Below, in pieces: positions 1 through 64,000 of a DNA stretch of 64,000 nt. The position numbers and the translations under genes were made by a program. Under the pieces are notes generated by a model. It saw only the letters and a program-made list of their open reading frames with translations. It searched no databases and had not been told where the DNA came from. Source of the stretch: Halobaculum sp. CBA1158 (lineage in GTDB: Archaea; Halobacteriota; Halobacteria; Halobacteriales; Haloferacaceae); assembly GCF_021431925.1 (NCBI RefSeq), contig NZ_CP090371.1:682001-746000 (forward strand), given 5' to 3'. Numbering within the stretch: position 1 is the stretch's first letter; each line of letters opens with the position of its first letter.

Positions 1-1
1 G

Positions 2-670
2 CTGCTCCCGCTGCTCCCGCTGTTTGCGGCCGTCGGCGGCGGGGTCGCGTTCCTGCTCGTGTACGCCATCGCGTGGCAGGGCGGCACCAACCCCGTGCGG
101 CTGGTGCTGGCGGGCGTCATCGTCTCCAGCGTGTTCGGCTCGGTACAGACGGGGCTGTTCCTGCTCATCGAGGACATCGGGCTCGTCCAGAGCGTCGTCG
201 CGTGGACGACCGGCTCGCTCGTGGGCACCGACTGGGCGCAGGTCCGGATGCTGCTCCCGTGGTCGGTCGTCGCCGTCGGCGCGTCGCTGCTGGGTGCCCG
301 CGAGCTGAACGTCCTGACGCTGGGCGAGGAGACGGCCGCCTCGCTCGGCCTGTCGGTCGAGCGGGCGCGGTTTCTCCTGTCGGGGCTCGCGGTGCTGGCG
401 GCGTCAACGAGCGTCGCCGCCGCGGGGATCGTCGGCTTCGTCGGCCTCGTCGTCCCGCACATCGTCCGCCGGAGCGTCGGCACCGACCACAAGCGCCTGC
501 TCGTCGGCTGCGCGTTCGCCGGCCCGGCGCTGCTGGTCGCCGCCGACGCCGGAGCCCGGCTCGCGCTCTCGCCCGCGCAGATCCCCGTCGGCATCGTCAC
601 CGGACTGCTCGGCGGACCGTACTTCCTGTACCTCATGCGCAAACACGGCGATTTCGGGGGGTTCCGATGA
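2..670 (+). CDS. FecCD-family ABC transporter permease, 5' end outside window
   Basis: This is the inner-membrane channel subunit of an importer for an iron chelate or cobalamin. The frame is open from base 2, so the N-terminal part lies upstream of the window. What remains is a series of hydrophobic helices. It carries the family-typical GFVGLVVPHIVR stretch, which in BtuC/FhuB-type permeases lies in the loop that contacts the ATPase, followed by a conserved LGGPYFLYL end. The stop overlaps the ATG of the next gene (ATGA), so permease and ATPase are translationally coupled. The substrate-binding protein is not in view, so the substrate cannot be told. Confidence 0.93.
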   Translation: MLPLLPLFAAVGGGVAFLLVYAIAWQGGTNPVRLVLAGVIVSSVFGSVQTGLFLLIEDIGLVQSVVAWTTGSLVGTDWAQVRMLLPWSVVAVGASLLGARELNVLTLGEETAASLGLSVERARFLLSGLAVLAASTSVAAAGIVGFVGLVVPHIVRRSVGTDHKRLLVGCAFAGPALLVAADAGARLALSPAQIPVGIVTGLLGGPYFLYLMRKHGDFGGFR

Positions 671-1557
671 CCGACCGGTCCGGTCCCGTCGACGACGGGC
701 ACCGCGACGGCGACCGCCGCCGCGACGCCGGGGGACGGTCGGCGCACGCGTCCGACGGCGTCCTCGTCGCCGAGGACCTGGTGTTGGCGTATCCCGACTC
801 GGACGCGCCGGTGATCGACGGCGTCACCCACGGGTTCCCCGAGGGCCGGGTCACCGCGCTCGTGGGACCGAACGGGAGCGGCAAGAGCACACTCCTGCGC
901 GGGCTGGCCGGGCGGCTCGAACCCCGGTCGGGGACCGTGGCGCTCCGGGACCGCCCGCTCGACGACTACGGCGACCGCGAACGCGCCCGCGAGCTCGCAC
1001 GGCTCCCGCAGGAGCCGACCGCGCCCGACGGCATCTCGGTTGAGGAGCTGGCGTACCACGGCCGCTACCCGCACCGCGGCTTCCTCGACACCGTCGACGA
1101 CGCGGACGTGGCGGCCGTCGATCGCGCGGTGGGACTCGTCGGCATCGGCCACCTCCGGGATCGGCCGCTGGCGGACCTCAGCGGCGGACAGCGCCGGCTC
1201 GCGTGGGTCGCCATGGTGCTCGCCCAGGAGGCGGACGTGCTGTTGCTGGACGAGCCGACGACGTTCCTCGACCTCAGACACCAACTGGCCGTGATGGAGG
1301 TGGTTCGGACGCTCCGCGAGGATGACGAGACGACGGTCGTACTCGTCCTCCACGACGTCGAACAGGCCGCTCGATACGCCGACGAGATGGTCGTTCTTCA
1401 CGAGGGGCGGATCCACGCCACCGGGCCGCCCGCGTCGGTGCTCGAGCCGGCGATGTTGGCTGAGGTGTTCGGGATCGACGCCGAGGTCGACGACGGTCGC
1501 TTCGGCCCGCGGCTCACGCCGATCGGTCCCGCCGACTCGGCGATCGGGCCGCGATGA
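667..1557 (+). CDS. ABC transporter ATP-binding protein (FhuC/BtuD type)
   Basis: This is the ATPase that powers the upstream FecCD permease; it has 296 aa. The Walker A motif GPNGSGKST is at about residues 67-75, the signature LSGGQ at 171-175 and the Walker B LLLDE at about 192-196, with a switch His in LVLHDVEQAA. The ATG at 667 overlaps the permease stop by 4 nt, which fixes the start although the same frame is open far upstream. The first 28 residues are a low-complexity Asp/Arg linker with no family match, common in haloarchaeal proteins. It acts on the cytoplasmic face as a dimer. Likely substrates are ferric siderophore, heme or cobalamin. Confidence 0.92.
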   Translation: MTDRSGPVDDGHRDGDRRRDAGGRSAHASDGVLVAEDLVLAYPDSDAPVIDGVTHGFPEGRVTALVGPNGSGKSTLLRGLAGRLEPRSGTVALRDRPLDDYGDRERARELARLPQEPTAPDGISVEELAYHGRYPHRGFLDTVDDADVAAVDRAVGLVGIGHLRDRPLADLSGGQRRLAWVAMVLAQEADVLLLDEPTTFLDLRHQLAVMEVVRTLREDDETTVVLVLHDVEQAARYADEMVVLHEGRIHATGPPASVLEPAMLAEVFGIDAEVDDGRFGPRLTPIGPADSAIGPR

Positions 1558-1664
1558 CGCTCCCGCGGACTCATCGACCCCGCCGCCGCGCTCGACCGTG
1601 GACCCGTCGCGACCGTCTCTCGACGCCCGTGTGCTTTTGACTCCCGGTCGCGTCCGTCCGGTCG

Positions 1665-2399
1665 ATGGACGTGGCTATCGTCACCGTGGGCGACGAGGTG
1701 CTCGCGGGCGAGACGGCGAACACGAACGCCTCGTGGCTGGCGTCGGCGATCGCCGACCGCGGCTCGCGCGTCCGGCGGATCTTGACCCTGCCGGACGACC
1801 GCGCGGCGATCGCCGACCGGGTGGCCGAGTGGTCGGAGGCGTTCGACGCGGTGATCGTCACCGGCGGACTGGGCGGCACCCACGACGACGTGACCGCCGA
1901 CGCCGTCGCCGACGCGTTCGAGCGCGACCTCGTGGTCGACGACGCGGTCCGGGCCGACGTGCTGGAGACGGTCGCGGCCTACCGCGACGAGAACCCCGAC
2001 CTCCTCGCGGAACACGACCTCGACATCGACGTGGCGGCGTGGGCGGCGCTGCCCGAGGGCGCGCGACCGCTGATCAACGACGAGGGGCTGTGTCCGGGCT
2101 TCGTCTGCGGCAACGTGTACGCCTTCCCGGGCGTGCCCGCGGAGATGCGGTCGCTGTTCGAGGGGGTCGCCGACGAGTTCGCCGGCGACGAGGTCGCCCG
2201 GACGGTCTACACGCCCCAGCCGGAGGGGTCGATGCTGGAGACGCTGACCGCGTTTCGCGACCGCTTCGACGTAGCGGTCGGCAGCTACCCCGACACCGAG
2301 GGGCACAACCGGCTGACGGTCCGCGGGACCGACCCGGCGGCCGTCGAGCGCGCGACCGAGTGGCTCCGCGAGCGGGTGGCCGTCGTCGAGGAGGAGTGA
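1665..2399 (+). CDS. CinA-like MoCF-domain protein
   Basis: This 244-aa protein has the molybdopterin-binding (MoCF/CinA N-terminal) fold. It opens with the typical VTVGDEVLAG motif and contains VTGGLGGTHDDVT at about residues 65-77. It matches the single-domain archaeal CinA-like proteins: the C-terminal deamidase domain of bacterial CinA is absent. In bacteria such domains act on ADP-ribose or NMN metabolites; the haloarchaeal role is not established. The gene stands alone, 107 nt after the transporter ATPase, and a start at 1665 fits the conserved N terminus. Confidence 0.85.
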   Translation: MDVAIVTVGDEVLAGETANTNASWLASAIADRGSRVRRILTLPDDRAAIADRVAEWSEAFDAVIVTGGLGGTHDDVTADAVADAFERDLVVDDAVRADVLETVAAYRDENPDLLAEHDLDIDVAAWAALPEGARPLINDEGLCPGFVCGNVYAFPGVPAEMRSLFEGVADEFAGDEVARTVYTPQPEGSMLETLTAFRDRFDVAVGSYPDTEGHNRLTVRGTDPAAVERATEWLRERVAVVEEE

Positions 2400-2533
2400 C
2401 GTCCCGCTAGCGGCCGTCCCGACCCGGTCCCGGCTGTCGATCCGCCTGCCCAGCAGTTATGCCGTTCGAACCCGTGGTACGGTAGATGGCAGCGATCACC
2501 GCGGTCCGAGACGTATCGGAGGGGATCTGATCC

Positions 2534-3613
2534 GTGTCGTCGCGGACGGTGTTCTTCACCGGTCCCCGCGAGGTGGAGGTGCGCGAGACGAATGTGCCCG
2601 ACCCCGGGCCGGGCGAACTCGCCGTCGAGGCGCTCGTGTCGGCGGTGAGTCCCGGGACGGAACTGCTGTTGTACCGCGGAGAGATGAACCCCGACCTGGC
2701 AGTCGACGAGACGCTCGACTCGCTGTCCGGGTCGCTTACGTATCCGTTCCCGTACGGCTACGCGACCGTCGGCGTCGTGACCGCGGTCGGCCCCGACGCG
2801 GACCCGGCGTGGCGCGGCGAGCGCGTGCTCGCGTTCCACCCGCACGCCAGCGAGTTCGTCGTCGACACCGACGCGGTCACGCGCGTCCCCGAGGGGATCG
2901 CGCCAGAGGAGGCGGTGTTCCTCCCGAACGTCGAGACGGCGGTGACGCTGTCGCTCGACGGCGAGCCGGCGGTCGGCGAGCGCGCGGTCGTCTTCGGACA
3001 GGGCATCGTCGGCCTGCTGACGACGGCGATCCTCTCGTCGTTCCCGCTCGAGGAGCTGGTGACGCTCGATTATCACCAGTCGCGTCGCCGTCGGTCCGAG
3101 CGCCTCGGGGCCGACCGGTGTCTCGATCCGGCGGACGCCGATCCCGCGACGCTGTTCGCGACGGCGACGGACGCCGACGGCTCGGCCGACTCCCCGGTGG
3201 CTGCGACGCCCGAGAGCGCCGCCGGCGACGCCGACGCGCCCGACCGGGCGGACCTGACCTACGAGCTGTCGGGCAACCCCGCGGCGCTGGACGACGCGAT
3301 CGACGCGACGGGGTACGGCGGCCGCGTCGTCGTCGGCTCGTGGTACGGGTCGCGGCCGGCGGAGCTGTCGCTGGACGGGCGCTTCCACCGGAGTCGGATC
3401 GAACTCCGGAGCAGCCAGGTGAGCACGCTCGCCCCCGAGCGACGTGGCCGGTGGACCACCGACCGGCGGCTGACGACGGCGTGGCGACGCCTCCGCGACA
3501 TCGACACCGACCGGCTCCGAACCCACAGGCTACCCGTCGAGGACGCCCCGGAAGCGTACGACCTGCTCGACCGCGAGCCGAACGAGGCGCTCGGCGTGTT
3601 GTTGACGTACTGA
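2534..3613 (+). CDS. MDR-superfamily zinc-type dehydrogenase
   Basis: This 359-aa medium-chain dehydrogenase-like protein has an N-terminal GroES-like domain with the SPGTELLLYRGE motif. A Rossmann domain follows, with GQGIVG at about residues 155-160. The structural-zinc cysteine cluster of classical alcohol dehydrogenases is absent. The N terminus resembles the bacteriochlorophyllide/sorbitol dehydrogenase-like subgroup, so the substrate is open. An Asp/Ala-rich insert (about residues 205-235) interrupts the Rossmann domain and looks like a low-complexity haloarchaeal expansion. The start is GTG at 2534. No operon partner is evident. Confidence 0.85.
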   Translation: MSSRTVFFTGPREVEVRETNVPDPGPGELAVEALVSAVSPGTELLLYRGEMNPDLAVDETLDSLSGSLTYPFPYGYATVGVVTAVGPDADPAWRGERVLAFHPHASEFVVDTDAVTRVPEGIAPEEAVFLPNVETAVTLSLDGEPAVGERAVVFGQGIVGLLTTAILSSFPLEELVTLDYHQSRRRRSERLGADRCLDPADADPATLFATATDADGSADSPVAATPESAAGDADAPDRADLTYELSGNPAALDDAIDATGYGGRVVVGSWYGSRPAELSLDGRFHRSRIELRSSQVSTLAPERRGRWTTDRRLTTAWRRLRDIDTDRLRTHRLPVEDAPEAYDLLDREPNEALGVLLTY

Positions 3614-3741
3614 TCCACCGAGGGTCGGTCCCTGCCGCCCTCCACCTCGCCCCCCTCGCCGCCGGCCCCCCGCCGTCCGGCATCTGTCCGTTCGAATCGG
3701 ACGGAAAGAATTATCATGGATCCTACGGGAGGGGGTGAACG

Positions 3742-4116
3742 ATGCTCGATCCGATACTCCTCCAACAGAACGGCGGCGCGCTCTCGGCGGTCGTCCTGAT
3801 CGTGTACCTCGTCGTGCTCGTGGCGACGATCGCCGGGCTGGCGAAGATCTTCTCGAAGGCCGGCGAGCCGGCGTGGGCCGCGATAGTTCCGATATACAAC
3901 ATGTATCTCCTGATCACGATCGGCGGGAACCCGTGGTGGTACCTCCTGCTGCTGTTCGTCCCCCTCGTGAACGTGCTCGTGCTGGCGAAGGTGTCGATCG
4001 ACGTGGCGAAGGCGTTCGGGAAGGGCGTCGGGTACGGCCTCGGCCTGTGGCTCGTCCAGCCGGTGTTCTACCCTCTGCTTGGCTTCGGCGACGCGACCTA
4101 CCAGGGGCGACCGTAG
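3742..4116 (+). CDS. Small DUF5684-type membrane protein
   Basis: This 124-aa integral membrane protein has a first helix at about residues 15-37. A conserved KAGEPAWAAIVPIYNMYLL segment follows, then a GGNPWWYLLLL helix and a last hydrophobic stretch. This layout (helix, Pro-rich W/Y motif, helix) is that of the family I know as DUF5684, related to signal-peptidase-I-associated membrane proteins; no biochemical role is known. A purine-rich GGGAGGGGG stretch lies about 7 nt before the ATG, a real Shine-Dalgarno-like site in a genome where many genes appear leaderless. Confidence 0.78.
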   Translation: MLDPILLQQNGGALSAVVLIVYLVVLVATIAGLAKIFSKAGEPAWAAIVPIYNMYLLITIGGNPWWYLLLLFVPLVNVLVLAKVSIDVAKAFGKGVGYGLGLWLVQPVFYPLLGFGDATYQGRP

Positions 4117-4138
4117 CAGGACCCGACGCGACGGCGTC

Positions 4139-4198
4139 GCGGATGCGGTCGCCGTCACCGACGCGGTCGCGGATGTGGTCGCCGTCGCCGACGCGGTC
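4139..4198 (+). repeat. Two tandem 30-bp copies upstream of the DUF4129 operon
   Basis: Positions 4139-4168 and 4169-4198 are two adjacent 30-bp units differing at two positions. Each carries GCGGAT-GGTCGCCGTC and GACGCGGTC. A partial third unit (GCGGTCGGCGAG) follows. The block fills the gap between the DUF5684 gene and the start of the DUF4129 gene. It reads in frame as an Ala/Val/Asp string in front of that gene but is more likely non-coding. Confidence 0.7.
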
Positions 4199-4300
4199 GC
4201 GGTCGGCGAGGGCACCCCGGCAGGTACTGACACGGTCCCCGCGGCGTCTCCCGACTCCCCCGTAACCTTTGAATCCGCAGCCCCGTTAGCGACTCACATC

Positions 4301-5380
4301 GTGGAGCGACGAACGGTCGCCACCGCGGTCCTGGCCCTCCTCGCGGTGCTCGCGCTCGGCGCGGCGGCCGCGACGCTGGACTCGGCGACGACCACTGCAA
4401 GCGGCGGATTCGGTTCCGGCGGGGCGAGCGACCAGTCCGGCGTCGGCGACGGCGAGGACGGCCCGGTCGACCTGGGCGGCGACTCGGCCACCGGATCCGC
4501 GAGCCTCCAGCTCAGCGTCTGCGTCCAGTTCCTGACCGAGCCGATCGTCCAGGCGGTCCTGCTGCTCGGCGTCGTCGCGTTCATGGGCGGAATGTACCGA
4601 ACCACCGGCTCGTGGGTGCTCAGCGGGCTGTTCGTCGTCTCGGCGCTGTTCCCGTTCGGGGTGTTGTACCTCGCGCTCGTCTCGTGTGGCGCGTCGCCTG
4701 CGGAGGCGGCCCTCGGGTTCGGCGAATCGGTCGCGGCCAACGCCTCGGTCCTGCCCGACGGCGCGGGCTCGGCCGGCTCGAACGCCGACGGCGAGGCGGT
4801 GTCCGCGCCGACGTTCGCCGTCGGCCTGTTGCTCCTCGTCGCCATCGCGGGCAGCGTCCTCCTGCTGTTCGTCTCCACCGGCGACGACGACGACGAGCTC
4901 GCGGAGTCCGCGCCCGACCCGCCCGCGCCCGAGCGCCGCGCCGAGGTCGGGCGCGCGGCCGGCGCGGCCGCCGACAGGCTGGAGGGCGACGCCGACCTGG
5001 AGAACGAGGTGTACCGCGCCTGGCGCGAGATGACGGGCGCGCTCGCCGTCGACAGTCCCCGGTCGACGACGCCGGCGGAGTTCGCCGACGCCGCCGTCGA
5101 CGCCGGGATGGACCGGCGCGACGTGGCCGCGCTCACAGAGGCGTTCGAGGCCGTACGCTACGGCGGCGAGCCCGCGACGCCCGAGCGAGAGCGCGAGGCC
5201 GTCGACGCGCTCCGCCGGATCGAGGGGACGTACGCCGACGGTGACAGCGCGGGCGACGCCATCGACAGCGACCGCCCACGCGACGGCGACCACGACGGGC
5301 ACGGTGATCGGCCCCGCGACAGCGACCGCAACGGCGACCGCGACGGCGACGACCCGACCGATCCGGGTGATCCGCGGTGA
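4301..5380 (+). CDS. DUF4129 domain membrane protein, first gene of a MoxR-associated operon
   Basis: This 359-aa membrane protein begins with an N-terminal signal-anchor-like helix (about residues 5-25) and has three further helices near residues 80-190. A cytoplasmic DUF4129 domain follows, with VYRAWREMTG and FADAAVDAGM-LTEAFEAVRYGG. It ends in an Asp/Arg/Gly tail built from GACGGCGACC-like units. GTG at 4301 is preferred because the hydrophobic helix starts right after it; the open frame upstream runs through a tandem repeat. DUF4129 proteins usually pair with transglutaminase-like, DUF58 and MoxR proteins, as here, so a role in assembling or maturing an envelope protein is inferred, not shown. 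Confidence 0.82.
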   Translation: MERRTVATAVLALLAVLALGAAAATLDSATTTASGGFGSGGASDQSGVGDGEDGPVDLGGDSATGSASLQLSVCVQFLTEPIVQAVLLLGVVAFMGGMYRTTGSWVLSGLFVVSALFPFGVLYLALVSCGASPAEAALGFGESVAANASVLPDGAGSAGSNADGEAVSAPTFAVGLLLLVAIAGSVLLLFVSTGDDDDELAESAPDPPAPERRAEVGRAAGAAADRLEGDADLENEVYRAWREMTGALAVDSPRSTTPAEFADAAVDAGMDRRDVAALTEAFEAVRYGGEPATPEREREAVDALRRIEGTYADGDSAGDAIDSDRPRDGDHDGHGDRPRDSDRNGDRDGDDPTDPGDPR

Positions 5381-6096
5381 GGCGCTCGGCGATTCTCGGC
5401 GTCGCGGCGGTGACGTTCGGCTTCGTCGTCGTCCTCCAGCGCGGGCTCGCGGCGGCGTTCGACCTGACGTACGTGTTCGTCACCGCCGCTGGCGTGCTCG
5501 CGCTGGTACAGGGGCTGCGGTACGCGAACGAGGCGCGCACGGCCGACCGCCGGGCGATCGAGACGGGCGACCCGGAGGAGCGGTACGTCGTTCCCGTCCC
5601 GGGCGACGACGCCGACGACCTCGTGTACGGGAGCGGTCGCGACCGGGCGAGCATCAAGCGCCGCCGACAGTTCCGTCAGCGACTCCGCCGGGCGGCCGCG
5701 GGGACGCTCCGAGCGCGGGGGGACTACGCCGACGGCGACGAGGACGGCGACGGCGACGCGGTCGAGGTCGCACTCGACGACGGCACCTGGACCGACGACG
5801 CCGTCGCCGCCTGGTATCTGGGCGAGGACGTGCCGCCGCCGCGCGCCGTGCGCGTGCGGAGCCTGTTCGGGGCCGACACGGAGTTCCGGTTCGCCGTCGA
5901 CCGGACCGTCGACGCGCTGGCGGCCGCACGCGACGGGGCCGCCGGCGACGACGCTGACGCGGTCGATGCCGCCGGTGCGGACGCCGCGTTCCCCGAGACC
6001 CGCCGGTCGGCGCGACGGGTCGCCGAGTCGGTCGCCCGGGCGGGTCGCCGCCGGATCGACGCCGTCGGCGACGCGCTCGCGGGGGTGCGGCGGTGA
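5377..6096 (+). CDS. DUF7269-type membrane-anchored protein
   Basis: This 239-aa protein has two N-terminal helices (about residues 5-45). The soluble part contains RRRQFRQRLRRAA, an acidic run, and a conserved WTDDAVAAWYLGEDVPPP-like region. The GTG start overlaps the stop of the DUF4129 gene, and its own stop overlaps the GTG of the DUF58 gene, so it is translated within a coupled chain. I recognise it as the haloarchaeal family RefSeq calls DUF7269, by position and the AWYLGED motif; this is from memory. Function is unknown. Confidence 0.75.
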   Translation: MRRSAILGVAAVTFGFVVVLQRGLAAAFDLTYVFVTAAGVLALVQGLRYANEARTADRRAIETGDPEERYVVPVPGDDADDLVYGSGRDRASIKRRRQFRQRLRRAAAGTLRARGDYADGDEDGDGDAVEVALDDGTWTDDAVAAWYLGEDVPPPRAVRVRSLFGADTEFRFAVDRTVDALAAARDGAAGDDADAVDAAGADAAFPETRRSARRVAESVARAGRRRIDAVGDALAGVRR

Positions 6097-7433
6097 GCGA
6101 CTCGCGTTCGGCCCCGACGGAGACTAACGGCCGCAACGTGGCCGAATTCGACCGGATCCGCCCGCGGGGGGTCGTCCCCACCGGGCGGTGGACGGGGGTG
6201 GCCGCGCTCGCGCTCGTCCCCGTCGGACTGGGCGTCCTGCTCCGACACCCGCCGCTCGTGCTCGCGGGGGCCGTCGGCGTCGCCTTCGCCGCCTACGCCC
6301 GCGGTGACGCCGCACCCGACCCCGACGTGACGCTGGAGCGGTCGCTGTCGGATCCGACCCCCGACCCTGGCGACGAGGTGACCGTGACGCTTCGCGTCCG
6401 CAACGACGGCGACGGGGTGCTCCCGGACCTCAGGCTGGTCGACGGCCTCCCGGCGGCGCTGGCGAGCGACGGGCCCGCACGGTTGGGGACGGCGCTCCGG
6501 CCCGGCCGGACGGCGACGCTGCGGTACGACGTGACGGCGGTTCGCGGGGCCCACGAGTTCGACCCGGTGCACGTGCTGGCGCGCAACCCGAGCGGGTCGC
6601 GCGAGCGCGACGCCCGGCTCGTCGCCGAGGGGGAGACGACCCTGCGGTGCACCCCCGAACTGGAGGCGTCGTCGTCGCTTCCCCTGCGCGGACTGACGAC
6701 CGTCCTCTCCGGGCGGGTCCCGACCGACGTGGGCGGGTCGGGGCTGGAGTTCCACTCCACTCGCGAGTACCGGCACGGCGACCCGGCCAAGCGGGTGAAC
6801 TGGGCGCGATACGCCCGGACGGGCGAGCTGTCGACGCTGGAGTTCCGCGAGGAGCGCGCGGCGACGGTCGTCGTCTGCATCGACGCCCGCGAGGAGGCGT
6901 ACCTCGCGCCCGACGAGGACGCGGCCAACGCCGTCGAGCGGAGCGTCGAGGCGGCGACGCAGGCTGTGCCGGCGCTGCTCGCCAGCGGCGACCGCGTCGG
7001 GATCGCCGCCTCCGGGCCCGGGGACTGCTTCCTCGATCCCGGCATCGGCGACGGGCACGCCGCCCGCGCCCGGGAGCTGCTCGCGACCCATCCCGCGCTC
7101 GCGCCGACGCCCGACGACGAGCGGTTCCTCCCGACGACGTGGGTGCGGCGCTTTCGGCGGTGGCTCCCGGCGGACGCGCAGGTGCTGTTCTGCACGCCGC
7201 TGGCCGACGACTACGCCGTCACGGTCGCCCGCCGGCTCGACGCCTACGGGCACGCGGTGACGGTCATCTCGCCGGACCCGACGGCCGACGACACGCCCGG
7301 TCACCGGCTCGCGGGCGTCGAGCGGTCGAACCGCGTCTCGCGGCTCCGATCGTCGGGGCTGCGGGTGATCGACTGGGGCGAGGAGCCGCTGGCGACGGAG
7401 CTGGAGCGCGCCGCCGCGCGGTGGTCGCGGTGA
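6093..7433 (+). CDS. DUF58 domain protein (MoxR partner)
   Basis: This 446-aa protein has two helices near residues 30-70, then a beta-sandwich region of the kind used for extracellular or envelope adhesion (ERSLSDPTPDPGDEVTVTLRV). The DUF58 core follows: FHSTREYRHGDPAKRVNWA at about residues 222-240, then a von Willebrand A-like domain (VVVCIDARE). DUF58 proteins are thought to be folded or activated by MoxR AAA ATPases. Here the MoxR gene lies 530 bp away on the other strand, facing this operon. The start GTG overlaps the previous stop. Confidence 0.9.
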   Translation: MSDSRSAPTETNGRNVAEFDRIRPRGVVPTGRWTGVAALALVPVGLGVLLRHPPLVLAGAVGVAFAAYARGDAAPDPDVTLERSLSDPTPDPGDEVTVTLRVRNDGDGVLPDLRLVDGLPAALASDGPARLGTALRPGRTATLRYDVTAVRGAHEFDPVHVLARNPSGSRERDARLVAEGETTLRCTPELEASSSLPLRGLTTVLSGRVPTDVGGSGLEFHSTREYRHGDPAKRVNWARYARTGELSTLEFREERAATVVVCIDAREEAYLAPDEDAANAVERSVEAATQAVPALLASGDRVGIAASGPGDCFLDPGIGDGHAARARELLATHPALAPTPDDERFLPTTWVRRFRRWLPADAQVLFCTPLADDYAVTVARRLDAYGHAVTVISPDPTADDTPGHRLAGVERSNRVSRLRSSGLRVIDWGEEPLATELERAAARWSR

Positions 7434-7924
7434 CGGTCACCCGCAAGCCCCCGCGGCTGGGCGTCGCGCTCGCGGCCCTGCCGGCGGCCGTCGGCGCGGC
7501 GGCGCTGGGGCTGGCGTCCGGGGCCGCCGCCGGGGTCGCGGCCGCCGGGATCCTGCTCGCGGGCGTCGGGACGCTCGTCGGCTCCCGGCGAACGCTCGGA
7601 GCCGGAAGCGCCGCGCTCGCGGGCGGCGTCTTCGTCGCGGGCGGGCTCGCCGGCGCGGGGGCCGCCCCCCTGCTCGTGGGCGGGCTGTCGGCGGCGCTGA
7701 CGTGGGACCTCGGCGAGCACGCGATCGGACTCGGCGAGCAACTCGGGCGGGAGACGGACGCGACCCGGAACCTCGCGACCCACGCGGCCGCCTCGATCGC
7801 GGTCGGCGCGGTCGCGGGGGCGGTCGCGTTCGGCGTGTACGTCGCCGCCGCCGGCGGTCAGCCGGTGGTCGCGCTCGTGTTCCTGCTCGTGGGCGCGGTC
7901 GCGCTGGTGAGCGCGGTCCGGTGA
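7430..7924 (+). CDS. DUF7519-type multi-helix membrane protein
   Basis: This 164-aa, very hydrophobic protein has five or six predicted helices rich in Ala, Gly, Val and Leu, with one polar stretch (ALTWDLGEHAIGLGEQLGRE) in the middle. It starts at a GTG that overlaps the DUF58 stop (GTGA), making it the fourth coupled gene of the operon. I know this position as the haloarchaeal family DUF7519, from memory. No catalytic motif is visible. It probably forms part of the same membrane complex as the DUF4129 and DUF58 proteins. Confidence 0.75.
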   Translation: MTVTRKPPRLGVALAALPAAVGAAALGLASGAAAGVAAAGILLAGVGTLVGSRRTLGAGSAALAGGVFVAGGLAGAGAAPLLVGGLSAALTWDLGEHAIGLGEQLGRETDATRNLATHAAASIAVGAVAGAVAFGVYVAAAGGQPVVALVFLLVGAVALVSAVR

Positions 7925-7967
7925 TCGGGCGGGGGAGACGCCCTCCGAGGAGAACTGGGTGTCGGCG

Positions 7968-8942
7968 CTACTCGGCGGCCTCGGGCTCGGCGTCGCCGAC
8001 GGTCGGCACCTCGACGCGGTCGAGCACGGCCGCGAGCACGTCGGTCTTCGCCACGTCGTCGACCTTCGCGTCGGGAGTGAGCACGAGCCGGTGGGCGAGC
8101 GTCGGCGTCGCCACGCGCTTGATGTCGTCCGGCGTGACGAACTCCCGGCCCGCGAGCGTCGCGGCCGCGCGGGCGGCCTCGAACAGGCGCTGGGTCCCGC
8201 GGGGGGAGACGCCGACCTCGACGCGGCGGTCCTGCCGGGTTGCCCGCGCGACGGCCGCCATGTACTCCAGCAGGTCGTCTTCGACCCTGACGGACTCGGG
8301 GGCCTCGCGCGCCCCGCGGACGCGGCCCTCGTCGAGCACCGTCTCGACGCTCGGGTCCTGTTCGAGGCGGCCCGCGCGTCGCTGGAGCAGTTCGATCTCG
8401 CCCGCCAGATCCGGGTAGCCCATCGAGGTCTTCACGGAGAAGCGATCGAGTTGCGCCTCCGGCAGCGGGAAGTTGCCGGCCTGCTCGACGGGATTTTGCG
8501 TCGCGATGAGAAAGAACGGCTCCGGCAGCTCGTAGGTGGTGCCGTCCACGGTCACCTGCTCCTCCTCCATCGCCTCCAACAGCGCGGCCTGCGTCTTCGG
8601 CGGCGCGCGGTTGATCTCGTCGGCGAGGACGACGTTCGCGAAGATCGGCCCCTCCGAGAACTCGAACTCGCCGGTGCCCTCGTCGTAGACGGTCGTGCCG
8701 GTCACGTCCGAGGGAAGCAGGTCGGGCGTGAACTGCACGCGCGAGAACGACAGCCCCAGCGCCGTCGCCATCGATCGGGCGGTGAGCGTCTTGCCCGTCC
8801 CGGGCACGTCCTCGATGAGCACGTGGCCCCGCGAGAGCAGTCCCAGGAGGATGTCCTCGAAGAAGGCGTCCTCGGCGATGATCGCCGACCGGAGGGTGTC
8901 GAGCACGTCCGAACAGGCCGCGCTCGCGTCGGGAACGTCCAT
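7968..8942 (-). CDS. MoxR-family AAA ATPase
   Basis: This 324-aa ATPase has Walker A EDVPGTGKT (about residues 44-52), Walker B VVLADEINR, the MoxR motif PPKTQAALLEAMEEEQVTV, sensor-1 LIATQNPVEQ, and the C-terminal lid with VSPRGTQRLFEAARAAA. It probably acts as a chaperone for the DUF58/vWA protein. It is convergent with the DUF4129-DUF58 operon, leaving only 43 nt between the stops. That is unusual, since MoxR is usually co-directional with DUF58. It could therefore be regulated separately from its presumed clients. Confidence 0.93.
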   Translation of the reverse strand: MDVPDASAACSDVLDTLRSAIIAEDAFFEDILLGLLSRGHVLIEDVPGTGKTLTARSMATALGLSFSRVQFTPDLLPSDVTGTTVYDEGTGEFEFSEGPIFANVVLADEINRAPPKTQAALLEAMEEEQVTVDGTTYELPEPFFLIATQNPVEQAGNFPLPEAQLDRFSVKTSMGYPDLAGEIELLQRRAGRLEQDPSVETVLDEGRVRGAREAPESVRVEDDLLEYMAAVARATRQDRRVEVGVSPRGTQRLFEAARAAATLAGREFVTPDDIKRVATPTLAHRLVLTPDAKVDDVAKTDVLAAVLDRVEVPTVGDAEPEAAE

Positions 8943-9054
8943 GGCTGATCGCCGAACGCGAGGGGAATAAGCCTCGGGATCCGTCTGGGGATCGGTGACA
9001 CGGGATCGACCGAACCGAAACGGTTTACAGGCTCACCGCCGGACGTGAAAGTGA

Positions 9055-9139
9055 GCCGAGGTAGCCTAGCCTGGCCAAGGCGGCAGATTCGAAATCTGCT
9101 GTCCATTCGGACTCGGGAGTTCAAATCTCCCCCTCGGCG
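9055..9139 (+). tRNA. tRNA-Ser(CGA)
   Basis: The 85-nt sequence folds as a class II tRNA. The acceptor stem pairs GCCGAGG with CCTCGGC, discriminator G is at 9139, the anticodon stem-loop is GCAGA-TTCGAAA-TCTGC with anticodon CGA, there is a long variable arm, and the T-arm reads GTTCAAAT. The CCA end is not encoded. An AT-rich TTTACA box lies about 26-31 nt upstream (9024-9029) and fits an archaeal promoter. No intron is seen. Confidence 0.96.
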
Positions 9140-9437
9140 CTTCTGGCGGCACACCGCGACGAACGGTGAGCGGAGCGAACCGTGAGGAGCCGTGCCGCAG
9201 ACGGCTTCCGGAGAGATTTGAACACGGAAGACGCAGCGCCGAGCGGAGCGCGGTCGAACGAAGTGAGACCGCGAATGCGAACGGGGAGTGAAGCGAGCCG
9301 TGAGCGAAGCGAGGCGACCGTCTCGGCGAGGTTCAAATCCTCCCTCGGCGCTTCTGACGCGAGCAACGCCGCGAGCAGCCGGTGGGCTCGCGCCTCGCTA
9401 CCGGACGTATATCGCATATCGCGATATCAAATCTCCC
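9119..9437 (+). repeat. tRNA-Ser T-arm-derived repeats downstream of tRNA-Ser(CGA)
   Basis: The T-arm/acceptor end with six downstream bases (9119-9145, ending CTCGGCGCTTCTG) recurs nearly intact at 9331-9356. An inverted T-arm fragment (GAGATTTGAAC) lies between them at 9213-9223, and an 11-nt piece TCAAATCTCCC is at 9427-9437. The inverted copy begins a 31-nt block (9215-9245) that reappears, with one mismatch, at 54927-54957 behind the other tRNA-Ser gene. The direct copies would look like attachment-site duplications, but no integrase gene is present. Confidence 0.75.
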
Positions 9438-9799
9438 GGAGGAGTGGGATCCACGAGCAGCCCCGCCCCGACCGCCGCGGCGACGGTCGGCGAACTGCGG
9501 GAGTAAGCGACCGGACGCGTACCTGCGAGCGGTGCGGGACCTGCCCGTCACGGTCCCGGCGTTTCTCGCGATTCGCGCGAGCGCGTACGGGTCGCCCGGG
9601 TCACGGCTCTCGGGCGCGCTCCACCGGAGACTCATCGGCCCGCGCGCGACGACCTCGTCGGCCCCGCGATGACGACCGCCGGCGACGTCTTCTGGATGGC
9701 GTCGCTGTACGTCGCAGCGAGGCTGGCGCTGGCGGTGGTCTGATCAGCGGGAGTATCCGAATCCGAGAAGACTCCGAGGGCTCGACGCCGACGGCGACC
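9140..9799. other. Gene-poor 660-bp stretch after tRNA-Ser(CGA)
   Basis: Apart from the T-arm repeats, it holds purine-rich GAGCGGAGCGAAC-type low-complexity sequence and an AT-rich palindrome ATATCGCGATAT at 9416-9427. Several short open frames are present, including a 24-codon frame with a hydrophobic end (ATG at 9669, stop before 9744). None has convincing haloarchaeal protein character. It looks like scar or spacer sequence. Confidence 0.6.
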
Positions 9800-10273
9800 T
9801 CAGAGCGACTCGACGGCCGCCAGCAGTTCCTCGTAGTCGGGTTCGTTCGTGGGGTCGTCGGCGACCCACTCGTACGTCACCGTCCCGTCGTCGTCGAGGA
9901 CGAACACGGCGCGGTTGGCGATGCCGTACAGTCCCAACTCGGGGATGTCCATCGAGAGGCCGTACGCCTCGATGGCGTCGCCGGCCATGTCGCTGACGAG
10001 GTCGAACTCGAGGTCGTACTCGTCGGCGAACGCCTCCAGCGAGAACGCCGAGTCGGCGCTCACGCCGAACAGCGTCGCGCCGGCGGCCGCGAAGTCGTCG
10101 TGGTGCTCCTGCAGGGCGACCATCTCGTTGGAGCACGGCGGCGTGAACGCGCCTGGGAAGAAGGCGAGCACGACCGGCCCGTCGCCGAGGTGGTCGGCGA
10201 GGTCGAACGTCTCGTGGTCGCTGCCCCTGTACGTCGCGGTGAACGTCGGTGCGGCCTCGCCTGTCGTGACCAT
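9800..10273 (-). CDS. 1-Cys peroxiredoxin (AhpE/BCP-like)
   Basis: This 157-aa peroxiredoxin reduces hydrogen peroxide and organic peroxides in the cytoplasm. The peroxidatic cysteine is Cys47 in FFPGAFTPPC, and the conserved Arg lies in IANRAVFVLDDDG. No second cysteine exists in the protein, so the sulfenic acid must be resolved by an external thiol or a partner protein. The start ATG at 10273 gives the usual VTTGEAAPTF N terminus; an upstream in-frame extension crosses the presumed promoter. It is a single-gene unit. Confidence 0.92.
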   Translation of the reverse strand: MVTTGEAAPTFTATYRGSDHETFDLADHLGDGPVVLAFFPGAFTPPCSNEMVALQEHHDDFAAAGATLFGVSADSAFSLEAFADEYDLEFDLVSDMAGDAIEAYGLSMDIPELGLYGIANRAVFVLDDDGTVTYEWVADDPTNEPDYEELLAAVESL

Positions 10274-10516
10274 TGTACCCGGTAGTTCCGTCGCCCGCCC
10301 CCTAAACCCATCTCGGTTGTGCACCGAGTCGGTCGGTTCCCGGAGCTGTTTCGACGATGGCCAGGGTCCCCGCGGTGGTCAGGGCCTCTGCAGCGGCCAG
10401 GATCTCCACGGTGGGCGCATATCGTCGTGAGCGGGGCGTCGTCCGATTTCGTCCCGTGAGACACGACCGAGTCCGCGACCGCGATCGATCCCGCGACCGC
10501 GACCCGTCCCCGGCGC

Positions 10517-10846
10517 TCAGGTTCCGCCGTCCGTGTACGCGCCGAGCGTTCCGGGTTCGCCGTCGTCGTCGCCGCGGAGCCGGCGGCGACGCTTGTCGTA
10601 CGCGCCGTCGAGATCCAGCAGTTGGCGCTGGCGGGAGACGAGGTACGCGTCGACCTCGCTGTCGTCGGCGGGGTGGGCCGCGTGGATCCAGACGGGTCGG
10701 TCGGCACCCGTCGAGAGGCCCTCGGCCCACGCCTCCGCCGCCGAGCGGTCGCCGAACTCCCGGCGGACGCCCTCGTATAACACGGCGTGGCCGACCGCGG
10801 CGTTGGCCTTGCGCGCGGACGGCTTCACCTCGACGACGTAGCTCAC
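10517..10846 (-). CDS. Conserved haloarchaeal hypothetical protein, 109 aa
   Basis: This soluble protein has an N-terminal SYVVEVKPSARKANAAVGHAVLYEGVRREF segment (about residues 2-31, quoted here in part), a central tryptophan-containing part and a basic-then-acidic C terminus. No catalytic motif is visible. The start is GTG at 10846. A TATTTATC-like box lies about 22-31 nt upstream (about 10868-10877 on this strand), supporting this start and a leaderless transcript. Codon use and acidity are normal for the genome. I do not recognise the family. Confidence 0.7.
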   Translation of the reverse strand: MSYVVEVKPSARKANAAVGHAVLYEGVRREFGDRSAAEAWAEGLSTGADRPVWIHAAHPADDSEVDAYLVSRQRQLLDLDGAYDKRRRRLRGDDDGEPGTLGAYTDGGT

Positions 10847-10978
10847 GGCGACCGTTTGGACCCCATGCGATAAATACCTCCGGAGCGCGCCGCGGCCGGG
10901 GACCGATGCGTCGAGGCGTCGACACGTAGCGGTGGGCGTCGACGACGCGGCCTCGAACGCGCGGTTCCGGCGTCGGCG

Positions 10979-11317
10979 CTACACTAACAGCGAGACGTTC
11001 CACAGGCCGACCAGGGCGAACCAGACCGCGCAGCCGAGGTAGACGGTCGCGCGCAGGCGCGGGACGTACCGGTCGGGCGTGTCCCCGCCGGCGAGGCGGT
11101 CGATGAGGACGCCCGACTCCGCGAGCAGGGCGACCACGACGAGCGTGATGACGGTGAGGATTGCCATCCCGAGTTCGGGGCCGAACCGCGCCATCAGCGC
11201 CCGCGACAGCGGCACCGACTCGCGGACGGAGTCCGACAGCCGGAGCACGACGACCGTCGAGACGGCGTCGAACCCCTTCCCGATCAGGAGCGCGGCCGCG
11301 AGGGTGAGACGCCGCAT
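10979..11317 (-). CDS. Hypothetical membrane protein, about three helices
   Basis: This 112-aa protein has an N-terminal amphipathic start (MRRLTLAAALLIGKGFDAVST), a strong helix around residues 50-68 (MAILTVITLVVVALLA) and a C-terminal helix (VYLGCAVWFALVGLWNVSLLV). The FDAVSTVVVL region recalls DUF5658-like small membrane proteins, in which a conserved Asp sits in the first helix, but this is only a resemblance. It is a stand-alone gene, and no function is assigned. Confidence 0.65.
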   Translation of the reverse strand: MRRLTLAAALLIGKGFDAVSTVVVLRLSDSVRESVPLSRALMARFGPELGMAILTVITLVVVALLAESGVLIDRLAGGDTPDRYVPRLRATVYLGCAVWFALVGLWNVSLLV

Positions 11318-11389
11318 GACCGGCGTGAGGGGGCCTGTCGGTATAACGATATCTCCGGGGATCCGCCGAGGCCGTGCTCGTCGCGGGCG

Positions 11390-11452
11390 GCGGGTCGCTC
11401 TCGTCGGAGGTAGCGGGTCGCTCTCGTCGCAGGCAGCGGATCACTTCCGTCG
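11390..11452 (+). repeat. 23-bp tandem repeat, three copies
   Basis: The unit GCGGGTCGCTCTCGTCG plus 6 nt repeats at 11390 and 11413, with a degenerate third copy at 11436, giving a 23-bp period. It lies in the 190-bp gap between the three-helix membrane protein gene and the DUF192 gene. No coding role is seen. Confidence 0.7.
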
Positions 11453-11507
11453 CGGGACCGGTCTAGTCTGCGGCTCTGCCCCGGTCGCGTCGCCGCCGGC
11501 CGCTCCG

Positions 11508-11915
11508 CTACCCCTCGATCTCGACGGTGTCCCCGGGCTCGACGCCGTCGGCCGCCCCCGCCGGGAGCTCGACGACGGCGTCCGCGGTCCCCCACCCGAG
11601 ACCGATCCACGGGCGAAGCCGCTTCACCTGCGTCACCTCGCCCTCGACGAGCCAGACCGCATCGATCGCGAACGGGACGAACAGCATGTGGAGGCTCCGG
11701 GAGTCGACCTCGTCGAACGGGAACACGAGCGCGTAGTCGTCGGGGATCGACCGCCGGAACATCAGCCCCCGCGCCTGCGACAGCGCCGAGTCGGCGACCT
11801 CGGCGTCGGCGGCGAGGACGCGCTCCGGCGGACTCGTGGGCTCGCCCGCTTCGGGGTCGACCGACGCGGGTCGGTGGATCACGCGCACGGCGATGGATGC
11901 TCGCGCCCGCGACAT
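11508..11915 (-). CDS. DUF192 family protein
   Basis: This 135-aa protein has the DUF192 pattern: DSALSQARGLMFRRSIPDDYALVF (about residues 45-68, quoted in part), then HMLFVPFAIDAVWL, and a late ADAVVELPAG. Members are small beta-barrel proteins, often exported; here no clear signal peptide is seen, so it may be cytoplasmic. The ATG at 11915 is preferred over an upstream frame extension. Function is unknown across the family. Confidence 0.85.
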   Translation of the reverse strand: MSRARASIAVRVIHRPASVDPEAGEPTSPPERVLAADAEVADSALSQARGLMFRRSIPDDYALVFPFDEVDSRSLHMLFVPFAIDAVWLVEGEVTQVKRLRPWIGLGWGTADAVVELPAGAADGVEPGDTVEIEG

Positions 11916-12011
11916 GAACGTATCCGTTCGTCGAGGTCGCACCCGTTCGTCGAGGACGTGTCGTTCGCTCGGGCCGGGAACGCCTCCGTTCGGGGATCGC
12001 CGGCGACGGAA

Positions 12012-12019
12012 TTAATATC
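12012..12019 (+). promoter_or_regulatory. TATA box for the rubrerythrin-like zinc protein gene
   Basis: A TTAATATC box lies 24-31 nt before the ATG at 12043 in otherwise GC-rich sequence. This spacing fits a transcript beginning at or next to the start codon. Confidence 0.55.
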
Positions 12020-12042
12020 ATGTGCAACGTTACCATACAACG

Positions 12043-12186
12043 ATGCGCACCGATCCCTACCACGCCGGCACCGAGCGGGTGTTCGAGTGCCGCGCGTGCT
12101 CGACCCGCATCGAGGCGGCGCACAGTCCCGGGACGTGTCCGGCCTGCGGCGGCGAGATGCAGGACATCAGCGTCCCGCGGGAGTGA
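12043..12186 (+). CDS. Small rubrerythrin-like zinc-ribbon protein, 47 aa
   Basis: This 47-residue protein has CRAC (residues 17-20) and CPAC (residues 33-36) knuckles, a one-domain zinc ribbon or rubredoxin-like knuckle, and a short acidic end. Haloarchaea carry many such small zinc proteins annotated as rubrerythrin-like domain proteins. Studied examples affect growth, swarming or biofilm, but this one is not assigned. The well-placed TATA box, proper stop and cysteine spacing support it as a real gene. Confidence 0.8.
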   Translation: MRTDPYHAGTERVFECRACSTRIEAAHSPGTCPACGGEMQDISVPRE

Positions 12187-12219
12187 GCATTTTTCACCGA
12201 GCGCGCCCCGGACGACGGT

Positions 12220-12816
12220 ATGGAGGAGACGCCGGAGGGGACGCCGGTGGGCGTCGACGACCCGTACGAGGTCGCCGGCCGGTGTGACCACCTCACCGAC
12301 GACGGTCGCTGTCGCTTCGCGCTCGACCGCGCTGGCGACGACCCCGAGTTCGCGGCCGACCGTCGCCGCGAGGGGTACGCCTGCGTCGTCGCCGACGAGG
12401 ACACCGACTGGCGCGACTGCCCGCACTACCGCTGGACCACCGACGCCAAGGAGTGCGTCCGCTGCGGTCTGACCGAGCGTCGCGTCGCTCACGACGAGCG
12501 CCGCCCGCTGGTCGAGGAACACCACCTCTCGTACGGCGATGCGTCATCTTCCGAGAAAGACCGGAGTACCGCGATCGATAGATCGAACACGAATCCAGAG
12601 AAACCACACGACGGAACCGGAGATCGGAGTATCTCTCACGAGATCACGGTCGGGCTGTGTCGCTGGTGTCACACGAAGGTCCACAGGTCGTTCGCGCGGA
12701 TCGACGACGACGCGAGCCCGGACCCCGAGGCGGTCGCGGAGCGCGAGTCTCGCCGGGGCGACGAACTCGGCGAGGCCGGCTTCTCGACGGCCGCGGAGCG
12801 ATACGGCGAGGAGTGA
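12220..12816 (+). CDS. DUF7097-like zinc protein with HNH-like core
   Basis: This 198-aa protein has a CDHLTDDGRCRF start and a CVVADEDTDWRDCPHY segment. Two knuckles, CVRC and CRWC, bracket EEHHLSY and HTKVH, which resembles the treble-clef layout of HNH nucleases. The family, which I recall as DUF7097, has no demonstrated activity. Between the two halves of the HNH-like core is a Ser/Asp/Asn-rich insert (about residues 107-140), coded by noticeably less GC-rich DNA; it may be a recent expansion. A T-rich stretch precedes the start. It could be a nuclease, but metal-site integrity needs a structure prediction. Confidence 0.7.
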   Translation: MEETPEGTPVGVDDPYEVAGRCDHLTDDGRCRFALDRAGDDPEFAADRRREGYACVVADEDTDWRDCPHYRWTTDAKECVRCGLTERRVAHDERRPLVEEHHLSYGDASSSEKDRSTAIDRSNTNPEKPHDGTGDRSISHEITVGLCRWCHTKVHRSFARIDDDASPDPEAVAERESRRGDELGEAGFSTAAERYGEE

Positions 12817-12931
12817 GGCGACCCGCGCCGATCGTCGACGGTCTCGCGCCGATCGCCGACGGCGTAGGCACGTCCGTGCATCCCCGCGCGAAAAGCGGGC
12901 GGTTTTTCACCACGTCCGCGCAACCTCTCGT

Positions 12932-13486
12932 ATGAGCGAGCCGCGCATCGTGGTCATCGACAACCACGGACAGTTCACGCATCTGGAGGGTCGGGCGCTT
13001 CGCGACGTGGGCGTCGACACCGAGATCCTCGACAACGACACGGACCCCGCCGAGATCGACGCCGACGGACTCGTCCTCTCGGGCGGTCCGAGCATGGACC
13101 GGGTGGGTCGCTGCGCCGAGTACCTCGAGTTGGACGTGCCGGTGTTGGGTATCTGTCTCGGGCACCAACTCATCGCCGAGGAGCTCGGCGGCCGCGTCGA
13201 GTCGGGCGACTACGGCGGCTACGCCGACGTCGACGTGCGGATCGCGGACGAGGAAGATCCCCTCGTCGGGTCGCTCGCGCCCGAGACCAGAACGTGGGCG
13301 AGCCACGCCGACGAGGTGGTCGACCCGCCCGAGGGGTTCGCCGTCACCGCCGACAGCGACGTCTGCGGCGTCGAGGCCATGAGCGACGCCGAACGCGACC
13401 TCTACGGCGTCCAGTGGCACCCCGAGGTGTCCCACACGGAGCGCGGCCAGGAGGTCTTCGAGAACTTCGTCGCGATCTGCGAGTAG
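12932..13486 (+). CDS. guaAA: GMP synthase glutaminase subunit (archaeal GuaA-A)
   Basis: This 184-aa class I glutamine amidotransferase supplies ammonia to the separate ATP-pyrophosphatase subunit that converts XMP to GMP. The catalytic Cys75 is in GICLGHQL, and the His/Glu pair is in QWHPEVSHTERG (about residues 163-174). In archaea the two GMP synthase activities are usually on separate chains, and the partner subunit is not in this window. The ATG at 12932 gives the standard PRIVVIDNHGQFTH start; the frame is open further upstream, but that part is Arg-rich and not coding in character. It acts in the cytoplasm in purine synthesis. Confidence 0.93.
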   Translation: MSEPRIVVIDNHGQFTHLEGRALRDVGVDTEILDNDTDPAEIDADGLVLSGGPSMDRVGRCAEYLELDVPVLGICLGHQLIAEELGGRVESGDYGGYADVDVRIADEEDPLVGSLAPETRTWASHADEVVDPPEGFAVTADSDVCGVEAMSDAERDLYGVQWHPEVSHTERGQEVFENFVAICE

Positions 13487-13631
13487 TACCTCTCCGAGTG
13501 GTACCGTTTCGGAAGCTCTCCGATTCTGCTCGCAGTAGTGCGGTTTTTCAATCGATCCGGCTCAATCCGAGATACGACGGACGTGACTGCATGGCGAACC
13601 ACACCGTGACCGCTCGAGACGAGTACGTCTG

Positions 13632-13643
13632 CTTTTTATTACT
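13632..13643 (+). promoter_or_regulatory. TATA box for the DUF2070 gene
   Basis: CTTTTTATTACT lies 28-39 nt before the ATG at 13671. It is the only AT-rich stretch in the intergenic region in the right position, and it fits a nearly leaderless transcript. Confidence 0.55.
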
Positions 13644-13670
13644 CGGGCTCGTTCCTCACCGGCAACGCGC

Positions 13671-15605
13671 ATGACTGCGACCCAGAGCAACCTCGCCGGC
13701 CTCTCGCGGTTCATCTTCCGCGCGCCGTCGTGGTACACGTCGGTCGCGTTCGCGCTCCTGCTGGCGGCGGTCGCGGGCGTCGGGGCGTTCGAGCGGCCGG
13801 AGACGACGCAGGTGTGGCGCGGCGTGTTGTTCGTCGGCCGCGACGCCTGGGAGGGCGTGTTCTTCATCGGGATCCCGACGGTCGTCGCCGGGCTCGCCAC
13901 GGCGTGGGTCGACCGTCTCGTCGGCGGAAAGCTCACCCCGAACCGCTCGTCGCTGCTCGCGCTTGTGTGTGAGGTCCTGATCGTCGCCTTCCTCACGGTC
14001 GGCGCGCTCGTGGCGTACCTCACGCCGCTGGGCCAGCGGTTCGTCTTCGACGTGCTCGTCGTCGCGCTGGCGTCGGTGTTCGCGCTTCGACTGCTGGTTA
14101 TCATGGCGGTCTCGCGGTCGTCGCTCCCGGTCGCGGCGGTGCCCGCCAGCATCCAGACGGCTACTGCGGCGGTGCTGCTGTTCGTGTACAGCGGGACGCT
14201 TCGCGTGCTGGAGGTCGGCGGTCCCCTGCTCGACACGTTCCTCACGCCGTATCTCGCCCGACCCGACGAGGCACCCTCGGAGCTGTCGGCGATCAGCCCG
14301 GATCACTTCCTCGTGCTCGGGCTCACCTGCGCGCTGTACGCCGTCGCGGTCTGGATCTTCCTCTACGTGGTCGACCGACCGTGGCGGAACACCCTCGGCG
14401 TGTCGGTGCTCGATTTCCTCCAGGGGTTCATCGGTCACGTCGCCGAGGGGAGCCGCGAGCTGGAGGACTTCTTCGAACAGCTCGGCGAGGACGCCGTCGT
14501 CCCCGTGACTGTGCTGTCGATCCGCACCGCCGACGGCGACGAGAAGGCGCGCTGGGTCCTGCCGATGATCCACCCCGGACCGATGGGCGAGATCGGCGGC
14601 GGCAACCTCCCGGTCCGCGTCGCCGCCGCGACCGACGGCCTCGCGTTCCCGCCGCACGCGACCGCCGGCCACGACTTCAACCTCGTCACCGAGCGGGAGA
14701 TCGATCCCGTTCTCGAGGCGGCCGACCGCGCACACCGACGGCTCTCGTACTCCTCGGCGGCGACCGAGAGCGTCCGCGAGACCGCCGGCGAGGCGTCCGT
14801 CCTGGGCCAGGCGTTCGGCGACGACGCGCTGCTCGTCTCGACGTTCGCGCCCGGATTCGCCGACGACGTGGAGTACGCCGTCGGGCTCTCGACGGCTGCC
14901 GAGGCGCGCACGACCGGTCTCGACGACGTGCTGCTCGTCGACGCGCACAACTCCAACGACGGCCTCGAGGGACCGGACCTTGGCCACGTGACGCCGGGGT
15001 CGAGCCGCTCGTTCGACATGATTCGGGCGGCGGGGCGCGTCGGCGAACGGCTCGCGACCGCTCCCCGGGGAGGCCTTTCGGTCGGGGTCGACTGGGACCC
15101 CACGGACTGGGACGCCGAGGAGGGTATCGGTCCGCTCGGGGTCCGTGCGATGGTGACCGAGGTGGACGTCGCCGGCGACGGCGACGACACACAGACCACG
15201 GCGTACGTCCTCGTCGACGGCAACAACATGGAGCCCGGACTGCGCGATCACCTCGTCGACGCCGTCGCGAGCGCGGTCGACGCCGACGCGGCGGAGGTGA
15301 TGACGACCGACACGCACATCGTCAACACCGTCGAGGCGGACAACCAGGTCGGGGCGGCGATCGATCGCGGGGAGCTGACGGACGTGGTGGTCGACGCGGT
15401 CACGCGGGCCGCCGCCGACGTCGAACCCGTCGAGGCGGGGATGGCGACCGAACACGCCGAGGTGACCGTCTTCGGCAACGACCGCACGGAGTCGCTCGCG
15501 AGCCACGCGAACGCCGCCGTGTCGATGGGCGGCGCGCTCGCGGCCGCCGTCGTGCTCGCGTCGCTGGCGATCTCGGTGCTGCTGTTCTTCGTCACCGGGG
15601 CCTGA
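13671..15605 (+). CDS. DUF2070 family membrane protein
   Basis: This 644-aa protein has an N-terminal membrane domain of about seven helices (to about residue 235). A large soluble domain follows, with WVLPMIHPGPMGEIGGGNLP and HATAGHDFNLV, then a His-rich motif TDTHIVNT, and a last C-terminal helix (AAAVVLASLAISVLLFFVTG). The His/Asp/Asn-rich motifs suggest a metal-dependent hydrolase-like site facing the soluble side, but the archaeal DUF2070 family has no known function. The length is typical for the family. Confidence 0.88.
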   Translation: MTATQSNLAGLSRFIFRAPSWYTSVAFALLLAAVAGVGAFERPETTQVWRGVLFVGRDAWEGVFFIGIPTVVAGLATAWVDRLVGGKLTPNRSSLLALVCEVLIVAFLTVGALVAYLTPLGQRFVFDVLVVALASVFALRLLVIMAVSRSSLPVAAVPASIQTATAAVLLFVYSGTLRVLEVGGPLLDTFLTPYLARPDEAPSELSAISPDHFLVLGLTCALYAVAVWIFLYVVDRPWRNTLGVSVLDFLQGFIGHVAEGSRELEDFFEQLGEDAVVPVTVLSIRTADGDEKARWVLPMIHPGPMGEIGGGNLPVRVAAATDGLAFPPHATAGHDFNLVTEREIDPVLEAADRAHRRLSYSSAATESVRETAGEASVLGQAFGDDALLVSTFAPGFADDVEYAVGLSTAAEARTTGLDDVLLVDAHNSNDGLEGPDLGHVTPGSSRSFDMIRAAGRVGERLATAPRGGLSVGVDWDPTDWDAEEGIGPLGVRAMVTEVDVAGDGDDTQTTAYVLVDGNNMEPGLRDHLVDAVASAVDADAAEVMTTDTHIVNTVEADNQVGAAIDRGELTDVVVDAVTRAAADVEPVEAGMATEHAEVTVFGNDRTESLASHANAAVSMGGALAAAVVLASLAISVLLFFVTGA

Positions 15606-15659
15606 GCGGCGGCGAAGGCGGGTCGGGATCCGGACGCCCGTCCGTCGCGGCGACTCCCC

Positions 15660-16601
15660 TCAGGTTCGCATCGAATCGACGACCGAGCCGATCTCGTCGG
15701 TCTGCTCTTCCACCGCGGCGGCGATCTCGTCGGCCTCCGCAGCGATCTCGTCAGCGGTCTCGGCGGCCCCGTCCACCATCGCAGACACCTCCTCGGCGGA
15801 GGCCGCCTGCTCGTCGGTCGCGCGGGCCACCTCGCTCACGCCCGCGGAGGCCTCCGAGACCGTGTCGGAGATCTCGCTCAGGTGGTCCATCGCCTCCTCC
15901 GTCCGCGAGACGCCGCGGTCGATCCGCTCGTTGCTTCCCTCGATCTCCGAGACAACCTCCGACATCTCTGATTTGATCTCGTCGACGGTGTCCTCGACGG
16001 CCTCGGCCTCCTTCTGGGAGTCCTCCGCGAGGCTCTTCACCTCGTCGGCGACGACGGCGAAGCCGTCGCCGTGCTCGCCCGCCCGCGCCGCCTCGATGTT
16101 GGCGTTGAGCGCCAGCAGGTTCGTCTGCTCGGCGATGTCGTCGATCACGTCGACGAACTCGTCGATGTCGTCGATCCGTCGACCGATCCGCTCGATCCCG
16201 TCGGTCATCGACTCGGCGGCGTCGGCGACCGAGCGGATCGCCTCCATGGCCTCGGCGGCCGATTCCTCGCCCTCCTCGGCGGCCGCCTCCGCCTCCGAAG
16301 CCGCCTGCGCGACCTGCTCGGCCGAGGAGGCGACCTCCTCGACGGCCGCCGAGAGGTTCGTCATCTCGTCGCTCACGGTCCGCATGTCGTCGGACTGCTC
16401 GCCCGCCATCCCGGCGATCTCGGTCGTCGAGGTCGCGACCTGCTCGGACGCGGCCCGGAGCCCCGAGAGGGCGTCGATCGCCTCCGCGTTCGCCCCGTCC
16501 GCCGCCTCGATATCCGTCTCGATGTCGGCGTCGACGGCGGTATCGATCTCCCTGTTGTCGATCTCGACTGCCGCCGCGTCGTCGACGTCGGTGGAGTCCA
16601 T
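15660..16601 (-). CDS. Soluble methyl-accepting chemotaxis transducer without sensor domain
   Basis: This 313-aa chemotaxis signalling protein has no transmembrane helix, HAMP or recognisable sensor domain. After a short acidic leader it is nearly all MCP coiled coil, with the hairpin tip VIDDIAEQTNLLALNANIEAARAG at about residues 152-175 (quoted in part). The tip binds CheA/CheW. A TTATTAATTA box at 16626-16635 lies 25-34 nt before the start, so this short form looks intended rather than a 5' deletion. It would need another protein or another transducer for input. Chemotaxis partners are not in the window. Confidence 0.85.
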   Translation of the reverse strand: MDSTDVDDAAAVEIDNREIDTAVDADIETDIEAADGANAEAIDALSGLRAASEQVATSTTEIAGMAGEQSDDMRTVSDEMTNLSAAVEEVASSAEQVAQAASEAEAAAEEGEESAAEAMEAIRSVADAAESMTDGIERIGRRIDDIDEFVDVIDDIAEQTNLLALNANIEAARAGEHGDGFAVVADEVKSLAEDSQKEAEAVEDTVDEIKSEMSEVVSEIEGSNERIDRGVSRTEEAMDHLSEISDTVSEASAGVSEVARATDEQAASAEEVSAMVDGAAETADEIAAEADEIAAAVEEQTDEIGSVVDSMRT

Positions 16602-16702
16602 AGACGCCGAACACCTTCCCGCGTGTTATTAATTAGCATCAGAATATTATAGTTGAGATCCAGGGGTCGAGTAATAAAATCGGTTCCGGGATCGACACGA
16701 CC

Positions 16703-17347
16703 TCATTCGATCGCCGACAGTCGGTCGGAGATCGCTCCCGGCCGGGCGTCGAAGAACCGACCGCCGCACGCGGTCACGCCGCCGCCGACCTCGGGGTCCG
16801 AGCCGACGTGCGTCAGCCTCGCGGCGTCGACGCCGAGCGCGTCGGCGACGCGCTCGAACGCGCGGGGGTCGGGCGCTCGCCACCCGCAGGCGACGCTGGA
16901 GACGACGGCGTCGAAGTCGTCGCGCGCGAGGTCCGAACGGACGAGCACGCGTCCAACCAGCTCCGGCACCGCGCAGTTCGCGAACACGCCGACGGGACCC
17001 CGCTCCCCGGCGGCCGCGACGGCCTCGACCGCCCCCGCACGCGTCCGGACCGAGGGGTCGAAGGCGGCGACGACGGCCCTGCGGGCGGCGTTGCCGGGGG
17101 CGTCGACGCCGCGCGAGGCGAGCGCGCGGCTCACGTGCGCCGGCAGCGGCACCTCAGCGCCCGCGGGTGCGTCGACGTGGGTCTCGTCGTAGGCGTCGGC
17201 CCAGTCGTCCGGCACGGGGACGTCGCGGGCGCGTAGTTCCTCGCCGACGGCCCCCGCCGGGTCCGGCGGCAGGTCGGCCTCGACGAGCGTGTCGAACAGC
17301 GCGAACGAGGTGGCGGACACGAGCGCGAGTCGCCGGCGCGTCGCCAT
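16703..17347 (-). CDS. Degenerate HAD-superfamily protein (likely inactive)
   Basis: This 214-aa haloacid-dehalogenase fold protein has the usual motif positions, but the key residues are changed. Motif I reads SFALFDTLV, with Ala (GCG) where the nucleophilic Asp of SFDLFDTLV-type motifs should be. Motif II reads VFANCAVP. Motif III reads CGWRAPDPRAF, with Ala in place of the usual Lys of RKPDP. Motif IV reads HVGSDPEVGGG, with shifted acidic residues. The frame is intact and codon use is normal, so it is a maintained protein that probably lacks phosphatase activity. Related haloarchaeal proteins I recall keep the Asp. Confidence 0.75.
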   Translation of the reverse strand: MATRRRLALVSATSFALFDTLVEADLPPDPAGAVGEELRARDVPVPDDWADAYDETHVDAPAGAEVPLPAHVSRALASRGVDAPGNAARRAVVAAFDPSVRTRAGAVEAVAAAGERGPVGVFANCAVPELVGRVLVRSDLARDDFDAVVSSVACGWRAPDPRAFERVADALGVDAARLTHVGSDPEVGGGVTACGGRFFDARPGAISDRLSAIE

Positions 17348-17458
17348 CAAGGCCCCGGAAGCGGCCGTCGCGCGGATGCGCGTCCACGTCGGGGTCCAAA
17401 CTCTCGTCTCCCGCGTTCCCGCCCGGCCACGGGCATCGGGGACCGACTCCCGCCATTT

Positions 17459-17472
17459 AATATCGCGATATT
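17459..17472. repeat. 14-bp perfect palindrome AATATCGCGATATT
   Basis: The AT-rich perfect palindrome lies 112 nt upstream of the HAD gene start, in a GC-rich intergenic region. A 12-bp version occurs at 9416-9427. It could be a regulator site; no known family motif is assigned. Confidence 0.5.
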
Positions 17473-17562
17473 CGATTTATCGACCCGACGGCCGCTCGGC
17501 TCTGGACCGACGTCCGACGACGCGACGACCGCGAAAAATACGGACCGGGGCGGACCGGAGCG

Positions 17563-17865
17563 CTATCCGGCGCTCGGCAACACCAGGTTCGAGACGGACA
17601 CGTCGGGCGCGCTCGGCTCCGGCAGCGGGAGGTACGACTCCAGTCTGCGGTACTCGTAGGCGAGCGCGGGCAGCACCATCAGCCCGACCGTTCCCGCGAC
17701 GGCGACGTAGTCGCCGTACCGGAGGTTCACGGACGCGATGGCGAGCCACGTCGCGGTCCACCCGAGTACTGTGCTGGCTATGGCGACTTCGACCACCACG
17801 GTCACGGCGCTCGAGAGCCGGTCCTCGAGGATCGACCGTGCCTCGGCAGTCGATGTCTGTGTCAC
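17563..17865 (-). CDS. Hypothetical two-helix membrane protein
   Basis: This 100-aa protein has an acidic/polar N terminus (TQTSTAEARSILEDRL), a helix at about residues 20-45 and a second at about 50-68 (YVAVAGTVGLMVLPALAY). A short proline-rich C-terminal tail lies probably outside or at the membrane surface. The start is GTG at 17865. No family is recognised. It lies between the HAD gene and the M24 peptidase gene on the same strand but is separated from both. Confidence 0.55.
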   Translation of the reverse strand: MTQTSTAEARSILEDRLSSAVTVVVEVAIASTVLGWTATWLAIASVNLRYGDYVAVAGTVGLMVLPALAYEYRRLESYLPLPEPSAPDVSVSNLVLPSAG

Positions 17866-17952
17866 GTCCGGGCGGCGCTGTGTACCGTCCGACTGAAAAG
17901 CGTGGGGCGCGCTTTCGGCGTTGAAAACGCTCCGGAAAATCCCCCCGCGAGG

Positions 17953-19137
17953 CTATCGGACGATGTTCGACTCCAGGTCCCGCGGGAAGTAGGTGAGCCA
18001 CTCGGTCCCGTTCTCGGTGATCGCGATGGTGTCTGAGTGGCGGTAGCCGTACTCGTCGGTGTAGATCCCGGGCTCGATGGTGTAGATCTGCCCCGGAGCC
18101 ATGACGGCGTCGCCCTCGTCGACGTGGTCGTAGTCGTCCCAGCCGCGGTCGATGTACGGCGGCTCGTGGCCCCCGAGGCCGATGTTGTGGCCGACGTGGT
18201 GCTGGGCGGTGTCCTCGATCCCCTGCTCGAGGAAGTAGTCGCGGACCGCTTCGTCGACGCCGGCGATGGACTGGCCGGGGCCGAGCGCGTCGATCGCGAT
18301 GTCCTGGGCCTCCAGCATCAACTCGAAGTAGTGGACCTGCTCGTCGCTGGGCTCCCCGACGAACATCGTGCGCTCCAGCTCCGAGTGGTAGCCGTCGACG
18401 TTCGCGGACGCGCCCGTGATCAACACGTCGCCCTCCGAGAGCCGTTCGTTGGGGGTGTGGCCGTGCGGGAGGGCGGTCTCTTCGCCGGAGATGTAGCCGG
18501 CGTGTACGGGGCCGGACCCCCGGGTCCGGACGGCGTAGCGATCGCCGAGCGTGTCGAGCATCGCGCGGGAGGCGTCGGTCGTCGCCTTCTGGCTCACCGT
18601 CACGGGGTGGGCCCCGACCTCGGTGTAGTCGGCGAGGTAGCGGTGTGCGAGGTTCGCCCACTTGGCCGACTCGCGCACGAGGTCGACCTCGGCGTCGGTC
18701 TTCTCCCAGCGCATGCGGTCGACCCACGACTGGTCTTCCACGTCGACGAACTCCGAGAGCGCGGGGCCCTCGTACCCCATCACGCCGGGCGCGCCGTCGG
18801 CGTCGGAGACGACCGACTCGACGCCCATGCCCGCCAGCATCTCGGCGGCCGTCTCGACGGGGGTACCCTGCGGGTAGTCGAAGTACGGGTGGACGGCGTC
18901 GATCCGGGGGTTCGGCTCGACGCGCTCGACCTCCAGGCGGGGGACCGTGATCTCCATGCCGTCCTGCGTGACCGCGAGGACGACCGGGCGCTCGGTCTGG
19001 ATGTGGTGAAAGCCCGAGAGATACTCGATACTGGTCGCGTCGAAGAACGTCGCGGCGTCGGCACCGGTGTCCGCGAGTCGCCCGCGAACCTCCGCGAGCC
19101 GCGCGTCGAACTCCGATTCGGGGAGTCTGGTCGCCAT
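17953..19137 (-). CDS. M24 metallopeptidase, Xaa-Pro aminopeptidase type
   Basis: This 394-aa creatinase/aminopeptidase-P fold protein has an N-terminal creatinase-like domain to about residue 140. The pita-bread domain carries the metal and substrate residues: HGHTPNERL, DVLITGASANVDGYHSE, HHVGHNIGLGGHEPP and YTIEPGIYTDEYGYR. The usual second metal Asp appears to be in the NVDGY region, and one ligand Asp seems replaced by Ala/Ser in ITGASANV, so metal binding may be non-standard. The start is ATG at 19137; the frame upstream is unlikely to be used. It would cleave N-terminal residues before proline in cytoplasmic peptides. A second M24 gene lies at the window's right edge. Confidence 0.88.
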   Translation of the reverse strand: MATRLPESEFDARLAEVRGRLADTGADAATFFDATSIEYLSGFHHIQTERPVVLAVTQDGMEITVPRLEVERVEPNPRIDAVHPYFDYPQGTPVETAAEMLAGMGVESVVSDADGAPGVMGYEGPALSEFVDVEDQSWVDRMRWEKTDAEVDLVRESAKWANLAHRYLADYTEVGAHPVTVSQKATTDASRAMLDTLGDRYAVRTRGSGPVHAGYISGEETALPHGHTPNERLSEGDVLITGASANVDGYHSELERTMFVGEPSDEQVHYFELMLEAQDIAIDALGPGQSIAGVDEAVRDYFLEQGIEDTAQHHVGHNIGLGGHEPPYIDRGWDDYDHVDEGDAVMAPGQIYTIEPGIYTDEYGYRHSDTIAITENGTEWLTYFPRDLESNIVR

Positions 19138-19265
19138 ACGCGCCACCTTCGCCGCTCGCGGGATAAGCCCAGGGGAAGCGGCTCGGGGTGCAGTCACGTC
19201 CGTCGGTTCCGAGAGTAAACGGAATACCGCGATACGAAATCGCGTCGGCGACGCACGGACGCCCG

Positions 19266-20321
19266 TCAGTCGGAACTCACGGCGGCTTCCTTCTCTCCGG
19301 CCTCGATGCTCCCCACCTCGGGCGCGTCGTCGTCGCCGCGAGCCTCACGGAGCTTTCCGACCGCGACGGCGACGACGTAGATCGCGACGGCGACGAGGAC
19401 GATGACGCCCCCGGCGGTCGCCTCGCCGTAGTAGGAGAGACCGATGCCGAGCAGGACCGCCAGTTCGGCGAGCACCACGGAGATCAGCAGCGACCCGGTG
19501 AAGCTGCGCGACACCTGCGAGGCCCCCGCGACGGGGACGACGAGCATCGCCGCGACGAGGATGACGCCCATGATCTGCATCGCGCCGACGACGACCAGCG
19601 CGGTGAGCATCACCATCACGCGGTTGTACCAGTCTACTGGAATGCCCGACACCTCGGCCGCCGTCTCGTCGAAGGTGACGTACAGCAGTTGGTTGCGCGT
19701 GAGCGCGACCGTGGCGACGATGATCCCGAACAGCACCAGCAGGATCGCGGCGTTCTCCGCGGAGACCGTCGAGAGGTTCCCGAAGAGGTACTGGTTGATG
19801 CCGACGGCGAGCCCGCCGGCGTTGAGGCTGATCAACACCGTCCCGAGCGCGAACCCGGTCGAGAGCACGATCGCCATCGACACGTCGTTGTACGCGTCGG
19901 TCACCTCGGAGATCACCTCGATCAGCAGTGCGGCGATCACCGCGACGACCACGGCGGTGAGGTACGGGGAGACGCCGACGCTGAACACGCCGTTGAGGAA
20001 CAGGCCGACGGCGACGCCGGCGAAGGCGGTGTGGGCGAGCGCGTCGCCGATGAGCGCCAGCTGGCGGTGGACGAGGAAGGTGCCGATGAGCGGTGCCATC
20101 ACGCCGATACAGAGCCCGACGAGGATCGCGCGGTGCATGAATCCGTACTGGAGCAGCTCGATCCCCGTGGCGTCGCCGAGCGCGCCCAACAGGAGCGACC
20201 ACAGGTCGAGGAGGGTATAGATGGGCGCGAGCACGGGATCGAGCGGGCTCCCCTCGGACTGGAGGGTCGGCGTCGCGAGCGCGGAGACCGCGCCGGTCGA
20301 GAGTCCGGCGGCCACGGTCAT
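19266..20321 (-). CDS. Metal ABC transporter permease (ZnuB/MntB type)
   Basis: This 351-aa permease has about eight or nine helices and the ABC-3 family layout, including GVAVGLFLNGVFSVG, LIGDALAHTAFAGVA and the LVAAMLVVPVAGASQ end-region motif. It transports Zn2+ or Mn2+ delivered by the binding protein encoded two genes upstream. It is the last gene of a three-gene operon: its ATG overlaps the ATPase stop by 4 nt. The long N-terminal part before the usual first helix adds about 40 residues. Confidence 0.92.
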   Translation of the reverse strand: MTVAAGLSTGAVSALATPTLQSEGSPLDPVLAPIYTLLDLWSLLLGALGDATGIELLQYGFMHRAILVGLCIGVMAPLIGTFLVHRQLALIGDALAHTAFAGVAVGLFLNGVFSVGVSPYLTAVVVAVIAALLIEVISEVTDAYNDVSMAIVLSTGFALGTVLISLNAGGLAVGINQYLFGNLSTVSAENAAILLVLFGIIVATVALTRNQLLYVTFDETAAEVSGIPVDWYNRVMVMLTALVVVGAMQIMGVILVAAMLVVPVAGASQVSRSFTGSLLISVVLAELAVLLGIGLSYYGEATAGGVIVLVAVAIYVVAVAVGKLREARGDDDAPEVGSIEAGEKEAAVSSD

Positions 20322-21130
20322 CGGTCGTCCCCGCCGAGGCCGACGGCGGTGCCGAACGCCCGCGCGAGCGCGTCGCTCTCGACGAACTCGTCGGTCGGGC
20401 CGTCGAAGTACACCTCGCGGTTCAAGCAGACCACGCGCTCGGCGTGGTCGACGACGGCACCGAGGTCGTGCTCGATGAGGAGCACGGTGATGCCGTCGTC
20501 GTTGAGCGCCTCCAGGAGGTCGTAGAACGCCTCGACGGACTCGGCGTCGACGCCGACGGTCGGCTCGTCGAGCACGAGCAGGTCCGCCTCGCTCGCGAGC
20601 GCCCGGGCGATGAAGGCGCGCTGGCGCTGTCCCCCCGAGAGCTTCGTGATCCGGCGGTCGGCGAAGTCGCTCATCCCGACTGTCGCGAGCGCCTCGTCGA
20701 CGATCCGCCAGTCCTCGGCCGACAGCAAGCCGAAGCCGACGTGGGGGAACCGACCCATCTTCACCACCTCGCGGACGGTGATCGGCATCTCCTTGGCCGC
20801 GCTGGCGTGCTGGGAGACGTACCCGACGCGCTCGCCGTCGTCGAAGCGGTGGGCCGGCTCGCCGAACAGGCGCGTCTCGCCCACGTCGGGGCGAAGCAGG
20901 CCGAGCATGAGCTTCATCAGCGTCGACTTCCCCGAGCCGTTCGGGCCGACGACGGCGACGTACTCGCCCGCGGCGATGTCGAGGCTCACGTCCTCGACGA
21001 CCGGCGTCGCCGTGTAGCCGAACGTCACGTCCGACAGGGAGATCACGTCGTCGTCGGTCGACCGGGTCGCCCCGTTGTCCGCGGGGTCGGCGGCGCTCGT
21101 GGACTCGGCCGTCGCGTCGGCGCGGCTCAT
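20318..21130 (-). CDS. Metal ABC transporter ATP-binding protein (ZnuC/MntA type)
   Basis: This 270-aa ATPase has Walker A GPNGSGKST, signature LSGGQRQRA and Walker B LLVLDEPTVGVDAES. ISLSDVTFGYTATPVVEDVSL is the typical entry strand. It has a Ser/Thr/Asp-rich leader of about 25 residues. The start overlaps the stop of the binding-protein gene (ATGA) and its stop overlaps the permease start, so all three subunits are coupled. The ATPase works on the cytoplasmic face as a dimer. Confidence 0.93.
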   Translation of the reverse strand: MSRADATAESTSAADPADNGATRSTDDDVISLSDVTFGYTATPVVEDVSLDIAAGEYVAVVGPNGSGKSTLMKLMLGLLRPDVGETRLFGEPAHRFDDGERVGYVSQHASAAKEMPITVREVVKMGRFPHVGFGLLSAEDWRIVDEALATVGMSDFADRRITKLSGGQRQRAFIARALASEADLLVLDEPTVGVDAESVEAFYDLLEALNDDGITVLLIEHDLGAVVDHAERVVCLNREVYFDGPTDEFVESDALARAFGTAVGLGGDDR

Positions 21131-22212
21131 TCGAAGTTCCTCCACTCGTCGTTCCAGCCGTCGTATCCGGCCTCCTCGGGGGGCGTGTTGCCGAGGACGA
21201 CCTCGAAGGTGGGCATGTTGATGTTGTACGCGATCTCCTCGTAGCCCCAGTCGTTCTCGACCCAGTCCTCGCGCACGCCCGCGTACGGCGTCACGGGGTA
21301 GTACGCCTCCACGTCGGTCTCGGCGATGAGCTGTTTCGCGGGCCGGCGCGTCTCGAAGACGCCCGCCCCGATGTAGCGGATGTCGTTCTCGTCGATGACG
21401 CGCTTGGCCTCGGTGATGTCCGAGGGCTTCACGTCGCCGCTTGCGGCGAGGTTGACGACGAGCGGTCGCATCTGGACGCCGTAGCGGTCTGCGATGTACT
21501 GGAAGGCGTTGTGCGCGGCCAGTTGAACCACGTCGCGCTCGGCAGCGTCGAAGATCGCCTCGTAGTCGGCGTCGATGCGATCCAGTACCTCCTTGTACGA
21601 CGCCGCGTTGTCGCGGAGCGCGTCCTCGTGGGCGGGCGCGAGTTCGACCAGCCCCTCGACGATGTTGTCGACCGCGACCTTCGCCCGCCGGGGATCGAGC
21701 CAGAAGTGCGGGTCCCGCCCACGGCCCTCGCCGACGCCCTCCTCGTCGCGGTCGAGGGTGTCCGCGAGGGGAACGAGATCGACGCCCTCGCGGACGTTGA
21801 TCAGCTGCGTGTCCACGTCGTCGTCCTTCAGCGTCTGGATGGCGCGGTCGGCCCACGGCTGGAAGTCCTCGCCGACGTGGATGAACGCGTCTGCGTCGAC
21901 GATCTGTCTGGTGATGGTCGCGTTCGGCTCCCAGCCGTGGCCGTGCAGGCCGGTCGGCACGAGGTTTCGAACGGTGATCGGCGTGTCGTCGGCGATCTCC
22001 CTGGCGAAGTCGTAGAAGCTGAAGAACGACGCCACAGCGACCGGTCCGTCCGCTCCGTCGTCGGTTCCCGATCCGGCGTCTCCCCCGCGGCCGCTCCCGG
22101 CCGCACCGCCGAGACACCCGGCAGATCCGGACGCGAGCAGGGCCGTCCCGCCCGCGAGGAACCGGCGTCTGGTCGGTCTCGGCGAACCCGTCGGGTCACG
22201 TGCGTCGGTCAT
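21127..22212 (-). CDS. Metal-binding lipoprotein of a Zn/Mn ABC importer
   Basis: This 361-aa cluster A-I solute-binding protein has a twin-arginine signal with TRRRFLAGG (about residues 14-22), followed by a lipobox ending at Cys33 (GSAGC). This suits haloarchaeal Tat export and lipid anchoring. Expected metal ligands are the His residues in LHGHGWEPN, DPHFWLDP and AAHNAFQYI, plus a late acidic residue. It delivers Zn2+ or Mn2+ to the permease. It is the first gene of the operon. A CTATATCC-like TATA box lies about 26-34 nt before the start. Confidence 0.93.
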   Translation of the reverse strand: MTDARDPTGSPRPTRRRFLAGGTALLASGSAGCLGGAAGSGRGGDAGSGTDDGADGPVAVASFFSFYDFAREIADDTPITVRNLVPTGLHGHGWEPNATITRQIVDADAFIHVGEDFQPWADRAIQTLKDDDVDTQLINVREGVDLVPLADTLDRDEEGVGEGRGRDPHFWLDPRRAKVAVDNIVEGLVELAPAHEDALRDNAASYKEVLDRIDADYEAIFDAAERDVVQLAAHNAFQYIADRYGVQMRPLVVNLAASGDVKPSDITEAKRVIDENDIRYIGAGVFETRRPAKQLIAETDVEAYYPVTPYAGVREDWVENDWGYEEIAYNINMPTFEVVLGNTPPEEAGYDGWNDEWRNFE

Positions 22213-22264
22213 ACGTACTCGAAGAAGAATCCCCGAAGGATATAGTTGTATCGAACAAAGCTCT

Positions 22265-22284
22265 AGATTAGACTATTCTAATCT
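22265..22284. promoter_or_regulatory. Palindromic operator candidate for the metal importer operon
   Basis: AGATTAGA-CTAT-TCTAATCT is a perfect 8-bp inverted repeat with a 4-bp spacer. It lies about 20 bp upstream of the probable TATA box of the Zn/Mn importer, in the AT-rich part of the gap. DtxR/MntR/SirR-family metal regulators bind such TTAG/CTAA-type dyads. The regulator gene is not in the window, so the assignment is an inference. Confidence 0.6.
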
Positions 22285-22460
22285 TTGGTGCTACGTGTCG
22301 TCCGGGCGCGGTTCCGGTTCACGTCTCGATGCCGTGTAAGACGGCCGTGCCTCGGCGGGCGGGCGACCGCAAGAGGGAGGCGGCCCTCGGTCGGTCGGTG
22401 TGAGTCACGCGTCGGACATCGGGGATACATTAATATGGGCGGTGTCGTAAACGGAGGGTG

Positions 22461-23135
22461 ATGAGCAAGATCACCTTCCGCGCGGACTCGGACCTCGTGG
22501 ACCGCCTCGACGAGTTCGAGGCGTCCAAGAGCGAGGTCATGCGGGAGGCGCTCCGCGCGTATCTCGACGACGCGGAGCGGCGGGACGCGGTCGGCTCGGG
22601 ATCCGACGGTGTCGCCGAGGAGCGCTCTCCGCTGGACGACGCGTTAGCGGCCCGCGTCGACGAACTGGTGACCGCGCGCCTCGACGAGGAGTTCGGGACC
22701 CGGCGCGGTGATCGCGGCGGTTACGCGGACCGAGGGCGTCCCTCCCGAACCCCTCGCGTCGCCGATACCGTTCCGTCGGTGGACCTCACCGTGAACGTCG
22801 ACGGCGTCGGGGCCGGAGTCGACGGACCCGCAGACGGAGACGAAACGACAGCCACAGCCCCGAACGCGCCCGCGACGACGGCGAACGACGGATCGCGTTC
22901 GGAGACTGACCGGGAGACGGAGGCGGCCGCGGGAACCGCGTCGGACGCGGACTCACGAAGCTGCGCGCAGTGCGGAGAGGACGTGTCCGACGACCACGTC
23001 TTCTGCCCGAACTGCGGGGAGAAGGCGACCCGGCGGCTGTTCTGCGAGTGCGGGGACGAGGTTCGTTCCGACTGGGGGTTCTGTCCGGGATGCGGTCGAC
23101 GGACGCCGACTGCCGACGTGCTCGACGCGCCGTAA
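22461..23135 (+). CDS. cdrL: CdrL: ribbon-helix-helix protein with C-terminal zinc ribbons
   Basis: This 224-aa protein has an N-terminal ribbon-helix-helix DNA-binding unit (SKITFRADSDLVDRL, SKSEVMREALRAYL, about residues 2-36) and an acidic/Ala/Thr linker. The C-terminal double zinc ribbon has CAQC, CPNC, CECG and CPGC. Gene order with cdrS and ftsZ2 and the domain set match CdrL of Haloferax and Halobacterium, a regulator of the cdrS-ftsZ2 promoter. A GGAGG stretch directly precedes the start; ATG at 22461 is preferred to the GTG one codon before. Its stop codon lies inside one of the GTAAGAC motifs. Confidence 0.85.
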   Translation: MSKITFRADSDLVDRLDEFEASKSEVMREALRAYLDDAERRDAVGSGSDGVAEERSPLDDALAARVDELVTARLDEEFGTRRGDRGGYADRGRPSRTPRVADTVPSVDLTVNVDGVGAGVDGPADGDETTATAPNAPATTANDGSRSETDRETEAAAGTASDADSRSCAQCGEDVSDDHVFCPNCGEKATRRLFCECGDEVRSDWGFCPGCGRRTPTADVLDAP

Positions 23136-23171
23136 GACGCCGCGCCGGTTTGCCGGGGACTGACACCGGAT

Positions 23172-23338
23172 GTAAGACAACTTGGCGGTATCGGTCATAC
23201 AACCGCCGGTAACTTTATATATAATCGGTATGTTGGTAGGGGTGCGTAAGACGGCATGTCTTACGACTCGGTCGGTCGGGGCGGGGAAACTCCGGCCGCT
23301 GGTCGTGAGGACACGTGTGATCGTGTCTGTCGTCTTAC
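23172..23338 (+). promoter_or_regulatory. cdrS-ftsZ2 promoter with GTAAGAC motifs
   Basis: A TTTATATATAA TATA box at 23214-23224 predicts a start near 23247. This is within a perfect 8-bp inverted repeat CGTAAGAC-GGCAT-GTCTTACG at 23245-23265. Further single motifs are at 23172-23178 (upstream) and 23332-23338 (inverted, in the leader). The leader to the cdrS ATG would be about 110 nt, long for this genome. The layout fits autorepression by the ribbon-helix-helix proteins CdrL and/or CdrS. Confidence 0.65.
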
Positions 23339-23355
23339 CGGGGGAATGCAAGAAT

Positions 23356-23547
23356 ATGGAGCGTGTGACACTACGAATCCCGAAACAGCAGATCGAGGAG
23401 GTCGAACAGATGGTCGAGACGGGGGAGTTCCCGAATCGCAGCGAGGCGATTCGCTCCGCCGTCCGCGACATGCTCAACGAGCAGGCTGACGCCTCCGGTG
23501 AGCGGACGCGCGGCGAGCGCAGTAAGCGCAGCTGGGCGAAGGTGTAA
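23356..23547 (+). CDS. cdrS: CdrS: small ribbon-helix-helix regulator of cell division
   Basis: This 63-aa protein is almost only a ribbon-helix-helix fold ([19 protein letters not shown], then [16 protein letters not shown], residues 2-45) with a short basic tail. In Halobacterium salinarum the orthologue CdrS controls ftsZ2 and cell division. Here it ends 1 nt before the ftsZ2 ATG, so both are on one transcript. The ATG at 23356 is chosen because the fold begins there; the frame upstream runs through the leader and promoter. Confidence 0.92.
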
Positions 23548-23548
23548 C

Positions 23549-24766
23549 ATGCAGGACATCGTCCAGGACGCCCTCGCGAACGCGGAGGCGGAGCAGCGGA
23601 GCATGGACGCCGGCGGCGACGACGACGAGTTCGGGGAGCCCCGGATCGTCATCGTCGGCGCGGGTGGTGCCGGCAACAACACCATCAACCGACTGTACAA
23701 CATCGGCGTCGACGGCGCGGAGACCGTCGCGATCAACACCGACAAGCAGCACCTCAAGATGATCGAGGCCGACACGAAGATCCTCGTCGGCAAGTCCCTG
23801 ACCAACGGGCTCGGCGCGGGCGGCGACCCCTCGATGGGCGAGCGCGCCACCGAGATGGCCCAGGGAACGATCAAGGAGGTGCTCGGCGACGCGGACCTGG
23901 TGTTCGTGACCGCCGGCATGGGCGGTGGAACGGGCACCGGCGCGGCCCCGGTCGTCTCGAAGATCGCCAAAGAGCAGGGCGCGATCGTCGTCGGCATGGT
24001 GTCGACGCCGTTCAACGTCGAGCGCGCCCGCACCGTCAAAGCCGAGGAGGGGCTCGAGGAGCTCCGCAACGAGGCCGACTCGATCATCGTTCTGGACAAC
24101 AACCGCCTGCTCGATTACGTCCCGAACCTCCCGATCGGCAAGGCGTTCTCGGTGATGGACCAGATCATCGCCGAGACGGTGAAAGGGATCTCCGAGACCA
24201 TCACCCAGCCGTCCCTGATCAATCTGGACTACGCGGACATGTCCACGATCATGAACCAGGGCGGCGTCGCTGTGATGCTCGTCGGCGAGACCCAGGACAA
24301 GAACAAGACCCAGGAGGTGGTCAACGACGCGATGAACCACCCCCTGCTCGACGTGGACTACCGCGGCGCGTCCGGCGGGCTGGTCCACATCACCGGCGGT
24401 CCCGACCTCACGCTGAAGGAGGCCGAGGGAATCGCCGACAACATCACCGAGCGCCTCGAGGCGAGCGCGAACGTGATCTGGGGCGCGCGCATCCAGGAGG
24501 AGTACAAGGGGAAGGTCCGCGTCATGGCGATCATGACCGGCGTCCAGAGCGCGCAGGTGCTCGGTCCGAGCACGCAGAAGCAGGCCGACAAGTCGCGCCA
24601 GAGCATCGAGGGCGGCCAGGCGTCCGAACTCGACTTCGACGCGAAGTCGAACGCCGAGGCCGCCGCAAACGGCGGAAACGGTGGGAACCAGGAGGCGGCC
24701 TGGCAGTCCGACGGCGGCCGCGACTCCCGCAACGAGCGGAACAACGGCCTCGACGTCATCCGCTGA
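23549..24766 (+). CDS. ftsZ2: Cell division GTPase FtsZ2
   Basis: This 405-aa tubulin/FtsZ homologue polymerises at mid-cell and drives constriction. An acidic N-terminal leader (about 30 residues) precedes the GTPase domain with [15 protein letters not shown]. The tubulin signature GGGTGTG is at about residues 125-131, and the T7-loop-like [11 protein letters not shown] is in the C-terminal domain. A Gln/Asn/Gly-rich tail ends in RNNGLDVIR, a likely partner-binding peptide. In Haloferax volcanii FtsZ2 acts in constriction and FtsZ1 in assembly of the division machine; the gene order with cdrS identifies this as FtsZ2. Confidence 0.96.
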
Positions 24767-24910
24767 GGGCCGGTCGCTCCTCGCGGACCCGGCGTCGACG
24801 CGGTCCCCGCGCCCCCCGGTACGGCGCGGTACGGTTCTCTCGATTTCTCGCGCCCACAGCGTCGCGACGGAGGTCGGCGTTTACGTGCGCTGACTCCCCG
24901 AGAAGCGCGT

Positions 24911-25927
24911 TTACGCGGCCTCGATCGACGCGACGAGTTCGCACTTGCGACACACGTCGCGTGCGGTCTTCGACCCGCAGTTCTCACACGGCGACAGGTC
25001 CGGACCGCCGTCGTCGACCGTATCCCCGTCGTCGGACGCGTCGCCGTCGTCGGTCGCGTCGTCGCCGCGGTACTCGTCGGCCAGCACGCCCGACACCTCC
25101 TCGTACCCGGCCATGATCGAGTGTCTCACGCCGGGGTGCCGCTCCTCAAGTTCGAGCAGCAGCTCCTGAATCTCCCCGCGGTACGCCTCGCTCGCGTGGG
25201 GGCACTCGGCCACGTGCGAGGGCAGATCCCGCAGGTGGCAGTACAGCGCGACCTCCTTCTCGGGCACCTCGCGCAGCGGCTTCGCCCGGGGGACGAAGTG
25301 ATCGCTCTCGCGTCGCTCGGGGAACGGCCCCAGCGAGGCGTCGAAGTGCTTGGCCATCTGCGCGGCGTCGCCCTCGAGGAAGTTCATCAGGGCGGTCTGG
25401 GCCTCGTCGTCGAGGTTGTGGCCCGTGAGGAGTTTGTCGGCACCCAGGTCCTCGGCGTACGTCTCCAACAGGTCGCGCCGGAACACGCCGCAGTAGGCAC
25501 AGGCGGCCATGTTCTCGGGGTCGTCCTCGACCACGTCGTCCATGCGGACGCCGAGCTCCTCCTCGTAGCTCACCACCTCGTGGCGCATGTCGAGGTCGGC
25601 GGTCAGCGCCTCGCAGGCGTCGAGCGACTCGTCGCGGTAGCCCTCGATCCCCTCGTGGATCGAGAGCGCGACCATCTCGACTCGGGGGTCCTCGGCGAAC
25701 GTCTCGTCGAGGATCGTCGCGAGCACGACGCTGTCTTTCCCGCCAGAGAGGCCGATCACCCAGCGATCGGGATCGTCGGGCGTCGCGTCGTCGGGGAGGA
25801 GGTCGTCCTCGCGCACGCGCCGGCGGACGCGTCGCTCGACCGACTCCAGGAAGTGCGACTCACAGAGATGTGCCCCGGAGTAGGCGGCGTGCATCACAGC
25901 GTCCGCGCCGCACCTGTCGCAGTCCAT
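24911..25927 (-). CDS. ncsA: tRNA 2-thiolation protein NcsA (TtuA/CTU1 family)
   Basis: This 338-aa enzyme thiolates the wobble uridine of tRNAs (s2U34). It has an N-terminal zinc ribbon (CDRC at residues 3-6, then LCESH), PP-loop SGGKDS at 61-66, the CAYC cysteines that hold the Fe-S cluster or act in catalysis at about 141-144, and a C-terminal zinc ribbon (CENC, CRKC). An Asp/Gly-rich linker precedes the last ribbon. In Haloferax, NcsA works with the sulfur carrier SAMP2, activated by UbaA, whose gene is also in this window (43.7 kb). The start is ATG at 25927. Confidence 0.93.
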   Translation of the reverse strand: MDCDRCGADAVMHAAYSGAHLCESHFLESVERRVRRRVREDDLLPDDATPDDPDRWVIGLSGGKDSVVLATILDETFAEDPRVEMVALSIHEGIEGYRDESLDACEALTADLDMRHEVVSYEEELGVRMDDVVEDDPENMAACAYCGVFRRDLLETYAEDLGADKLLTGHNLDDEAQTALMNFLEGDAAQMAKHFDASLGPFPERRESDHFVPRAKPLREVPEKEVALYCHLRDLPSHVAECPHASEAYRGEIQELLLELEERHPGVRHSIMAGYEEVSGVLADEYRGDDATDDGDASDDGDTVDDGGPDLSPCENCGSKTARDVCRKCELVASIEAA

Positions 25928-26010
25928 CACCGCCGGCTTGCGCCCGCCGGGGGATACCCGTTTCGCACGTCGACGGACAGACTCAACCCCGCGACCGACG
26001 ACGACGCCGT

Positions 26011-26478
26011 ATGACACCGACGCTGCTTGACCGACTCCGGGCGCGGCTGTTCCGTCTCGCCTTCTCGTACTACCCGTCGTTCTGGTCCACCGGGGCGACG
26101 CTCGCCTCGTTGGCCCCGGACTTCTCCGCGGCCGAGGTGGAGCTCCCGCTGACGTGGCGCACGCGAAACGGCATGGGGACGCTGTTCGGCGGGAGCATGT
26201 ACGGCGCGGTCGATCCGGTGTACGTCGTGCTGTTGCAGCGCCGGCTCGGCGACGGGTTCACCGTCTGGGACAGGGCCGCCGAGATACGCTTCCGGAAGCC
26301 CGGGCGCTCGACGCTGTACGCGACGTTCGAGGTGCCGGACGCCGAGATCCGGGAGATACGCGAGTCGCTCGACCCCGGCGAGTCGTGCGACCGCGTGTAC
26401 GACGTCGATCTCGTCGACAGCGAGGGGACCGTCCACGCGGAGGTGGAGAAGACGGTGTACGTCCGCCGCGACGAGTGA
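26011..26478 (+). CDS. DUF4442 hotdog-fold protein
   Basis: This 155-aa thioesterase-like hotdog protein has FSYYPSFWSTGATLASLAPDF near the N terminus, then RNGMGTLFGGSMYGAVDPVYVVLL, which is the hotdog helix, and a last strand TVHAEVEKTVYVRR. DUF4442 proteins resemble acyl-CoA thioesterases but have no proven substrate. It is divergent from ncsA with 83 nt between the starts. ATG at 26011 is preferred over the upstream open frame. Confidence 0.85.
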   Translation: MTPTLLDRLRARLFRLAFSYYPSFWSTGATLASLAPDFSAAEVELPLTWRTRNGMGTLFGGSMYGAVDPVYVVLLQRRLGDGFTVWDRAAEIRFRKPGRSTLYATFEVPDAEIREIRESLDPGESCDRVYDVDLVDSEGTVHAEVEKTVYVRRDE

Positions 26479-26546
26479 CGCCGACGCGACGAGCGACGAC
26501 GGTGCGACGCGTAAGACGCTTCACCCGGGAGAGCCGATCAGACGCC

Positions 26547-27194
26547 ATGGAGCGCGAGGCGGCCCTCGACCGGGTGGAGGCGATCATCGACGCCGTCGAC
26601 GAGGGACCGACACCGGTGCCGGTTCGCGAGGTGTGGGTGTACGGCGACGTGGCGTTGGGCCTCGACCCGATCGACCGGCTCGACGTGTACGTGACGAAGG
26701 ACCTCCTCATGCGGGGCGACGACGCCGACGCCGCCGAGTCGTTCGAGCGCTCGCACGGCGTGAAGGGCGTCGGCCGGTCGGTTTCGGCGGAGTGGGCTCG
26801 CGAGCACCCCGAGCACCTCCGCGCGAACGACGCCGGTCACGCGGCTCCGGAGAAGTGTCTGGCCGCGCAGTTGCTCCCGGAGGACGAGCCGGTTCACCTG
26901 GAGGTGTGTAACGCGCCGTTCGACCAGAACGTCAGACAGCGACTCACGGCGGGCCTCGACCGCGAGGCGTACGAGCAGGTGCTCGACCCCCGTGGAGTCC
27001 AACTGTACGCGGAGGGGCGGCGGGCGACGGAGACGATGGCGAAGCTCCGCGGCGGGGAGCTCCCGTTCCCGACGCTGTCGGGAGCGCTGGAGATGCTCGG
27101 GGTCGAGGATGCGGAGGCGACGGCGATCGCCGACGCGATGGCGACCGCCCGCGACCGACAGGAGGGCGCGACCGTCCGCGGGGACGTCGTCTGA
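26547..27194 (+). CDS. Conserved haloarchaeal protein (DUF7095-like)
   Basis: This 215-aa soluble protein begins MEREAALDRVEAIIDAV. It has VREVWVYGDVALGLDPIDRLDV, which recalls a nucleotidyltransferase-like or MNT-type strand-turn but lacks an obvious catalytic Asp pair. The middle reads APEKCLAAQLLPEDEPVHLEVCNAPFDQNVRQRL. I recall it as the family DUF7095. No operon partner is evident, though it follows the hotdog gene by 68 nt. Function is unknown. Confidence 0.72.
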   Translation: MEREAALDRVEAIIDAVDEGPTPVPVREVWVYGDVALGLDPIDRLDVYVTKDLLMRGDDADAAESFERSHGVKGVGRSVSAEWAREHPEHLRANDAGHAAPEKCLAAQLLPEDEPVHLEVCNAPFDQNVRQRLTAGLDREAYEQVLDPRGVQLYAEGRRATETMAKLRGGELPFPTLSGALEMLGVEDAEATAIADAMATARDRQEGATVRGDVV

Positions 27195-27242
27195 CGACGG
27201 GGAGCGCCGGAACGCGACGGTGACTCACACCCGTCCGACGAC

Positions 27243-28115
27243 TCACACTCGTCCGACGGTCACGTCGAACGGCACCCACTCCGCGCGTTCGTACTCGCGG
27301 TCGGCCGCCTGCCCCGCGGCGGTTCGACCCATCTCGCGCCACTTCCTGCGGAGCGCGTCGTAGCCCTCGTCGCCGTCGGCGAGCGCCCGACGGAGTTCGG
27401 CCTCGTGGTCGGCGATCCCGTCGCCGCTCGCCTTGCGCGCGATGCCGCGGAGGTCCGCCTCCGAGTACGGCGGCTCGACGCGCTTCTCGTGGCGGTAGCG
27501 CCGCGAGTCGATGCCGGACAGGCCGGCGTCGTCGAACAGCTCGCGCACGCGGTCGCCCATCGCCACGTCGGTGTCGACGCCGGCGATGTACGCCTCGCGG
27601 ACGCGGGCTTCCAGCGCCGCCTCGCTGTCGACGCTCGATTCGACGGCGACGTCGGCGTTGTCGGGCTCGACGGCGGCGACCAGCTCCCCGGAGACGCGGG
27701 CGAACTCCCGGACAGCGGCGGCGGGGTCCGGGAGGTTGATCAACAGCGCCTGACAGACGACGAGGTCGAACGCGTCGTCGGGGAACGGCAGCCGGGTGGC
27801 GTCGCCGGCGCAGTAGGCGATGTCGGGGACGGCGTCGCGGTCGCCGTCAGCGTCGCGGTCGCGGTCGCTGTCGGCGTCGCCGTCGCGGTCGGTATCGCCG
27901 TCGCGGGCGGCCGACAGCAGGTCCGTGTCCGCGTCGACGCCGACGACGGTCGCGTCTGGGGTCTCCTCGTCGAGGACGCGGGTGAGTTCGCCGGTCCCGC
28001 AGCCGACGTCGAGGACGCGCGATCGGTTCGCGAGGTCGAGCGGGTCGAGCGCCTCCCGCGACTCCCACATCCCGCGGCGCGTTCGGTCGAGGTAGTCGGC
28101 GGTGAAGCGGCGCAT
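27243..28115 (-). CDS. Class I SAM-dependent methyltransferase
   Basis: This 290-aa methyltransferase has motif I VLDVGCGTGELTRVL at about residues 34-48, motif II acidic residue in VVGVDAD, and motif IV DAFDLVVCQALLINLPDP. Between motif II and the adenine-binding AGDATRLPFP lies an insert of repeated Asp/Gly/Arg (DGD, DRD, about residues 72-95), coded by GTCGCG/GCGACG-rich microsatellite-like DNA. The insert is at a loop and should not destroy the fold. Substrate is unknown; it could methylate a small molecule or lipid quinone precursor. Confidence 0.87.
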   Translation of the reverse strand: MRRFTADYLDRTRRGMWESREALDPLDLANRSRVLDVGCGTGELTRVLDEETPDATVVGVDADTDLLSAARDGDTDRDGDADSDRDRDADGDRDAVPDIAYCAGDATRLPFPDDAFDLVVCQALLINLPDPAAAVREFARVSGELVAAVEPDNADVAVESSVDSEAALEARVREAYIAGVDTDVAMGDRVRELFDDAGLSGIDSRRYRHEKRVEPPYSEADLRGIARKASGDGIADHEAELRRALADGDEGYDALRRKWREMGRTAAGQAADREYERAEWVPFDVTVGRV

Positions 28116-28646
28116 CGAGCGGTTGTCGTTGGACTAGTGGGGCGGTCCGGGTGAAAAGTGGGGGGATCGGGAGTGGTCTGTTCCGACTGTACTACTGCGG
28201 GTCAGCGGCTCTCGAAAGCCCCCGGGCGTCTCGTGGACTGCGACTCGCTGCGCTCCTCGGCTCGCTCCCTTCAGTCGCTCGCCTGTGGTGCTTGCTTCGT
28301 CTCGTCTCACGAGACGCCCGTCCCCTTTCATTCCCACCCCACCGCACCGCAACCACGTCCTCCCCAGCCGATTCGCTCGGTCGCTCACGCTCACGGGTCG
28401 CTTCGCTCCTCGTTCGCATCGAGACCTCGCTCCGCTCGGCCTCGCGCTCCCTCGCTCATCCCTCGCGCGCGACGACCGCACACGAGGTGCGGTCGGACGC
28501 GCGCCGACGGCAGCTTCGGATACGGCGTGCGGACAGCATCGACGCTCGGCCCGTCCGACCGCGACGCTCTAACGAGAACGAAGCCGAAGCCGAAATCGAA
28601 ACCGAAAACGGCGGTTACAGGCGATTCTATCCCAGGATGTCCGTCC
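28116..28646. other. Gene-poor 531-bp region between methyltransferase and M32 peptidase
   Basis: No convincing gene. It contains long stretches built from CGCTCGCTCC/CTCGCTC-type repeats, with Arg/Ser/Pro-rich frames on all strands and an inverted repeat (see 28223-28320). Towards the right, a short run of GAAGCCGAAGCCGAAATCGA repeats reads as Glu/Ala. It looks like a non-coding spacer or decayed element. Confidence 0.6.
28223..28320. repeat. 13-bp inverted repeat flanking a 72-nt centre
   Basis: CGGGCGTCTCGTG at 28223-28235 pairs exactly with CACGAGACGCCCG at 28308-28320. The arms could form a long stem in RNA or mark the ends of a small element. No gene is inside. Confidence 0.65.
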
Positions 28647-30176
28647 TCACACGGACTCTTCGAGGTCGTAGAGGTCGCCGTACTTCGTCGTCACGTAGTC
28701 GACGAAGTAGTCGGCGGTGAAGTCCTCGCCGGTCGCCTCGCGGACGAGTTCGTTCGTCTCGTAGCGGGAGCCGTGTTCGTGGACGTTCTCGCGGAGCCAC
28801 GCCTGGAGCGCCTCGAAGTCGCCCTCGCGGACCTTCCCGTAGATGTCCCCGATGTCGTCCTCGGCGGCGTTGAACAGCTGGCTCGCCATCACCGATCCGA
28901 GGGAGTACGTCGGGAAGTAGCCGAAGTTGCCGTGGCTCCAGTGGATGTCCTGAAGACAGCCCGTGGAGTCCGTGTCGGGCCGGATCCCGAGGTACTCCTC
29001 GTACTTGTCGTTCCAGACCTCGGGCACGTCCTCGACGTCGAGGTCGCCCGAGATCAGCTCCCGTTCGATCTCGAAGCGGATGACGATGTGGAGGTGGTAG
29101 GTCAGTTCGTCCGCCTCGACCCGGATGAGGTTGTCCTCGTACACCTGGTTCGCGGACTCGTACGCCTCGCGCGCGGTGGCGTTGGTGTCGAAGCGGTCCT
29201 CGAACTTCGGGAGCACCAGCTCCCAGAACGCCGGCGAGCGCCCGACGTGGTTCTCCCACAGCCGCGACTGGCTCTCGTGGACCGACAGGTCGCGCGACTC
29301 GCCCAGCGGCGTGCCGAACCGCTCCTCGGGCAGCCCGAGGTTGTAGAAGGCGTGACCGAACTCGTGGACGGTGGCCATCAGCCCGCCCAGGGGATCCGTC
29401 TCGTCGTAGCGCGTGGTGACCCGGCAGTCGTACACGTTGCCGGAAGTGAACGGGTGCGTCGAGGGGTCGAGACGGCCGCGGTCCCAGTCGTACCCCAGCG
29501 TCGTGAGCACGTCGCGCGAGAGGCCCTCCTGTGCGTCCTCGGGGAACTCACCGGCGAAGGCGTCGGTGGTCACGTCGGCGTTCGACTCCCGGATCTCGTC
29601 GATCATCGGGACGAGCGTCTCCTTCAGGGTGTCCAGGATCTCCTCGGCCCGCTCCAGCGACAGGCACGGCTCGTAGTCCTCGAACAGCACCTCGTAGGCG
29701 TCGCGGTCGGGGTCGATGTGCTCGGCGTACTCGCGCTTCAGCTCGACAAGCTCTTCGAGGTACGGCGCGAACTGCTCGAAGTCGTCCTCCTCGCGGGCGG
29801 ACTCCCACGCGCCCAGCGCCTCGGTCGAGGTCTCCGATATCTCCTCGACCAGCTCGACGGGGACCGAGTCGGCGCGCTCGAACTCGCGGCGCATCTCCCG
29901 CAGCTGCGCGGACTGCTCCTCGTCGAGGTCCATCGCCTCGACCTCCTCCAGCAGCTCCGCGGTGCGGTCGTCGGTGAGCAGCTCGTGGCTCAGCGAGGAG
30001 AGCACGGACAGCTGCTTCGAGCGGGCGGGCGTACCGCCCTCGGGCATCATGACCTGCTGGTCCCACCCGAGGACGCCGGCGGCACCCTGAACGCCGTTGA
30101 TCCGCTCGAATCGTTCCACCAGTTCCGCGTATGCGTCGGCCGTCTCGGCATCGCTCGCGCTTGCGTCAGTAGCCAT
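28647..30176 (-). CDS. M32 family metallocarboxypeptidase (Taq type)
   Basis: This 509-aa, mostly helical zinc carboxypeptidase has the active site HEFGHAFYN at about residue 270. Other family motifs are GLPEERFGTPLGES, ESQSRLWENHVGRSP, and a C-terminal IHWSHGNFGYFPTYSLG that lines the cleft. It removes C-terminal residues from peptides in the cytoplasm and has the normal length for the family. ATG at 30176 gives the usual MATDASA start; an upstream open frame overlaps the neighbouring intergenic region. It lies 58 nt downstream of the M20 peptidase gene on the same strand. Confidence 0.93.
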   Translation of the reverse strand: MATDASASDAETADAYAELVERFERINGVQGAAGVLGWDQQVMMPEGGTPARSKQLSVLSSLSHELLTDDRTAELLEEVEAMDLDEEQSAQLREMRREFERADSVPVELVEEISETSTEALGAWESAREEDDFEQFAPYLEELVELKREYAEHIDPDRDAYEVLFEDYEPCLSLERAEEILDTLKETLVPMIDEIRESNADVTTDAFAGEFPEDAQEGLSRDVLTTLGYDWDRGRLDPSTHPFTSGNVYDCRVTTRYDETDPLGGLMATVHEFGHAFYNLGLPEERFGTPLGESRDLSVHESQSRLWENHVGRSPAFWELVLPKFEDRFDTNATAREAYESANQVYEDNLIRVEADELTYHLHIVIRFEIERELISGDLDVEDVPEVWNDKYEEYLGIRPDTDSTGCLQDIHWSHGNFGYFPTYSLGSVMASQLFNAAEDDIGDIYGKVREGDFEALQAWLRENVHEHGSRYETNELVREATGEDFTADYFVDYVTTKYGDLYDLEESV

Positions 30177-30234
30177 CGCGCAAACCTTGCCGGCCGGCGC
30201 TCTTGAAACGTCCGTTACGCAGAGCCGCTTCGGC

Positions 30235-31407
30235 TCACGCGAACGCGCCCGCGCGCTCGACCACTTCGCGGTAGATCCGGTAACAGCGGTCGAGCACGTC
30301 GAGCCCGACGCTCTCGGTCGCCGTGTGGGCCTCGCCCGACTCGGCGGCCCCACAGATCACGCAGGCCGTGCCCGTCTCGGCGAGCCACCCGGCGTCGGTC
30401 GCGTGCGGCTTCACGACGTGTTCTGGCGTCACCGACCCCGACTGCACGTCGCGTGCGGCCGCGAGCACCGCGTCGGCGAACTCGTCGTCCGAGCAGGCCA
30501 TCGGGGGGAGGTCCTGGTCGACGCGCCACGTGACGCCGTCGATCGACTCGGCTCGCTCCAGCGGCGCGCGCTCGTCGGGGACGGTCCGCTCGTCGACCGT
30601 CACCTCGCAGGCGTCGGGCACGACGTTCCAGGCCGTGCCGCCGTCGATCCCGGTGACCGCGACGCTCCCGCGGACCGACTCGCCCATGACGGTCGTCTCG
30701 GGGAACGCGAGATCGCGGACCACGCTAACGGCGTCGCAGGCGCGGTAAACAGCGTTAACGCCCTCCTCGGGGATGCTCGCGTGTGTGCTCTCGCCGGCGG
30801 CGACGAGCGTGCTCGCGCGCCGGCCCTTGTGCGCGACGACCACGTCGGTGACGCCCGGCCCCGAGTAGTTCGTCGACCCCTCACCGACGACCGCGTACTC
30901 GGGAGCGAAGCCGTCCTCGATGGCCGCTCGCGCGCCGACGCCGCCGGCCTCCTCCCCGACGAAGGAGACGAAACACAGCTCACAGCCGTTCGGCTCCGCG
31001 TCGCGGAACGCGCACATCGCGGCCGCGACCGCGCCCTTCATGTCGGCGCTTCCGCGCCCGTACAGCCTGCCGTCGCGCTCCTCGACGACGTACGACTCCT
31101 CCGGGTCGCTTCCGTCGCCGTCGGCGGTCGTCTCCACCTGCGAGTCGTCCGGCGGCACCACGTCGTGGTGGCCGACGAGCGCGACCGTCGGCTCCGCGGG
31201 GTCGCCCGTGCGGGCGAACACGTTCCCGTGATCGTCGCGCTCTACGTCGCCGTCGGTCTCCGCCCGAAGCCACGACTCGATGGCGTCGCCGGCGGCGGTC
31301 GCGTCCTCGTGGCTCGGAATCGACACCAGATCCCGCGTCAGCGGGCGCAGTCCCGCGGGCGTATCGTCGGTCGCGTTCACATCGACCTCGGGGACCGGCG
31401 CGGGCAT
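30235..31407 (-). CDS. M20 family metallopeptidase (ArgE/DapE-like)
   Basis: This 390-aa two-zinc deacylase has GHHDVVPP with the first His/Asp, GRGSADMKGAVAA with the second Asp, SFVGEEAGG with the catalytic Glu pair, and a dimerisation domain in the middle. A late PHATDAGWLAE supplies the last His. This fits succinyl-diaminopimelate or acetylornithine deacetylase, or a dipeptidase; the substrate is open. Start ATG at 31407. The region between the metal site segments has an Asp/Gly-rich insert (TADGDGSDPEES). Confidence 0.9.
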   Translation of the reverse strand: MPAPVPEVDVNATDDTPAGLRPLTRDLVSIPSHEDATAAGDAIESWLRAETDGDVERDDHGNVFARTGDPAEPTVALVGHHDVVPPDDSQVETTADGDGSDPEESYVVEERDGRLYGRGSADMKGAVAAAMCAFRDAEPNGCELCFVSFVGEEAGGVGARAAIEDGFAPEYAVVGEGSTNYSGPGVTDVVVAHKGRRASTLVAAGESTHASIPEEGVNAVYRACDAVSVVRDLAFPETTVMGESVRGSVAVTGIDGGTAWNVVPDACEVTVDERTVPDERAPLERAESIDGVTWRVDQDLPPMACSDDEFADAVLAAARDVQSGSVTPEHVVKPHATDAGWLAETGTACVICGAAESGEAHTATESVGLDVLDRCYRIYREVVERAGAFA

Positions 31408-31514
31408 AACTCCGGCGTCGGCGGGCCAAAGCCCGCGGACACCTCCGAGCCCGACCGGACGCCGACGCCGTCCCATGCAAGCAGTCTTAAACGGCTCCCG
31501 ACCCCAGCAGGCGT

Positions 31515-33392
31515 ATGAACGTCGTGCCGGACACGAGCGCGGTCATCGACGGCCGCGTGTCGGAGCGCGTCGACGCCGGCGACTACGAGGGAGCGACTGT
31601 GTACGTCCCCGAGGCGGTCGTCGGCGAACTGGAAGCGCAGGCCAACGCCGGCCGCGACACCGGCTGGGACGGGATCGCGGAACTCCAGCGTATCGCCGAG
31701 CTCGCCGACGAGGGAGCGATCGACGCCGAGTTCGTCGGTCGCCGCCCGACCGCGGCCGAGCAGGAGGGCTCCGGGGAGGGCGACATCGACGCCCTGATCC
31801 GCGACCTCGCGGTCGACCACGACGCCGTGTTACTCACCTCGGACTTCGTCCAGGCGGAGGCCGGGAAGGCGACCGGACTCGACGTGGAGTACGTCGAGGC
31901 GGTCCCCCGCGGCGTGACCGACGACGACGGCCTCGACATCGAGCGGTTCTTCACCGAGGACACGATGTCGGTCCACCTCAAGACCGGCACGCACCCGAAG
32001 GCGAAGCGCGGCGACATCGCCGACCTCCACTACGTCCGAATCGACGACGCCGACGGCCCGTCCGACGAGACGCAGATGGCGGAGTGGGCCGACGAGATCG
32101 AGGCGACGGCTCGGGCGTCGAACCAGGGGTTCATCGAGCTGTCCGAGCCGGGGATGACGATCGTACAGTATCGCAACTACCGGATCGCCGTCGCGCGGCC
32201 GCCCTTCTCGGACGCCATCGAGATCACCGCCGTTCGGCCGATCGCGAAGACGACGCTCGACGACTACGAGTTCGCCGACGAACTGCGCGACCGCTTCACC
32301 GAACGCCAGCGCGGTGTTCTCATCTCGGGCGCGCCCGGCGCGGGGAAGTCGACGTTCGCGCAGGCGGTCGCGGAGTTCCTCAACGACGAGGAGTACGCGG
32401 TGAAGACGATGGAGAAGCCGCGCGACCTGCAGGTCTCCGAGGAGATCACCCAGTACACGGCCCTCGGCGGCGACATGGCCAAGACCGCCGACTCGCTGTT
32501 GCTCGTGCGGCCGGACTACACCATCTACGACGAGGTGCGAAAGACGCACGACTTCGAGGTGTTCGCGGACATGCGTCTCGCCGGCGTCGGGATGGTCGGC
32601 GTCACCCACGCGACCCGCGCTATCGACGCGCTCCAGCGCCTCGTCGGGCGCGTCGAACTCGGGATGATCCCGCAGGTGGTCGACACCGTGGTCTTCATCG
32701 AGGCCGGCGAGGTCGACACGGTCTACGACGTGACGACGCAGGTGAAGGTGCCCGAGGGGCTGACGGCCGAGGACCTCTCGCGACCCGTCATCCAGGTGGT
32801 CGACTTCGAGACCGGCACGCCCGAGTACGAGATCTACACCTTCAACAACCAGGTCGTCACGGTGCCGCTGGACGGCACCGACGGCGGCGACGAGACGGGC
32901 GTCGGCCGGATCGCCAAACAGGAGATCGAACGCGAGATCCGCTCGGTCGCCCGCGGTCACGTCGACGTGGAACTCCAGGGACAAAACGAGGCGGTCGTCT
33001 ACGTCGAGGAGGACGACATCAGCTACGTGATCGGCAAGGGCGGCGGCCGGATCACTGACATCGAGAACCGCCTGGGAATCAACATCGACGTGCGCACCCA
33101 CGCCGACCGCTCCGGCGGCGGCGCTGGCGGCGCGCCGCCGGCCGACGGAGCGGGCTCGACGCCGAAGCCGCAAGGCGAGGTCGTCCAGCCCGAGATCACC
33201 AGCCGTCACGTGGAGATCCGGATGGACGAGCACGTCGGCGAGACCGTCGAGGTGCGCGCGGACGACGAGTACCTCTTCACAGCGACCGTCGGCCGCGGCG
33301 GCGACATCCAGGTATCGCGCGGCAGCGCCATCGCCGAGGAGCTCGAGGACGCTATCGATCGAAAGCGGACGATCACCGTCGTTCCCGCCTGA
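31515..33392 (+). CDS. PIN-domain ATPase with KH domain (PINA type)
   Basis: This 625-aa protein has an N-terminal PIN nuclease-like domain (VPDTSAVIDGRV, then acidic residues in GDIDALIRDLAVD). The central ATPase resembles secretion/PilT ATPases, with Walker A GAPGAGKST at 272-280 and RPDYTIYDEVRKTHDFEVFADMRLAG. The C-terminal KH-like domain has SYVIGKGGGRITDIENRLG. The archaeal PINA proteins of this layout (Sulfolobus) form hexamers and move Holliday junctions with Hjc/Hjm; the haloarchaeal role is inferred. The PIN acidic cluster appears intact. The start is ATG at 31515. Confidence 0.9.
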   Translation: MNVVPDTSAVIDGRVSERVDAGDYEGATVYVPEAVVGELEAQANAGRDTGWDGIAELQRIAELADEGAIDAEFVGRRPTAAEQEGSGEGDIDALIRDLAVDHDAVLLTSDFVQAEAGKATGLDVEYVEAVPRGVTDDDGLDIERFFTEDTMSVHLKTGTHPKAKRGDIADLHYVRIDDADGPSDETQMAEWADEIEATARASNQGFIELSEPGMTIVQYRNYRIAVARPPFSDAIEITAVRPIAKTTLDDYEFADELRDRFTERQRGVLISGAPGAGKSTFAQAVAEFLNDEEYAVKTMEKPRDLQVSEEITQYTALGGDMAKTADSLLLVRPDYTIYDEVRKTHDFEVFADMRLAGVGMVGVTHATRAIDALQRLVGRVELGMIPQVVDTVVFIEAGEVDTVYDVTTQVKVPEGLTAEDLSRPVIQVVDFETGTPEYEIYTFNNQVVTVPLDGTDGGDETGVGRIAKQEIEREIRSVARGHVDVELQGQNEAVVYVEEDDISYVIGKGGGRITDIENRLGINIDVRTHADRSGGGAGGAPPADGAGSTPKPQGEVVQPEITSRHVEIRMDEHVGETVEVRADDEYLFTATVGRGGDIQVSRGSAIAEELEDAIDRKRTITVVPA

Positions 33393-33807
33393 GGCGGTCG
33401 CTCAACCGCTCGTCTGAGCACGGAGTAGACGGGGGCTGACACCGGGACTCGTCGTTCGCGCGCGGCGTCGAGTCCCGGTGTTTCGCCGGACGACGCGCGC
33501 TCGTCGTCACCGCACGCGGGGGCATGGTCCCGGTATCGGGGATAAACGTTCGTCTCGCCGGGTCGCATGCGGTAGATCCTGTACCGCGACGGCGACACCG
33601 TCCGCGACCGTGTCCGCGACGGCGGCTGTACTGCCGCATCGAGCACCGCCGGAGCTACCGCTCGACGGTGGAAAACTGCGGGTCGCGTTCCCGTCTCGAT
33701 TTGTCGCGGTGGCCGGAGAACCGAACGACACGGCGTCGATGGGTGCTCCGTGTCGGTCACTCGGTGTCGGTGGCCACCCGGCGTCGGCGTTCAGTCGGCG
33801 TCGGCGT
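33393..33807. other. Gene-free 415-bp gap between convergent genes
   Basis: Besides the 13-bp hairpin it holds a short GCGACGGCGACACCGTCCGC-type patch and a tandem pair CGGCGTCGGCGTTCA near 33780-33810. No plausible gene was found on either strand. Confidence 0.6.
33439..33481 (+). terminator. Strong hairpin downstream of the PIN-ATPase gene
   Basis: ACACCGGGACTCG at 33439-33451 pairs exactly with CGAGTCCCGGTGT at 33469-33481, a 13-bp stem with a 17-nt loop, 46 nt after the stop. It lies between convergent genes and could end transcription or protect the 3' end. No long U-tract follows. Confidence 0.5.
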
Positions 33808-34155
33808 TCACTCGGCGCAGGTCGCTTCCTGCCCGTCCTCACATCCCTCCGATCGTTGTCCCGGTTGCGAGTCGGCGGTGGCCGACTCGCGACCACCGTC
33901 GGCCTCGGCCTCGGCCGCCCGCGGTCCCGTGAGCTGATAGAGATTCTGTCGAGCGTCGGCGAAGTAGACGTCCTCGTCGACGATCCCGATGTTCTCGAGC
34001 CGTTCGAGGGCGTACCGTACCGTCCGTGCGGAGAGCATCGACTCCTCGACGATCCCCTTCTGCGTCAGCGCTCCGTTGTACTCCAGGACCTTGAACACGA
34101 GCTTGGCGCTTGGGGGGAGGTCGTCGAGGGAGTCCTCGTCGGTTCCGTCCATCAT
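33808..34155 (-). CDS. Winged helix-turn-helix regulator (MarR/TrmB-like)
   Basis: This 115-aa regulator has one winged-HTH domain (LPPSAKLVFKVLEYNGALTQKGIVEE, SMLSARTVRYALERLENIGIV, about residues 12-58, quoted in parts), followed by a wing (DEDVYFADARQNLYQLT) and a disordered acidic tail ending in two Cys residues. It binds DNA presumably as a dimer. It is divergent from the EMC6-like gene, with 111 nt between the starts. The target is unknown. Confidence 0.85.
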   Translation of the reverse strand: MMDGTDEDSLDDLPPSAKLVFKVLEYNGALTQKGIVEESMLSARTVRYALERLENIGIVDEDVYFADARQNLYQLTGPRAAEAEADGGRESATADSQPGQRSEGCEDGQEATCAE

Positions 34156-34266
34156 TACGAATCGAAACACCGGACCATGATAAAGGTTCACGGAACACTA
34201 TTCGGTCCGGGGTCCGTTGATCGGGCAAGCGAACCCCTTTTGTCGCCGGCTGGCGGAGCTACGAGC

Positions 34267-34584
34267 ATGGCTACCGAAACCGCTTCGGGGCTCTCCGACC
34301 ACCTGCGCGGGGTGACCGTCACCACCGTTTCGTGTCTGGCGGGGATCGCCGCGGCGCTCGTTTGCGCGATGGCCCCGTTCCTCGGGACGTCTCCCGAGGC
34401 GGCGACCGACACACTCGCGCTGGTCGTGGTCGCGGGCTTCGTCTTCGTACAGATCCCGCTGTTGAAACTGCTCGGCGTGGAGGTCGAGGAGTTCGGGATC
34501 AAGGATAACCTCTACGTTGCGTTCATGACCTTCACGCTGTGGTTCATCGCCTACGGCGTCATCCTCTCGGCGAACGTGGCGTAA
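34267..34584 (+). CDS. EMC6-like small membrane protein
   Basis: This 105-aa membrane protein has three helices: about residues 18-38, 48-70 and 83-102 (NLYVAFMTFTLWFIAYGVIL). It matches the haloarchaeal proteins annotated as EMC6-like, related to a subunit of the eukaryotic ER membrane protein insertion complex. It ends 1 nt before the ABCE1 start, so the two are co-transcribed. That links a possible membrane insertion factor with ribosome recycling. The family assignment is from topology and context. Confidence 0.75.
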   Translation: MATETASGLSDHLRGVTVTTVSCLAGIAAALVCAMAPFLGTSPEAATDTLALVVVAGFVFVQIPLLKLLGVEVEEFGIKDNLYVAFMTFTLWFIAYGVILSANVA

Positions 34585-34585
34585 G

Positions 34586-36415
34586 ATGGCGGACGACAGC
34601 ATCGCGGTCGTCGACCTCGATCGGTGTCAGCCCGACCGGTGCAACTACGAGTGTGCGAACTTCTGCCCGCCGAACCGCACCGGCAAGGACTGCATCGTCG
34701 AGCGCGGCGACCACTACGAGGAGGACGAACCGTACGACGGCGGCCCCGACCAGATCTGGATCTCCGAGGAGATCTGCCTGGGCGAGACGTGCGGCATCTG
34801 CGTCGAGAAGTGCCCGTTCGACGCCATCGAGATCATCAACCTCCCCTCCGAACTGGAGAACGACCCCGTGCACCGCTACGGCGACAACGCCTTCTCGCTG
34901 TACGGCCTGCCGGTCCCCGAACCCGGTAACGTGACGGGTATCCTCGGTCCCAACGGGATCGGGAAGTCGACCGCGGTGAAGATGCTCTCCGGGGAACTGG
35001 TTCCGAACCTCGGTGACCACGCGGAGGAGGCGAACTGGGACGCTGTGCTGGAGCGGTTCAAGGGGACGGAGCTGCAGAACTACGTCGAGCGCGTCATCGG
35101 CGGCGAGGTCGAGGTGGCTCGCAAGCCGCAGTACGTCGACCAGATCCCCAAGCAGTTCGACGGCAACACCCGCGAGTTGCTGGAGCGGACGAACGAGCGC
35201 GGCGCGCTCGACTCGCTCGTCGAGCGGCTCTCGATCGGCCCGGTGATGGACCAGGACATCGACTCCATCTCCGGCGGGGAGCTCCAGCGCGTCGCGCTGG
35301 CGGCGACGCTCGCGCGCGACGCGGACTTCTACTTCCTCGACGAGATCACGCCGTACCTCGACATCGGCCAGCGCATGACCGCCGCGCGGCTCATCCGCGA
35401 ACTCGCCGACGACGGCGAGCGCTCGATGATGGTCGTCGAGCACGACCTCGCCATCCTCGACCTACTGGCGGACACGCTCCACGTCACCTACGGCGAGCCC
35501 GGGGCGTACGGCGTCGTCACCGACCCCAAGTCCACCCGCAACGGCATCAACGAGTACCTGAAGGGCTATCTCGACAACGAGAACATGCGGATCCGCCCCG
35601 ACGAGATCACCTTCGACGCGCACGCGCCTCGGGAGATCACCCGCTCGCAGGTGCTGTTCGAGTACCCCGACATGCGGAAGTCCTACGGCGAGGGCGAGTT
35701 CTCGCTTTCGGTCGACGGCGGCGCGGTCCACGAGTCGGAGGTGCTGGGTATCGTCGGCCCCAACGGGATCGGGAAGTCGACGATGGCGAAGCTGTTCGCC
35801 GGCCAGCTCGAGCCCGACGAGGGGGAGCTGGACCTCGCGCTCGACATCGCCTACAAGCCGCAGTACATCGAGATCGACCAGCCGATGCGCGTGGACGCGT
35901 TCCTCTCGTCGATCACCGACGACTTCGGCTCGTCCTACTGGGACACGGAGGTCGCCCGGCCGCTCCAGCTCAACCCGATCATGGAGCAGAGCCTCACCGA
36001 CCTTTCGGGCGGCGAGCGCCAGCGCGTCGCCATCGCGGCGTGCCTCTCGAAGGACGCCGACCTGTACCTGCTGGACGAGCCGTCGGCCCACCTCGACGTG
36101 GAACAGCGCGTGCAGGCGACGACCGCCATCCGGCGGTACGCCGAGAACCACGACGCGACGGTGATGGTCATCGACCACGACATCTACATGATCGACCTGC
36201 TGGCCGACCGCCTCATGGTGTTCGACGGCGAGCCCGCCGTCGAGGGCCACGCGACCCGACCGCAGGGGATGCGCTCGGGGATGAACGACTTCCTCGGCGA
36301 CCTGGACATCACGTTCCGCCGCGACGAGCGGACGGGACGCCCGCGGATCAACAAGCCCGGCTCGCAGCTCGACCGCCAGCAGAAGAGCGACGGCGAGTAC
36401 TACTACTCCGGGTAG
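34586..36415 (+). CDS. rli1: Ribosome recycling ATPase ABCE1 (Rli1)
   Basis: This 609-aa essential archaeal/eukaryal factor splits ribosomes after termination, with aPelota/aRF1. The N-terminal domain has two 4Fe-4S clusters (CQPDRCNYECANFC and CLGETCGICVEKCPFDAI). Two ABC domains follow, each with Walker A GPNGIGKST (about residues 125 and 395) and signatures SGGELQRV and SGGERQRV, ending in a hinge region. Both ATPase sites look intact. It is coupled to the EMC6-like gene. Length and order are standard. Confidence 0.97.
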   Translation: MADDSIAVVDLDRCQPDRCNYECANFCPPNRTGKDCIVERGDHYEEDEPYDGGPDQIWISEEICLGETCGICVEKCPFDAIEIINLPSELENDPVHRYGDNAFSLYGLPVPEPGNVTGILGPNGIGKSTAVKMLSGELVPNLGDHAEEANWDAVLERFKGTELQNYVERVIGGEVEVARKPQYVDQIPKQFDGNTRELLERTNERGALDSLVERLSIGPVMDQDIDSISGGELQRVALAATLARDADFYFLDEITPYLDIGQRMTAARLIRELADDGERSMMVVEHDLAILDLLADTLHVTYGEPGAYGVVTDPKSTRNGINEYLKGYLDNENMRIRPDEITFDAHAPREITRSQVLFEYPDMRKSYGEGEFSLSVDGGAVHESEVLGIVGPNGIGKSTMAKLFAGQLEPDEGELDLALDIAYKPQYIEIDQPMRVDAFLSSITDDFGSSYWDTEVARPLQLNPIMEQSLTDLSGGERQRVAIAACLSKDADLYLLDEPSAHLDVEQRVQATTAIRRYAENHDATVMVIDHDIYMIDLLADRLMVFDGEPAVEGHATRPQGMRSGMNDFLGDLDITFRRDERTGRPRINKPGSQLDRQQKSDGEYYYSG

Positions 36416-36504
36416 CGTCGCCGTTCTCCGGTACGGAGTCGGGAGACCCGCGTTCGTCGTTTCTGACGCCTCGACGGCTGCTCCTGGGGTGACGACGACC
36501 CGAT

Positions 36505-36957
36505 CTAGTCGCGACTGTACTCCTTCTTGAAGCCGCGGAACTCCGAGCGGTGGGCCTCCTCGTCGGAGAGGATGGTCACCGCGAGATCCTCGGTCACGGG
36601 GTCCTCGGCGGCCTCCGCCGCGTCGATGAGGTCGCGGTACAGCGAGATGGCGTCCTCCTCGGCGTCGATGACGCCCTCGATGACCGACAGCACGTCCGTG
36701 GAGTCCTCCGGCGGCTGGAGGGAGTGCTGGTTCGCGGTGAACTCCGCCGAGCCCGGCGGGCGCGCGTCGAGCTGCTTCAGTCGGTTGCCGAGCTGTTCGG
36801 CGTGGCCCAGTTCCTCCTGGATGTCGGCCTGGAGGCTCTCTTTTATCTCCTCGGCGCGGACGCCGTCGAGGACGATCGCGTTCGTCTGGTAGTTCATCAC
36901 GGTCTCCATCTCGTCGCCGTACGCCTTCCGGAGCAGTTCGATGACCTGGTCGGACAT
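36505..36957 (-). CDS. Ferritin-like domain protein
   Basis: This 150-aa four-helix protein has acidic metal-ligand positions in EMETVMNYQTNAIVLDG, EELGHAEQLGNRL, VIDAEEDAISLYRDLIDAA and LSDEEAHRSEF, the pattern of diiron ferritin-like/bacterioferritin proteins. The ExxH of EELGH and the EEAH of the last helix are visible. It could store iron or detoxify peroxide; Dps-type residues are not clear. It is convergent with ABCE1. Start ATG at 36957. Confidence 0.85.
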   Translation of the reverse strand: MSDQVIELLRKAYGDEMETVMNYQTNAIVLDGVRAEEIKESLQADIQEELGHAEQLGNRLKQLDARPPGSAEFTANQHSLQPPEDSTDVLSVIEGVIDAEEDAISLYRDLIDAAEAAEDPVTEDLAVTILSDEEAHRSEFRGFKKEYSRD

Positions 36958-37224
36958 GTCGACTCGACGTACCCCGCCCGGAGGCAAATAGCTGTTCGCC
37001 GCTGCGAGACGACTGAAATCGGCGACGCCGAACCCGATCGGACGACGGGTCCGGTCGCTACGGACTCAGGTAGTACGGGCGCTCACTCACAATCACACGC
37101 CCTCACATAACAGCGGTAGCGAGGCGAAAGCCCACCCCTTCAGGGGTGGGATGAAGCCGACAACTGGGAATCTCTCCACGCTCGTAGGCACGGCTGGGGT
37201 TAGATGTCTACATAACATCTTTAG

Positions 37225-37638
37225 ATGAAAGACTTCTACATACTGACGATGCCTCGTGGGTTTGACAGGGAACGTACTAACGTCCACAAACTCCAGTACC
37301 ACTTCATCTGGTGCCCGAAGTACCGCAGATCGGTGCTTGAGGGCGAGGTACGTGACCGTCTCGAAGAACTCATCGAGGAGAAAGCCGACGAACTCGACCT
37401 CGAAATCTTGGAGTTGGCGATTCGCCCCGACCACGTACACCTGTTCATCACGGGCGACCCGACGCTCGCCCCGAACAAGATAATGCAACAGGTCAAGGGC
37501 TACTCCTCGCGCCACCTCCGCGACGAGTTCGATTTCGGCTTGCCGTCGCTGTGGACGCGCTCGTACTTCGTCTCAAGTGCGGGCGACGTATCCAGCGAAG
37601 TCATCGAGGAGTACATCGACGCCCAAGCAGGTGAGTAG
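37225..37638 (+). CDS. tnpA: IS200/IS605 Y1 transposase TnpA
   Basis: This 137-aa HUH single-strand transposase has the HUH pair in DHVHLFI (His70-His72) and the catalytic Tyr in EVIEEYIDAQ (Tyr130). It cuts and joins single-stranded ends at the subterminal hairpins. An alternative start at 37249 (MPRGFDRERT) would be nearer the usual family N terminus. All catalytic residues are present, so the element may be mobile. Confidence 0.92.
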   Translation: MKDFYILTMPRGFDRERTNVHKLQYHFIWCPKYRRSVLEGEVRDRLEELIEEKADELDLEILELAIRPDHVHLFITGDPTLAPNKIMQQVKGYSSRHLRDEFDFGLPSLWTRSYFVSSAGDVSSEVIEEYIDAQAGE

Positions 37639-37639
37639 T

Positions 37640-38794
37640 ATGCAACGGAACGTCTCAACCACGGTGCGGGTCAAACTCCACTCGCTGACCAACAGGAAAG
37701 CCGACCTGCTCGCCCGTGAGTACGAGGCGTTCCAGACGGCTGTTCACGGTGGAGACGCCGACCTATACTCTGCGACCGACCAGCAGGCGTCGAAGGTGCA
37801 ACGACAGAAAGACCCGAACCCCGACACCGAACAGCCTGTCGTCCTCCGCAACGACGTGTTCGACGTGGTCCACGACGAGGACACCGTTCTTTCGTCGTGG
37901 TGGGTCAAAGTCCCCGTCTACGACCCCGAGCGCGGACGGGGCAACTCCATCTGGTGCCCCGCCTACGTCCCACAGAAGGACGAACAACTCGTCCGTGAGG
38001 GCAACGTTCGGGACAGTGAACTGGTGCGCCGTGACGGTGACTGGTACGTCCATCTCGTCGTCAAACGGTCTGTGACCGTCCAAGACGAGTACGACGACGT
38101 GCTGGCTATCGACATGGGCGCACGGTGGGTCGCTACCTGCGCGTTCCTCTCCGACCGCAAAACCACCTTCTACGGCGAGGAAGTCCGTCGTATCCGCGAA
38201 CACTACAAGCAACTCCGCAAGTCCATCGGAAAAGCGAAACCCCGACAAGGACAGCAGGTGGTCAAGCGTATCGGTGACGCGGAAGCGCGGAAGGTGGACG
38301 ACCGCCTCCACAAAATTGCTCGGCAAATCGTGGAGGATGCCGAGGAACGGAACGCAGTCATCGTTGTGGGCGACCTCGGCGGGATTCGCAAGGACAACGA
38401 CAAGGGACGGTACGTCAACGACAAGACCCACAAGATGCCGTTCGCCCGCCTGCTCAACTACATCGAGTACAAGGCCCACGACGCGAGCATCGAGGTGCAG
38501 TTGGTCGAAGAATACGACACGTCGAAGACCTGCAATCGGTGTTCCTGTGAGGGCGTCCGTGAGACACAGGGGCGCTTTGAGTGTCCCGAGTGTGGGTTGG
38601 ACGACAACGCCGATAAGAACGGTGCGCTGAACATCGGCAAACGAGCCTTGGGCAAGTTCTCGAAACCGCTGTCCGAGGCGGGGGCCGTACTGGCACGGCC
38701 CGAAACGCAGGTCATCGTCCCACGCGACGACGAACCTGCGAACCTCTCCGTATCCGTGGGTTCAACCCCCAGTGGGGGAACCCCACGGCTTTAG
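37640..38794 (+). CDS. tnpB: TnpB (IS605 OrfB) RNA-guided nuclease homologue, altered RuvC-II
   Basis: This 384-aa TnpB has RuvC-I Asp158 (VLAIDMG), a zinc finger with CNRC (298, 301) and CPEC (315, 318), and RuvC-III Asp325 (DDNADKNGALNI). RuvC-II reads IVVGDL with Gly244 where canonical TnpB has the catalytic Glu (IVVEDL). Glu276 in LLNYIEYKA is a possible substitute. The stop lies in the loop of the right-end hairpin, so the transposon end and any omega-RNA scaffold overlap the 3' end of the gene. The N-terminal RNA-binding half is complete. Confidence 0.9.
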   Translation: MQRNVSTTVRVKLHSLTNRKADLLAREYEAFQTAVHGGDADLYSATDQQASKVQRQKDPNPDTEQPVVLRNDVFDVVHDEDTVLSSWWVKVPVYDPERGRGNSIWCPAYVPQKDEQLVREGNVRDSELVRRDGDWYVHLVVKRSVTVQDEYDDVLAIDMGARWVATCAFLSDRKTTFYGEEVRRIREHYKQLRKSIGKAKPRQGQQVVKRIGDAEARKVDDRLHKIARQIVEDAEERNAVIVVGDLGGIRKDNDKGRYVNDKTHKMPFARLLNYIEYKAHDASIEVQLVEEYDTSKTCNRCSCEGVRETQGRFECPECGLDDNADKNGALNIGKRALGKFSKPLSEAGAVLARPETQVIVPRDDEPANLSVSVGSTPSGGTPRL

Positions 38795-38821
38795 CCGTGG
38801 GAGGATGTCAGAGACGCTCAC

Positions 38822-39343
38822 TCACAGATACTCGCGCGAGCAGGTGCCGCAGAGGTGCTCTTCTTTCACGTCGACCTCGCGAACAGTCGGGGAGAAGGAC
38901 ATGACGCATTTGCTGTTGTCGCAATGCTCCAGCCCGAGCGTGTGGCCGATCTCGTGGACGATCTCCTTGCGCACTCGATCGGAGAACACCTCGGCGGCCG
39001 GCTTGGTGGAGACGCCGCCGTCCGAGGAGGTCTGGAGGCGGTACGTGGAGACGACCGAGCCGTTACCGTTGAGATACGCCAGCCCGAAGACGTAGTTGCG
39101 ACGCCGGTAGTAGAGGTCCTGCGGGGTGATGCCGATGTTCTTCTCACCGGTTCCCACCCGCGAGACGAGTTCGATGAACTGCTCGGCACGGTATTGGTTG
39201 CGGCTGCGGTCGTACGCGCCCTCCGGGATCGACTGCTCGTCGTGAACGCTGACGTCGCAGTCGTACACCGAGCGGAGTCCCGCCGACGCCTCACGCTTCA
39301 CCTGGGCGGAGACATCCCCGATGGGCACGATGTCGACAAGCAT
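38822..39343 (-). CDS. amzA: Archaemetzincin zinc protease AmzA
   Basis: This 173-aa metalloprotease has the extended archaemetzincin zinc site HEIGHTLGLEHC at about residues 130-141. The Cys146 and Cys165/Cys168 group (CVMSFS, CGTCSREY) binds a structural zinc. Archaemetzincins cleave small peptides; the in vivo substrate is unknown. Start ATG at 39343; the frame upstream is open but too short to be meaningful. The insertion sequence ends 21 nt past the stop. Confidence 0.92.
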   Translation of the reverse strand: MLVDIVPIGDVSAQVKREASAGLRSVYDCDVSVHDEQSIPEGAYDRSRNQYRAEQFIELVSRVGTGEKNIGITPQDLYYRRRNYVFGLAYLNGNGSVVSTYRLQTSSDGGVSTKPAAEVFSDRVRKEIVHEIGHTLGLEHCDNSKCVMSFSPTVREVDVKEEHLCGTCSREYL

Positions 39344-39383
39344 GAACGTGCTTATGTCGGGTGCGAACATAAGTTACCCGCCC

Positions 39384-39887
39384 GTGTCAGACGATCGTCG
39401 GTCCGCGGTCCGCCGGAAACTCGACGAATTCCCACGGCTCTGTGAGGTCGGTATCGGGGATCGCGACGAGGTGGCCGCCGGCCTCGCGAGCGACGGCCGC
39501 GCGGTGACTGCGACCGACGTGGTCGAACGCGAGCCACCCGCGGGAGTCACGTTCGTCCGCGACGACGTCGTCGCCGCGGCCGACCGCGTCGCCGGAGACG
39601 ACGACGCCGACGATCCTGACAACCTCGGCGACGCTGACCCTGACAGCTTCGGCGACGGGGACCTCGACGCCCTCGACGATGCCTACCGCGTGGACTGCGT
39701 GTACGCGCTCAACTGCCCGCCGGAACTGCACCGCCCGCTCCTCCGGGTCGCCGGCGCGGTCGACGCCGCCTGCGCGTTCACGACGCTCGGCGGCGACCCG
39801 CCGGCGGTCGAGGCGACGCCGCTGGCGCTCTCGGGCGGGGACACGCTGTACGTCGCTCGCGACCCCGACGACGTGTTGATCGACTGA
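39384..39887 (+). CDS. UPF0146 family protein
   Basis: This 167-aa Rossmann-like protein has [19 protein letters not shown] (a degenerate methyltransferase motif I), [22 protein letters not shown] and [21 protein letters not shown]. The UPF0146 proteins look like methyltransferases that lost the glycine loop; function is unknown. A long acidic repeat ([20 protein letters not shown], about residues 75-100) is inserted between the strands. The start is GTG at 39384, 40 nt from the divergent archaemetzincin start. Confidence 0.82.
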
Positions 39888-39997
39888 TCGACCGACCGGG
39901 CGACCGAGCGACTAAGCAACCGACCGACACCGGTTCGCAGTTCGACCCCGTCGCACGGAGTCGCAACGCCCATACGCGGGCCACCCCCTTCGTCGGT

Positions 39998-40864
39998 ATG
40001 CGAGTCGACACGGTCGTGTTGGACGTCGACGGCGTGCTCGTCGACGTGGCCGATTCCTACCGCCGGGCGGTCGTCGAGAGCGTCGAGCGCCGGTACGGCG
40101 ACACCCTCGCCCGCGACGACCTCCAGGCGTTCAAGGACGCCGGCGGCTTCAACAACGACTGGGAGCTGACCGACGCCGTCGCGCTGTACGTCCTCGCCCG
40201 CGACCGCGGCCTCGCGGCCGACGTGGCCGCTTTCACCGACGCCATCGCAGCTAACGGCACGGGCCTCGACGGCGCGCGCGCGACCGTTCGCGACGCCCTC
40301 GGCGACGAGGCTGCAGACGAGATCGAGGCGGCGTGGGACCCCGACGCGCTCCGCGAGACGTTCCAGGCGCTGTACCTCGGGACGGAACTGTACCGCGACA
40401 TCGAGGGCGAGGAACCCCCCTTCGAGGCACCCGGATTCGTTCACGACGAGCCGGTGATCGTCGAGGAAGCGACCGTCGACGCGCTCACCGAGGGGTATCC
40501 GGTGTGCGTGCTGACGGGTCGACCCGCCGCCGAGGCGGACATCGCGCTCGCCCGCGCGGGCCTCGACGTGCCCGACGACCGTCGGTTCACCATGGACGAC
40601 TGGGAGGCGGGCAAGCCGAACCCGCGGGCGCTGGTGACGCTGGCCGAGCGCACCGACGCCGACCGGGTCGCGTTCGTCGGCGACACCCTCGACGACGTGC
40701 GAACCGCGGTCAACGCCGCCGACGCGGACGGGTCCCGGACCTACCACGGGATCGGCGTGCTGACCGGCGGGCTCGCGGGCGCGGACGGCCGCGCGAAGTT
40801 CGCCGACGCCGGGGCCGAGGCGGTGCTCGACAGCGTGAACGACCTGCCGGGGCTGCTGGAGTGA
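39998..40864 (+). CDS. HAD-type hydrolase, TIGR01548-like
   Basis: This 288-aa HAD phosphatase has intact motif [12 protein letters not shown], motif II VLTGRPA, motif III Lys in [12 protein letters not shown] and motif [16 protein letters not shown]. The cap region with [14 protein letters not shown] and [16 protein letters not shown] matches the archaeal family TIGR01548. It probably hydrolyses a phosphorylated metabolite; some members sit near histidine genes, but here no such neighbour is seen. ATG start at 39998. Confidence 0.88.
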
Positions 40865-40871
40865 GACGGCG

Positions 40872-41117
40872 ATGAGCGAGTCCGGTCCCGACCGAAGCGC
40901 CGACGCCGACGCCGGCGGCAGTCGGTCGCGGGTCGCCCGACTCGGTCAGTTCCTCACGTTCGTCGCGCTGCTGGACCTGCTGGCGCTGTCGATCGGGGCC
41001 ACGTTCACGCCGCCGGACCCGGTGACGCAGGCGCTCACAGTCGGCCCGATGCTCGTCGTCTCGCCGGTGTTGGCCTACTGGTTCGTGTACAAACGCGAGC
41101 CCCCGGACGGCCGATAG
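40872..41117 (+). CDS. Hypothetical two-helix membrane protein
   Basis: This 81-aa protein has a Ser/Asp/Ala-rich N terminus, one helix at about residues 27-45 (FLTFVALLDLLALSIGATF) and another at about 55-73 (LTVGPMLVVSPVLAYWFVY), with a short basic end. It follows the HAD gene by 7 nt and may be co-transcribed. No family is recognised. Confidence 0.6.
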   Translation: MSESGPDRSADADAGGSRSRVARLGQFLTFVALLDLLALSIGATFTPPDPVTQALTVGPMLVVSPVLAYWFVYKREPPDGR

Positions 41118-41153
41118 CTCCCGCCCGACGACCGCCATCCGTCGGTACGCCGA

Positions 41154-41633
41154 CTACTCCTCGAGCGACAGCACTCGGGTCCGGCCGCCGGGGTCGACGA
41201 CCTCGGGGTCGGCTCCCGCTGCCCGCGCCCGTCGCCGGAGTTCCCGCGCCAGCGACACGGCGTCGGCGCGCTCGTCTGCCGAGCGGAACGCCAACCGGAC
41301 GTCGTCCTCGCGACCGGCGACGCGCAGGTGTAGCGAGAAGCCGGTCGGGCGCGCGAACGGCGCGAGTCCCTCGACGTCACCGTAGCGGACGCGAACGGCG
41401 TCGGGGTCGTGAGTCGCCTCGGTCCGCGTCACGGCGTGCGGGTCGTACAGCCCGAGCGACTCGAGCAGACCGCCGAACAGCCCGTCGGCCGCCCCACCGA
41501 CCGCTCGGGCGAGCCGACCGTGTCGGCCGGGCGCGAACAGGACGGCGTCGTCGCCGAGGAACGCGCGACCCGGGCGCGGGCGCTCGTCGGGAGCGGCGCG
41601 GAGGATGACGTCGACGGCGTCGGGATCGTCCAT
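41154..41633 (-). CDS. Conserved hypothetical protein, 159 aa
   Basis: This soluble protein has MDDPDAVDVILRAAPDERPRPGRAFLGDDAVLFA near the start (quoted in part), LARAVGGAADGLFGGLLESLGLYDPHAVTRTE, and a later strand-rich part. A frame with an earlier start (41654) would add seven residues. The DDAVLFAPGR segment looks like a phosphate- or nucleotide-binding loop but has no consensus. It is convergent with the small membrane protein gene. No family is recognised. Confidence 0.62.
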   Translation of the reverse strand: MDDPDAVDVILRAAPDERPRPGRAFLGDDAVLFAPGRHGRLARAVGGAADGLFGGLLESLGLYDPHAVTRTEATHDPDAVRVRYGDVEGLAPFARPTGFSLHLRVAGREDDVRLAFRSADERADAVSLARELRRRARAAGADPEVVDPGGRTRVLSLEE

Positions 41634-41751
41634 ACCTCGACGGTGTTCGTCCATCGGCATCAACGCGGTGCTCGACGCGACCGAATCCCCGGTACCGTCA
41701 GCCCTGTCCGGTCACGCAACGCTTACCGCCGGGCCGCACCCAGTAATCCCC

Positions 41752-42420
41752 ATGCGAATTGCGCTCTTGGGCGGCACCGGCGACATCGGCGAGGGGCTCG
41801 CCGTACGGTGGGGCCGCGACACAGACCACGAACTGCTCGTCGGCTCGCGCGACCCCGAGAAGGCCCGCGCGGCGGCCGAAGAGTACGCCGGGACGGTCGC
41901 CGACGCGGGCGGCGACGCTGACCTGAAGGGCTTCGACAACGCGATGGCGGCCGACCGCGCGGACGTGGTCGTGCTCGCTGTGCCGCCGTACCACGTCGCC
42001 GACACGGTCGAGGCCGTCGAGGCGACCCTCGACGACGACGACGTGGTCGTCACGCCCGCCGCGGGGATGAAACGTGAGGACGACGGCTTCCACTACCACC
42101 CGCCCAGCGCCGGCAGCGTCACCGCGCTCGTACGCGATGCCGTGCCCGACGAGGTACCCGTCGTCGGCGCGTTCCACAACCTCGCGGCCGGGCGGCTCTC
42201 GGACCTGTCGCAGAATCTGGGGATCGACACGCTCGTGCTCGCGGACGACGACGAGGCGGCGGCGACGGTGTCGCGACTGGCCGAGGAGATCGTGGGCCTG
42301 CGCGCGCTCTCGGCGGGCGGCCTGTCGAACGCCGCGGAGGTGGAGTCGCTGACGCCGCTTCTCATCAACGTCGCGACGAACAACGACGACCTGCACGACC
42401 TGGGCGTCCGGTTCGACTGA
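41752..42420 (+). CDS. npdG: F420H2:NADP oxidoreductase (Fno/NpdG)
   Basis: This 222-aa enzyme transfers hydride between reduced coenzyme F420 and NADP+. It has the NADP-binding fingerprint LLGGTGDIGEGLAVRW with GSRDPEKARAAAEEY, a DVVVLAVPPYHV segment, and VVTPAAGMKREDDGFHYHPPSAGSV, which is characteristic of archaeal Fno. The N terminus and length are typical. It links haloarchaeal F420-dependent redox pools to NADPH. Confidence 0.92.
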   Translation: MRIALLGGTGDIGEGLAVRWGRDTDHELLVGSRDPEKARAAAEEYAGTVADAGGDADLKGFDNAMAADRADVVVLAVPPYHVADTVEAVEATLDDDDVVVTPAAGMKREDDGFHYHPPSAGSVTALVRDAVPDEVPVVGAFHNLAAGRLSDLSQNLGIDTLVLADDDEAAATVSRLAEEIVGLRALSAGGLSNAAEVESLTPLLINVATNNDDLHDLGVRFD

Positions 42421-42467
42421 CCGTCGCGCGCGGGCCGGCCGGTGCCCGACGGCTGTCCGTCGTCTCG

Positions 42468-43481
42468 TTACTCGCCGTCCGCGTCCGCGACCTTCACCAC
42501 CTGCTTTCCGACGTTCTCGCCCTCGAACAGCCCCAGGAACGCGTCGGGAGCGTTCTCCAGTCCCTCGGTGACGGTCTCGCGGTACTGGAGGTCGCCGCCT
42601 GCGACGAGGCCGGCGAGGTGTTCGGTCGCCTCGCGGAAGCGCGGGGAGAAATCGCGCACGAGCAGCCCCTCGACGCGGGCGCGGGTCTCGATGAGCTTGC
42701 CGAGCTTCCGCGGGCCGGTGGGGAGCTCCTCGTCGTTGTACAGCGCGATCTGGCCGCAGATCGCGACGCGGGCGTCGACGTTCAGCCGCCCCCACACGGC
42801 GTCGGTGACCGGGCCGCCGACGTTGTCGTAGTACACGTCGACGCCGTCGGCGACCGCGTCGAGGCGCGCCCCCACGTCCTCCTCCTTGTAGTTGATCGCG
42901 GCGGTGAAGCCCAGATCCTCCGTGAGCCAGTCGCACTTCTCGTCGCTGCCGGCGATGCCGACGACGTTCGCGCCCTGGAGTTCGCCCAGTTGGCCGACGA
43001 CGGAGCCGACCGCGCCGGCGGCCCCGGAGACGACCATCCAGTCGTCGGCCTTCGGCTCGGCGACCTCGCGCGTGCCGAAGTAGGCCGTGCGGCCGGGCAT
43101 GCCGAGCACCCCGAGTGCTGTGGAGACCGGCAGGTCGCCGGTGTCGACGGGCGTCAGATCGGAGCCGTCCGCGGTCGCGTACTCGGCCCACGGGAGGTTG
43201 CCGACGACGGTGTCGCCGGCCTCGAACCCCGCGCCGTTGGACTCGACGACCTCACAGACCGCGCCGCCGCGGAGGGGGTCGCCCACCTCCCACGGGTCGG
43301 CGTACGACTCGCCGGCGCGCATCCGGTCGCGCATGTACGGGTCGACCGAGAGGTACAGCACCCGCACGAGCGCCTCGCCGGGGGACGGTCTGGGTCGCTC
43401 GACATCGCGGAGGTCGAACGTGTCCGTGCTCGGGACGCCCTCGGGTCGCTTCGCGAGGTGGAAGCGCCTGTTGTCGGACAT
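42468..43481 (-). CDS. NADP-dependent oxidoreductase of the MDR leukotriene-B4-dehydrogenase type
   Basis: This 337-aa zinc-free medium-chain reductase has LSVDPYMRDRMR in the N-terminal domain and a Rossmann motif AAGAVGSVVGQLGELQGANVVGIAGS. YYDNVGGPVTDAVWGRLN and ARVAICGQIALYN follow. It reduces activated double bonds or quinones with NADPH (YncB/PGR-like). The start ATG at 43481 is chosen because the conserved NRRFHLAKRPEG follows; the frame upstream is Arg-rich and not conserved. Confidence 0.92.
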   Translation of the reverse strand: MSDNRRFHLAKRPEGVPSTDTFDLRDVERPRPSPGEALVRVLYLSVDPYMRDRMRAGESYADPWEVGDPLRGGAVCEVVESNGAGFEAGDTVVGNLPWAEYATADGSDLTPVDTGDLPVSTALGVLGMPGRTAYFGTREVAEPKADDWMVVSGAAGAVGSVVGQLGELQGANVVGIAGSDEKCDWLTEDLGFTAAINYKEEDVGARLDAVADGVDVYYDNVGGPVTDAVWGRLNVDARVAICGQIALYNDEELPTGPRKLGKLIETRARVEGLLVRDFSPRFREATEHLAGLVAGGDLQYRETVTEGLENAPDAFLGLFEGENVGKQVVKVADADGE

Positions 43482-43668
43482 GGACTGTACGACGAGCGCC
43501 CGGCGCGTAACCCTTCGGGAACGGGGGACCGCGTGCCGGGGGTTTCCGGACGACCGCGTGCCGGGGGTTTCGGGGCGATCGCACGTTCGAGGTCTCCGGG
43601 GGACGGTTCCGGCGGGCCGGGTCGCCGACGGCAGGGCGCTTATTGCCTCCCGCGAGCAACTCGTCGCC

Positions 43669-44484
43669 ATGACCGGACTCGCGCTCGACTCCACCCAACT
43701 CGACCGCTACTCGCGCCACATCATCCTCGACGAGGTCGGCCCCGCGGGCCAGCAGGCGCTGCTTTCGGGATCGGCGCTCGTCGTCGGCGCGGGCGGGCTG
43801 GGGTCACCGGCGATCCAGTACCTCGCGGCGGCGGGCGTCGGTCGCCTCGGCATCGCCGACGACGACGCCGTCGAGCGCTCGAACCTCCAGCGCCAGATCG
43901 TCCACGCCGACGCCGACGTGGGCAGGCCGAAGGCAGAGTCGGCCGCCGACTACGTCCGCGACCTCAACCCCGACGTGGACGTGGACGTGTACGAGACGCG
44001 CGTCGAACCGGACAACGCCGGCGACCTGATCGCGGAATACGACGTGGTCGTCGACGCCTCCGACAACTTCCGGACCCGGTATCTCGTCAACGACGTGGCG
44101 CGCCTGCACGACACGCCCGTCGCCCACGGCTCCATCTACAAGTTCGAGGGACAGGTGACGACGCTGACGCCGGAGGGTCCCTGCTACCGGTGTCTGTTCC
44201 CCGAGGCTCCCGAGCCGGGCGAGATCCCCGACTGCGCGACGACGGGCGTGCTCGGCGTGCTCCCGGGGACCGTCGGCTGCATCCAAGCGACCGAGGCGGT
44301 GAAACTCCTGCTGGAGCAGGGGGAGGTGCTCGAGGGGCGACTCCTCTTTTACGACGCGATGGACATGACCTTCGAGACGGTGCCGTACCGCCCGAACCCC
44401 GACTGCCCCGTCTGTGGCGACGACCCGATCGACTCCATCGAGGGCGTCGAGTACGCCGACGGCTGCGGGATCTCCGCCGACTGA
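43669..44484 (+). CDS. ubaA: SAMP-activating E1-like enzyme UbaA (MoeB/ThiF family)
   Basis: This 271-aa adenylyltransferase has the ATP site GAGGLG (residues 40-45). Zinc cysteines are in CYRC (172, 175) and CPVC (246, 249), and the catalytic cysteine is Cys189 (IPDCATTGVLG). In Haloferax volcanii UbaA activates SAMP carriers for protein conjugation, molybdopterin synthesis and tRNA thiolation. NcsA, its partner for tRNA thiolation, is encoded at 24.9 kb. No rhodanese domain is attached. Confidence 0.93.
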   Translation: MTGLALDSTQLDRYSRHIILDEVGPAGQQALLSGSALVVGAGGLGSPAIQYLAAAGVGRLGIADDDAVERSNLQRQIVHADADVGRPKAESAADYVRDLNPDVDVDVYETRVEPDNAGDLIAEYDVVVDASDNFRTRYLVNDVARLHDTPVAHGSIYKFEGQVTTLTPEGPCYRCLFPEAPEPGEIPDCATTGVLGVLPGTVGCIQATEAVKLLLEQGEVLEGRLLFYDAMDMTFETVPYRPNPDCPVCGDDPIDSIEGVEYADGCGISAD

Positions 44485-44624
44485 GGCGGTTCTGCTGACT
44501 GAGGCGGTTCTCCGACTGAGACGAATCCGCCGACTAGGGTACCTCCGCCGACCGACGGCGGCCGGCCGACCGCCGCCTCGCCGCGTTCGGACCGTTTTTG
44601 CCGCCCGGCGTCGGATCCGAGAGC

Positions 44625-44714
44625 ATGCACGCACACGTCGCCGACGGAGCCGTCGCCCCCGCAACCCGGACCGCCCACGTCGCCGGCGCGGACCGGCGGG
44701 GGGCCGACGGGTGA
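44625..44714 (+). CDS. Possible 29-aa leader peptide upstream of the thioesterase
   Basis: An ATG at 44625 opens a 29-codon frame (MHAHVADGAV at the start) that ends TGA overlapping the GTG of the thioesterase gene (GTGA). A T-rich stretch (CCGTTTTTGCCG) lies about 25 nt upstream, so translation coupling is possible. The sequence is Ala/His/Arg-rich and could be chance; I only mention it. Confidence 0.2.
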   Translation: MHAHVADGAVAPATRTAHVAGADRRGADG

Positions 44715-45154
44715 GCGTCGCCGACCTGCTCAACGGGATGCCGTTCGCCGACCACATGGGGATTGAGGTCGTCGAGGCCGCCGACGGCGAGGCGGTCGTC
44801 GACCTCCCGCTGACCGAGGACCTCTCCTCGGTTCCCGGTCGCCGGATCGCCCACGGCGGCGTCACGTACGCGCTCGCGGACGCGGCCGCCGGCGCGGCGG
44901 TCATCTCCCTGCACCACAAGCCGACGCCGACCGTCGACATGCGGATCGATTACCTCGCGCCCGCGACCGACGACCTCCGGGCGGAGGCGACGGTCATCCG
45001 CGACGGCGGCAGCGTCGCCACGGCGGACGTCCGTATCGAGGACGCCGACGGCGTCCACGTCGCCGACGCCCGCGGGACGTTCAAGACCGCCGGCGGCGAC
45101 GACGACGGCGGCGCGTGGGGCGTCACCCCCGGTGACGACTCGCTCGCCGAGTAG
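44711..45154 (+). CDS. PaaI-family acyl-CoA thioesterase
   Basis: This 147-aa hotdog-fold protein has MPFADHMGIEVVEAADG in the N-terminal part. The active-site helix is HGGVTYALADAAAGAAV, with the catalytic Asp in LADAAAG, followed by PTVDMRIDYLAPA. It would hydrolyse CoA thioesters such as phenylacetyl-CoA. The GTG at 44711 is used; ATG at 44738 (MPFADHM) is an alternative. It ends in an acidic tail (GDDDGGAWGV). It lies downstream of ubaA. Confidence 0.88.
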   Translation: MSVADLLNGMPFADHMGIEVVEAADGEAVVDLPLTEDLSSVPGRRIAHGGVTYALADAAAGAAVISLHHKPTPTVDMRIDYLAPATDDLRAEATVIRDGGSVATADVRIEDADGVHVADARGTFKTAGGDDDGGAWGVTPGDDSLAE

Positions 45155-45249
45155 CACGGGGATCGGCGACACGCCGGTCGAGGCCGCCGGGTACTGAGAC
45201 GCGACGGAACCGCGAACCGCCGTCGCCAGCGAGACTGGCGACGACGACT

Positions 45250-45330
45250 CTGTCGGCGACGAGCCCGTGGGTGGCGACGACCCTACCGACGACGACCCCA
45301 CCGACGACGAACCCGTGGGTGACGACATCC
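45250..45330 (+). repeat. Acidic codon repeat downstream of the thioesterase gene
   Basis: A stretch made of GACGACGA/CCCACCGACGAC units reads, in the frame starting at 45252, as GDEPVGGDDPTDDDPTDDEP. The frame is closed upstream by TGA at 45195, and it opens into an Arg-rich end. The unit GAGCCCGTGGGTGGCGACGAC (45261) recurs in altered form at 45309. It could be a relic coding end or a repeat expansion. Confidence 0.4.
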
Positions 45331-45422
45331 CGGCGTCCCGTCGGACCGCCCGACGGAATCGTGTCCTCTCGGCACGGACGGGTCACCGACGGCGTGGGAC
45401 CGTGCGTCGTCGTTGACGAAAT

Positions 45423-45430
45423 TTTTATAT
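45423..45430 (+). promoter_or_regulatory. TATA box of the TFB gene
   Basis: TTTTATAT lies 18-25 nt before the first in-frame ATG (45448). If transcription starts near 45450-45455, the second ATG (45502) would be the first complete start. This is the clearest TATA-like site in the region. Confidence 0.6.
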
Positions 45431-45501
45431 GCTTCAAGACACTAACAATGAGTGAAGAACACGGTATCGAGCGGCGAGCAACGCGATTCGGAGCCATCTA
45501 C

Positions 45502-46656
45502 ATGACACAGACCACACGCCACGAGGGACGCGAGGGAGAGTCGGAATCGACCGGAAGCGACGGGAAGCGATCGGCGTGGACCGACAGTCGAGAGCGCGAG
45601 CGAGAGTCGACCGAGGAGTCGGTTCGGACCTGTCCCGAGTGCGGCGGCGAGGTCGTCGCCGACGAGGGGCGCGCGGAGACGGTGTGTCGCGACTGCGGAC
45701 TCGTCGTGGAGGCCGACGAGATCGACCGCGGCCCCGAGTGGCGCGCCTTCGACGCGAGCGAGAAGGACCAGAAGTCTCGCGTGGGCGCGCCGACGACCAC
45801 GATGATGCACGACAAGGGGCTGTCGACGAACATCGGCTGGCAGGACAAGGACGCCTACGGCAACAGCCTCTCGGGGAACCAGCGCCGGAAGATGCAGCGG
45901 CTCCGCACGTGGAACGAGCGCTTCCGCACGCGCGACTCCAAGGAGCGCAACCTCAAGCAGGCGCTCGGCGAGATCGAGCGGATGGCGTCGGCGCTGGGGC
46001 TCCCTGAGAGCGTCCGCGAGACCGCCTCCGTCATCTACCGACAGGCGCTCGAGGACGACCTCCTCCCCGGTCGCTCCATCGAGAGCATCGCCACAGCGAG
46101 TCTGCACGCGGCCGCCCGGATCGGGACTGTGCCGCGCTCCATCGACGAGATGGCGCGCGTCTCGCGGGTCGACGAGGAGTCGTTCAAGCGGGCGTACCGC
46201 TACATCGTCCGCGAGCTGGGCCTGGAGGTCCAGCCGGCGGACCCGCTCGAGTACCTCCCGCGGTACGCCTCCGAACTGGGCGTCCCCGACGAGACCGAGC
46301 GGTTGGCGCGCGAGCTGCTGGAGACGGCCAAGGAGGAGAACGTTCACTCGGGCAAGTCGCCGGTCGGACTCGCGGCGGCGGCCCTGTACGCCGCCGGCGT
46401 GTTGACGAACCGCGACCTCACGCAGGCGACCGTGAGCGAGGCGACCGACATGTCGGAGGTCACGATCCGCAATCGGTATCAGGAGCTGCTGGCGGCCGCC
46501 GAGCGCGGCCCGTCGCCGGGTACCGATTCCCACGTGGACGCGACAGCCGATGCGAGCGCCGACGACGGAGCCGACCCCGCGGCGAGCGACGCCGACGCCA
46601 ACGCCGACACCGCCGCGACGGACACCGACGCCGATACTGTCGCAGCCGACGCCTGA
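45502..46656 (+). CDS. tfb: Transcription initiation factor TFB
   Basis: This 384-aa archaeal TFIIB homologue has an acidic/charged leader, an N-terminal zinc ribbon with CPEC and CRDC (about residues 42-65), and a B-reader/linker segment with GPEWRAFDASEKDQKSRVGAP. Two cyclin-fold repeats contact TBP and the BRE. Haloarchaea encode several TFBs with different regulons; which one this is cannot be told. The C-terminal Asp/Ala/Thr tail (DADANADTAATD) is typical of expansions in this genome. ATG at 45448 would add 18 residues; a GGAG lies before 45502. Confidence 0.93.
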   Translation: MTQTTRHEGREGESESTGSDGKRSAWTDSRERERESTEESVRTCPECGGEVVADEGRAETVCRDCGLVVEADEIDRGPEWRAFDASEKDQKSRVGAPTTTMMHDKGLSTNIGWQDKDAYGNSLSGNQRRKMQRLRTWNERFRTRDSKERNLKQALGEIERMASALGLPESVRETASVIYRQALEDDLLPGRSIESIATASLHAAARIGTVPRSIDEMARVSRVDEESFKRAYRYIVRELGLEVQPADPLEYLPRYASELGVPDETERLARELLETAKEENVHSGKSPVGLAAAALYAAGVLTNRDLTQATVSEATDMSEVTIRNRYQELLAAAERGPSPGTDSHVDATADASADDGADPAASDADANADTAATDTDADTVAADA

Positions 46657-46754
46657 GTCGCCGCGTGTCAACCCCGGAGACCCACGGTTCGGACGGGGAC
46701 GCCGGTTCTTCCCGAAAGATAACGCTTTTCGGCGGTCCCTCGGTAGCTCGGGGT

Positions 46755-47891
46755 ATGTCCGACGAACTCAAGCGGGGACTGGAGGGCGTCCTCGTCGCCG
46801 AGTCCGACCTCAGCTACATCGACGGTGACGAGGGCAAGCTCGTCTACCGCGGCTACGCCATCGAGGACCTCGCCGAGCACGCCTCCTACGAGGAGACGCT
46901 GTATCTCCTCTGGAACGGGGAGCTCCCCACCGAGTCGGAGCTATCGGCGTTCGAGGAGGCGATGGCCGCCGAGCGTGACCTCGACGACGACACGCTTGAG
47001 ACGGTCACGCGCCTCGCGGAGGCCGACGAGGAGCCGATGGCGGCGATGCGCACCGCGGCCTCGGTGCTGTCTGGCGCGGACCCGGACGCCGACGCCGACC
47101 CGACCGACCCCGAGGCGAACGTCCGCAAGGCGCGCCGGATCACGGCGAAGCTGCCGACGGCGCTGGCGGCGTTCGCGCGCGTCCGCGACGGCGACGAGCC
47201 GGTCGCGCCGCGGGAGGATCTGGGCCACGCCGAGAACTTCTTGTACATGCTCAACGGCGAGGTGCCCGACGAGGTCACCGCCGACGTGTTCGACCAGGCG
47301 CTCGTGCTCCACGCCGACCACGGGCTCAACGCCTCCACGTTCTCGGCGACGGTGACGGCCTCGACGCTCGCGGACATGCACTCGGCGGTCACCTCCGCCG
47401 TCGGCACGCTCTCGGGCAGCCTCCACGGCGGGGCGAACGCGAACGTGATGCGGATGCTCCAGGAGATCGACGAGGCCGACTCCGAGCCCGTCGAGTGGGT
47501 GAAGCAGGCGCTCGAGGAGGGCCGCCGCGTCGCCGGGTTCGGCCACCGCGTGTACAACGTGAAGGACCCGCGCGCGAAGATCCTCGGCGACCGCTCTGAG
47601 GCGCTGGGCGAGGCCGCCGGCGACCGCAAGTGGTACGAGATGAGCGTCGCGATCGAGGAGTTCATGGCCGAGGAGAAGGGCCTCGCGCCCAACGTCGACT
47701 TCTACTCGGCGACGACGTACTACCAGATGGACATCCCGATCGACATCTACACCCCCATCTTCGCGATCTCGCGGGTCGGCGGGTGGGCCGCGCACGTGAT
47801 GGAGCAGTTCGAGGACAACCGCCTGATCCGGCCGCGTGCCCGCTACGTGGGCGAGAAAGACGCCGAGTGGGTTCCGATCGGCGAGCGGTAG
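46755..47891 (+). CDS. citZ: Citrate synthase
   Basis: This 378-aa enzyme condenses oxaloacetate and acetyl-CoA to citrate. The catalytic triad is visible: His224 (GSLHGGANANV), His264 (GFGHRVYNVKDPRAK) and Asp315 (VDFYSATTYY). Residues 108-120 are an acidic DPDADADPTDPE insert. ATG at 46755 gives the usual SDELKRGLEGV N terminus. Its last 23 codons, with the stop, are duplicated about 235 bp downstream (48055-48126). Confidence 0.96.
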   Translation: MSDELKRGLEGVLVAESDLSYIDGDEGKLVYRGYAIEDLAEHASYEETLYLLWNGELPTESELSAFEEAMAAERDLDDDTLETVTRLAEADEEPMAAMRTAASVLSGADPDADADPTDPEANVRKARRITAKLPTALAAFARVRDGDEPVAPREDLGHAENFLYMLNGEVPDEVTADVFDQALVLHADHGLNASTFSATVTASTLADMHSAVTSAVGTLSGSLHGGANANVMRMLQEIDEADSEPVEWVKQALEEGRRVAGFGHRVYNVKDPRAKILGDRSEALGEAAGDRKWYEMSVAIEEFMAEEKGLAPNVDFYSATTYYQMDIPIDIYTPIFAISRVGGWAAHVMEQFEDNRLIRPRARYVGEKDAEWVPIGER

Positions 47892-48185
47892 GCGGGTCCG
47901 TTTCCCTCGTCCGCGAGCGAACGCGAGCGGACGGCCGACGACCGAGCGACGGGCGGCGGAGCCGCCCGCAGCGAGGGCGGAGTGCTTTTGATCCACGTTT
48001 TGCCGAGCGAGTGACCGCGGGGAACGAGCGCAGCGCAAAACGTGGGTGTGTGATCGCCTGATCCGGCCGCGTGCCCGCTACGTGGGCGAGAAAGACGCCG
48101 AGTGGGTTCCGATCGGCGAGCGGTAGGCGGGTCCGTTTCCCTCGTCCGCGAGCGACTGCGAGCGGACGGCCGACGACCGAGCGAC
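47820..48185 (+). repeat. Direct repeat of the citrate synthase 3' end (131 bp, two copies)
   Basis: Positions 47820-47950 (last 23 codons of citrate synthase, stop and 59 bp after it) recur at 48055-48185 with two mismatches (129/131). Between them (47951-48054) is a 104-bp segment holding a GGGCGGC-GGA-GCCGCCC hairpin at 47951-47967 and an inverted repeat CCACGTTTTGC (47993-48003) / GCAAAACGTGG (48035-48045). The second copy keeps the frame and stop of the enzyme but no start codon. Confidence 0.9.
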
Positions 48186-48265
48186 TTCTCGCGACGATCC
48201 CGACCGAGACGCGTGATCGCACGGGTCTGAGAAACGGTTATCTCCTCAGCGGGAGTATCGTGTGT

Positions 48266-48526
48266 ATGGATCTGAAGATCAGAACCCCCCAAAGCGACGA
48301 CTACAGCGAGTACGCCGAGAAGGTCCGAAGCGGGGCCCGAACCCGCGCCGGCGAGCGCGGCGCGCTCGTGCGCCACGAGGTCGGCGACCGCATGTTCGAC
48401 CTCATGACCGACTACTTCCCCGAGGAGTACGCGGCCCGCCGCCGCGGCGAACTCGCCCGCGCGTTCGGTGCCGGCCTCGCGGTCGGCTTCCTCGGGCGCG
48501 AACTCGTCCGCTACGCGCGTCGCTGA
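48266..48526 (+). CDS. Conserved hypothetical protein, 86 aa
   Basis: This small soluble protein has the N terminus MDLKIRTPQSDDYSEYAEKV, a middle MFDLMTDYFPEEYAARRRGELARAF and a glycine-rich end helix (GLAVGFLGRELVRY). The amphipathic C-terminal helix could touch the membrane. It follows the citrate synthase duplication and is convergent with the first MATE gene. I do not recognise a named family. Confidence 0.62.
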   Translation: MDLKIRTPQSDDYSEYAEKVRSGARTRAGERGALVRHEVGDRMFDLMTDYFPEEYAARRRGELARAFGAGLAVGFLGRELVRYARR

Positions 48527-48589
48527 GGCGACCCTTCTGCGGCGACGACCGCCGACCGAGTCCGTGCCGACCTCTCACGACGCGACCGA

Positions 48590-50032
48590 CTACCTGTCCG
48601 AGCCGACGCTCCCGCGCTCGTCGAGCATGGTCTGCGCGCGGCCCACCCAGTCGGTCCGAACGAGGCCCCAGGCCGTCACGGCGAGCATGAGCGCATAGCA
48701 GGCGAACTGGCCGGCGTAGGCGGCCCCGATCCCCCAGCCGGCGAGTTCGTACAGCCCCCACGAGACGCCGACGTAGCCGCCGAACATCCCGACGACCCGC
48801 GAGGCCAACGGGACCCGCGTCTCCCCGGCGGCGTCGAGTGACGCCGACGCGACGACGTTCGTGATCCCGAGCACGCCCGAGAGGCCGAGCACGGTGACGA
48901 ACGGCGTCGCCGCCGCGGCCACCGCCGGGTCCGCCGCGAGCAAGCCGGCGATCGGTGCCGCCGCGAGCGCGACGCCGCCCCCGAGCACCAGCGCGATCGC
49001 GCCCCCGAGAACGACAAGCGCGGTCGCGATCCGCGCGGCCGGGAGCCCCGCCTCGTCGCCGCCGACATCCTCGCGAGCGGCGGCGCGCTCGCCGAGGCGC
49101 TGGCCGACGACGATGCTCGCGCCGCGACCGACGCCGCTGCCGACGGGCGACAGCACCTGCGTGTACACCCGCCACGCGAGCTGGTAGCCGGCGTTCGCGG
49201 CCGTCCCGAACTGCAGCACCAGCGTGTTGAACGGGAACACCGCGACGGCCGTGACGAGGCCCGCGGCGCTCTGTGGGACGCCGATACGGACGATCTGACG
49301 AGCGATCGTCGGATCGCGCGGCCGGACGAACCCCACGGGACCGCGCAGGTGGGTGTAGCCGACGAGCACGAGCGACCGGCCGGTCATGGCGACGAGCGAG
49401 GCGGCCCCGATGCCGACGATCCCCAGGCGGGGCGCGCCGAGCAGTCCGAGCCCGAACACCAACGAGGCGGCGGCGTTGAACACCGACGCGGGAACCGACA
49501 CGTACGTCGGCGTTCGGGTGTCGCCGGTGGCCTCCAGGGTCGCGCTCGACACGGCCGCAAGCGCCCCAAGCGGCATCGGGATCGAGACGAGCGCGAGGTA
49601 GCGCGCCCCCTCGCGGGCGGACTCGGCGTCGGCCCCGACGAGCCCGAGCACCGCCTCGCCGAGGCCGATCCCGACGAGCGCGAACGGAAGCGTCACCAGC
49701 GCCGCGAGGACCGCGGCCTGCGTGAACGCCTCGTCGCGGTTGGCGTCGGCCCCGGCACCGGTGTCCTGGCTCGTCAGCGTCGCCGACGCGCCGACGACGC
49801 CGCCGCTGGCGCGGAACGGGAGCGAGGCGAAGAGGTCCGCGATGCCGAGTCCGACGACCGCCGCCGGCGACAGCGCCGCCGAGATGACCACGTCGGTCGT
49901 CCGCATGAGCTGACCGACCCCGTTTCGGGCCGTCACCGGGACGCCGAGTCCGAGGGCCCGCCGCCAGGTCGCGTACCATCCGTCGGGGAGGGCGTCGTCG
50001 AGGCCGGCGGCGACTCGAGATCGGGGGGACAC
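48590..50032 (-). CDS. MATE-family efflux transporter (copy 1)
   Basis: This 480-aa multidrug/toxin exporter has about 12 helices in two halves. The N-half has RTTDVVISAALSPAAVVGLGIADL and the C-half TAVAVFPFNTLVLQFGTAANAGYQL. It would export cationic drugs or metabolites with Na+ or H+. It lies 83 nt past the start of the second MATE gene on the same strand, so the two may be one transcript. Start is GTG at 50032. Confidence 0.9.
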   Translation of the reverse strand: MSPRSRVAAGLDDALPDGWYATWRRALGLGVPVTARNGVGQLMRTTDVVISAALSPAAVVGLGIADLFASLPFRASGGVVGASATLTSQDTGAGADANRDEAFTQAAVLAALVTLPFALVGIGLGEAVLGLVGADAESAREGARYLALVSIPMPLGALAAVSSATLEATGDTRTPTYVSVPASVFNAAASLVFGLGLLGAPRLGIVGIGAASLVAMTGRSLVLVGYTHLRGPVGFVRPRDPTIARQIVRIGVPQSAAGLVTAVAVFPFNTLVLQFGTAANAGYQLAWRVYTQVLSPVGSGVGRGASIVVGQRLGERAAAREDVGGDEAGLPAARIATALVVLGGAIALVLGGGVALAAAPIAGLLAADPAVAAAATPFVTVLGLSGVLGITNVVASASLDAAGETRVPLASRVVGMFGGYVGVSWGLYELAGWGIGAAYAGQFACYALMLAVTAWGLVRTDWVGRAQTMLDERGSVGSDR

Positions 50033-50115
50033 GGCGGTCGGGCGGGGGCGTCGGACTTGTAGCTATCGGAGCGGTGTCACTCCGTCCCGATGCACTCCCA
50101 CGCGGCGGCGCGGGG

Positions 50116-51510
50116 TCACGTGCTCCCGGGGTCCTCGCCGTCGCCGCCCGCGGCGCTCCCGCGCTCGGCCATCATCTCGGCCGCACGCGACGCCCAGTCG
50201 GTGTACCGGAAGCCCCACAGAACGACCGCGGCCATGCAGAGGTACTGGAGTCCGACCGCGAGATACGCGCCCCGCGCGCCGAACCCGAGCACCTCGCCGA
50301 CGACGTACGTCGTCCCCAGCAGGAACCCGAAGGTGCTGACGAGTCGTGCGACCAGCGGGATGCGCGTCTCGCTGGCCCCCTGGAGCGCTCCCGAGAGCAC
50401 CGTGAAGGCGACGAGGAAGGCACCCGTCGCGCCGTACACGCGGGCGAACGCGATCGCGTGCGGGACCGTCCCGGCGTCGTCGGTGAACACAGAAACGAAC
50501 CACGGTGCAAGCGCGACCAGCAGGACGCCGATGACGCCCACGGTCGCGAGACCGAGCCCCGTCACCGCGTAGCCGTCGTAGCGCGCGCCGTCGGCGTCGC
50601 CGTCGCCGAGCGCCTGCCCGACGACGACGCTGGCGGCGACGTTGTAGCCGCGCGAGAGCGGACCGGTCACCTGCTGGTACATCCTGCGGCCGATCTGGAA
50701 GCCGGCGTTGACCTCCGTGCCGAACCCGAGCAGCAGGGCGTTGAACGGGAACTCGGCGATCGTCGCCGAGAAGCCCTCGAGCACTCTGGGGGCCGACACG
50801 CGCACGAGCTGTCTCGCGATCACCGTGTCGCGGGGACGGACGAGGCTCGCGTCGGCCCACGACGTCGCCATCGCCGCGAGCAGGAGGAGGGCGGTGAGCA
50901 CGTTCGCGGCGGCCGTCGAGACGCCGACGCCGATGATGCCGAGTCGCGGCGCGCCCAGCAGTCCGAGACCGAGGACGAACGACCCCGAGATGTTGAGCGC
51001 GTTCGCGAGCACGTTCACGTACATCGGCGTGCGGGTGTCGCCGGTGCCCTGTAGCGAGCGCGCGCCGATGAGCGCGACGTGACGGGCGGGTGCGGTCGCG
51101 AAGACGATCGCGAGGTAGGTACCTCCGAGTGCGGCGGTGTCGGCGTCCGCGCCCAGCAGCGCGATGATCGGCTCGCCGAGGAACAGCCCGATCAGGACGA
51201 ACGGGATCCCGGCGAGTATCCCCATCAGGACCGCCTGGGTGACGGCCTCGTCGCGGTTGGCCTCGGCGGCCGCGCCGGTGTCCTGACTGGAGAGGGCGAT
51301 CGCTCCGCCGCCGAGGCCCAGGCCGATCCGGAGGGGAAAGCGCGCGTACAGGTCCGCGAGGCCGATGGCGACGACCGCGGCGGGGGAGAACTGCGCGGTG
51401 ACGATGATGTCCGTCGTCCGCATCGCCGTTCGAAACGTCTGCTCGGCCATCACCGGCCACGCGAGCGAGAGCACGCGCCGCCAGACGCCCAGCAGACGCT
51501 CGCGGTCCAT
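50116..51510 (-). CDS. MATE-family efflux transporter (copy 2)
   Basis: This 464-aa paralogue has the same layout: RTTDIIVTAQFSPAAVVAIGLADLYARFPLRIGLG in the first half (quoted in part) and LEGFSATIAEFPFNALLLGFGTEVNAGFQIGRRM in the second. The two proteins share many conserved blocks but clearly differ, so the duplication is old. It is first of the pair, with ATG at 51510. It may export a different substrate. Confidence 0.9.
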   Translation of the reverse strand: MDRERLLGVWRRVLSLAWPVMAEQTFRTAMRTTDIIVTAQFSPAAVVAIGLADLYARFPLRIGLGLGGGAIALSSQDTGAAAEANRDEAVTQAVLMGILAGIPFVLIGLFLGEPIIALLGADADTAALGGTYLAIVFATAPARHVALIGARSLQGTGDTRTPMYVNVLANALNISGSFVLGLGLLGAPRLGIIGVGVSTAAANVLTALLLLAAMATSWADASLVRPRDTVIARQLVRVSAPRVLEGFSATIAEFPFNALLLGFGTEVNAGFQIGRRMYQQVTGPLSRGYNVAASVVVGQALGDGDADGARYDGYAVTGLGLATVGVIGVLLVALAPWFVSVFTDDAGTVPHAIAFARVYGATGAFLVAFTVLSGALQGASETRIPLVARLVSTFGFLLGTTYVVGEVLGFGARGAYLAVGLQYLCMAAVVLWGFRYTDWASRAAEMMAERGSAAGGDGEDPGST

Positions 51511-51635
51511 ACGCCGTCGTTAGGTGGCGACGGTTTGGCCGTTCCGGAAGCGGAACGGGAGAGAACTCGGGTCGCGACGCTCGGTTCGCGATCGCCGAGG
51601 GGTAGGGTCAACTCCCTGGGTCGCGTGGGGCCTCC

Positions 51636-52073
51636 ATGGACGTGTTCGTCTACGGCACGCTCACCGAACCGGCGCGGGTGCGCGACCTGCTCGACTCGTT
51701 CGCGTTCGTGGGGGCGGCGACGCTCTCGGGGCTCCGCGTCGTCGAGGGTCGGTATCCGACGCTCGCGCCCCCGACCGGCGACGGGTCCGTGGCCGACGAC
51801 CCGGCGGTCGGCGGGCGACTGCTCCGCGTCGACGAGGACGGTCTCGCCGCGCTCGACGAGTACGAGGGCGTCGCAGACGACCTGTACGTCCGCGTTCCGG
51901 TACCCCTGTTCGACGCCGAGGGAGAGCGGGACGGCGCGGTCGCGACCTACGTCGGCGACCCGACGCGCCTCGGAGCCGAGGCGACGTGGCCCGGCTCCGG
52001 CCCGTTCCCCGACCGGGTCCGCCGGTACCTCTCGACACACGACGTCCGGGTCCGTCTCCGGCCGGAAGGTTGA
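51636..52073 (+). CDS. Gamma-glutamylcyclotransferase-like (GGCT/AIG2) protein
   Basis: This 145-aa protein has the family opening VFVYGTLTEPARVRDLL (YGTL binds the substrate gamma-glutamyl part), then RLLRVDEDGLAALDEYEGVADDLYVRV, with the family acidic residue in LDEYEG. GGCT proteins cleave gamma-glutamyl amides. In haloarchaea, which use gamma-glutamylcysteine as a main thiol, a role in its turnover is a possibility, not shown. Confidence 0.85.
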   Translation: MDVFVYGTLTEPARVRDLLDSFAFVGAATLSGLRVVEGRYPTLAPPTGDGSVADDPAVGGRLLRVDEDGLAALDEYEGVADDLYVRVPVPLFDAEGERDGAVATYVGDPTRLGAEATWPGSGPFPDRVRRYLSTHDVRVRLRPEG

Positions 52074-52405
52074 AACGAGCGACAGGTGACCGACGAGCGT
52101 CTGACGAGTAGATCACGAGACCGCTGTCTTGCGGTTTCACTTCCACTCCGCGTGAACTACTTTTTTATACTCCGGGGTCGTTCGTTCACCCGCACGTCAC
52201 ACGCGTGCATTCCCCCTCTTTCCCCACTTCGCACCCCCGTAGCCGACGGTCTCTTCGGCATCTCCACGGTCGACGGTGGCTCCCGCGTCTTTGCGGCCGA
52301 CGGTCCAATGCGTTCCCGCCGCCGACGGCGTCGCCTCGCGTCCCCGACTCGGCAGTCGGCCTGCCCGACCACAACCCATACCCCGGCCTCCGGCGAACGG
52401 CGGGT
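52074..52405 (+). other. Intergenic region upstream of threonine deaminase, with TATA box
   Basis: A TTTTTTATAC box at 52161-52170 would start a transcript near 52195, giving a leader of about 210 nt before the threonine deaminase ATG. An inverted repeat CATACCC (52377-52383) / GGGTATG (52402-52408) would put the start codon in a stem. No strong small gene is seen, although the frame is open from 52205 as an Arg/Pro-rich string. Confidence 0.5.
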
Positions 52406-53617
52406 ATGCTCAGTTACGACGACGTGGTCGCCGCCCGCGAGCACGTCGAACAGGTCGCTGTGCGGACCCCTCTGAACCGCTCGTTCAGCTTCTCGGAGCT
52501 GACGGGGGCGGACGTCCACCTGAAACTGGAGAACACCCAGCGCACCGGAGCGTTCAAGATCCGCGGCGCGATGAACCGGATCGCCGCGCTCACCGACGAC
52601 GAGCGCGAGCGCGGCGTCGTCACCGCGAGCGCGGGCAACCACGCCCAGGGGGTCGCGCTCGCGGCGACGCGCGCGGGCGTCGACTCGACGATCGTGATGC
52701 CGAAGTACGCGCCCGTCTCGAAGGTGGAGGCGACGCGTCGCTACGGCGGGAACGTCGTGCTCGACGGGATCGACTACGACGAGGCGCAGACGCGCGCCCA
52801 CGAGATCGAGCGTGAGGAGGACCGCGTGTACGTCCACGCCTTCGAGGACGAGCGCGTGATGGCCGGCCAGGGGACCATCGGCTTAGAGATCGCCGAGCAG
52901 TGCCCCGAGGTCGACACGGTGGTCGTCCCGATCGGCGGCGGCGGGCTCATCTCGGGCGTCGCGACGGCGGTGAAGGGCGCGCTCGACGACGTGCGCGTCG
53001 TCGGCGTGCAGGCGGCGGGGGCCGACTCGGCGGCCCGGTCGGTCGCCGCCGGCGAGCGCGTCGAACTCGGCGGCGTCGACACGGTCGCCGACGGCATCGC
53101 CGTGCGGGAGGTCGGCGAACACACCTTCCCGTACATCCGCGAGCGCGTCGACAGGGTGGTCACAGTCGACGACGAGGCGATCGCGGAGGCGCTCACGCTG
53201 CTGTTGGAGCGCTCCAAGACCGTCGTCGAGGGCGCGGGCGCTGTGGCGCTGGCGGCCGTGCTGGAGGAGACGTTCGAGTACGAGGACGGCGAGACGATCG
53301 TCCCGGCGCTGTGCGGCGGGAACATCGACATGAACACGCTGATAACGGTGATCCTCCGGGGACTCGTCCGGATGGGACGCTACCTGAAGGTGTCGCTGGA
53401 GCTGAAGGACCGCCCCGGCGAACTGGAGCGCGTCGCGGGCATCATCGCCCGCGAGGACGCGAACGTCTACGCACTGAGCCACGACCGCACCTCCCGCGAC
53501 ATCGCCGTCGACGCCGCGGACCTGGAGATCGAGTTGGAGACCCACGGCGACGAACACGCCGCCCGCGTCGTCGCCGCCCTGGAGGAAGCGGGGTACGACG
53601 TGGAGGTCGAGGCGTGA
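52406..53617 (+). CDS. ilvA: Threonine ammonia-lyase (threonine deaminase)
   Basis: This 403-aa PLP enzyme makes 2-oxobutanoate from threonine, either for isoleucine or as a catabolic step. The PLP lysine is Lys51 (TGAFKIRGA). The phosphate-binding loop is VPIGGGGLISG, and ASAGNHAQGVALAA contacts the PLP ring. A C-terminal ACT-like domain (KVSLELKDRPGELERVAGII, about residues 330-400) suggests allosteric control by isoleucine, valine or serine. The sequence is complete with family-typical length. Confidence 0.94.
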   Translation: MLSYDDVVAAREHVEQVAVRTPLNRSFSFSELTGADVHLKLENTQRTGAFKIRGAMNRIAALTDDERERGVVTASAGNHAQGVALAATRAGVDSTIVMPKYAPVSKVEATRRYGGNVVLDGIDYDEAQTRAHEIEREEDRVYVHAFEDERVMAGQGTIGLEIAEQCPEVDTVVVPIGGGGLISGVATAVKGALDDVRVVGVQAAGADSAARSVAAGERVELGGVDTVADGIAVREVGEHTFPYIRERVDRVVTVDDEAIAEALTLLLERSKTVVEGAGAVALAAVLEETFEYEDGETIVPALCGGNIDMNTLITVILRGLVRMGRYLKVSLELKDRPGELERVAGIIAREDANVYALSHDRTSRDIAVDAADLEIELETHGDEHAARVVAALEEAGYDVEVEA

Positions 53618-53630
53618 GGGAGACGGACGC

Positions 53631-54059
53631 TTACGCGGCCGAGGACCTTCGGAGACGGCTCCCAATCCTCGCCATTCCGCGCCCGAAGAGGTAGCCGACG
53701 ATCCCCACGGGAACACCAAGCAGTAGCGACAGCCCGATCGCGTCGGCGAGCGACGGACGGACCGGGCCGCTCAGGCGTACCACCGCGAGCGACGCGTAGT
53801 AGCCCGCCGCCGGCGCGGTCGCCAGCAGGGCCGACGCGAGCAGGCCGCCGTCCCGGACGGCGTTCGCCGCGGCCGCGACCAGCATCGCGGCGAGCACCGG
53901 GACGTGAAACCGCACCGGGAGATCGATCCACGGGGTCAGTCCCGCCGCCGCGAAGGCGGCGAACGAGCACGTCCACAGGAGCGCCGCCGCGACGATCGCC
54001 CGGCTCGTCGCGGCCCGGTCGCGCCCGAGGAGGCCGCGGCGGACATCGATCTCTGCCAC
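53631..54059 (-). CDS. Hypothetical membrane protein, four helices
   Basis: This 142-aa protein has four helices at about residues 20-42, 50-65, 70-93 and 105-126 (AIGLSLLLGVPVGIVGYLFG) and a basic C terminus. GTG start at 54059. It is convergent with threonine deaminase and divergent from RidA. No family is recognised; it could be an anchored transport or envelope protein. Confidence 0.6.
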   Translation of the reverse strand: MAEIDVRRGLLGRDRAATSRAIVAAALLWTCSFAAFAAAGLTPWIDLPVRFHVPVLAAMLVAAAANAVRDGGLLASALLATAPAAGYYASLAVVRLSGPVRPSLADAIGLSLLLGVPVGIVGYLFGRGMARIGSRLRRSSAA

Positions 54060-54145
54060 ATCGAGGGCCCACGGCGACCGGAAATATGTCTTGTGCCGCG
54101 GCGACTCCGACCCGATTTATGTACGGGCCGACCACACGACCGGGT

Positions 54146-54526
54146 ATGAAGCGCGTGGTCTCCACCGACGAAGCGCCGGCCGCGGTCGGCGCGTACAGCC
54201 AGGCGACGACCAACGGCGACCTGCTGTTCACGGCGGGACAGATCCCGCTCACCCCCGACGGCGAACTGAAGGACGACGCCCCGATCGCCGAGCAGACCGA
54301 GCTCGCGCTCGACAACCTCCTCGCGATCGTGGCGGAGGCCGGGGGCGACGCCTCGGACGTGCTGAAGACGACGGTGTTCCTCGCGGACATCGACGACTTC
54401 GACGAGATGAACGAGACGTACGCGACGTACTTCGCGGAGGAGCCCCCGGCGCGCTCGGCGGTGCAGGCGGGCGCGCTCCCGAAGGGCGTCGGCGTCGAGA
54501 TCGAGGCGGTCGTCGACGTGTCGTAG
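54146..54526 (+). CDS. RidA-family enamine/imine deaminase
   Basis: This 126-aa trimeric YjgF/RidA protein hydrolyses reactive enamines such as 2-aminoacrylate, which threonine/serine dehydratases make. The characteristic SQATTNGDLLFTAGQIPL and the conserved arginine (PARSAVQAGALPKGVGVEIEAVV) are present. Its location 0.5 kb from threonine deaminase, the source of the harmful intermediate, fits this role. ATG at 54146 is chosen; the open frame before it is not conserved. Confidence 0.93.
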   Translation: MKRVVSTDEAPAAVGAYSQATTNGDLLFTAGQIPLTPDGELKDDAPIAEQTELALDNLLAIVAEAGGDASDVLKTTVFLADIDDFDEMNETYATYFAEEPPARSAVQAGALPKGVGVEIEAVVDVS

Positions 54527-54530
54527 GCGG

Positions 54531-54734
54531 ATGTCCCGTGAGCGGTCGGCGCTGCTGTGGGGCGCGGTCGGACTGCTGGTCGTGCTCGTGGGCGGACAGG
54601 CGCTGGTGTTGCTCGGGTCGGGACTCCCGTTCGGGTTCGCCGCGCTGTTCGCGCTCGCGCTGGTCGTCGGCGGGGTCGTCGCCGCCGCGTCGTACGGTCT
54701 GGAGCATCGACTGACGGGGAAAGGACAGGCTTAA
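54531..54734 (+). CDS. Small two-helix membrane protein
   Basis: This 67-aa protein has two helices (about residues 8-30 and 35-56) rich in Gly, Leu and Val and a short basic end. It begins 4 nt after the RidA stop and ends just before tRNA-Ser(GGA), whose TATA-like box overlaps its 3' end. It is probably co-transcribed with RidA. No family is recognised. Confidence 0.6.
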   Translation: MSRERSALLWGAVGLLVVLVGGQALVLLGSGLPFGFAALFALALVVGGVVAAASYGLEHRLTGKGQA

Positions 54735-54762
54735 AACTCGCAGCGGGGTAAGATTAGTGCGA

Positions 54763-54844
54763 GCCAGGATGGCCGAGTGGTAAGGCGCACGCCTGGAAAG
54801 CGTGTTCCCCTATGGGATCCAGGGTTCAAATCCCTGTCCTGGCG
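54763..54844 (+). tRNA. tRNA-Ser(GGA)
   Basis: The 82-nt sequence folds as a class II tRNA. The acceptor stem pairs GCCAGGA with TCCTGGC, discriminator G is at 54844, the anticodon loop CTGGAAA with anticodon GGA is in the stem CACGC/GCGTG, and there is a long variable arm and T-arm GTTCAAATC. A CTTAAAAC box about 26-33 nt upstream (54730-54737) fits the promoter. No intron and no encoded CCA. Confidence 0.96.
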
Positions 54845-55022
54845 TCGTTTTCGCGCGAGCAACACACGCGAGCGCCGCGTAGCGTGTGCGAGCGTCATCG
54901 CGAGCGCGAACGACCTGTACGACAGGGATTTGAACACGGAAGTCGCAGCGCCGAGCGCCACCGAACCGAATGAAGTCGACGCGAGGCGACTGTCTTCAGG
55001 AGTTCAAACCCTCGTCTCGGGG
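54824..55022 (+). repeat. tRNA-Ser T-arm-derived repeats downstream of tRNA-Ser(GGA)
   Basis: The T-arm end GTTCAAATCCCTGTC (54824-54838) is followed, inverted and exact, by GACAGGGATTTGAAC at 54921-54935, and by a degenerate direct copy GTTCAAACCCTCG near 55002-55022. A 31-nt block (54927-54957) matches 9215-9245 with one mismatch. The layout (T-arm, inverted T-arm plus shared block, direct T-arm) is the same as behind tRNA-Ser(CGA). Confidence 0.75.
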
Positions 55023-55215
55023 CTTTCCAGTTCGGTTGATCGACGTTCATTGAACGTTCATTGGTCAGACGCGAGTTGCGGTGGAACAGCCGGCGAGTGG
55101 GGTCGCCGAGATACGGCTGTCGGTTCTCCAGATCTCGTTGCTGTTCACGCGGCTCAGCTGAATCCAACGCGTAATCGGTCCCCTGACCGGATAGCGGACC
55201 ACGCCAGCGAGATCG
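54845..55215. other. Gene-poor 371-bp stretch after tRNA-Ser(GGA)
   Basis: It holds the T-arm repeats and a 15-bp palindrome ACGTTCATTGAACGT at 55043-55057, with ACGTTCATTG repeated at 55054-55063. No convincing gene is present; several short frames are Arg-rich on both strands. Confidence 0.6.
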
Positions 55216-55641
55216 TTACGTGTCCGGTTGCGTCGCTGACGTACCGGTTTCTCCTCCGTGCTCCTCGACAGTAGCGTACTTCTCACGGAACTCTCCGATG
55301 AGCTGGCCCATCTTCGCGTAGAAATCGTTGAGTGTTCTCTGCATCGCGTCGGCGATCTCGTCGGCGTCACGGGGAGTGAAGACGTGATAATAGCTCCCGC
55401 CTTCCTGGCTGACCTGTTTCCGTTCGACGATGTCGGCCTCTTGAAGCCGCCGAACGGAGCGATAGGCAGTCGTTCGCTCCCGGTCGATCTCGGCGGCGAC
55501 CTCGTCGACGGTCATGGGATCGTCGCCCTCGACGAGCAGACGGAACACCTCCTTGTCCAGTTCGGAGAGTCCGTGGAAGCAGTCCAGAAGGTTCTCACAC
55601 TGCATCTCCTTCCGGAGTAGTTCCGTCATTGCGTCAGGCAT
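55216..55641 (-). CDS. HTH regulator of the sulfur gene cluster (TrmB/MarR-like)
   Basis: This 141-aa regulator has a winged-HTH with TVDEVAAEIDRERTTAYRSVRRLQEADIVERKQV (about residues 43-77, quoted in part), followed by a wing and a helical dimerisation part (AMQRTLNDFYAKMGQLIGEFREKY). Cys15 and Cys21 of QCENLLDCFHGLS could sense redox or sulfane sulfur. It is the last gene of the divergent sulfur cluster and probably controls it. Similar regulators are common beside YeeE/YedE genes in haloarchaea. ATG at 55641. Confidence 0.85.
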   Translation of the reverse strand: MPDAMTELLRKEMQCENLLDCFHGLSELDKEVFRLLVEGDDPMTVDEVAAEIDRERTTAYRSVRRLQEADIVERKQVSQEGGSYYHVFTPRDADEIADAMQRTLNDFYAKMGQLIGEFREKYATVEEHGGETGTSATQPDT

Positions 55642-55725
55642 GATTACGTGTACTCACCGCCGAGACAAGAGACTGTCCGTGGTGGACGTCGGTGCTGGAT
55701 GCCGGTAGTAGCTGAGGGTACGACG

Positions 55726-56226
55726 TCAGTCTGCACCGGCACCCGCCTCCGTTCCACTTCGCTGGGCGAACAGGGACCGAGCGTATCCTTGAGCGTACGC
55801 ACCGAGGAACATCCCGCCGATGGCCCAGAGGATCGGCCAGTTGCCGACGCCGAGGCTGGCGTACGCTGCGCCGGGGCAGATACCGGACAGCCCCCAGCCG
55901 ACGCCGAAGACGGTGCCGCCGAAGAGGACGTTACGGTCCAGTTCCTTCACGCGGCGGCCGTATGCGCGACCGGTCAGCGGCGCTGTCCCGCGGAGCACGT
56001 CCGCTCCGACCGTGAACGTCACCGCCGAGACGGCTGCGGCACCGCCCATCACGAACAGCAGCCCGAAGTCCTGGAACTGGAGGAAGTCCAGTACGACCTC
56101 CGGGCGGGCCATCCGACTCACGCCGAGCCCGAACCCGAACAGGAGCCCGCCGATCAGGACGAGCCCGTGGAAGCGGGCACCGTGGCCGTCCGGCTCGCCA
56201 CCGGCTGCGTCGGTCGTGTCGCTCAC
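55726..56226 (-). CDS. DUF6691 family membrane protein (YeeE/YedE half)
   Basis: This 166-aa protein has four helices and the motif WGLSGICPGAAYASLGVG, which holds a cysteine (GICPG). This matches the C-terminal half of YeeE/YedE sulfur transporters, here split into two genes. The other half is the upstream YeeE gene, whose stop overlaps this GTG. Cysteine-lined pores in these proteins pass thiosulfate or sulfane sulfur. It was earlier annotated as part of the transporter. Confidence 0.87.
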   Translation of the reverse strand: MSDTTDAAGGEPDGHGARFHGLVLIGGLLFGFGLGVSRMARPEVVLDFLQFQDFGLLFVMGGAAAVSAVTFTVGADVLRGTAPLTGRAYGRRVKELDRNVLFGGTVFGVGWGLSGICPGAAYASLGVGNWPILWAIGGMFLGAYAQGYARSLFAQRSGTEAGAGAD

Positions 56227-56753
56227 GGCACCACCCCGAGCGCCATGACGACCTGGGCGGTCCCCGCTGCGACGACGAGGAAGGTGGCGACGTTGGTAAT
56301 ACTCGTGCCCGAGAGCGAGCCGACTCCGCAGACCCCGTGGCCGGAGGTACACCCTTTGCCGACGCGAGTGCCGATGCCGACGAGGACGCCCCCGACGAGC
56401 AGCCGCCACGGCTGGACCGCGGTGGTCCAGCCACCGGGGCCGAGGGTCAGCGCATAGACGGCCGCCCCGAGGACGATGCCGAGCGTGAACGTGAGCCGCC
56501 AGTCGCGGGATGCGAGGTACTTCCGGCGGTTGAACCGTGGCAGCTCGGAGGCGTACGACAGCGTCGTCTCCAGGAACGTCGACGCCCCGGCGGTGATACC
56601 CGTCCCGAGGTAGATGACCGCGACGCCGAGTCCGATGAACAGCCCACCGAGGGCGTAGGAGACGACTCCTTCGGGAAACGACGCGGCCAGCCATGGCGGG
56701 AACGCCCCAGCTATCGGGTCGGCCTGAAGCAGTACGGCCTTGAGCCCGGACAT
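56223..56753 (-). CDS. YeeE/YedE-family sulfur transporter half
   Basis: This 176-aa protein has five or six helices and the conserved KGCTSGHGVCGVGSLS motif with two cysteines, typical of TsuA-like thiosulfate transporters. Together with the DUF6691 protein it forms the full transporter. It begins at ATG 56753, which overlaps the stop of the rhodanese-MBL gene by one base. The neighbouring rhodanese, TusA and DsrE2 genes support sulfur import. Confidence 0.9.
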   Translation of the reverse strand: MSGLKAVLLQADPIAGAFPPWLAASFPEGVVSYALGGLFIGLGVAVIYLGTGITAGASTFLETTLSYASELPRFNRRKYLASRDWRLTFTLGIVLGAAVYALTLGPGGWTTAVQPWRLLVGGVLVGIGTRVGKGCTSGHGVCGVGSLSGTSITNVATFLVVAAGTAQVVMALGVVP

Positions 56754-57922
56754 CAGTCGCGGGTTCCCGGCCCGCCGGCGCTGGCGGCGCAGTTGTTCGG
56801 ACCGAGCTCCATCGTCAATGCGTCCGCCCGGTCGGTCTCCACACGACCGAGGTTGGTGTCGATAATGGTCTCGTAGTTGGCCGGTCGGGGAGGCATGTCC
56901 GCGAGCACGCGGTCGACGAACGTCTCGCGGTCGGCGTCGAGCATCGGAAGCCGCTCACGGACCGTCCCGAGCGTGGCCGTGTACGTCCCGTCGGCGCGTC
57001 GGGGCGTCCCGTCGCTCGCGTGGGCAGGCGCTATGACGACCTCAGCATCCAGACTCAGCAGCCCTTGCAGCGTGTCGTACAGCTGTCTGGCCGCCTCGGG
57101 AGCGCCGTCGTCGCCGTCCTCGAGGTCCGGGCGGGCGACGCTGTCGACGAACAGTCCGTCGCCGGTCAGCAGCACCTCTCCGTCGACCAGTAGCGAGGTC
57201 ATTCCGGAGGTGTGACCGGGCGTGTGGAGCACCTCGACGGTCGTCTCACCGACGGTGATCGTGTCCCCGTCTGCGACCGTCCGGTCCGGCTCGAACGCCG
57301 TGCCGCGAGCCACCGCGGACTCGGGGAGCGTCCCTGTCACGCCGCGGGCGGACAGCTCCCGGACCCCGGAGACGTGGTCGGCGTGGATGTGCGTGTCGAC
57401 GGCTGCGACCAGTTCCGCGCCGAGCGCGCGGGCGTCCTGCCGGTACGCGTCGACGAACGCGAGCAGGGGGTCGACGACCACCGCTTCGTCACCGTCCGCG
57501 ACGAGATAGGCCAGACAGCCGCTGGACGGGCGGTGGTACTGCGCGACGGTCGCGTCCGTGTCGACGGCGAGCTCGGTGTAGTCATAGAGGTCCGCCCAGC
57601 CGCGCATCCCGCGGTCCAGGCTGACCGCGTCGACGCCCGCGTCGGCCAGTCGCTCGGCGATCAGCTCGCTGGACTCGCCCTTGGCACAGACGACCACCAG
57701 CGGCTCGTCCGGGAGCTCCGCCAGGACCGTCTCGGGCACGCCATCGAGTAGCTCGTAGTAGGGTACGTTCCGGTACTCGATGGACTCGCCGTCGATTCGC
57801 CACTCCTCGGCCGTATCCGGAGCCCGAACGTCCAGCAGTCCGACCGGATCCCCCGCTTGGATTCGCTGGCGGAGGCGTTCGGGAGCCACGGTGTCGACCG
57901 CCGTGTCGATTTCCGTCGTCAT
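56753..57922 (-). CDS. Rhodanese-metallo-beta-lactamase fusion (persulfide dioxygenase-like)
   Basis: This 389-aa two-domain protein has an N-terminal rhodanese domain, with the active cysteine at Cys79 (VVVCAKGESS). The C-terminal MBL domain has metal ligands in THIHADH (His178, His180, Asp182, His183), HTPGHTSGM, TGDGLFVD and PAHASDG. ETHE1-like enzymes oxidise glutathione persulfide with one iron; in archaea an alternative thiol would be used. Fusion of the two domains suggests passing sulfane sulfur from rhodanese to the dioxygenase, but reversed domain order compared with common PDO-rhodaneses. It is first in the operon. Confidence 0.9.
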   Translation of the reverse strand: MTTEIDTAVDTVAPERLRQRIQAGDPVGLLDVRAPDTAEEWRIDGESIEYRNVPYYELLDGVPETVLAELPDEPLVVVCAKGESSELIAERLADAGVDAVSLDRGMRGWADLYDYTELAVDTDATVAQYHRPSSGCLAYLVADGDEAVVVDPLLAFVDAYRQDARALGAELVAAVDTHIHADHVSGVRELSARGVTGTLPESAVARGTAFEPDRTVADGDTITVGETTVEVLHTPGHTSGMTSLLVDGEVLLTGDGLFVDSVARPDLEDGDDGAPEAARQLYDTLQGLLSLDAEVVIAPAHASDGTPRRADGTYTATLGTVRERLPMLDADRETFVDRVLADMPPRPANYETIIDTNLGRVETDRADALTMELGPNNCAASAGGPGTRD

Positions 57923-57956
57923 CGATAGCAGGTTTGCACCCGGAACACAAAATAGT

Positions 57957-57973
57957 TTGCAACGAACATGCAA
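57957..57973. promoter_or_regulatory. Inverted repeat in the divergent sulfur-cluster promoter
   Basis: TTGCA-ACGAACA-TGCAA forms a 5-bp inverted repeat with a 7-bp spacer. It sits just upstream of an AT-rich CTATTTTG box (57948-57955, minus strand) that would serve the rhodanese-MBL gene. More TTGCA half sites occur at 57934 and 58116. The last lies at the TATA-like region of tusA (CAATATT at 58111-58117, 29-35 nt before ATG 58146). A shared regulator, possibly the local HTH protein, is likely. Confidence 0.45.
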
Positions 57974-58145
57974 TTCTCTTGGACGCTCCGTGGCGTGATC
58001 GATTCTATAGAAACTGGATAGTCGGTTATTCACCCGGTTTCGTGGTTAAAATGGGAGTGGAGATACTACAGTCTGCCACGCGTCGACCGAACAGCTTTTC
58101 AACCATCACACAATATTGCATGGCAAGCCCAATACGGGAGCTACC

Positions 58146-58388
58146 ATGACTGACCACGAGATCACCGAAACACTGGACGCGAAGGGGCTCTCCTGCCCGA
58201 TGCCGGTCGTGAAGACCAAGCAGACCATCGACACCCTCGCTGCCGGCGAGACGCTGGAGGTGCTCGCCACGGACGCCGGAAGCATGAGCGACCTCGCGGG
58301 CTGGGCGGACACCACCGACGGCGTCGAGCTGCTGGATCAGACCGATGAGGGCGACAGCTACCGACACGTCGTCCGGAAGACCGCATGA
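58146..58388 (+). CDS. TusA-family sulfur carrier protein
   Basis: This 80-aa sulfurtransferase-carrier has the CPxP motif, with the active cysteine Cys17 (GLSCPMPVVKTKQ). It carries sulfane sulfur as a persulfide between rhodanese-type and DsrE-type proteins. It is preceded by a TATA-like box at 58111 and lies opposite the rhodanese-MBL gene. Its stop overlaps the DsrE2 start (ATGA). Confidence 0.93.
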   Translation: MTDHEITETLDAKGLSCPMPVVKTKQTIDTLAAGETLEVLATDAGSMSDLAGWADTTDGVELLDQTDEGDSYRHVVRKTA

Positions 58389-58999
58389 GCTCCGAGACGG
58401 ACGATACCCTGTCCGGTTCCGAGGCAGCGGTCATCACCGACGCCGCCCGCACGGAGTCGGAACTTGCCGACCGAGTTGAGACGCTGAACGAGCGCGTCGA
58501 CGACCTCGAAGCCGGCGTAGAGGCCGGGACCGACGACAGCACGAAGCGGATGACGATCATCGCGACGAAGGGCACGCTGGATATGGCGTACCCGCCGCTC
58601 ATCCTGGCGTCGACCGCAGCCGCCTTCGGCTGGGAGGTGACGGTCTTCCACACGTTCTGGGGGCTTGAGATCCTCCACGAGGAGCGCTCGAAGGAGCTCC
58701 AGCTTTCGTCGGTCGGGAACCCGAACACGCCGCTGCCGAACGCCCTGGCGGCGCTCCCGGGAATGGACCGGCTGACGACGACCATGATGCGTCGCAGCAT
58801 CGACGACGTCGGGACGCCCACGATCGACGAACTCGTCGACACCTGCCTGGAGATGGGAGCGGATCTGCAGGCCTGCCAGATGACCGCGGACATGATGGAC
58901 TACGACGAGGACGCGTTCTACGACGGCGTCACGACCGGCGTGGGGGCCGCCTCCGCGCTGAGTGAGATGGCGGAGGCCGACGTCCAGTTACTGGTATAA
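58385..58999 (+). CDS. DsrE2-like sulfurtransferase
   Basis: This 204-aa protein has an N-terminal charged helix that may form a coiled coil (LADRVETLNERVDDLE). The DsrE/DsrF fold follows: RMTIIATKGTLDMAYPPLILASTAAAFGWEVTVFHTFWGLEIL (about residues 54-96, quoted in part). A C-terminal cysteine pair is in DTCLEMGADLQACQMTADMM. DsrE2 proteins pass sulfur with TusA and rhodanese in sulfur oxidisers. The start overlaps the TusA stop. It is followed 4 nt later by the DUF2270 gene. Confidence 0.9.
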   Translation: MSSETDDTLSGSEAAVITDAARTESELADRVETLNERVDDLEAGVEAGTDDSTKRMTIIATKGTLDMAYPPLILASTAAAFGWEVTVFHTFWGLEILHEERSKELQLSSVGNPNTPLPNALAALPGMDRLTTTMMRRSIDDVGTPTIDELVDTCLEMGADLQACQMTADMMDYDEDAFYDGVTTGVGAASALSEMAEADVQLLV

Positions 59000-59003
59000 A
59001 TTG

Positions 59004-59768
59004 ATGCCGGCCACCAACGCTGACACGTCACGAGGAACGGCTATCGACGACGATGCCGACACATCGGCCGAGGAGGCCAACGGGGCCGCAGCGGAGCAGC
59101 CGAACCCGAACGTCGGTCGGGGATTGCTGGATACCGAAATGGGGCCCAGCTCCGCGATGGCACACCTGTACCGGGGTGAGATCCATCGGATGAAGTTCTG
59201 GCGTGAGCGGCTCGATCGGACGACCAACTGGGCGGTGATCGTGCTCGCGGCCGTCCTCACGTGGGCGTTCTCTACCGAAGGCAACCCCCACTACCTGCTG
59301 CTGATCGGAAACGTCGTGCTGGCGACGTTCCTCACGATCGAGGCGCGCCGCTACCGAGCGTACGACATCTGGCGATCTCGCGTCCGGATCCTCCAAGAGG
59401 AGGTCTGGGCGGTCGGACTGGATGGCTCGGAGCCGACAGACCCCGCCTGGCGGACTCGGTTGGCCGACGACTATCGGGAACCGACAGTCAAGATCACGGC
59501 CGAAGAGGCGATCGCTCACCGGCTACGCCGCATCTACCTTCCGCTGTTCGCGATACTGAACGCGGCATGGATCGTCCGGGTGACCGCGTTCGGGACCGCG
59601 AACTGGCCACGGAGTGCGACGATCGGGATGTTGTCTGGAGGGGTTGTAACCGTCGCCGTCGGTATCTCGTTCCTGGGAGCTGTCGCGTTGGCGTTTCGGC
59701 CCCGGACCTGGCACGCGCACGCGGAGCTTCGGACGGAGGAACTCCGGAGAGACGACTCGGTCGAGTGA
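59004..59768 (+). CDS. DUF2270 membrane protein
   Basis: This 254-aa protein has an acidic N-terminal part, then a conserved MAHLYRGEIHRMKFWRERLDRTTNWAVIVLA segment (residues 52-82, quoted in part), two helices near residues 75-115, a soluble loop (YDIWRSRVRILQEEVW), and two more helices near the end. DUF2270 is a common prokaryotic membrane family without known function. Being third in the tusA transcript suggests a link to sulfur handling, but it may be only co-transcribed. Confidence 0.87.
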   Translation: MPATNADTSRGTAIDDDADTSAEEANGAAAEQPNPNVGRGLLDTEMGPSSAMAHLYRGEIHRMKFWRERLDRTTNWAVIVLAAVLTWAFSTEGNPHYLLLIGNVVLATFLTIEARRYRAYDIWRSRVRILQEEVWAVGLDGSEPTDPAWRTRLADDYREPTVKITAEEAIAHRLRRIYLPLFAILNAAWIVRVTAFGTANWPRSATIGMLSGGVVTVAVGISFLGAVALAFRPRTWHAHAELRTEELRRDDSVE

Positions 59769-59916
59769 TTCGTCCGCTTTTGGCACCTCGACAACACCGC
59801 CTCGTATCGGCAGCCGTCGCAGCGGTCTGTGTGCATCTCCTAGTACCCGATTATCTCGCGGCTCTGTAGCACACAACTGAGGCCGACCGCCGTCTCTCGC
59901 ACCGGGTTTCTGACAC

Positions 59917-60591
59917 TCAGTCGTCCGCCGACGGGGCCGACTCCGGCGCGTCCGCCAACAGCGACTCCGCGTACCCCTCCAGCATCCCCTCGACGTACTT
60001 CGCGACCACGTCCACCTCCAGGTGAACGTGGTCGCCCACCGATTTTTCTGAGAGGTTCGTCAGCTCGTACGTCGTCGGGATGATCGCCACGTCGAACTCG
60101 TCGTCGCGCTTCTCGGCGACGGTCAGCGAGATGCCGTCGAGCGCGACCGACCCCTTGTCGACGACGTAGCGCCCGAACCCCTCGGGGATCGAGAACGTGA
60201 AGCGCCAGTCCTCGCCGACCCGCTCGATCGCGCTGATCTCGGCGGTCGTGTCGACGTGGCCCTGCACGACGTGACCGTCGAAGCGGCCGTCGGCGGCGAG
60301 CGCGCGCTCGATGTTGACCGCGTCGCCCTCCCGGAGGTCGTCGAGGTACGTCTTCGCGACCGTTTCGGCCGCGAGGAACACGGAGAACCACGAGCAGTCG
60401 TCGCCGGGGGCCGAGTCGTCCGCGTCGACCGCGCCGAACTCCTCGACGGTGAGACAGACGCCGCTGACGGCGATCGACTGCCCGTGGTGGAGGTCGTCGA
60501 GCCCTCCGGCGGCGACGCGCAGGCGAAGGCCCTCGGACGTCTCCTCGCGCCCGACCACCTCGCCGGCGGTCTCCACGATTCCGGTGAACAT
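59917..60591 (-). CDS. ribE: Riboflavin synthase, bacterial-type (RibE)
   Basis: This 224-aa enzyme makes riboflavin from two 6,7-dimethyl-8-ribityllumazine molecules. It has the bacterial alpha-type duplicated domain layout: MFTGIVETAGEV, GQSIAVSGVCLTV, then GHVVQGHVDTTAEI and DGISLTVAEKRDDEF. Haloarchaea often carry this type rather than the archaeal RibC. An acidic insert (DADDSAPGDD) lies in the first half. It is monocistronic here; the other rib genes are not in view. Confidence 0.94.
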   Translation of the reverse strand: MFTGIVETAGEVVGREETSEGLRLRVAAGGLDDLHHGQSIAVSGVCLTVEEFGAVDADDSAPGDDCSWFSVFLAAETVAKTYLDDLREGDAVNIERALAADGRFDGHVVQGHVDTTAEISAIERVGEDWRFTFSIPEGFGRYVVDKGSVALDGISLTVAEKRDDEFDVAIIPTTYELTNLSEKSVGDHVHLEVDVVAKYVEGMLEGYAESLLADAPESAPSADD

Positions 60592-60686
60592 GGTCGGATC
60601 GAAGATCCCACGAATGGAAAGCGTTCTGATAGCGTGACGCCCGGGCGGCGAGCGGACTTATTGTCCTGCGCCCTGGGTCGAGCGGT

Positions 60687-61340
60687 ATGGACGCGATCGC
60701 GCGGCTACGTTCGAGCTTCGTGGCGGGGCTGTTCGTCGTGCTCCCGCTGGCCGTGACGCTGTTCGTTCTCGACTGGGGGGTCGACCGACTCACCGCGACG
60801 CTCGCGCCGGTCGTGAGCGGGAGCGGGCTCTCGGCGCTCGTCGGTAGCGCGGCGGTGGCGACGGCGCTGGCCGTCGTCCTCGTCGCGCTGGGGATCACGC
60901 TCGTCGGCTTCGTCGCCTCCCACGAGGCGGGCCGGCGGCTGTTCGGCGGCTTCGAGCGGGGGGTTCGGCTCCTCCCGGTCGTCCGCGCGGTGTACTTCGG
61001 GGTCAGGCAGGTGAGCGAGTCGCTCGCGACGCCCGGCGACGGCTTCGACCGCGTCGTCGTCGCGGAGTTCCCACGCGACGGCACGTGGTCGATCGGATTC
61101 GTCACCAATCCCGCCCCGCGAAGCGTCCGTCGGGCCGCAGGCGAGGAGCTGATGACCGTCTTCTTCCCGCACAGCCCCAACCCCACGGCAGGGAAACTGG
61201 CGATGATGCACCCCGACGACTACGCGGAGATCGACATGAGCGTCGCCCGCGGCCTCCGACTGCTCGTCACGACGGGGCTGTCGGTCGACGACCCGGACCG
61301 CCTTCCCGCGGCGGTCTCCGTCGGAAGCGACGGCGGCTGA
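60687..61340 (+). CDS. DUF502 family membrane protein
   Basis: This 217-aa protein has two helices at about residues 10-28 and 55-78 (AVATALAVVLVALGITLVGF). A soluble part with VYFGVRQVSESL, AEFPRDGTWSIGFVT and VFFPHSPNPTAGKL is typical of DUF502, a family of unknown function in bacteria and archaea; plant relatives (COV) are in Golgi trafficking. ATG at 60687. Confidence 0.88.
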   Translation: MDAIARLRSSFVAGLFVVLPLAVTLFVLDWGVDRLTATLAPVVSGSGLSALVGSAAVATALAVVLVALGITLVGFVASHEAGRRLFGGFERGVRLLPVVRAVYFGVRQVSESLATPGDGFDRVVVAEFPRDGTWSIGFVTNPAPRSVRRAAGEELMTVFFPHSPNPTAGKLAMMHPDDYAEIDMSVARGLRLLVTTGLSVDDPDRLPAAVSVGSDGG

Positions 61341-61431
61341 GCGATCACGGACGTGCACCCCGAGCGACCGACTTTACCGAACGGACCGTGCGGACGACAG
61401 GGTTTCAACGCCCGGCGATATACCGACTCGT

Positions 61432-61704
61432 GTGTCACTCGGCATCCTCGAACAGATCGGACTCGGGGCGACGCTGATCTTCGCGATCCCGGTGGCCGTC
61501 TACGGGGTGCAGTCGATCCTCGCCGGGGACGAACTGGCGGGCGCGGCCTTCCTCGTCGTCGCGGCCCTGATGGTGTTGCTGCCGCGGCGACTCACGACCC
61601 CCGACGACGTGCCCGCCACGGCCGCCGAGCGCGCCGTCGGATCGATCGTCGGCGATCCAGACTCCGAGCCCGACCCCGAGGAGTCGGAGCAGTCCCAGCG
61701 GTAA
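61432..61704 (+). CDS. DUF7533-type small membrane protein
   Basis: This 90-aa protein has two helices (about residues 7-28 and 36-50), a PRRLTTPDDVP motif after the second helix, and an acidic tail with DPDSEPDPEESEQSQR. GTG start at 61432. I recognise it as the haloarchaeal family DUF7533 from the LTTPDDVP motif, by memory only. Function is unknown. Confidence 0.7.
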   Translation: MSLGILEQIGLGATLIFAIPVAVYGVQSILAGDELAGAAFLVVAALMVLLPRRLTTPDDVPATAAERAVGSIVGDPDSEPDPEESEQSQR

Positions 61705-61758
61705 TCCCCGTCGGTCCGGCGGTAGTCCCCGTCGGAGGCGGCGCGGCCTCGCCGGTGA

Positions 61759-62880
61759 TCACAACCCGGCCGCGTCCTCGATCGCGTCGGTCAGCTCCCG
61801 GATCGAGTCCACGTCGTGCTCGCCCATGTGCCCGATCCGGAACGTCTTCTCGCCCAACTGCGAGCCGTAGCCGTTTGCGAAGGCCATGTCGTACTCCTCG
61901 CTCACCTGCTCGATGGTGCCGGCCACGTCGATCCCCTGCGTGTTCTCGATGCACGCGACGGTCTGGGACTCGTACCCCTCCTCGGGGAACACGTCGAAGT
62001 GGTCGTACGCCCACTCGCGGGTGTACTCGGCCATCTCCCGGTGGCGTTCGGAGCGCTCCTCGTGGCCCTCCGCCAGCATGTGTTTCATCTGCTTTCGGTA
62101 CGCGAGCATGATCGGGATCGCGGGCGTCGAGTGCGTCTGCCCCTTCCGGTCGTAGTAGTCGAGCGCGCGCTGGAAGCCGCCGTACCACGACGCCGAGTCC
62201 CTCTCGAGTTCGCGCTCGTACGCCTCGTCGCTGACGACACACACGGCGAGGCCCGGGGGCATCGCGAACGCCTTCTGGGTCGACGCGAAGATCACGTCGA
62301 TGTCGTGGGCGTCGATATCGACGTAGTCGCCGCCCAGCGCCGACACCGCGTCGACGACGAAGTACGTGTCCGGGTACTCCGCGATCACGTCGCCGATCTC
62401 CTCGATCGGGTTGCGGACGCCGGTGGAACTCTCGTTCATCACGGTCGCGACCACGTCGTAGTGCGTGTCGCTCGCGTCGAGGTGCTCGCGGATGTCCTCG
62501 GGCTTGACCGCCTCGCCCCACTCGTACTCGAGGCGGTCGACGTTCTTGCCGAGGCGCTCGGCGACGTTGGCGTGGCGCTCGCTGAAGCTCCCGCACGTGG
62601 GCACGAGGATGTTCTCGTCGACGAGGTTGAGCGTCGACGCCTCCCAGAACTCCGTCCCGGAGGCCGTGAGGATCATCACCTCGTTGTCGGTCCCGAGGAA
62701 CTCCTTGGTGTCCTCGACGATGGTCGTGTAGAGGTCGGTCATCCGGTCCATCCGGTGGCCGAACATCGGCTGGGCCATCTCCTCGATCACGTCCTCGCGG
62801 ACCTCGGTCGGCCCGGGGATGTACAGCGTCTTCTCCGGGTACTCGCCGGTGTACTCGCGTTTCTCGCTCACAGAATCCAC
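61759..62880 (-). CDS. Alanine-glyoxylate aminotransferase family protein
   Basis: This 373-aa class V PLP enzyme has TLYIPGPTEVREDVIEEMAQPMFGHR (about residues 18-43, quoted in part). The PLP lysine is in VIFASTQKAFAMPPG, and ATGTEFWEA-like SGTEFWEAS contacts the phosphate. Family members transfer amino groups between serine or alanine and glyoxylate or pyruvate; here it could serve serine or glycine metabolism. The first GTG (62880) and a second GTG three codons in (62871, giving MSEKREYTG) are both possible starts; the second is likely. Confidence 0.92.
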   Translation of the reverse strand: MDSVSEKREYTGEYPEKTLYIPGPTEVREDVIEEMAQPMFGHRMDRMTDLYTTIVEDTKEFLGTDNEVMILTASGTEFWEASTLNLVDENILVPTCGSFSERHANVAERLGKNVDRLEYEWGEAVKPEDIREHLDASDTHYDVVATVMNESSTGVRNPIEEIGDVIAEYPDTYFVVDAVSALGGDYVDIDAHDIDVIFASTQKAFAMPPGLAVCVVSDEAYERELERDSASWYGGFQRALDYYDRKGQTHSTPAIPIMLAYRKQMKHMLAEGHEERSERHREMAEYTREWAYDHFDVFPEEGYESQTVACIENTQGIDVAGTIEQVSEEYDMAFANGYGSQLGEKTFRIGHMGEHDVDSIRELTDAIEDAAGL

Positions 62881-62969
62881 CTGATGGATATGGGTTGCCG
62901 GCCGTGGTCAAGCCACTTGTGGTCGGCACAACGACCGCGCCCGCGACGCCGTCGCCGATGCGGTCGCCG

Positions 62970-64000
62970 TCACGGTTGCCGATGCGGCTGCGACCCCTCG
63001 CGACGCCTCGGGACCAGCGAGAAGGGGTACTCCCCGAGGAGGTCGTAGCCGTCGTCGGCGACGACGATCAGATCCTCCAGGCGGACGCCCCCTTCCCCGG
63101 GGTCGTACACCCCCGGCTCGATCGTCACCACGTCGCCGGCGGCCAGGGGTTCGTCGGCCGACAGCGACGGCCCCTCGTGGAGCGAGACGCCGACGCCGTG
63201 GCCCGTCGAGTGAGTGAACCCGACCGCGTCGGAGTCGACGCGGAAGCCGTGGGCCGCGAGCTCGGCGGCCGCCTCCTCGTGGACCGTCGAGGCGGGGACG
63301 CCGGCGGCGACCTCCGCCAGGGCGGCCTCGCGGGCGCGCTCGACGGCGAGGTACGCCCGGCGCTCCCAGCCGCCGTCCGGGTCGACCGCGAACGTCCGCG
63401 TCACGTCGCCGTAGTAGCCGTCCGGACCCCGCGGCGACACGTCGAGCAGCACGGTCTCGCCCGGGCGGATCGCGTCCGTGCCGGTGTAGTGGAGGTCGGC
63501 GGCGGTCGCGCCCGCCCCGATCACGGTGTTGCCGGCGTCGCGGACGCCGTGGGCCGCCAGCACCTCGTTCACCTGCCGGCGGAGGCGCTCGGTCGAGAGC
63601 GCGCCGCCGTTCCAGCGCACCGCGCCCGCGCCGTCGTCGGCGTCGGGATCCGGCGTCGCCTCCGCCAGTATCGCCTCCGCGCGGGCGACGCCGCGGATCG
63701 CCGCGCGCTGGACGCGTCGCAGGCGATCGATCTCGGCGTCGGTCTTCGTCCGTCGCGCGCGAGCGATCGCGTCCGTCGAGGCGACCTCGTAGCCGGCGTC
63801 CGACAGGTAAACGGCGGCGTCGTGGGGAATCGACTGCGGGACGAGGACTGTACCGCCGTCGACGCCGCGGGCCGACAGCGCCGCGGCGGCCCGAACGCCC
63901 GCGTGATCGCCCTGTCGGTCGGTCAGGACCGCCTCGCCCGGGAACTCCCGGCGCGCCTGCTCGTCGAACAGCGCGGGCGCACAGAGGGCCGTGTGGAGGT
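62970..64000 (-). CDS. M24 family Xaa-Pro peptidase, 5' end outside window
   Basis: This is a partial M24 aminopeptidase-P-type protein: at least 343 codons are open to the right edge. The N-terminal half contains a creatinase-like part ([17 protein letters not shown]). The catalytic half has [22 protein letters not shown] (metal Asp pair), [16 protein letters not shown] (metal His) and [20 protein letters not shown] (Glu pair). All metal ligands look intact, unlike the paralogue at 18-19 kb. It ends in an unusual basic tail. Confidence 0.92.

Follow-up and report, generated by a model that had tools for sequence, protein, structure and literature searches.

Which protein reads the short word GTAAGAC, which recurs around cdrL, cdrS and the cell-division gene ftsZ2 of Halobaculum sp. 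CBA1158? The control of FtsZ levels in archaea is largely open, and CdrL, reported to regulate cdrS-ftsZ2 directly and for which we now propose a site, comes without a usable deletion phenotype, the cdrL mutant having been set aside owing to second-site mutations (PMC7439475). We analyzed the locus within a stretch of 64,000 nucleotides, hereafter the window. Its features are as follows.

22336..22342, plus strand: GTAAGAC half-site preceding cdrL, in the stretch that cdrL shares with the divergent znuA-type gene
22461..23135, plus strand: cdrL, the proposed binder, with an N-terminal ribbon-helix-helix (RHH) and a C-terminal double zinc ribbon
23132..23138, plus strand: exact GTAAGAC half-site over the cdrL stop codon
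23172..23178, plus strand: GTAAGAC half-site that precedes the TATA box and lies 74 bp from the palindrome's left arm
23194..23200, minus strand: half-site in the variant form GTATGAC, at the 52-bp position that most genera use; absent from the initial annotation
23214..23223, plus strand: TATA box TTTATATATA of the cdrS-ftsZ2 promoter; the left arm starts 32 nt past its first base
23246..23264, no strand: palindrome GTAAGAC-GGCAT-GTCTTAC, predicted core operator, at the predicted transcription start
23246..23338, plus strand: predicted leader RNA of two nested stems, left arm with near-ATG arm and right arm with mid region
23302..23311, plus strand: GTCGTGAGGA, RNA partner of the right arm, where other genera have the mid GTAAGAC copy
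23332..23338, minus strand: GTCTTAC half-site close before the cdrS start codon, also the 3' arm of the outer RNA stem
23356..23547, plus strand: cdrS, a 63-aa ribbon-helix-helix regulator
23549..24766, plus strand: ftsZ2, the controlled cell-division gene

A cluster of GTAAGAC copies around cdrS-ftsZ2

The initial annotation listed six exact copies of GTAAGAC or its complement GTCTTAC, and all were recovered, at 22336, 23132, 23172 and 23246 on the plus strand and at 23258 and 23332 on the minus strand; a seventh copy in the window, at 26511, lies outside the cluster. Dinucleotide shuffles of the window yield a mean of 2.96 copies per 64 kb (0.046 per kb). A pattern search, from which all our genome-wide counts derive, finds 36 copies in the 3.32-Mb genome against 55 for the reversed control word, so the motif is rare and far from equally frequent across the genome. 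Six copies in 1003 bp compare with about 0.009 expected from the remaining 30 genomic copies: the cluster does lie far above chance, as first claimed, while the 0.1 copies then expected was too generous. Chance clustering was rejected on the low genome count and the class-wide conservation of the motif. The only other close pair in the genome, 121 bp apart in a 23S rRNA gene (G000:C1:194463 and 194584; L262), is rRNA sequence and represents no regulatory sites.

The details of the promoter also held. The 8-bp inverted repeat CGTAAGAC-GGCAT-GTCTTACG occupies 23245-23265, with its left arm 32 nt past the first TATA base, at about +1, and the TAA stop codon of cdrL lies inside the copy at 23132. 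This overlap with the stop codon is also seen in L001-L005 and in several Halorussus loci, and a copy like that at 22336 recurs at -898 to -1081 from cdrS in Halobaculum loci and in the MAG QS_6_71_20 (L001-L004). Both CdrL and CdrS are RHH proteins as annotated, matching Pfam RHH_1 above its curated cut-off (24.5 bits for CdrL and 35.2 bits for CdrS; cut-off 20.5), and CdrL also matches DZR (33.6 bits). The ftsZ2 product matches Tubulin and FtsZ_C and shares 75-92% identity with FtsZ2 of 14 other genera. The arrangement with cdrL upstream of cdrS is found in the window, in loci L001-L080 and in deep-branching Halobacteria.

On the other side of cdrL, a znuA-type gene (21127-22212, minus strand; Pfam ZnuA) is divergent from it, and a perfect inverted repeat, AGATTAGA-CTAT-TCTAATCT, lies between the two at 22265-22284; this is probably the operator of a metal-dependent repressor. 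That a zinc importer adjoins the zinc-ribbon protein CdrL deserves mention because cdrL is reportedly co-expressed with cdrS-ftsZ2 under metal overload.

Conservation of the palindrome across Halobacteria

We surveyed 292 Halobacteria genomes and examined 140 cdrS loci, 80 from named haloarchaea and about 60 further ones; about a dozen Haloferax species were inspected by name, excluding Hfx. volcanii, and Hbt. salinarum was likewise not among the species inspected by name. The palindrome GTAAGAC-N2..7-GTCTTAC is found in 286 of the 292 genomes and in 75 of 77 genera, and is single-copy in 285 genomes. Of the 140 loci, 135 have an exact palindrome at the cdrS promoter (134 with the position filter, L143 lying just beyond it), and independent searches placed it 91-131 bp upstream of cdrS in 19 genomes. 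Its spacer measures 4 bp in most loci, which puts 11 bp between units, and 5 bp in 24; an AT-rich TATA-type box precedes the left arm by 32-33 nt in most loci. Conservation upstream of cdrS in related species, which the initial annotation had proposed as a check, thus extends throughout the Halobacteria.

Among the six genomes lacking the palindrome, one (G229) has no cdrS in its assembly and five (G014, G018, G123, G173, G285) carry a degenerate form: right arm GTCATAC in two, right arm ATCTTAC, left arm GTGAGAC and loss of the right arm in one each. The sole second palindrome in the 292 genomes lies near a transposase-domain gene (G239:C1:32069-32086; L250, L263). Across genera the arms are invariant, which we counted in favor of sequence-specific recognition. 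In Haloferacaceae archaeon XH8 (CP132292.1), two cdrL-cdrS loci (L024 and L029) are observed near the two ends of a single chromosome record; each has the complete set of sites, and cdrL appears truncated in L029.

Further copies at fixed positions

The 140 Halobacteria cdrS promoters hold 625 GTAAGAC units, with 2 to 6 copies per 260 bp and a mode of 5; Haloferax loci have five to seven GTAAGAC-type copies each. Measured from the left arm, upstream copies lie at 52 bp, mostly inverted, or at 62-65 or 73-74 bp in direct orientation. The 52-bp site is exact or has one mismatch in most loci (exact GTAAGAC on the minus strand in 60, GTATGAC in 10, GTAAAAC in 8), and the two tolerated variants recur at different positions. 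These distances are suggestive of upstream copies placed at about 5, 6 or 7 helical turns according to lineage, the independent lineages being few. Downstream, a mid copy follows the right arm by 52-57 bp in 97 loci, and a near-ATG copy precedes the cdrS start codon by about 22 nt (-19 to -32 in most of the 140 loci). With the 52-57 bp spacing, the halobacterial copies do not follow a single strict 11-bp grid, a point against the operator reading.

A copy also occurs inside cdrL in 72 of 130 genes, within a poorly conserved linker, where it encodes Arg-Lys-Thr in nearly all cases. Could it be a by-product of coding? We rejected this explanation: the Arg codon of the site is CGT in 81 of 82 triplets, against 15.5% for the other Arg codons of the same genes. 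Such codon usage indicates that the cdrL-internal copy is under selection at the codon level, which makes a further testable prediction. Its distances to the palindrome spread over 284-351 bp with no single clear period. The window genome is without an internal copy and has the copies upstream of cdrL (22336) and over its stop codon (23132) instead.

CdrL and CdrS as candidate binders

The initial annotation proposed the motif as a binding site of CdrL and/or CdrS, to be compared with published ChIP peaks. CdrL ChIP-seq in Hbt. salinarum (GEO GSE148065) detected binding solely upstream of cdrS-ftsZ2; the study reports this peak without a motif, palindrome or site, its position being given as the upstream region only (PMC7439475). 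A palindrome unique to each genome therefore fits the finding of this promoter alone. For CdrS, ChIP in Hfx. volcanii lists 18 sites, and the cdrS promoter is not among them (PMC8406309). The comparison supports the CdrL part of the proposal and speaks against the CdrS part, as does the motif at CdrS targets.

The CdrS motif is given solely as a figure in PMC8406309; we recovered it at the published targets in ten Haloferax genomes other than Hfx. volcanii. The ftsZ1 promoters carry GTC[AG]GAC-N4-GTCTGAC about 50 nt upstream of the expected start, the published distance being -50, and the dacZ promoters have one good half-site, GTCAGAC, at the published distance of -47 (PMC8406309). A pattern search in Haloferax placed GTCAGAC-N4-GTCTGAC about 70 bp before hisB, identified by Pfam and also a published CdrS target. 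In ftsZ1 promoters of other genera, the GTCNGAC pair is exact in 5 of 15 and has at most one mismatch in 9 of 15, always with N4. In the window, GTCNGAC is absent from the promoter region separating the cdrL stop codon from cdrS. Judged from these sequences, the unit used by CdrS is GTCNGAC and that of the predicted cdrS operator is GTAAGAC, with identical geometry. A conserved GTCNGAC pair was also seen in Haloferax (L258, L255) between a DUF7093 gene and a divergent aminomethyltransferase-type gene, and is likely a further CdrS target.

The proteins differ in a similar way. CdrS begins with MERVTLRI in 140 of 140 loci, and its recognition strand reads R-x-T-x-R in all of these as well as in outgroups; that of CdrL reads K-x-T-x-R in the 130 of 130 read, with the fuller form [STG]-K-[IV]-T-[FV]-R. 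The predicted recognition strands are close but distinct, matching the small difference between the two motifs. CdrS and CdrL have been reported as distinct RHH clades (PMC7439475).

We may nevertheless hypothesize autoregulation, in which CdrS is the protein that recognizes GTAAGAC and the repressor of the operon encoding it, CdrL being secondary or forming a heterodimer with CdrS. The similar recognition strands would allow this, and the asymmetric GTA-A-GAC keeps one CdrS-type half (GAC), common to both motifs, as a heterodimer would require. We consider this unlikely: the 18 Hfx. volcanii sites exclude the cdrS promoter despite the five to seven copies in Haloferax, and CdrS targets carry GTCNGAC.

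Ancestry of the array

In 20 same-phylum loci outside Halobacteria, cdrS is present and CdrL is not beside it; in these 20 whole genomes, no RHH match to CdrL was found, only zinc-ribbon matches. The 20 cdrS upstream regions contain 45 GTCNGAC against 0.58 in shuffles, and a single GTAAGAC. When units with one mismatch are included, 108 of the 134 distances between pairs no more than 70 bp apart are exactly divisible by 11. The array lies between the TATA box and the start codon and looks like a cooperative one of CdrS type, which would therefore mean CdrS autoregulation in these species. Such CdrS-type arrays before cdrS also speak for the autorepression by CdrS weighed above.

The simplest history seems to be that Halobacteria gained CdrL, an acquisition also inferred by PMC7439475, and that the array shifted from GTCNGAC to GTAAGAC. 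Given the distinct RHH clades reported there, CdrL may have been recruited rather than have arisen as a duplicate of CdrS. In Natrialbaceae (L022, L025, L054 and others), a CdrS-type GTCTGAC is observed 14 bp past the mid GTAAGAC, at about -50 from cdrS; it may be a vestige of the control of this promoter by CdrS.

A different DNA-binding protein, encoded elsewhere in the genome, might also be what binds GTAAGAC. This appears quite improbable, as the palindrome is confined to one locus and CdrL is a single-locus binder encoded alongside it, the spacing is typical of RHH proteins, and the taxonomic range of the motif coincides with that of CdrL when Halobacteria are compared with the 20 outgroup genomes.

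The transcribed copies as a possible RNA leader

Some copies are transcribed and mutually inverted; taking a single locus from each genus, we assessed RNA pairing between them. Between the 3' right-arm flank and the 5' mid-copy flank, pairing reaches 0.605 against 0.439 when permuted (z about 5), and slid and wrong-direction controls gave null results. The inner flanks of the left arm and the near-ATG arm pair at 0.827 against 0.760 (z about 4). In a 39-genus alignment, the flanks show 47 double changes against 27.6 +/- 3.9 when shuffled, and a covariation score of 0.303 against 0.058-0.136 when slid. For the leader in the window, the minimum-energy fold is this nested two-stem one (z = -4.76); there GTCGTGAGGA replaces the mid copy and pairs at 9 of 10 positions with the right arm plus 3 nt. 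A search of the leader against Rfam returned no match at E <= 1. A hairpin between the left and right arms is disfavored, the outer flanks pairing in only 17 of 135 loci and without covariation.

The copies could thus be arms of a regulatory RNA leader acting on translation or stability, with no DNA operator at all. Register-specific covariation of the flanks of both stems, the strong fold in the window and the mismatch between cdrS-ftsZ2 mRNA and ribosome footprints in Hbt. salinarum (PMC8303175) are consistent with this explanation. However, upstream copies precede the TATA box, in both orientations, and others lie within or before cdrL; compensatory changes in the arms are nearly absent across many genera; the right-arm and mid-copy variants GTCATAC and GTATGAC break pairing yet recur as site variants elsewhere; and the outgroup units keep a DNA-like 11-bp grid. 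We regard a purely RNA role as very improbable.

Constraint on the leader copies as RNA was counted against a pure DNA operator, and we think that these copies serve at both the DNA and the RNA levels. Template switching between inverted repeats may be an alternative source of the flank covariation. One might go further and propose that GTAAGAC is read twice, as CdrL operators in DNA and as stems of the cdrS leader RNA controlling translation, possibly bound by CdrL through its zinc ribbons, so that two-level control of FtsZ2 would have arisen when CdrL replaced CdrS autoregulation; we hold this tentatively and as rather unlikely.

A model for the cdrS-ftsZ2 promoter

The cluster is, quite probably, an operator array of the cdrS-ftsZ2 promoter made of sites for RHH dimers, most likely of CdrL, and descended from a CdrS-type array. 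The locus encodes an RHH regulator, the repeats recur at about a helical turn, and the sites overlap or flank the promoter, as in other RHH operators; the single genomic target (285 of 292) and the confinement of the motif to CdrL lineages point to CdrL. The copies and their positions, the class-wide conservation, uniqueness and phasing, the CdrS-type sites and the outgroup array are direct observations; we infer CdrL as the protein, one dimer per unit, repression and the retargeting history. Each Y-GTAAGAC-R unit would take one dimer. On the palindrome, two neighboring dimers would cover the transcription start, spaced by about one helical turn, and the copies upstream, in the leader and inside cdrL would take further ones. 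With the start site occupied, initiation would be blocked, and CdrL would in this way limit CdrS and FtsZ2; upstream copies could contribute cooperativity, looping or activation. The array would have descended from the 11-bp-phased CdrS-type GTCNGAC units that relatives lacking CdrL still have. In Hbt. salinarum, ftsZ2 mRNA falls when cdrS is deleted (PMC7439475), and the circuit is therefore not one of simple repression throughout.

A predicted operator present once per genome across a whole class is a well-defined site to mutate in Haloferax or Halobacterium. The pairing of GTCNGAC and GTAAGAC with related recognition strands makes a clean case of rewiring between a regulator and its operator in two archaeal groups.

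Comparison with known systems

RHH dimers bind separated half-sites in the Arc and NikR operators. The NikR half-site of E. coli, GTATGA, resembles the tolerated variant GTATGAC; NikR half-sites stand much farther apart than GTAAGAC units, and the regulated genes differ. The RelB operator relO of E. coli (PMC2812701) likewise involves adjacent RHH dimers on one face of the DNA and autogenous negative control, but it uses 12-bp palindromic half-sites of 6-bp repeats and RelE as co-repressor. Closest in geometry are the CdrS sites of Hfx. volcanii at ftsZ1 and hisB (PMC8406309), with inverted 7-bp units, a 4-bp spacer and an RHH protein bound; they differ in their half-site, GTCNGAC, and in lying upstream of promoters at about 18 loci rather than at the start site of one operon. 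The CdrL-cdrS-ftsZ2 system of Halobacterium salinarum (PMC7439475) has the identical genes, promoter region and single genomic target. The searched open-access literature contains no earlier report of the site, which had been put forward as unreported, and the GTAAGAC array is a new and well-supported predicted operator of RHH type. Two features of it are unusual: its apparent retargeting from a sister motif, and the sharing of its sequence with a probable RNA leader and a coding region.
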